DNA of 15,959 bases from a bacterium. Lineage in GTDB: Bacteria > UBP15 > UBA6099 > JAJRTR01. The stretch lies in NCBI GenBank assembly GCA_024278215.1, contig JAJRTR010000099.1, positions 1-15,959 on the forward strand. The letters run 5' to 3'. Positions 1 through 15,959 of this stretch are shown here, piece by piece. The notes below the pieces were generated by a model. It was not told the origin of the DNA. It worked only from the letters and a program-made list of their open reading frames with translations, and ran no database searches. The first letter of the stretch is position 1. Each line of letters begins with the position of its first letter. Made by a program: the position numbers and the translations under genes.

Positions 1-1348
1 ATTTCATCGTAAGGTCTTTTGCGCGTTCCGCCGCGTTCATTATCTCTTTCATCTCGAAATGGCCGGTGTCGTTTTCCTTCAGGTGTCTGAGGGCAAGTTT
101 TGCGTTTCCCATAATCACGGCCAGCATGTTGTTGAAATCATGGGCGATGCCGCCGGACAGCAGCCCCACCGCTTCCATCTTCTGCGAATGCAGCAACTGT
201 TGCTGCAACGCATCCTTTTCTTTTTGATACCTGATTCGGTCGGAAACATCTATTACCCCGGCAATGGCGCATAGATAGTTCCCGTTTTCATCCATAACGG
301 GAGATACCGACATGTGGGTATATATTTTTCGCCCGTCACTGTGGCGGAACTCGAAATTATAATTCTTATCCGCCTTCTGCTCACCTCTTTCAATAAGAGC
401 CCTGACCCGCCCACTCTGTTCGTCGTCCATGAAATCAAAAAGCTTTTTCCCTATCATATCCTCGACTTCATAGCCGAGCATCTCCGCCATTTTTGCATTT
501 ACGTATGTCGTATTGCTTCCACAGTCGACAACCAGAACTCCTTCCTGGATGTTCTCGACAAGAAACCTGTATTTCTCTTCACTTTCGGCAAGCGATTTCT
601 GCGCGATCTTTCTCTGTGTTATATCCCGCAAGGATACGAGACAGCTCGTTCTCTCCTCCCATTCTATCTCGACCGTTCTGACTTCCGCCACCACATGCCT
701 GTTGCTGGAACCGTTGAATTCGATTTCGACAGTACTGTTCAGGACCACTTTATACGGAAACCTTGAACCGACCAGAAGCTCGCGTTTTTTCGACAGCATC
801 TTCTCGGCGGCGGGATTGACGAAAAGTATTATATTATGTTCGTCAAGCACAAGCATCGCGTCTGCATTGCTCGATATAAGATTTCTGAACCGTGCCTCAC
901 GTGATCGGAGTTCGGTTTCACTGGCATGCAGTTCGATAATCTTTGTCGAAAGATCGAGATATATACTGAAGCGTTCAATGGAATACTTTAGTGAGCGCTT
1001 CAGTAGTTCGAAGTTCAACTGGTTCTTCGGCAGAAAGTCCTGCGCACCGCAATGCAACGCTTCTATCCCCGACTGGTCGTCCTCATGATCTGTGAGCACG
1101 ATGACTGGAACATCGCATATCTCCAGCCTCAAACTTCTTAGTGTGTCCAGGCCCATACTGTCGGGAAGATTGAGGTCGAGAAGTATGATGTCGCACCGGC
1201 ATTCACCGAAAAGCTTTATGGCGCTTTCGAGATCGTCGGCTTTTTCGAGTCGAAAATCCAACCCGGACATGTTGAGCATCTCCTCGATGAGCCGCTTATC
1301 GCTCATGCCGTTCTCGATCAGAAGGATGCAGATTCCTTTTTCACTCAT
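1..1348 (-). CDS. Receiver-PAS-PAS histidine kinase, 3' end outside window
   Basis: Reading the minus strand from the ATG at 1348 gives 449 residues without a stop up to the window edge, so the C-terminal part, including the ATP-binding domain, is missing. Residues 1-120 form a receiver domain: E12 stands at the acidic pocket, D58 (in LLDLNLPD) is the likely phosphoacceptor, and T86 and K108 are the conserved switch residues. A linker helix leads to PAS domain 1 (about 150-250) and PAS domain 2 (about 256-375, with FRHSDGR and a PAC-like end). The dimerisation helix has H403 in IAHDFNN, the site of autophosphorylation. No membrane segment is visible, so it is probably a cytosolic sensor. The receiver in front suggests a phosphorelay or input from another kinase. 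It is divergent from the sigma-54 response regulator at 1890, its likely partner. No strong ribosome binding site precedes the ATG. Confidence 0.9.
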   Translation of the reverse strand, partial: MSEKGICILLIENGMSDKRLIEEMLNMSGLDFRLEKADDLESAIKLFGECRCDIILLDLNLPDSMGLDTLRSLRLEICDVPVIVLTDHEDDQSGIEALHCGAQDFLPKNQLNFELLKRSLKYSIERFSIYLDLSTKIIELHASETELRSREARFRNLISSNADAMLVLDEHNIILFVNPAAEKMLSKKRELLVGSRFPYKVVLNSTVEIEFNGSSNRHVVAEVRTVEIEWEERTSCLVSLRDITQRKIAQKSLAESEEKYRFLVENIQEGVLVVDCGSNTTYVNAKMAEMLGYEVEDMIGKKLFDFMDDEQSGRVRALIERGEQKADKNYNFEFRHSDGRKIYTHMSVSPVMDENGNYLCAIAGVIDVSDRIRYQKEKDALQQQLLHSQKMEAVGLLSGGIAHDFNNMLAVIMGNAKLALRHLKENDTGHFEMKEIMNAAERAKDLTMK

Positions 1349-1889
1349 GGAATTACCAATCAAAAACAAAGTTACGAACGCTTGATCGTTCAGTCCAAAT
1401 ACGTCCCGGTGCAAAGCTCCGGAGTATGGTAAAACAATGTCTTGATGAGCCCGCATAATGATTATAGACTAATATTTCACTTTTTTATCTAGGCAAAAAG
1501 ACCAAAATACACTGTCCTTTGGACAGTATGGTATTGTGTCGAGTATATATCTGTCATGTCATGACATGTGGTAAAATATCAAAATACATGTAAATTTACC
1601 TTTTACAAAGGCATGTTTTACCGCATAAGCAGTAACCGGAAGAACGAAAAAGGATGAGATAAAAGAGAAAATGCGTCAAGCGAAGTTGCTTATATTTACA
1701 AATATTCCAATTGATATTTTTGAGTGTATGTGCTATAATATAAAAATTCATTAGAAAAGTTGATCTTGAAAATCACTGCAGGCCGGGCCGGGTACAACAA
1801 ACAATAGACATTTCTGAGAAAAAGGTTCGGTCGGAAATTGCATGTAAATACTATGGTTCCTGCATGTAATTGTATCGAGGAGCATGAAT
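1349..1889. promoter_or_regulatory. Divergent intergenic region with several dyad symmetries
   Basis: No gene is seen in this 540-bp gap between the kinase and the response regulator. It holds an inverted repeat ACTGTCC-TTT-GGACAGT (1511-1527), flanked by a further AATAC (1506-1510) and GTATT (1531-1535). It also holds a perfect 14-bp palindrome CATGTCATGACATG (1555-1568), a 10-bp palindrome GTAAATTTAC (1590-1599), and GGTAAAA (1570-1576) mirrored by TTTTACC (1616-1622). A TATAAT on the minus strand (1466 to 1461) could serve the kinase gene, but its -35 is poor. If it is real, the ACTGTCC dyad is centred about 65 bp upstream of the start site, a position typical of an activator. Binding by the neighbouring regulator is inference only. 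Confidence 0.5.
1711..1739 (+). promoter_or_regulatory. Sigma-70-type promoter for the response regulator gene
   Basis: TTGATA (1711-1716), a 17-nt spacer and a perfect TATAAT (1734-1739) preceded by TGC, which makes an extended -10. Transcription should start near 1746 and leave a leader of about 145 nt before the ATG at 1890. The leader contains two copies of TGCATGTAA (1839-1847 and 1861-1869) exactly 22 bp apart, about two helical turns, which could be a protein-binding site. Confidence 0.7.
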
Positions 1890-3284
1890 ATGGCAGTCAT
1901 GGACAGGAAGAACACGATACTTGTCATTGATGACGAAGAGCGCATATTGAGCTTGATGAAACGATTTCTGGAGAGCGAGAACTTCAGGGTTGAAACAGAA
2001 TTTCAGGCGGAAAAAGCGCTCGAGTTCATGATGAAAAATCAGGTGGACCTGGTGCTTGTCGACCTGCGGCTGTCCGGAATGCCCGGCGATGAATTAGTCA
2101 GGGCAATGAAAGAGATGAAGTATCCCGCCGAGGTGATCGTCATATCAGGTTATGGAACTGTCGAGTCCGCTGTGGAAACGATAAAACAGGGGGCATACGA
2201 CTTTATTGAGAAACCGATAAACCTGGACAGACTGTTGCTTACAATTAAAAATGCTCTTCAAAAAGGCAATCTCGAAAATAAGATCGCTTTTCTTGAGAGT
2301 AAGATAAAGAACTACATGGAGCTCGACGGCGTCATAGGCAACAGTGAGTCATTCGTGGAAACAAAAAAACTCGCGAAACAACTTGCGAATACCGATGTCA
2401 ATCTATTAATCACTGGTGAGAGTGGAACCGGGAAAGAGGTTTTTTCGAGGGCCATACACAATGCGAGCAAAAGAGGCGACGGCCCGCTTATTGCTGTCAA
2501 CTGCGGAGCCATTCCGGATAACCTTCTCGAATCCGAGCTTTTCGGCCACGAAAAGGGAGCCTTCAGCGGTGCAGTAGCCCGAAGAATAGGTCACTTCGAA
2601 AATGCCGATGGCGGTACTATCTTCCTGGATGAAGTCAGCGAACTACCCATCTCTCTTCAGGTGAAATTACTTCGCATGGTGCAGGAGAAGGAAATCATGC
2701 GTCTGGGTAGTTCGCACCCGGTTAAAGTCGACTGCCGTATCATTTCGGCAACCAACCGTGATCTCGAAACAGAAGTTGCCGAGCATAGATTCCGTGAAGA
2801 CCTCTATTACCGTTTGAATGTCATTGAATTGAGGATCCCGCCTCTGCGGGAACGGCTGGATGATGTGCCCCTGCTCGTCAATCATTTCCTGAAGAAGTAT
2901 GCCGATAACGAAATGAAGGTCAGCAAGGATGTTATGGACATATTACAGTCCCATCACTGGCCCGGCAATGTAAGAGAACTCGAAAATATCATCCAGAGAG
3001 CGGTTGCGCTTACTACAGAAAAAATCATTTCCAGAGAAGTACTGCCGGATAAACTTCTGAAACGCAGGCAGCAAAAACATTTTGATATGCAATTCTGCTC
3101 GACCGATTACAAACAGGCGCAGCAGATAGTTATCGACAGCTTCGAGAGGGAGTTCCTCACAAAAGCATTGCGTCGACACAACGGCAATATATCCAAATGC
3201 GCTGATGAGATGGGACTTGTAAGACAGACCCTCCACAAAATGCTCAACAAACACGACATCGACGCCCGCGCTTTCAAACATTAG
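1890..3284 (+). CDS. Sigma-54-dependent response regulator, NtrC family
   Basis: A transcription activator of about 464 residues that would remodel RNA polymerase holding sigma-54. Numbering from the ATG at 1890: the receiver domain (5-120) has the acidic pair D14-D15, phosphoacceptor D58, S86 and K108. The AAA+ domain (about 145-375) has Walker A GESGTGKE at 176-183, the sigma-54 contact loop GAFSGA at 223-228 (usually GAFTGA), Walker B GGTIFLDE at 241-248, and an arginine-rich sensor region with YYRLNV. A Fis-type helix-turn-helix (GNISKCADEMGL) lies at the C terminus. The start was chosen because GAGGAG (1877-1882) stands 7 nt before ATG 1890 but only 1 nt before ATG 1884. The neighbour at 1348 is a divergent histidine kinase, probably its partner. 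Length and domain order are usual for the family. The threonine-to-serine change in the GAFTGA loop is conservative. Confidence 0.95.
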   Translation: MAVMDRKNTILVIDDEERILSLMKRFLESENFRVETEFQAEKALEFMMKNQVDLVLVDLRLSGMPGDELVRAMKEMKYPAEVIVISGYGTVESAVETIKQGAYDFIEKPINLDRLLLTIKNALQKGNLENKIAFLESKIKNYMELDGVIGNSESFVETKKLAKQLANTDVNLLITGESGTGKEVFSRAIHNASKRGDGPLIAVNCGAIPDNLLESELFGHEKGAFSGAVARRIGHFENADGGTIFLDEVSELPISLQVKLLRMVQEKEIMRLGSSHPVKVDCRIISATNRDLETEVAEHRFREDLYYRLNVIELRIPPLRERLDDVPLLVNHFLKKYADNEMKVSKDVMDILQSHHWPGNVRELENIIQRAVALTTEKIISREVLPDKLLKRRQQKHFDMQFCSTDYKQAQQIVIDSFEREFLTKALRRHNGNISKCADEMGLVRQTLHKMLNKHDIDARAFKH

Positions 3285-3477
3285 TTCCCATACCGTTCAG
3301 TAAAGACTCGATGGTGCTCAAAAACTTGTCTCTGTTCGCACCGTTCAGCTACTGTGTTGTGTCAACGATGAAAAGACGTAAGAAGAAATGTAGCGGAATG
3401 AATAGAAAAAGTGCAGGACGCAGTCACCACCCCCGCGCCGTAAAAAAGCTGAGAACATGAAGGGTATATGGCTTATT

Positions 3478-3653
3478 GAGCCAATTGCGAAATTCAGTTC
3501 TACTACTTCCGTCTGCAATTGCTCCGAGCCGCGTTATCGGCGCGAAATCTTCCTCGACGTACTATATAGTACGCCTGCGGGGATTTCGCGTCTCTGCCTT
3601 GCTCGGAATAATTTCGCTCGGACTCGTCACAAACGTAATTTTGCAATTGGCTC
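3478..3653 (+). mobile_element. MITE-like element, copy A (176 bp, TSD TATT)
   Basis: The ends are GAGCCAATTGCGAAATT and, inverted, AATTTTGCAATTGGCTC, giving terminal inverted repeats of 17 bp with one mismatch. TATT directly flanks both sides (3474-3477 and 3654-3657), a 4-bp target duplication. The core, 3541-3590, folds into one long hairpin: CGCGAAATC pairs with GATTTCGCG, and a 16-bp palindrome (3558-3573) sits at the tip. The element aligns over its whole length with the reverse complement of 6151-6328, about three quarters identical by eye. There is no transposase, so it would need a transposase from elsewhere; the IS family is not identified. Confidence 0.82.
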
Positions 3654-4210
3654 TATTGCCTGCCGTCATAGATAAATGACTTTGCAGAAGAATCAGCAGA
3701 ATCGTCGCGAGGCACTATTTTCACTGATATGTGAGGCCCCATCGCCATAGACCTGCCGACACTGTCGACTGTATACGAATACTCGGCGTTTGTTTTTTGC
3801 GCTATGATATCCAGCAATTCCGACACCTTGATCCGCGTTATCGTATTTATCGAAACCTCTTTGCCGATCAATTCCGGATCACAATTTATGACCATATTAT
3901 CTGTTTTCGATTCGATGAGATCAATGACCGAACCGACGCTTATGTGCTGCTCCCTTATCGGCTGAAGCTGCTTCTCGAGTCCGACGGGCCTTATGTGGTA
4001 TGCACCAATGACTATCCAGAAAACCATGAAAAAATTAAATTGCGCCGCGCTCGATTCGCTGTTTCGGAAATCTGCGGAAAAGGCGTAACGCAGGATATAC
4101 AAAATCGGCAGGATAATAAAAACCGGAAGCGCGAGGTGGCCGTAGGGAACCCACACGACCAGCACCCCGATGATTATTGCTGCTGCTACTGGTATGATAA
4201 ATCCCTTCAT
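3653..4210 (-). CDS. Small membrane protein with STN-like domain
   Basis: A protein of 185 residues, not recognised as a named family. Three hydrophobic segments (about 3-21, 24-41 and 57-74) anchor it. Residues about 90-150 then look like the STN/secretin short N-terminal fold: a hydrophobic strand (DNMVINCDPEL), the IGKEVSINTITRIKVSELLDII pattern, and a following strand (EYSYTVD). In TonB receptors and secretins this fold lies in the periplasm. Start ATG 4210 has GGAG 5 nt upstream. It is the last gene of a leftward operon, 58 nt after the J-protein gene. The stop codon is made by the MITE junction: TA comes from the target duplication and G from the element's last base. Substrate and role are unknown; a part in envelope assembly or signalling is only a guess. 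Confidence 0.72.
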   Translation of the reverse strand: MKGFIIPVAAAIIIGVLVVWVPYGHLALPVFIILPILYILRYAFSADFRNSESSAAQFNFFMVFWIVIGAYHIRPVGLEKQLQPIREQHISVGSVIDLIESKTDNMVINCDPELIGKEVSINTITRIKVSELLDIIAQKTNAEYSYTVDSVGRSMAMGPHISVKIVPRDDSADSSAKSFIYDGRQ

Positions 4211-4268
4211 GTTACTCCAATCCTTATTCTGTGTAGTTGCTGTTGCTTACATCGCTATCAGAGCCTGC

Positions 4269-4991
4269 TCAGAAGCCGCGGATTTCCTGCAGGTTTGTCC
4301 GCGCTACATTGCCGATCTCGCCGAAAGGCGCCATGCGCAGCACTTCTTTGAAACATTCCTCGGCCTTTTTGCTCTCACCGAGTTGCCTGTACAACATTCC
4401 GAGATTAAGCCTCGCAGGGACAAAGAAGCTGCTTTTCTCGAGCACTTCCCGGTAGCCGTTTTCCGCGCCCGTCAGGTCGCCCTTCTGGTGCGCTTCGGAC
4501 GCTTCTTCATATTTGTCCATCACGACATTCCGGACTTCAAGCTCGAAGAAACTGTTTATCCCGATATTCAACAGGATTGTCGCGAACGGCGCTAATGCGA
4601 ATCCCGCAATGGTGAGCGCGGTAGCCGTAAGGAACGGCATATCCACAATGACCCTGCCCTGGTATTTGATGCGAACGCGGGTCAGGTTGGTCTGGCTCAT
4701 CACTTCACGAAACACTTCCTGCAGACGCTGTCCACTGACTTCATAGACATCGGAGACATAGTCGTCCATGGAACCGGCACCGCTGTGGTACTGTCTCATC
4801 GCTATGTCGTAGTCACGGCGCCTGTCGGGATCGGACAGAACCTGGTAGGCACGATTCACGAGATGGAACCTCTCGGCATCTCCGTTTCCCAGGTCGGGAT
4901 GCACCTGTTTCGCAAGTGTTCGGTAAGCTTTTTTTATGTCGTCCGGCCCGGCGTTTTCCTGCAAGCCGAGTACTTTATAAAAATTTTCCAT
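4269..4991 (-). CDS. Membrane J-domain protein with TPR repeats
   Basis: 240 residues. The N-terminal J domain (about 3-65) carries the HPD motif at 31-33, which stimulates the ATPase of an Hsp70 such as DnaK. There is no Gly/Phe region, zinc domain or DnaJ C-terminal substrate domain, so this is a class III J-protein rather than DnaJ itself. A hydrophobic stretch at about 119-146 is one long or two short membrane segments. Residues about 158-221 form TPR-like helices (GDLTGAENGYREVLEKS, then LNLGMLYRQLGESKKAEECF) that may hold a partner. The order suggests recruitment of Hsp70 to a membrane client. The ATG lies 2 nt after the stop of the SDR gene, so the two are co-transcribed and perhaps translationally coupled. 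No good ribosome binding site is seen of its own. Confidence 0.88.
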   Translation of the reverse strand: MENFYKVLGLQENAGPDDIKKAYRTLAKQVHPDLGNGDAERFHLVNRAYQVLSDPDRRRDYDIAMRQYHSGAGSMDDYVSDVYEVSGQRLQEVFREVMSQTNLTRVRIKYQGRVIVDMPFLTATALTIAGFALAPFATILLNIGINSFFELEVRNVVMDKYEEASEAHQKGDLTGAENGYREVLEKSSFFVPARLNLGMLYRQLGESKKAEECFKEVLRMAPFGEIGNVARTNLQEIRGF

Positions 4992-4993
4992 TT

Positions 4994-5911
4994 TCAGAGC
5001 ACTTTCGGTTCGTAGCCGAGAACTTCCCTTGCACGGGTCGTATCCACGGCAAACGTAAATTTCAGGAAATCGAGATTGAACGGGAAACTATGCTGCCGCT
5101 TCGAATAAAAGTAGAACTTATAAAATGTTTTTAATCCGATCTCGGGGAGCGGCAATGATTTCTTTCCGAAACGATGTATCACTTCCGTCAGTGGTTCCGT
5201 GCGTTTTCCGGCAATATTGAAGATGCCTTCAGCGTCCTCATTTGTCACCGCAAGTTCGAGAGCCTGCGTGACATCATCCTGGTGCATCACCTGGAACATC
5301 GGGTCGAAACCCATGACCATCGGCACGAAATCGCCTTTAAACAAAGTGTTCATGGGCGCGCGGACATCGTTGCCGACGATTGCGCAACATCTCAGAATAA
5401 GTATCCTAGGTAATATGCCCGGATGCATATTCATCTGGCATGTCATGTCTGTTTCTATCTTGTTGCGGATCGTTGCGGATTCGCGGTCGCCGCGAAGCGG
5501 CATGTCCTCGGTGAGCAGCGCGGGGTTGTCCGGGTTAGCTCCGTAAACGATAGTCGGACTTTTATAGACAAATTTTTTTACACCGTATTTCCTGGCCAGC
5601 CGTATCATTCGCAGGGTGCCGAAAACATTTGTCTCCTCGACTTCCCGCGCGGCATGATCGGGACTGTTGTCATAAGCCATGTGCACCATGACGTCGATAC
5701 CGGGATTGCGCTGGAACACCTCTTCGACTCGCTTTTTGCGTGTGTCGCCGACGAACAGATCAAACTTCTGGTCATCATCAAATTCGACTTCCTCATCATC
5801 GAAATCTTCTTTGCTCAGGCCAATAATTTTTTTTACCTTCGGGTTTTCCTCAAGCTGTCTGATGAGCAACTTGCCGAACCCGCCTGTCGCGCCCGTAACC
5901 AGTACTTTCAA
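4994..5911 (-). CDS. Atypical extended SDR, NAD(P)-dependent epimerase-like
   Basis: 305 residues from the TTG at 5911. It opens with the Rossmann strand and GATGGFG (7-13), the dinucleotide-binding GxxGxxG, followed by an acidic loop, the DVMVHMAY strand (73-80), and FVYKSPTIVYGAN (114-126). Where the catalytic YxxxK should stand the protein has TIRNK (147-151): lysine is kept but tyrosine is threonine, so catalysis is doubtful and a binding or structural role is possible. FQVMHQDDVTQALELA and the FNIAGKR strand fit sugar-nucleotide epimerase-like SDRs. An in-frame ATG at 5980 would add 23 residues before the fold, but the predicted start of transcription is near 5977 and no ribosome binding site precedes that ATG. 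TTG 5911 has a G-rich GGGGGCGG just upstream. First gene of the SDR, J-protein and STN operon. Confidence 0.83.
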   Translation of the reverse strand: MKVLVTGATGGFGKLLIRQLEENPKVKKIIGLSKEDFDDEEVEFDDDQKFDLFVGDTRKKRVEEVFQRNPGIDVMVHMAYDNSPDHAAREVEETNVFGTLRMIRLARKYGVKKFVYKSPTIVYGANPDNPALLTEDMPLRGDRESATIRNKIETDMTCQMNMHPGILPRILILRCCAIVGNDVRAPMNTLFKGDFVPMVMGFDPMFQVMHQDDVTQALELAVTNEDAEGIFNIAGKRTEPLTEVIHRFGKKSLPLPEIGLKTFYKFYFYSKRQHSFPFNLDFLKFTFAVDTTRAREVLGYEPKVL

Positions 5912-5983
5912 AGCCGCCCCCGTTGATACTGTTTCATTATGAGAAATACAATATCCCCCCGGCCTCGCGCCGGAACTCATTCG

Positions 5984-6012
5984 ATTCTATGACAAAAAGC
6001 AGGAAGCGTCAA
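5984..6012 (-). promoter_or_regulatory. Promoter of the SDR/J-protein/STN operon
   Basis: On the minus strand TTGACG (6012-6007), a 17-nt spacer and TAGAAT (5989-5984), one mismatch from consensus in each box. The expected start site is near 5977, just inside the upstream ATG at 5980, which is why TTG 5911 is preferred as the start codon. Confidence 0.65.
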
Positions 6013-6150
6013 CAATCTTCAACAAGCGGAAGTATGGTGTCAGGCTGTGAAAGGCTGTTGATAAGAGAGGGCTCGTTCAGGTGCCTTACCGCTCCGGTCT
6101 TTCCCTCCTCGGCCCGGCACACACCCGCCCCGTGCATTAGAAATATCATA

Positions 6151-6328
6151 GAGCTAATTGCAAAATCATGTTTGTAGCGAGATCGAGCGAAATTGTTAAG
6201 AGTAAGGCGGAGGTGAAAAATCCTCGCAGGCGTACTTGTAGAGTACATCTAGGAGGATTTCGCGCCGACAACGCAGCTATGGACAATAGCAGCCGACCGC
6301 AGTAGAATCAGAATTTTGCAATTGGCTC
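6151..6328 (-). mobile_element. MITE-like element, copy B (178 bp, TSD CATA)
   Basis: Same family as 3478-3653 but inverted relative to it. The ends are GAGCTAATTGCAAAAT and AATTTTGCAATTGGCTC, flanked by CATA on both sides (6147-6150 and 6329-6332). The central hairpin is kept as AAATCCTC (6218-6225) with GAGGATTT (6253-6260), although the bases differ from copy A. It lies between the promoter of the leftward operon and that of the rightward mscS gene, so it separates two divergent units. The space 5981-6150 before it holds only the operon promoter. Confidence 0.82.
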
Positions 6329-6471
6329 CATAGAATAGCTTTCCCGGGAATTTGATCGGTTTATCCGTTTGTTATTGACTCCTTTGTTCTTGATTGTTCT
6401 GTGTCCATGCCTGATAAATGTAGTAATCTTATGCATAAAAAAAATACTCATTATTTTTTTTAGTAGTGTTA

Positions 6472-6499
6472 TTGATACTATTACTCTTTTCATTATTAT
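6472..6499 (+). promoter_or_regulatory. Possible promoter for the MscS-type gene
   Basis: TTGATA (6472-6477), a 16-nt spacer and TATTAT (6494-6499) in a very AT-rich stretch. The start site would be near 6506, with a leader of about 45 nt. The region is so AT-rich that chance matches are likely. Confidence 0.4.
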
Positions 6500-6550
6500 T
6501 ATTCAACGGTTCTCGTACAGACATGAAAAACACAGAGAGGATAACCGCAG

Positions 6551-7360
6551 ATGAATATCGAAGGTATGACAAGTTATGTTTCAGCACTCTTATTGGATTA
6601 TGGCATGAAGATCGTAGGGGCAGTAATAATATTTTTCATCGGTAGTGTCTTGATAGGAAAGATAAGAGAAATAGTACGGCGTAAAATGCGTGCCAGGAAT
6701 GTTGATGTCACACTGCGTCGATTCACGGTTTCCGCAATATCGACAGTATTATGGATACTGGTGGTACTCGCAGTGCTCGCGAAATTCGGGGTCGAGATCG
6801 CGCCTATGATCGCGGGTCTGGGGGTCGCTGGTTTCGCTATCGGCTTCGCGGTTCAGGGGTCGCTTTCGAACTTTGCTTCCGGGATCATGCTGATCATTCT
6901 CAAACCGTTTAAGCTTGATGATCTTATTGAAGCAGGCGGTGAGCTAGGCGTTGTTAAAGAAATAGGGCTCATGACTTGTGTTCTTGCCACTCTGGACAAC
7001 CAGAAGGTTATCATTCCTAACGCGAAGCTTTTCGGCGACACGATCAAGAATATCACCGGTTACGACACGAGACGTGTCGATATGTCGATTGGAATCAGTT
7101 ACGACAGTGATATTACAGCCGCGCAGGAAATAATAACCAGTACGCTTCTCGAACATCCGGATGTGTTGAAAGAGCGAGGAACGACTGTGGAGGTTGTGGA
7201 ACTGGCCGATTCGAGTGTGAACTTCACAGTACGCGCATGGTGCAAAACAGAAAATTACTGGAATGTATTTTTCGGCTGCAATAAAAATATCAAATACGCT
7301 CTGGACAAGGCCGGCATTGAAATTCCATTCCCCCAGATGACTGTCTGGACCAAAAATTAA
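6551..7360 (+). CDS. mscS: Small-conductance mechanosensitive channel, MscS type
   Basis: 269 residues, close to the length of E. coli MscS (286). Three membrane segments are seen: about 17-36, 58-78, and the pore-lining TM3 at about 84-112 with its Gly/Ala-rich face (IAGLGVAGFAIGFAVQGSLSNFASG). The conserved PFKLDDLIE, VKEIGLMTCVL and NQKVIIPNAKL follow, forming the start of the cytoplasmic beta domain. The C-terminal vestibule domain ends at FPQMTVWTKN. As a homoheptamer in the inner membrane it would open under osmotic down-shock and release solutes. The ATG is preceded by GAGAGG about 9 nt upstream. It appears to be a single-gene unit with no visible partner. Confidence 0.94.
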   Translation: MNIEGMTSYVSALLLDYGMKIVGAVIIFFIGSVLIGKIREIVRRKMRARNVDVTLRRFTVSAISTVLWILVVLAVLAKFGVEIAPMIAGLGVAGFAIGFAVQGSLSNFASGIMLIILKPFKLDDLIEAGGELGVVKEIGLMTCVLATLDNQKVIIPNAKLFGDTIKNITGYDTRRVDMSIGISYDSDITAAQEIITSTLLEHPDVLKERGTTVEVVELADSSVNFTVRAWCKTENYWNVFFGCNKNIKYALDKAGIEIPFPQMTVWTKN

Positions 7361-7732
7361 CAGCCATATACGCATAGGGAGCGGGTTGTATCAGGAACAG
7401 GTTTTCGTTCAGCTGCTTTTTAATGATGTATAGAAAGCCTGGATTTGTCATGATTTTCAGGCTCTATTTCCCTTTAAGCGACAGATATTGGGGGGCTTTG
7501 CAAACCTCTGTTTAGCCTCCGACACGCAATATTTCTCTACCAACACCAATTAGCGAAGAGGCAATAACATCGGCTTGAATTTGGAGTGCGACAATTTATT
7601 GTCGTTTTCGCGGACGGGAGTTGATTCCCGGCGGAAAGGCAAGTGGGTTCCCTGCTCGCACAGCATGACCGGTATCGGGGCTGACACGGCGTATCGCGCT
7701 GCGCTTTTTGCAATCGGCTCTGTGTGTGTTTG
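7361..7732. other. Gene-free interval between mscS and the sigma factor gene
   Basis: No coding region is supported in this convergent interval. An inverted repeat AGCCTG...CAGGCT lies at about 7436-7463, without a T run, so it is a poor terminator. CGACAAT-TT-ATTGTCG lies near 7588-7603. TTTTGCAATCGGCTCT (7706-7721) matches the MITE end TTTTGCAATTGGCTCT at 15 of 16 bases. About 175 bp to its left stands CCAATTAGCGAA, near-identical to the opposite end, so a decayed third copy is possible. Its middle does not align convincingly and no target duplication is seen. Confidence 0.4.
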
Positions 7733-8806
7733 TTATTCTTCGAGGAAGCGTTTGAGTTTTTTCGTTGCGCAGGCGTGTTTGAGCTTGCGCAGCGCTTTGG
7801 CTTCGATCTGCCTGATGCGCTCGCGGGTGACACCGAATTCGTTGCCGACGACTTCGAGTGTGCGCGGGTGGCCGTCGATGAGGCCGAACCGGAGTTCGAG
7901 CACGCGCCTTTCGCGGAAACCGATGGTGCTGAGCATCTGGCGTATCTCATCCTTGAGTGCGGTGTAGGAAGCGCATTCGTCGGTGCGCGGGCTGCGCTTG
8001 TCCTCGATGAAGTCTATGAGATGGCTGTCCTCGTCGTCGCCGACTGATGTGTCGAGCGAGATGGGAACTTTGGATATTTTGATCATTTCCCTGATTTTGC
8101 TCTCGGGCATGTCGGTGTGTTTCGAGAGTTCGGCACCTGTGGCTTCGCGACCCAGCTCCTGGCTGAGTTGACGCGAGGTTTTTATGAGTCTGCGTATGGC
8201 GTCGGCCATGTGGATGGGTTTGCGGATCGTCGCGCCCTGATCTGCGATGCCGCGGATGATGCTCTGGCGTATCCACCATGTAGCATAGGTGCTGAAGCGG
8301 GTGCCTTTGCGGTAGTCGTATTTCTCGACGGCGCGCATAAGACCGAGGTTGCCTTCCTGGATCAGGTCGAGAAACGACATGTCGACGTGGCCGACGTATT
8401 TCTTTGCGATGGAGACAACCAGCCTGAGATTCGCTTCTATCAGCTTTGCCTGTGCCGTTTCGTCGCCCAGCTCGATGCGTTTGGCCAGTTCGATCTCTTC
8501 TTCATGGGTCAGGAGCGACACGCGGCCCACATCTTTCATGTACAGTTGGATGGAATCATCTATCGGCGCGTCGGCTTCTATCACCGGCGGCTTCAATTCG
8601 GGTTTTTCATCGTCACCGTATATAAGCGGTTTTCCGTTTTCGTCGATGATCTTTATCCCTTTGGCGATGAACTTATTCATGATGTCCTCGACATCGACCT
8701 CGTGCAGGCTTTCGTCGAGACAGATGATATCCACTATATCATCATAATTTACATATCCCCTGACATTTGATTCTTTCAGGAGCCTGTCAATTTCATTATC
8801 AGCCAT
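7733..8806 (-). CDS. rpoD: RNA polymerase sigma-70 factor, primary (RpoD/SigA) type
   Basis: 357 residues, a short primary-type sigma. Region 1.1 (about 3-55, [13 protein letters not shown]) is present, which argues for group 1. Region 1.2 follows ([28 protein letters not shown]), then region 2 ([47 protein letters not shown]), region 3, and region 4.2 with the -35-reading helix-turn-helix ([27 protein letters not shown]). No large non-conserved insert is present between 1.2 and 2. In the normally near-invariant 2.3/2.4 stretch it differs: E. coli Q437 is kept as Q181, but T440 is I184 and R448 is A192. These positions read or adjoin the upstream end of the -10 element, so its promoter preference may be shifted, or it may be a paralogue of the housekeeping factor. 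Confidence 0.9.
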
Positions 8807-8832
8807 TATTGTAAGCCGCCTGTTTCCATTTT

Positions 8833-8861
8833 ATAATAATATCCGTCTGTAAACGCTGCAA
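8833..8861 (-). promoter_or_regulatory. Possible promoter of the sigma factor gene
   Basis: On the minus strand TTGCAG (8861-8856), a 17-nt spacer and TATTAT (8838-8833). The start site would be near 8826, about 20 nt before the ATG at 8806. AGGCGG about 10 nt before that ATG is a moderate ribosome binding site. Confidence 0.5.
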
Positions 8862-8942
8862 GTGAAATTTCTTGTTTTCGCCACAATATCGACTGCACGA
8901 TCAATTTTATCGAAGTTCCTGATAGTCAAAAGAAAAAAACTC

Positions 8943-8951
8943 TGTTATAAT
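8943..8951 (+). promoter_or_regulatory. Extended -10 promoter for the FGE-fold gene
   Basis: TGT followed by a perfect TATAAT (8946-8951), with no good -35, fits an extended -10 promoter. The start site would be near 8958, giving a leader of about 180 nt before the ATG at 9138. No riboswitch or attenuator was recognised in that leader. Confidence 0.5.
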
Positions 8952-9137
8952 GCCTTCCGACATTTCCTGACAACGGGCCGACCGCAGGCATTGGCGTTTT
9001 TATCAGGGGTGAAGGGGTTTTTCGTTCCACCGTTTTTCATTGTTTTCGGAGTGACAGGGTTCTCTTCTTCCGGTTTTTCGACATCTTTTCCTGCGACCGT
9101 TGTCCCGCACATTCGCTATAAAGGGCGGCAGAAAATA

Positions 9138-10211
9138 ATGTTTAGACATCCACTCATATTATCCGCGTTTCTATTGTTTTTTTTACCCGCTATTGCTTTT
9201 TCACAAACATCAAACAAGAATGATATTCCCGACAACAGGATGAACGCCCTGATATCAGAACTCAAAGTGCTTTCCACCGATCTTGCCGAGTGGAACACGG
9301 CATCACAGGTTTTTATTGCCCGCCTCGATTCCATCATCGCCAGATACGAGACACGCACCTGCCCCCCCGACTTCGAAGGGTTGCTCGGCGAGCTCGACGC
9401 ATTCGTGTCGGAAATCGCTGTTGCGCAACAAAAGGCGGCAGAACTCAAACGTCGAAGAGCCGTCGTTGTTTCCGCACTGGAATCGGCTGAAAAACAGCAC
9501 GACGGCGCAAAAGCGAATTTGCTCAAAAGCAAACTCGCCACCATTGATGCCGGGATTTTCAAAATCGAGTCGAAAGGCGCGATTATACACCCCGACTGGT
9601 TCAAGGCCTTCCGGAAAATTTTCATGAAATATATGGTCGATACATGCCCCGGCGACATGGTCTTTATCGAGGGTATTTTCTGCATCGATAAATACGAATA
9701 CCCCAACAGGAAAGATGCTGTCCCCGCTATGAACATCTCATATCCTGAAGCCGCCGCCGCCTGTCGCGCCGAAGGCAAAAGACTATGCACACAGCTCGAG
9801 TGGGCGCGTGCCTGCCTCGGCCCGAAATGTCTTTATAACCATGAAGCGCTCAAAGACATAAGTCCCTCGGACTGCAATGCCGGGCTCGACATCTTCCGCA
9901 GCCGCGCTCCATACCCTTCCGGCGACCGCCCCGAATGCGACACCTCGGAAGGTGTCTCCGAAATATACGGTAACGTATGGGAATGGACATCCGGGGAATA
10001 TCACAACAGATATCGAGTTGTGCGCGGCGGCGCGGCCTCACGCGACCGCATGTTGTCTTGCGGTAATTCCACCTGGGCCGAGCCGACAGCGCGTGAACCA
10101 TACTTCGGGTTCCGCTGCTGCGCCGACCCCGCTCCGCCTCCGCCCGAACCGGCGGCACCGGCACCGTCGGCAACGCCTGCCACAGGTACAACCACTGTCC
10201 CTGCCGAATAA
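9138..10211 (+). CDS. Exported coiled-coil protein with FGE/SUMF1-fold domain
   Basis: 357 residues from ATG 9138, preceded by AAGGGCGG. The frame stays open to 8862, but ATG 9138 directly starts a Sec signal peptide (MFRHP, then a Leu/Phe core, cleavage likely near AFSQ, residues 20-23). Residues about 30-150 are charged and helical (LESAEKQHDGAKANLLKSKL), probably a coiled coil. From about 170 the FGE-sulfatase fold follows: DMVFIEGIFCIDKYEYPN, AAACRAEGKRLCTQLEWARAC, GNVWEWTSG (279-287), YRVVRGGA and GFRCC. True formylglycine-generating enzymes have a second active cysteine, in a CxxxxC setting near the end; here the matching stretch is SCGNSTWAEP with only one. A sulfatase-activating role is thus unlikely. 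Its several cysteines may form disulphides. The Pro/Ala-rich tail (331-357) could be surface- or wall-exposed. Function unknown. Confidence 0.85.
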   Translation: MFRHPLILSAFLLFFLPAIAFSQTSNKNDIPDNRMNALISELKVLSTDLAEWNTASQVFIARLDSIIARYETRTCPPDFEGLLGELDAFVSEIAVAQQKAAELKRRRAVVVSALESAEKQHDGAKANLLKSKLATIDAGIFKIESKGAIIHPDWFKAFRKIFMKYMVDTCPGDMVFIEGIFCIDKYEYPNRKDAVPAMNISYPEAAAACRAEGKRLCTQLEWARACLGPKCLYNHEALKDISPSDCNAGLDIFRSRAPYPSGDRPECDTSEGVSEIYGNVWEWTSGEYHNRYRVVRGGAASRDRMLSCGNSTWAEPTAREPYFGFRCCADPAPPPPEPAAPAPSATPATGTTTVPAE

Positions 10212-10222
10212 CCCGCATATTC

Positions 10223-10249
10223 CCCGGAGTTCTTTGTGAGAAATCCGGG
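10223..10249 (+). terminator. Hairpin after the FGE-fold gene, possible weak terminator
   Basis: CCCGGA, G, TTCT, loop TTGTG, AGAA, A, TCCGGG: a 10-bp stem with one G/A mismatch, 12 nt after the stop codon. No T run follows, so intrinsic termination is uncertain; the hairpin may instead protect the mRNA 3' end. Confidence 0.35.
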
Positions 10250-10298
10250 ATAACCGCACTCCAAAACGCTTCGTGCTCTAAAGCAAGCAGTATCGGGG

Positions 10299-10472
10299 TT
10301 ATCGCAACGACTCGAGTTCGGACTTTAATTCGTCGAGTCTGTCCTCGAGTTCTTCGAGCGCCATGAGCTGATGCGGCCTGACCGTGTGAGCCGGCATCCT
10401 CAGCTTCGCGTCTTCGAGTTCCAACGCTGTCTTTCTGATGTCTTCTTCAATTTCTTTTTTCGTTCTCGCCAT
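10299..10472 (-). CDS. 57-residue coiled-coil protein of unknown function
   Basis: ATG 10472 to TAA at 10299 encodes 57 residues. The N terminus (MARTKKEIEEDI) and C terminus (ALEELEDRLDELKSELESLR) are heptad-like and strongly charged, joined by a short basic linker with MPAHTVRPHQ. It should form a helical hairpin or dimer in the cytoplasm. GAGAGA about 7 nt upstream is the ribosome binding site, and a promoter TTGTCG-N17-CATAAT lies at 10519-10491. Regular heptads, binding site and promoter together argue that it is real despite its size. It lies on the same strand as the tracrRNA and about 215 bp beyond it, so tracrRNA read-through would enter it. No family name is claimed. Confidence 0.72.
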   Translation of the reverse strand: MARTKKEIEEDIRKTALELEDAKLRMPAHTVRPHQLMALEELEDRLDELKSELESLR

Positions 10473-10490
10473 AAAGTGTTTCTCTCATTG

Positions 10491-10519
10491 ATTATGTATT
10501 GGTAAACCGTACACGACAA
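10491..10519 (-). promoter_or_regulatory. Promoter of the 57-residue coiled-coil gene
   Basis: On the minus strand TTGTCG (10519-10514), a 17-nt spacer and CATAAT (10496-10491). The -10 has C at the first position. Start site near 10484, leader about 12 nt. Confidence 0.5.
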
Positions 10520-10524
10520 CAGTA

Positions 10525-10549
10525 ACCCGCATATTTCACAAATGCGGGT
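10525..10549. repeat. Inverted repeat ACCCGCAT-N9-ATGCGGGT
   Basis: A perfect 8-bp dyad with a 9-nt centre, directly upstream of the -35 box of the coiled-coil gene and between it and the tracrRNA gene. No T run follows on either strand, so an operator or an insulating RNA hairpin is more likely than a terminator. Much of one arm (AACCCGCATATT) recurs just after the FGE-fold gene stop, near 10210. Confidence 0.45.
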
Positions 10550-10763
10550 GAAAAACCGGAAGAATGCCCATAATACATCGTAACTGCCGACTCTGTGAAC
10601 AGTTTACATGAAATACCCGATGAATAGAACGGATAGAATCTCTCGGACTCCACTCAGAGGTAATCAGGCAAAAAGAAAACATTCCCCCAAACTGAAAGAC
10701 GCGCTTCAGGTAGCGCGTCAGGATGCTTGATTCCTCAAGCATTGCCCGCGACTGAAAAGTCTT

Positions 10764-10800
10764 GCTGTGAGTTGCAAGGTAATCGTCGCTCAGATACAAT
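10764..10800. repeat. Degenerate CRISPR repeat (anti-repeat) upstream of cas9
   Basis: Read on the plus strand, this 37-nt stretch is a diverged copy of the crRNA-sense repeat: it shares CTGTG, TTGCA, TCGTCGCTCAG and the terminal TACAAT, with a one-base insertion in the middle. Its transcript from the other strand is the pairing arm of the tracrRNA. Confidence 0.92.
10772..10800 (+). promoter_or_regulatory. Candidate cas9 promoter inside the anti-repeat
   Basis: TTGCAA (10772-10777), a 17-nt spacer and TACAAT (10795-10800) on the plus strand, wholly inside the anti-repeat. The start site would be near 10807, leaving a leader of about 41 nt with AAGGGG (10836-10841) 6 nt before the cas9 ATG. 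It matches the TTGCAG-N16-TACAAT boxes in every array repeat. Activity is inferred. Confidence 0.55.
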
Positions 10801-10808
10801 ATGTGCAT

Positions 10809-10837
10809 AGAATATCAATATTTCAATAAATTGTCAA
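10809..10837 (-). promoter_or_regulatory. tracrRNA promoter
   Basis: On the minus strand a perfect TTGACA (10837-10832), a 17-nt spacer and TATTCT (10814-10809), predicting a start at about 10802, right at the edge of the anti-repeat. It lies within the predicted cas9 leader and faces the candidate cas9 promoter. Confidence 0.8.
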
Positions 10838-10847
10838 GGGGATAATT

Positions 10848-13800
10848 ATGAATAACAATCAAGGTAATAACGTGGAAAAAATTCTCGGACTGGATATGGG
10901 CCCTAATTCCATCGGATGGGCACTGATCGAAAAGGATAGTGGCGGTTTCAAAAAGCTCATCGACATCGGTGTCAGGGTCTTCGAAGCCGGTGTCGATGAT
11001 GACATTGATTCAGGTAAAGACAAATCACGTGCCACCGCCCGTCGCGAGGCCAGGCTCCACCGCCGACAGCTCGCTCGCCGCGCCCGCCGCATGTCTCTGC
11101 TGGCGGCGAAACTTCAGCATTATGGCCTGCTGCCACAGGGGGATCTCTCGACCCCGGAATCGACCAGGGCATTTTTTGACAAACTCGATTCGGACCTGTC
11201 GCTCGGCATCCCCGACCCGGCGCTGATTCCCTATATACTGCGGACGCGCGCACTCGACAACGAGCAGAACCCACACGCAACAGGACGCGCTCTCTATCAC
11301 CTCGCTCAGCGGCGCGGCTATCTCTCCAACCGCAAAGTCGAGTCCAAAGAGGCAGAGAAAGAAAACAAGATTGTCGAAAAAAGCATCGGTGAACTAAAAG
11401 AAAAGATGAAAGAATGCGGCGTGCGCACGCTCGGCGAATACTTCTCGAAACTCGACCCCCGCGAAAAACGCATCAGGCAGCGATACCTGGGCCGCGATAT
11501 GGTCCTCGCCGAGTTCAACTCGATATGGGATACGCAGAGCAGGCATCATCCTGAAATATTCACAGACGAGGCAAGACGCGAAATACATCTCGCAATCTTC
11601 TTTCAGCGCCCCTTGAAAAGCAACAGCGGCTCCATCGGCAAATGTGAGTTCGAGAACCGGCGCCGCGCTCCGCTCGCACTGCTCATTTCCCAGCGTTTCC
11701 GGCTCCTTCAGCGGGTTAATGACCTGCGCGTCGTTTCACCGGAAGGAATATCAAGACCGCTTACAGAGGCGGAACGCGCCGCCGCGCTCGATGTCCTCGA
11801 ATTCACGGGCACAATGAAATTCACTGCACTTAGAAAAAAACTCAATCTACAGAAATTCAAATTCAATTTCGAATTGTCCGGCGAAAAAGGCGAAAAGGGA
11901 GAAATTTACGGCAACAGGACTTCCGCCAAACTCGCCCGCATCTTCGGCAAGGAACTCTGGCGTGCTTATCCTGATGCAACGAAAGAAAAAATAATTCACG
12001 ACATCCGTTCCATAAGAAAACACGAAGCAAGAAAAAAAGTTGCCGTCGAACGCTGGGGACTTACAGCGGAAAAAGCAGAAGAATTCGCAAAAGTATTGCT
12101 TGAAGAAGGATATATCGCTCTTTCTCGCGCCGCTCTCGAAAAACTCGTTCCACTGCTCGAAAAAGGTGTTTCATACTCGACCGCCGTAAAGGAGATTTAT
12201 CCCCGCGCGACTGATAAACCCCTCGACTTTCTGCCTTCTCAATACTCGCGGCTCACTCCCGATGTGAACAATCCCGCTGTGCGCCGCACTCTCACCGAGC
12301 TGCGCAAGGTCGTCAACGCGATTGTCCGCAAACACGGCAAACCCGACATTATCCGTGTCGAACTCGCACGCAACCTCAAACAAAACCGCAAAAAGAGAAA
12401 AGCTGTTTTCGACGCGAATAATAAGAGACGGGGAAACAGAAAACGAATAAAGAAAAAACTCGAGGAGGAATCCGCAAAATACTGGAGCAACTGGGACATC
12501 AAACGCTCGGACATAGAAAAATGGCAGCTCGCCGAAGAATGCGGCATGATATGCCCTTACACCGGCAAACAGATGGGGTTCCGCTCTCTCTTTGTCGAGC
12601 CGCAGTTCGACATAGAACACATAATCCCTTTCAGCCGCAGCCTCGACAACTCGTTTCTCAACAAGACGCTCTGCTATCACGAGGAAAACAGAAATGTCAA
12701 ACGCAATCAGACCCCCTGGGAAGCCTACGGCGACACCGACAAATGGGACGGGATCATAAACCGCGTCAAGAAATTCAAAGGGGATGCCAGACAGGCGAAA
12801 CTTCGCAAGTTCCAGACAAAAAAAGTCGATCTCTCCGACTTCACCAGCAGACAGCTCAACGACACGCGCTACGCATCGAAACTCGCTATGCGCTATCTCG
12901 GGCTTCTTTACGCTTCCGGCAGCGAGGGCTACGATCTCGAAGGCCGCCGCCGCGTCCAGGCATCTTCCGGCGGCGTCACCTTCTTCCTGCGTAATCTCCA
13001 CGGCCTCAACTCCGTGCTCGCGCCCGGCCCGGCGAAAACCCGCGAAGACCATCGCCACCATGCCATCGACGCCGTCTGCGTCGCGCTCGCCGAACCCGCC
13101 ACTGTAAAACTGCTCGGCGACGCCGCCGAACAGGCCGAGAAAAAACATGCCGTGAAGAACTTCGACCCCGCCATTATTTCCGAGCCGTGGCCCGGCTTCA
13201 AATATGACATAAGCACCGCCGTTAAATCCGTTATCACCTCTCACGCTCCGCAGCGCAAAGTCAACAAAGCCCTGCACAAAGAGACTATTTACAGCAAAAT
13301 CCACACAGACGAAGACGGCGAACAATGTGTGCATATCCGCAAAAAGATCGAAAACCTTACTCAGAAGATGATTAAGGATATCGTGGACCCTGTCGTCAAA
13401 GAAAAAGTCATCGACGCGCTCGGCGGCGGCAATCCCGCGCAAGTCTTCAAAGACCCCGCCAACCACCCATTCTTCGAGACAAAAGACGGAAGAATAATAC
13501 CGATTCACAGCGTCAAGGTAAGTGTTAAAAAAACAATAACAAAGATCGGCAAAGGCATTAAAGGCAGAAACGTCGTTACTTCGTCCAACCACCATATCGA
13601 AATATTCGAGGTACCCGCGAAAAAGAACAAAACCAAATGGGTCGGCCGCATCGTTTCCACCCTTGAAGCGATGGACCGCCTGCGCCGTAAAGCGCCTGTC
13701 GTAGATCGTGAGCCCGGCGAAGACCCCAGGTTCAAAAACGGCAGATTCCTGTTCTCACTCTGTGGTGGCGACATCATCCGCATCGGCCACGACGACATCG

Positions 13801-14030
13801 AATTGCTGGACGAAAATGGCAAGGACGATCTCTCCTGCCTCTACAGGGTGCGCACTGTGACAATACAGGGAGGCGGAATGTTAACATGCGTCAGGATCAA
13901 CGACGCACGGCCCAAGAAAGAAATCGGCAAAGAAGATATGTATTGGCCATCGGTTTCAGTTCTTAAAAGGGACGGCTGCCGGAAGGTAAACGTTACGCCG
14001 CTCGGGGAGGTGATCCCGGCTAATGATTGA
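10848..14030 (+). CDS. cas9: Cas9, type II-C RNA-guided DNA endonuclease
   Basis: 1060 residues, the compact size of II-C Cas9. Together with crRNA and tracrRNA it cuts both strands of matching foreign DNA. RuvC-I is at LGLDMGPNSIGWAL (catalytic D16). An arginine-rich bridge helix spans about 60-82. The recognition lobe follows to about 485. RuvC-II has E505 in IIRVELARNLK. The HNH domain has H591 in FDIEHIIPFSRSLDNSFLN and N614 in EENRN. RuvC-III has H738 and D741 in DHRHHAIDA. The C-terminal wedge and PAM-interacting region (about 800-1060) ends at GEVIPAND. All catalytic residues are present, so it should be active. ATG 10848 has AAGGGG 6 nt upstream. The TGA overlaps the cas1 start by 8 nt, so the two are translationally coupled. 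The promoter is probably within the anti-repeat. The PAM cannot be read from this sequence. Confidence 0.97.
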   Translation: MNNNQGNNVEKILGLDMGPNSIGWALIEKDSGGFKKLIDIGVRVFEAGVDDDIDSGKDKSRATARREARLHRRQLARRARRMSLLAAKLQHYGLLPQGDLSTPESTRAFFDKLDSDLSLGIPDPALIPYILRTRALDNEQNPHATGRALYHLAQRRGYLSNRKVESKEAEKENKIVEKSIGELKEKMKECGVRTLGEYFSKLDPREKRIRQRYLGRDMVLAEFNSIWDTQSRHHPEIFTDEARREIHLAIFFQRPLKSNSGSIGKCEFENRRRAPLALLISQRFRLLQRVNDLRVVSPEGISRPLTEAERAAALDVLEFTGTMKFTALRKKLNLQKFKFNFELSGEKGEKGEIYGNRTSAKLARIFGKELWRAYPDATKEKIIHDIRSIRKHEARKKVAVERWGLTAEKAEEFAKVLLEEGYIALSRAALEKLVPLLEKGVSYSTAVKEIYPRATDKPLDFLPSQYSRLTPDVNNPAVRRTLTELRKVVNAIVRKHGKPDIIRVELARNLKQNRKKRKAVFDANNKRRGNRKRIKKKLEEESAKYWSNWDIKRSDIEKWQLAEECGMICPYTGKQMGFRSLFVEPQFDIEHIIPFSRSLDNSFLNKTLCYHEENRNVKRNQTPWEAYGDTDKWDGIINRVKKFKGDARQAKLRKFQTKKVDLSDFTSRQLNDTRYASKLAMRYLGLLYASGSEGYDLEGRRRVQASSGGVTFFLRNLHGLNSVLAPGPAKTREDHRHHAIDAVCVALAEPATVKLLGDAAEQAEKKHAVKNFDPAIISEPWPGFKYDISTAVKSVITSHAPQRKVNKALHKETIYSKIHTDEDGEQCVHIRKKIENLTQKMIKDIVDPVVKEKVIDALGGGNPAQVFKDPANHPFFETKDGRIIPIHSVKVSVKKTITKIGKGIKGRNVVTSSNHHIEIFEVPAKKNKTKWVGRIVSTLEAMDRLRRKAPVVDREPGEDPRFKNGRFLFSLCGGDIIRIGHDDIELLDENGKDDLSCLYRVRTVTIQGGGMLTCVRINDARPKKEIGKEDMYWPSVSVLKRDGCRKVNVTPLGEVIPAND

Positions 14031-14982
14031 GCGAGTGATCGACATCACGGAAACCGCTGTGCATCTTTCCACAAAAGGAGCTCTGCTCGCTGTCACGAAG
14101 AAAGACGCCGACACCTTGAAGCCGCGACCGCGCGGCGCACGCGCACACGACCCGGCAAACCCGCCACCCGCCGAAACTACTATCCCCTTCGAGGAGATAG
14201 CCGCCGTAGTCGCCGCGCATCCGCACATCACTTTCAGCAGGGCGGCCGTCTCCGATCTTGCCGCCGCGGGCGCTATCCTCGTCGTCTGCGACGACAGATT
14301 CACTCCTTCCGCCATGATGCTGCCACTTGCCGCAAATTTCATACAGACGGAGAGATTCGCCGCACAGGCCGCCGCGCAACTGCCTGTAAAGAAAAGAGCC
14401 TGGCAGAAAATCATCAAAGCAAAAGTCCGGGCACAGGCCAGGCTGCTCAGAGAGGTTCGCGGGAAAGACTTCAGACTCGCCTCACTCGCCGAGCGCGTTA
14501 AATCCGGCGACAGCGACGGCATCGAAGCGCAGGCCGCACGCGCCTACTGGCCCGCTCTTTTCAATAATCCACAATTCCGCAGACACCGCGACGGCGGCGG
14601 CCCCAACATCTTTCTCAACTACGGCTACACCATCCTTCGCGCCATCACCGCACGTGCCGTCTGCGCCGCCGGCCTCCACCCCTCTCTCGGCCTCCACCAC
14701 CACAACCGCTACGACACCTTCTGCCTCGCCTCCGACCTCATGGAGCCCTTCCGCCCCATCGTCGACCGCGCCTCCATCAACCTCTACTGGGAAATGGACC
14801 TCGAACCCGCCCTCGACTCGAACGCGCGCGCAACCCTCATCCGGTCTCTAACCGACACTCGAATCCTCTACAAAAAAGAAGAACGCACCATTTTCGATGT
14901 ACTCAACAAAATCGCCTTCAGCCTTGTTGAAGTATTCGCGGGTAAACGTAAAAACATATCGCTGCCGGAACGATTTATCTGA
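14023..14982 (+). CDS. cas1: Cas1, type II spacer integrase
   Basis: 319 residues. With Cas2 it forms the integrase that adds new spacers to the array. The N-terminal beta domain runs to about residue 95 (ITFSRAAVSDLAAAGAILVVCDDRFTPS is typical) and the helical catalytic domain follows. Metal-binding residues are visible: E168 in GIEAQAARAYW, a histidine in the HHH triplet 225-227 of LGLHHHNRYD (most likely H226), and E241 in SDLMEPFRPIVD. Residues about 28-55 carry an extra Pro/Arg-rich loop not seen in the shortest type II Cas1 proteins. ATG 14023 overlaps the end of cas9 by 8 nt. From about 14560 to 14870 the codons are almost all C-ended and the plus strand is very poor in G, unlike cas2. 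No cas4 or csn2 is present, consistent with subtype II-C. Confidence 0.96.
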   Translation: MIERVIDITETAVHLSTKGALLAVTKKDADTLKPRPRGARAHDPANPPPAETTIPFEEIAAVVAAHPHITFSRAAVSDLAAAGAILVVCDDRFTPSAMMLPLAANFIQTERFAAQAAAQLPVKKRAWQKIIKAKVRAQARLLREVRGKDFRLASLAERVKSGDSDGIEAQAARAYWPALFNNPQFRRHRDGGGPNIFLNYGYTILRAITARAVCAAGLHPSLGLHHHNRYDTFCLASDLMEPFRPIVDRASINLYWEMDLEPALDSNARATLIRSLTDTRILYKKEERTIFDVLNKIAFSLVEVFAGKRKNISLPERFI

Positions 14983-15068
14983 ATCCTGGATATAGAAGGG
15001 AAAGCATTAAAAAAAGACAAAAACGGCAAAAGAGAATAATGATTTCTGCTTCGCCGAGCCTCCGGCGG

Positions 15069-15100
15069 CTTAAGACAACTTCTGAAGAAGTCTTCTTAAG
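15069..15100. other. Hairpin in the cas1-cas2 gap
   Basis: CTTAAG (15069-15074) pairs with CTTAAG (15095-15100), and inside them ACTTC pairs with GAAGT around a TGAA loop, separated by a small internal bulge. A second GC-rich dyad (GCCG...CGGC, about 15053-15066) stands just before it. The 226-bp gap holds no other gene. The hairpin could attenuate or process the cas9-cas1 message before cas2; no T run follows immediately. Confidence 0.45.
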
Positions 15101-15208
15101 AATCTTTCAAAACTTTTCAGGTATTGAGAATAAGACAATCAGCAAGTTTTGTACGTATTTATCAGCGTAATCAGCGTCAATAAAGTTTGCAGAGTATGGA
15201 AGATAAAA

Positions 15209-15544
15209 ATGAGACCAGTAGTATCGGAGTACAAAACGATGTGGCTGTTCACAATGTTCGACCTGCCAGTGGACTCGAAAGAAGCGAGGAGGGAATACAC
15301 GCAGTTTCGCAAAACCCTGCTAGGCGAAGGATTCATGATGTTGCAATTTTCTATCTATGTCAGGTTCTGCGCGACAGAAGAATCGGCGAAGAAATATCAC
15401 CGCCGCATCAAAGCCGCACTGCCGCACGAAGGACAGGTGCGGATACTCGCCGTCACCGACAGGCAGTTCGGAAAAATGGAAGTCTACTTTGGAAAAACGA
15501 GGGGAAAGGTCGAGAAAGCGCCCACCCAACTCGTGCTTTTTTAA
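15209..15544 (+). CDS. cas2: Cas2, type II adaptation protein
   Basis: 111 residues from ATG 15209, the usual size of type II Cas2. It is the dimeric ferredoxin-fold core of the Cas1-Cas2 integrase. MWLFTMFDLPV (first strand with the conserved Asp), ARREYTQFRKTLLGEGFMMLQFSIYVRF and the strand GQVRILAVTDRQFGKMEVYFG are characteristic. The frame is open to an ATG at 15149, but GGAAG 6 nt before 15209 and the domain start favour the later codon. Unlike most type II operons, where cas1 and cas2 abut or overlap, 226 bp with hairpins separate them, so cas2 may have its own promoter, though none stands out. The stop at 15544 is 48 bp before the first CRISPR repeat. Confidence 0.95.
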   Translation: MRPVVSEYKTMWLFTMFDLPVDSKEARREYTQFRKTLLGEGFMMLQFSIYVRFCATEESAKKYHRRIKAALPHEGQVRILAVTDRQFGKMEVYFGKTRGKVEKAPTQLVLF

Positions 15545-15592
15545 CTCGATATTATCAAAAACCCCCTTAAATACTATTCCCTTTGCGGGTCT

Positions 15593-15959
15593 ATTGTACC
15601 TGAGCGACGACTCCCTGCAAACCACAGTATGACGCCCAGAACGCCCTGCTGAAAATTCATTGTACCTGAGCGACGACTCCCTGCAAACCACAGTTTTTTG
15701 TTTATATCCCCGCCGGGGCTCGAAATTGTACCTGAGCGACGACTCCCTGCAAACCACAGTATATTATCAGAATGGGAAACTTGTTAATATAATTGTACCT
15801 GAGCGACGACTCCCTGCAAACCACAGTATATGTCTTGACAAACAAAAATAATGTGCTAATTGTACCTGAGCGACGACTCCCTGCAAACCACAGTTCTCAC
15901 GGGCTATGGCTCGCATCATCGGTAATTGTACCTGAGCGACGACTCCCTGCAAACCACAG
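15593..15959 (-). CRISPR. CRISPR array, type II-C, at least 6 repeats, truncated by window end
   Basis: Repeats of 36 nt, all identical, lie at 15593-15628, 15659-15694, 15725-15760, 15792-15827, 15859-15894, and 15925 to the edge (35 nt visible). Spacers are 30, 30, 31, 31 and 30 nt. On the plus strand the repeat begins ATTGTACCTGAGCG and ends CAAACCACAGT. Pairing with the tracrRNA shows that the crRNA sense is the minus strand, so transcription runs toward cas2. In that sense each repeat holds TTGCAG, 16 nt, and TACAAT as its last six bases. A start 6-7 nt into the spacer would leave guides of about 24 nt, as in Neisseria. No spacer matches this window by eye. The 48 nt between cas2 and the first repeat could be the integration-side leader or the trailer; the perfect first repeat does not decide which. 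Confidence 0.98.

What the first reader, a model, noticed from the sequence alone, without database searches (positions are those of the whole stretch)
10764..10847. Anti-repeat appears to double as the cas9 promoter, facing the tracrRNA promoter
On the plus strand the anti-repeat holds TTGCAA-N17-TACAAT (10772-10800), pointing at cas9. On the minus strand TTGACA-N17-TATTCT (10837-10809) sits in the predicted cas9 leader and points back through the anti-repeat. The predicted start sites (about 10807 rightward, about 10802 leftward) cross over. Two polymerases could not occupy both sites at once, so cas9 mRNA and tracrRNA would compete, and their 5' ends could be complementary for a few bases. 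This suggests a built-in balance between nuclease and guide scaffold that arose when a repeat was captured together with its own promoter. The boxes and spacings are seen in the sequence; their use and the switch-like behaviour are inferred.
Basis: partly seen in the sequence, partly recalled or inferred. Interest (0 to 1): 0.75.

Follow-up and report, generated by a model that had tools for sequence, protein, structure and literature searches.

The report
Anti-repeat carries the repeat's promoter fossil
In this bacterial CRISPR-Cas9 locus the DNA encoding the guide-binding part of the tracrRNA also looks like a promoter pointing at cas9, but comparison with about 100 related loci shows that this is mostly a by-product of the anti-repeat mirroring the CRISPR repeat, and not a conserved switch.

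Summary
The boxes are real and at the stated coordinates: plus TTGCAA-N17-TACAAT (10772-10800) and minus TTGACA-N17-TATTCT (10837-10809). The minus promoter is a convincing tracrRNA promoter. It is strong, conserved, and starts tracrRNA at the edge of the anti-repeat (AR). The plus boxes are inherited: every array repeat carries the same promoter on its crRNA strand (TTTGCA-N17-TACAAT), and the AR mirrors the repeat. In 65 type II-C loci with the AR directly upstream of cas9, the repeat-type -10 usually survives in the AR, but no better than the neighbouring paired bases (p=0.80). The -35 TTG survives in only 5 of 65; most ARs carry AAG there, a U.U mismatch loop in the guide duplex. The window's closest relative has lost it. 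Locally the AR is still the best cas9 promoter candidate in the upstream region (11.7 bits), so it may drive cas9 here. The two promoters do overlap, but the predicted transcripts diverge by 4 nt, so complementary 5' ends are not expected. Nothing shows a switch. This is an ordinary II-C leader with an unusually complete fossil promoter.

The parts
10690..10802 (-). predicted tracrRNA (about 110 nt), starting at the outer edge of the anti-repeat and ending at an intrinsic terminator
   Evidence: anti-repeat plus terminator; duplex with the repeat -53.6 kcal/mol; same layout in 74 related loci
10764..10800 (-). anti-repeat, complementary to the 36-nt array repeat; its plus strand reads like a repeat
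   Evidence: inverted match to all six repeats, 88%; only AR-like hit in the window; full-length duplex
10832..10837 (-). -35 box TTGACA of the tracrRNA promoter; overlaps the cas9 Shine-Dalgarno sequence
10809..10814 (-). -10 box TATTCT of the tracrRNA promoter; start expected at about 10802
   Evidence: 13.3 bits
10772..10777 (+). -35-like TTGCAA inside the anti-repeat, matching the -35 position of the repeat promoter
   Evidence: TTG kept in 5 of 65 related ARs
10795..10800 (+). -10-like TACAAT inside the anti-repeat, identical to the -10 at the 3' end of every repeat
10698..10719 (-). tracrRNA terminator stem (GACGCGCTACCTGAAGCGCGTC + TTTCAGTTTG)
10836..10841 (+). Shine-Dalgarno AAGGGG of cas9
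   Evidence: sequence
10848..14030 (+). cas9, 1060 aa, type II-C size
   Evidence: TIGR01865 E 1.2e-200
14023..14982 (+). cas1
   Evidence: TIGR03639 E 1.5e-69
15149..15544 (+). cas2 (true start probably downstream of 15149)
   Evidence: TIGR01573 E 2.1e-20, matching from residue 31
15591..15959 (-). CRISPR array, six repeats, cut by the contig end; crRNA strand is minus; each repeat ends with TACAAT

Best explanation
This is the leader of an ordinary type II-C CRISPR-Cas9 locus. A strong sigma70 promoter in the 47-nt cas9 leader (minus strand) makes tracrRNA from the outer edge of the anti-repeat to the terminator at 10698-10719. The crRNAs come from promoters inside the array repeats, as shown experimentally in Campylobacter and Neisseria. 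The anti-repeat must pair with the repeat, so its other strand reads like a repeat and inherits the repeat's promoter boxes. Because repeat promoters end at the repeat's edge and tracrRNA starts at the anti-repeat edge, the two -10 boxes end up facing each other, usually 6-8 bp apart. In most relatives the inherited promoter is crippled, because the guide duplex has an internal U.U loop exactly where the -35 lies. In this window the anti-repeat pairs there instead, so a complete -35/-10 pair remains and may supply some or most of the cas9 transcription. Shown here: boxes, layout, inheritance, loss of the -35 in relatives, no conservation beyond pairing. Inferred: that either promoter fires, and the start positions.
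For: Repeat carries TTTGCA-N17-TACAAT, 10.0 bits. Same AR-cas9-cas1-cas2-array order in 74 loci. Repeat promoter median 7.8 bits against 3.7 for the AR plus strand, paired Wilcoxon p=7e-10. tracrRNA promoter median 9.6 bits against 3.0 in shuffles, 40 of 65 at p<=0.05, usual gap to the AR edge 6-8 nt. TTG at -35: 42 of 65 repeats, 5 of 65 ARs; TTG plus -10 only in window, L021, L032, L049, scattered on the Cas9 tree, the window's sister lacking it. Pairable positions: hexamer 313/336, adjacent stem 725/784, p=0.80; T1A2T6 154/168, C3A4C5 153/168. The window's repeat:AR duplex runs through the -35 region, -53.6 kcal/mol. Repeat promoters documented in PMC3656092 and PMC12080349. Host encodes a sigma70 of RpoD type at 7733-8806.
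Against: Across 64 loci the AR edge is the only plus-strand position with a strong recurrent promoter signal (mean z 2.09, rank 1 of 405). Where the AR lies away from cas9 the -10 is usually broken: 0 of 4 intact (p=0.008) in loci with 227-640 nt in between, and 5 of 28 where the AR sits beside the array; matched pairs on the tree go the same way 3.9 to 0.1 (p=0.125). This could mean that the -10 is used for cas9, although in the second group tracrRNA's own -10 has moved into the AR, which also explains the loss (by inspection). No other strong cas9 promoter is visible in the window (next upstream site 7.1 bits).
Confidence: 0.78

Rival explanations
1. The anti-repeat is the dedicated cas9 promoter in this organism and competes with the tracrRNA promoter, setting a balance between nuclease and scaffold.
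For: Best plus-strand site upstream of cas9, 11.7 bits, second highest of 65 loci; footprints overlap; -10 lost in loci where the AR is separated from cas9.
Against: -35 kept in only 4 of 65 loci with an intact -10, and lost in the sister lineage, where the AR-edge site scores 3.2 bits; hexamer no better conserved than the paired stem; no expression data.
Confidence: 0.25
2. The plus boxes are an unused fossil; cas9 is transcribed from another promoter, upstream of the tracrRNA gene or of a type that the sigma70 matrix does not score, so that its long leader is antisense to tracrRNA.
For: AR promoters are weak in most relatives; in the closest kin the best plus site lies 170 nt before the ATG, 9.8 bits; in Neisseria meningitidis cas9 is reported with -35/-10 boxes and predicted Fur/MisR sites (PMC13431127).
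Against: In the window no competing upstream site exceeds 7.1 bits; a leader running through the tracrRNA gene would form a long duplex with tracrRNA.
Confidence: 0.4
3. Retention of the terminal T of the AR hexamer reflects tracrRNA initiation: its complement is the A at tracrRNA +1, so a start-site purine and not a cas9 -10 is being kept.
For: The gap of 6-8 nt between tracrRNA -10 and AR edge puts +1 at or next to this base; T6 kept in 49 of 56 and 7 of 9 loci.
Against: T1 and A2 are kept about as well and are not near +1, so this explains only one position.
Confidence: 0.3

Closest known systems
Type II-C loci with repeat-embedded crRNA promoters (Campylobacter jejuni, Neisseria meningitidis; PMC3656092, PMC12080349)
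   Same: -10 box at the 3' end of every repeat, array transcribed against the cas genes, tracrRNA with anti-repeat
   Different: here TACAAT with a -35-like TTTGCA; in C. jejuni GGTAAAAT resembling an extended -10; in the Campylobacterota loci of class D the anti-repeat lies between cas2 and the array
EH CRISPR-Cas9 (PMC10281378) and Clostridium cellulolyticum II-C (PMC7038990)
   Same: tracrRNA gene with anti-repeat upstream of cas9; EH: predicted promoter and terminator, array inferred to run in the tracrRNA direction; C. cellulolyticum: array transcribed against cas genes, -10-like end of the repeats noted
   Different: neither paper, in the passages read, comments on the promoter on the other strand of the anti-repeat
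Flavobacterium psychrophilum CN46 II-C locus (PMC10309648)
   Same: tracrRNA next to cas9, repeat-encoded promoter
   Different: an IS982 lies between tracrRNA and cas9 and is proposed to supply the cas9 promoter, showing that the anti-repeat need not be adjacent
Overlapping face-to-face promoters with transcriptional interference (general class, from own knowledge)
   Same: two sigma70 promoters whose melted regions overlap
   Different: no evidence here that both are used

Membership tests
Type II-C CRISPR-Cas | small Cas9 with cas1 and cas2, no csn2 or cas4 in the operon | tested here: met
   TIGR01865, TIGR03639, TIGR01573; no further gene between cas9 and the array in the window
Type II-C CRISPR-Cas | tracrRNA with an anti-repeat complementary to the array repeat and a terminator | tested here: met
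   no Rfam tracrRNA hit
II-C with repeat-embedded promoters | -10 (and -35-like) boxes inside each repeat pointing into the spacer | tested here: met
   TTTGCA-17-TACAAT, 10.0 bits; TACAxT or TATAxT ends in most of the loci
II-C with repeat-embedded promoters | crRNA 5' ends a few bases inside each spacer | not testable with these tools
   needs dRNA-seq
Conserved dual-promoter anti-repeat | -35 and -10 of the plus strand conserved beyond what pairing requires | tested here: not met
   TTG kept in 5 of 65 ARs; hexamer pairability 313/336 against stem 725/784, p=0.80
Conserved dual-promoter anti-repeat | -10 kept only where the anti-repeat is next to cas9 | tested here: inconclusive
   41/56 adjacent, 0/4 separated, 5/28 beside array; tree-matched pairs 3.9 to 0.1, p=0.125, confounded by a moved tracrRNA start
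Promoter pair with mutual interference | both promoters active and mutually exclusive in vivo | not testable with these tools
   geometry compatible only

The most novel reading that the evidence does not exclude
The anti-repeat DNA does double duty in this organism: one strand encodes the guide-binding part of tracrRNA and the other is the working cas9 promoter, overlapping the tracrRNA promoter so that initiation at one excludes the other and ties nuclease to scaffold output.
Probability: 0.2. Interest if true: 0.55.

Novelty: new member of a known kind. Interest (0 to 1): 0.27.

Why it matters
It explains why II-C anti-repeats look like promoters pointing at cas9, and why that appearance alone should not be read as regulation. 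It also gives a usable question: the anti-repeat edge is the only strong recurrent plus-strand promoter position upstream of these II-C cas9 genes, and the -10 tends to decay when the anti-repeat moves away, so 5'-end mapping in a few II-C species would show whether inherited repeat promoters were ever recruited for cas9.

Tried and rejected
Single-protein search of genome contigs found nothing; the alignment query worked. Rfam showed no tracrRNA model hit; a sub-threshold permuted tmRNA at 14976-15073 (E 0.32, 20.8 bits against a cut-off of 47) was treated as chance. The contrast between adjacent and non-adjacent ARs looked at first like proof of selection, but was downgraded because in Campylobacterota the tracrRNA -10 has moved into the AR end. 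Complementary 5' ends rejected on coordinates. Papers with experimental Neisseria start sites were not held. The sigma70 matrix was written from general knowledge of E. coli promoter frequencies; only relative scores were used. Loci with unreliable AR alignment or duplicates (L033, L056, L069, L073, L084, L092, L144, L185, L190, L199) were dropped from the counts.

Full report
Observation. The locus is cas9 (10848-14030), cas1, cas2, then an array whose crRNA strand is minus. The anti-repeat (AR) lies at 10764-10800, and tracrRNA is expected on the minus strand from about 10802 to the terminator at 10698-10719. The repeat and tracrRNA pair over the whole repeat, -53.6 kcal/mol, including the stretch that holds TTGCAA. 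A canonical sigma70 of RpoD type is encoded in the window itself (7733-8806), so canonical boxes are a fair assumption for this host.

Geometry. The tracrRNA -35 box (10832-10837) overlaps the cas9 Shine-Dalgarno sequence (10836-10841). The two -10 boxes face each other with 8 bp between them, so their melted regions overlap and both complexes can hardly be open together (inference from geometry). With starts at about 10807 (+) and 10802 (-), the plus transcript runs right and the minus transcript runs left: they diverge and share no bases.

Origin of the plus boxes. The repeat itself reads TTTGCA-N17-TACAAT on the crRNA strand (10.0 bits). Repeat-embedded promoters are established for II-C systems: in C. 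jejuni start sites were mapped inside each spacer and each repeat ends with an extended -10-like sequence (PMC3656092), and later work treats this as the II-C rule (PMC12080349; PMC7038990). Since the AR is complementary to the repeat, its plus strand reads like a repeat and receives the promoter for free.

Comparative set. Relatives were fetched from 80 named records and from whole genomes. 111 loci had a detectable array. The AR lay directly upstream of cas9 in 74 (class U), between cas2 and the array in 29 (class D; 28 after dropping L033, all from the Campylobacterota search), and 227-640 nt upstream of cas9 in 4 (class F). After dropping unreliable alignments, 65 class U loci were scored.

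-35. TTG lies at the right spacing in 42 of 65 repeats but in only 5 of 65 ARs; TTG together with an intact -10 is found in window, L021, L032 and L049 only. The usual AR sequence there is AAG, which places U.U mismatches in the repeat:tracrRNA duplex, a likely structural loop of the guide (inference). On the Cas9 tree the four loci are scattered; the window's sister, 54% identical, lacks TTG, and its AR-edge site scores 3.2 bits against 11.9 for its tracrRNA promoter. The AR plus promoter is weaker than the repeat promoter overall (medians 3.7 and 7.8 bits, p=7e-10).

-10. The hexamer is usually intact in class U, but so is the rest of the stem: positions that can still pair are 313/336 in the hexamer and 725/784 in the adjacent stem (p=0.80), and the positions critical for a -10 (T1, A2, T6) are kept no better than the other three (154/168 and 153/168) (56 loci outside Campylobacterota).

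What speaks for some use. The AR edge is the only plus-strand position with a strong recurrent promoter signal upstream of cas9, and in the window it is clearly the best candidate (11.7 bits; the next upstream site is 7.1). The -10 is broken in 4 of 4 class F loci (in L090 the repeat itself lacks the final T) and in 23 of 28 class D loci; six tree-independent pairs go the same way in 3.9 and the other way in 0.1 (p=0.125). In class D, however, the sequences show tracrRNA's own -10 inside the AR end (for example L156, ATTATA on the plus strand), so that part of the AR is probably no longer transcribed and its decay needs no promoter argument. The terminal T is also the complement of the predicted tracrRNA +1, which gives it a second reason to be kept.

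tracrRNA promoter. This half of the finding is solid: median 9.6 bits against 3.0 for shuffled leaders, significant in 40 of 65 loci, with the usual gap of 6-8 nt that puts the start at the AR edge.

Verdict. A conserved promoter function or a built-in balance is not. Whether the unusually complete fossil promoter is used for cas9 in this organism is open; I put it at about one in four as the main cas9 promoter. Limits: all promoter statements are from sequence; the scoring matrix is approximate; class D is essentially one clade; metagenome assemblies may cut arrays.

Noticed in passing
window 3470-3660 and 6148-6332: A roughly 180-bp element with 25-nt inverted ends (84% complementary) is present in at least 40 copies at about 80% identity in the host genome (435 first-look candidates, only 40 scored): a MITE-like or palindromic interspersed repeat family.
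   Followed up: partly
L063 9531-9695 and L093 9274-9396: In these two loci a single degenerate repeat in array orientation lies 50-100 nt beyond the anti-repeat on the cas9 side, a relic mini-array beside the tracrRNA gene whose repeat promoter would point at tracrRNA.
   Followed up: partly
anti-repeats of about two thirds of 56 II-C loci, AR positions -28/-27 from the 3' end: A repeat TTG faces AAG in the anti-repeat, a widely conserved tandem U.U mismatch in the repeat:tracrRNA duplex.
   Followed up: partly
window 10832-10841; also L021, L023, L032, L037, L049: The tracrRNA -35 box and the cas9 Shine-Dalgarno sequence are fused as TGTCAAGGGG, so the two signals constrain each other.
   Followed up: no
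class D loci, e.g. L156, L171: In Campylobacterota with the anti-repeat beside the array, a tracrRNA -10 box appears to sit inside the distal end of the anti-repeat, shortening the transcribed anti-repeat.
   Followed up: partly
window 10303-10472 (-): A 56-aa reading frame on the minus strand lies between the FGE-sulfatase-domain gene and tracrRNA, with no Pfam match.
   Followed up: no
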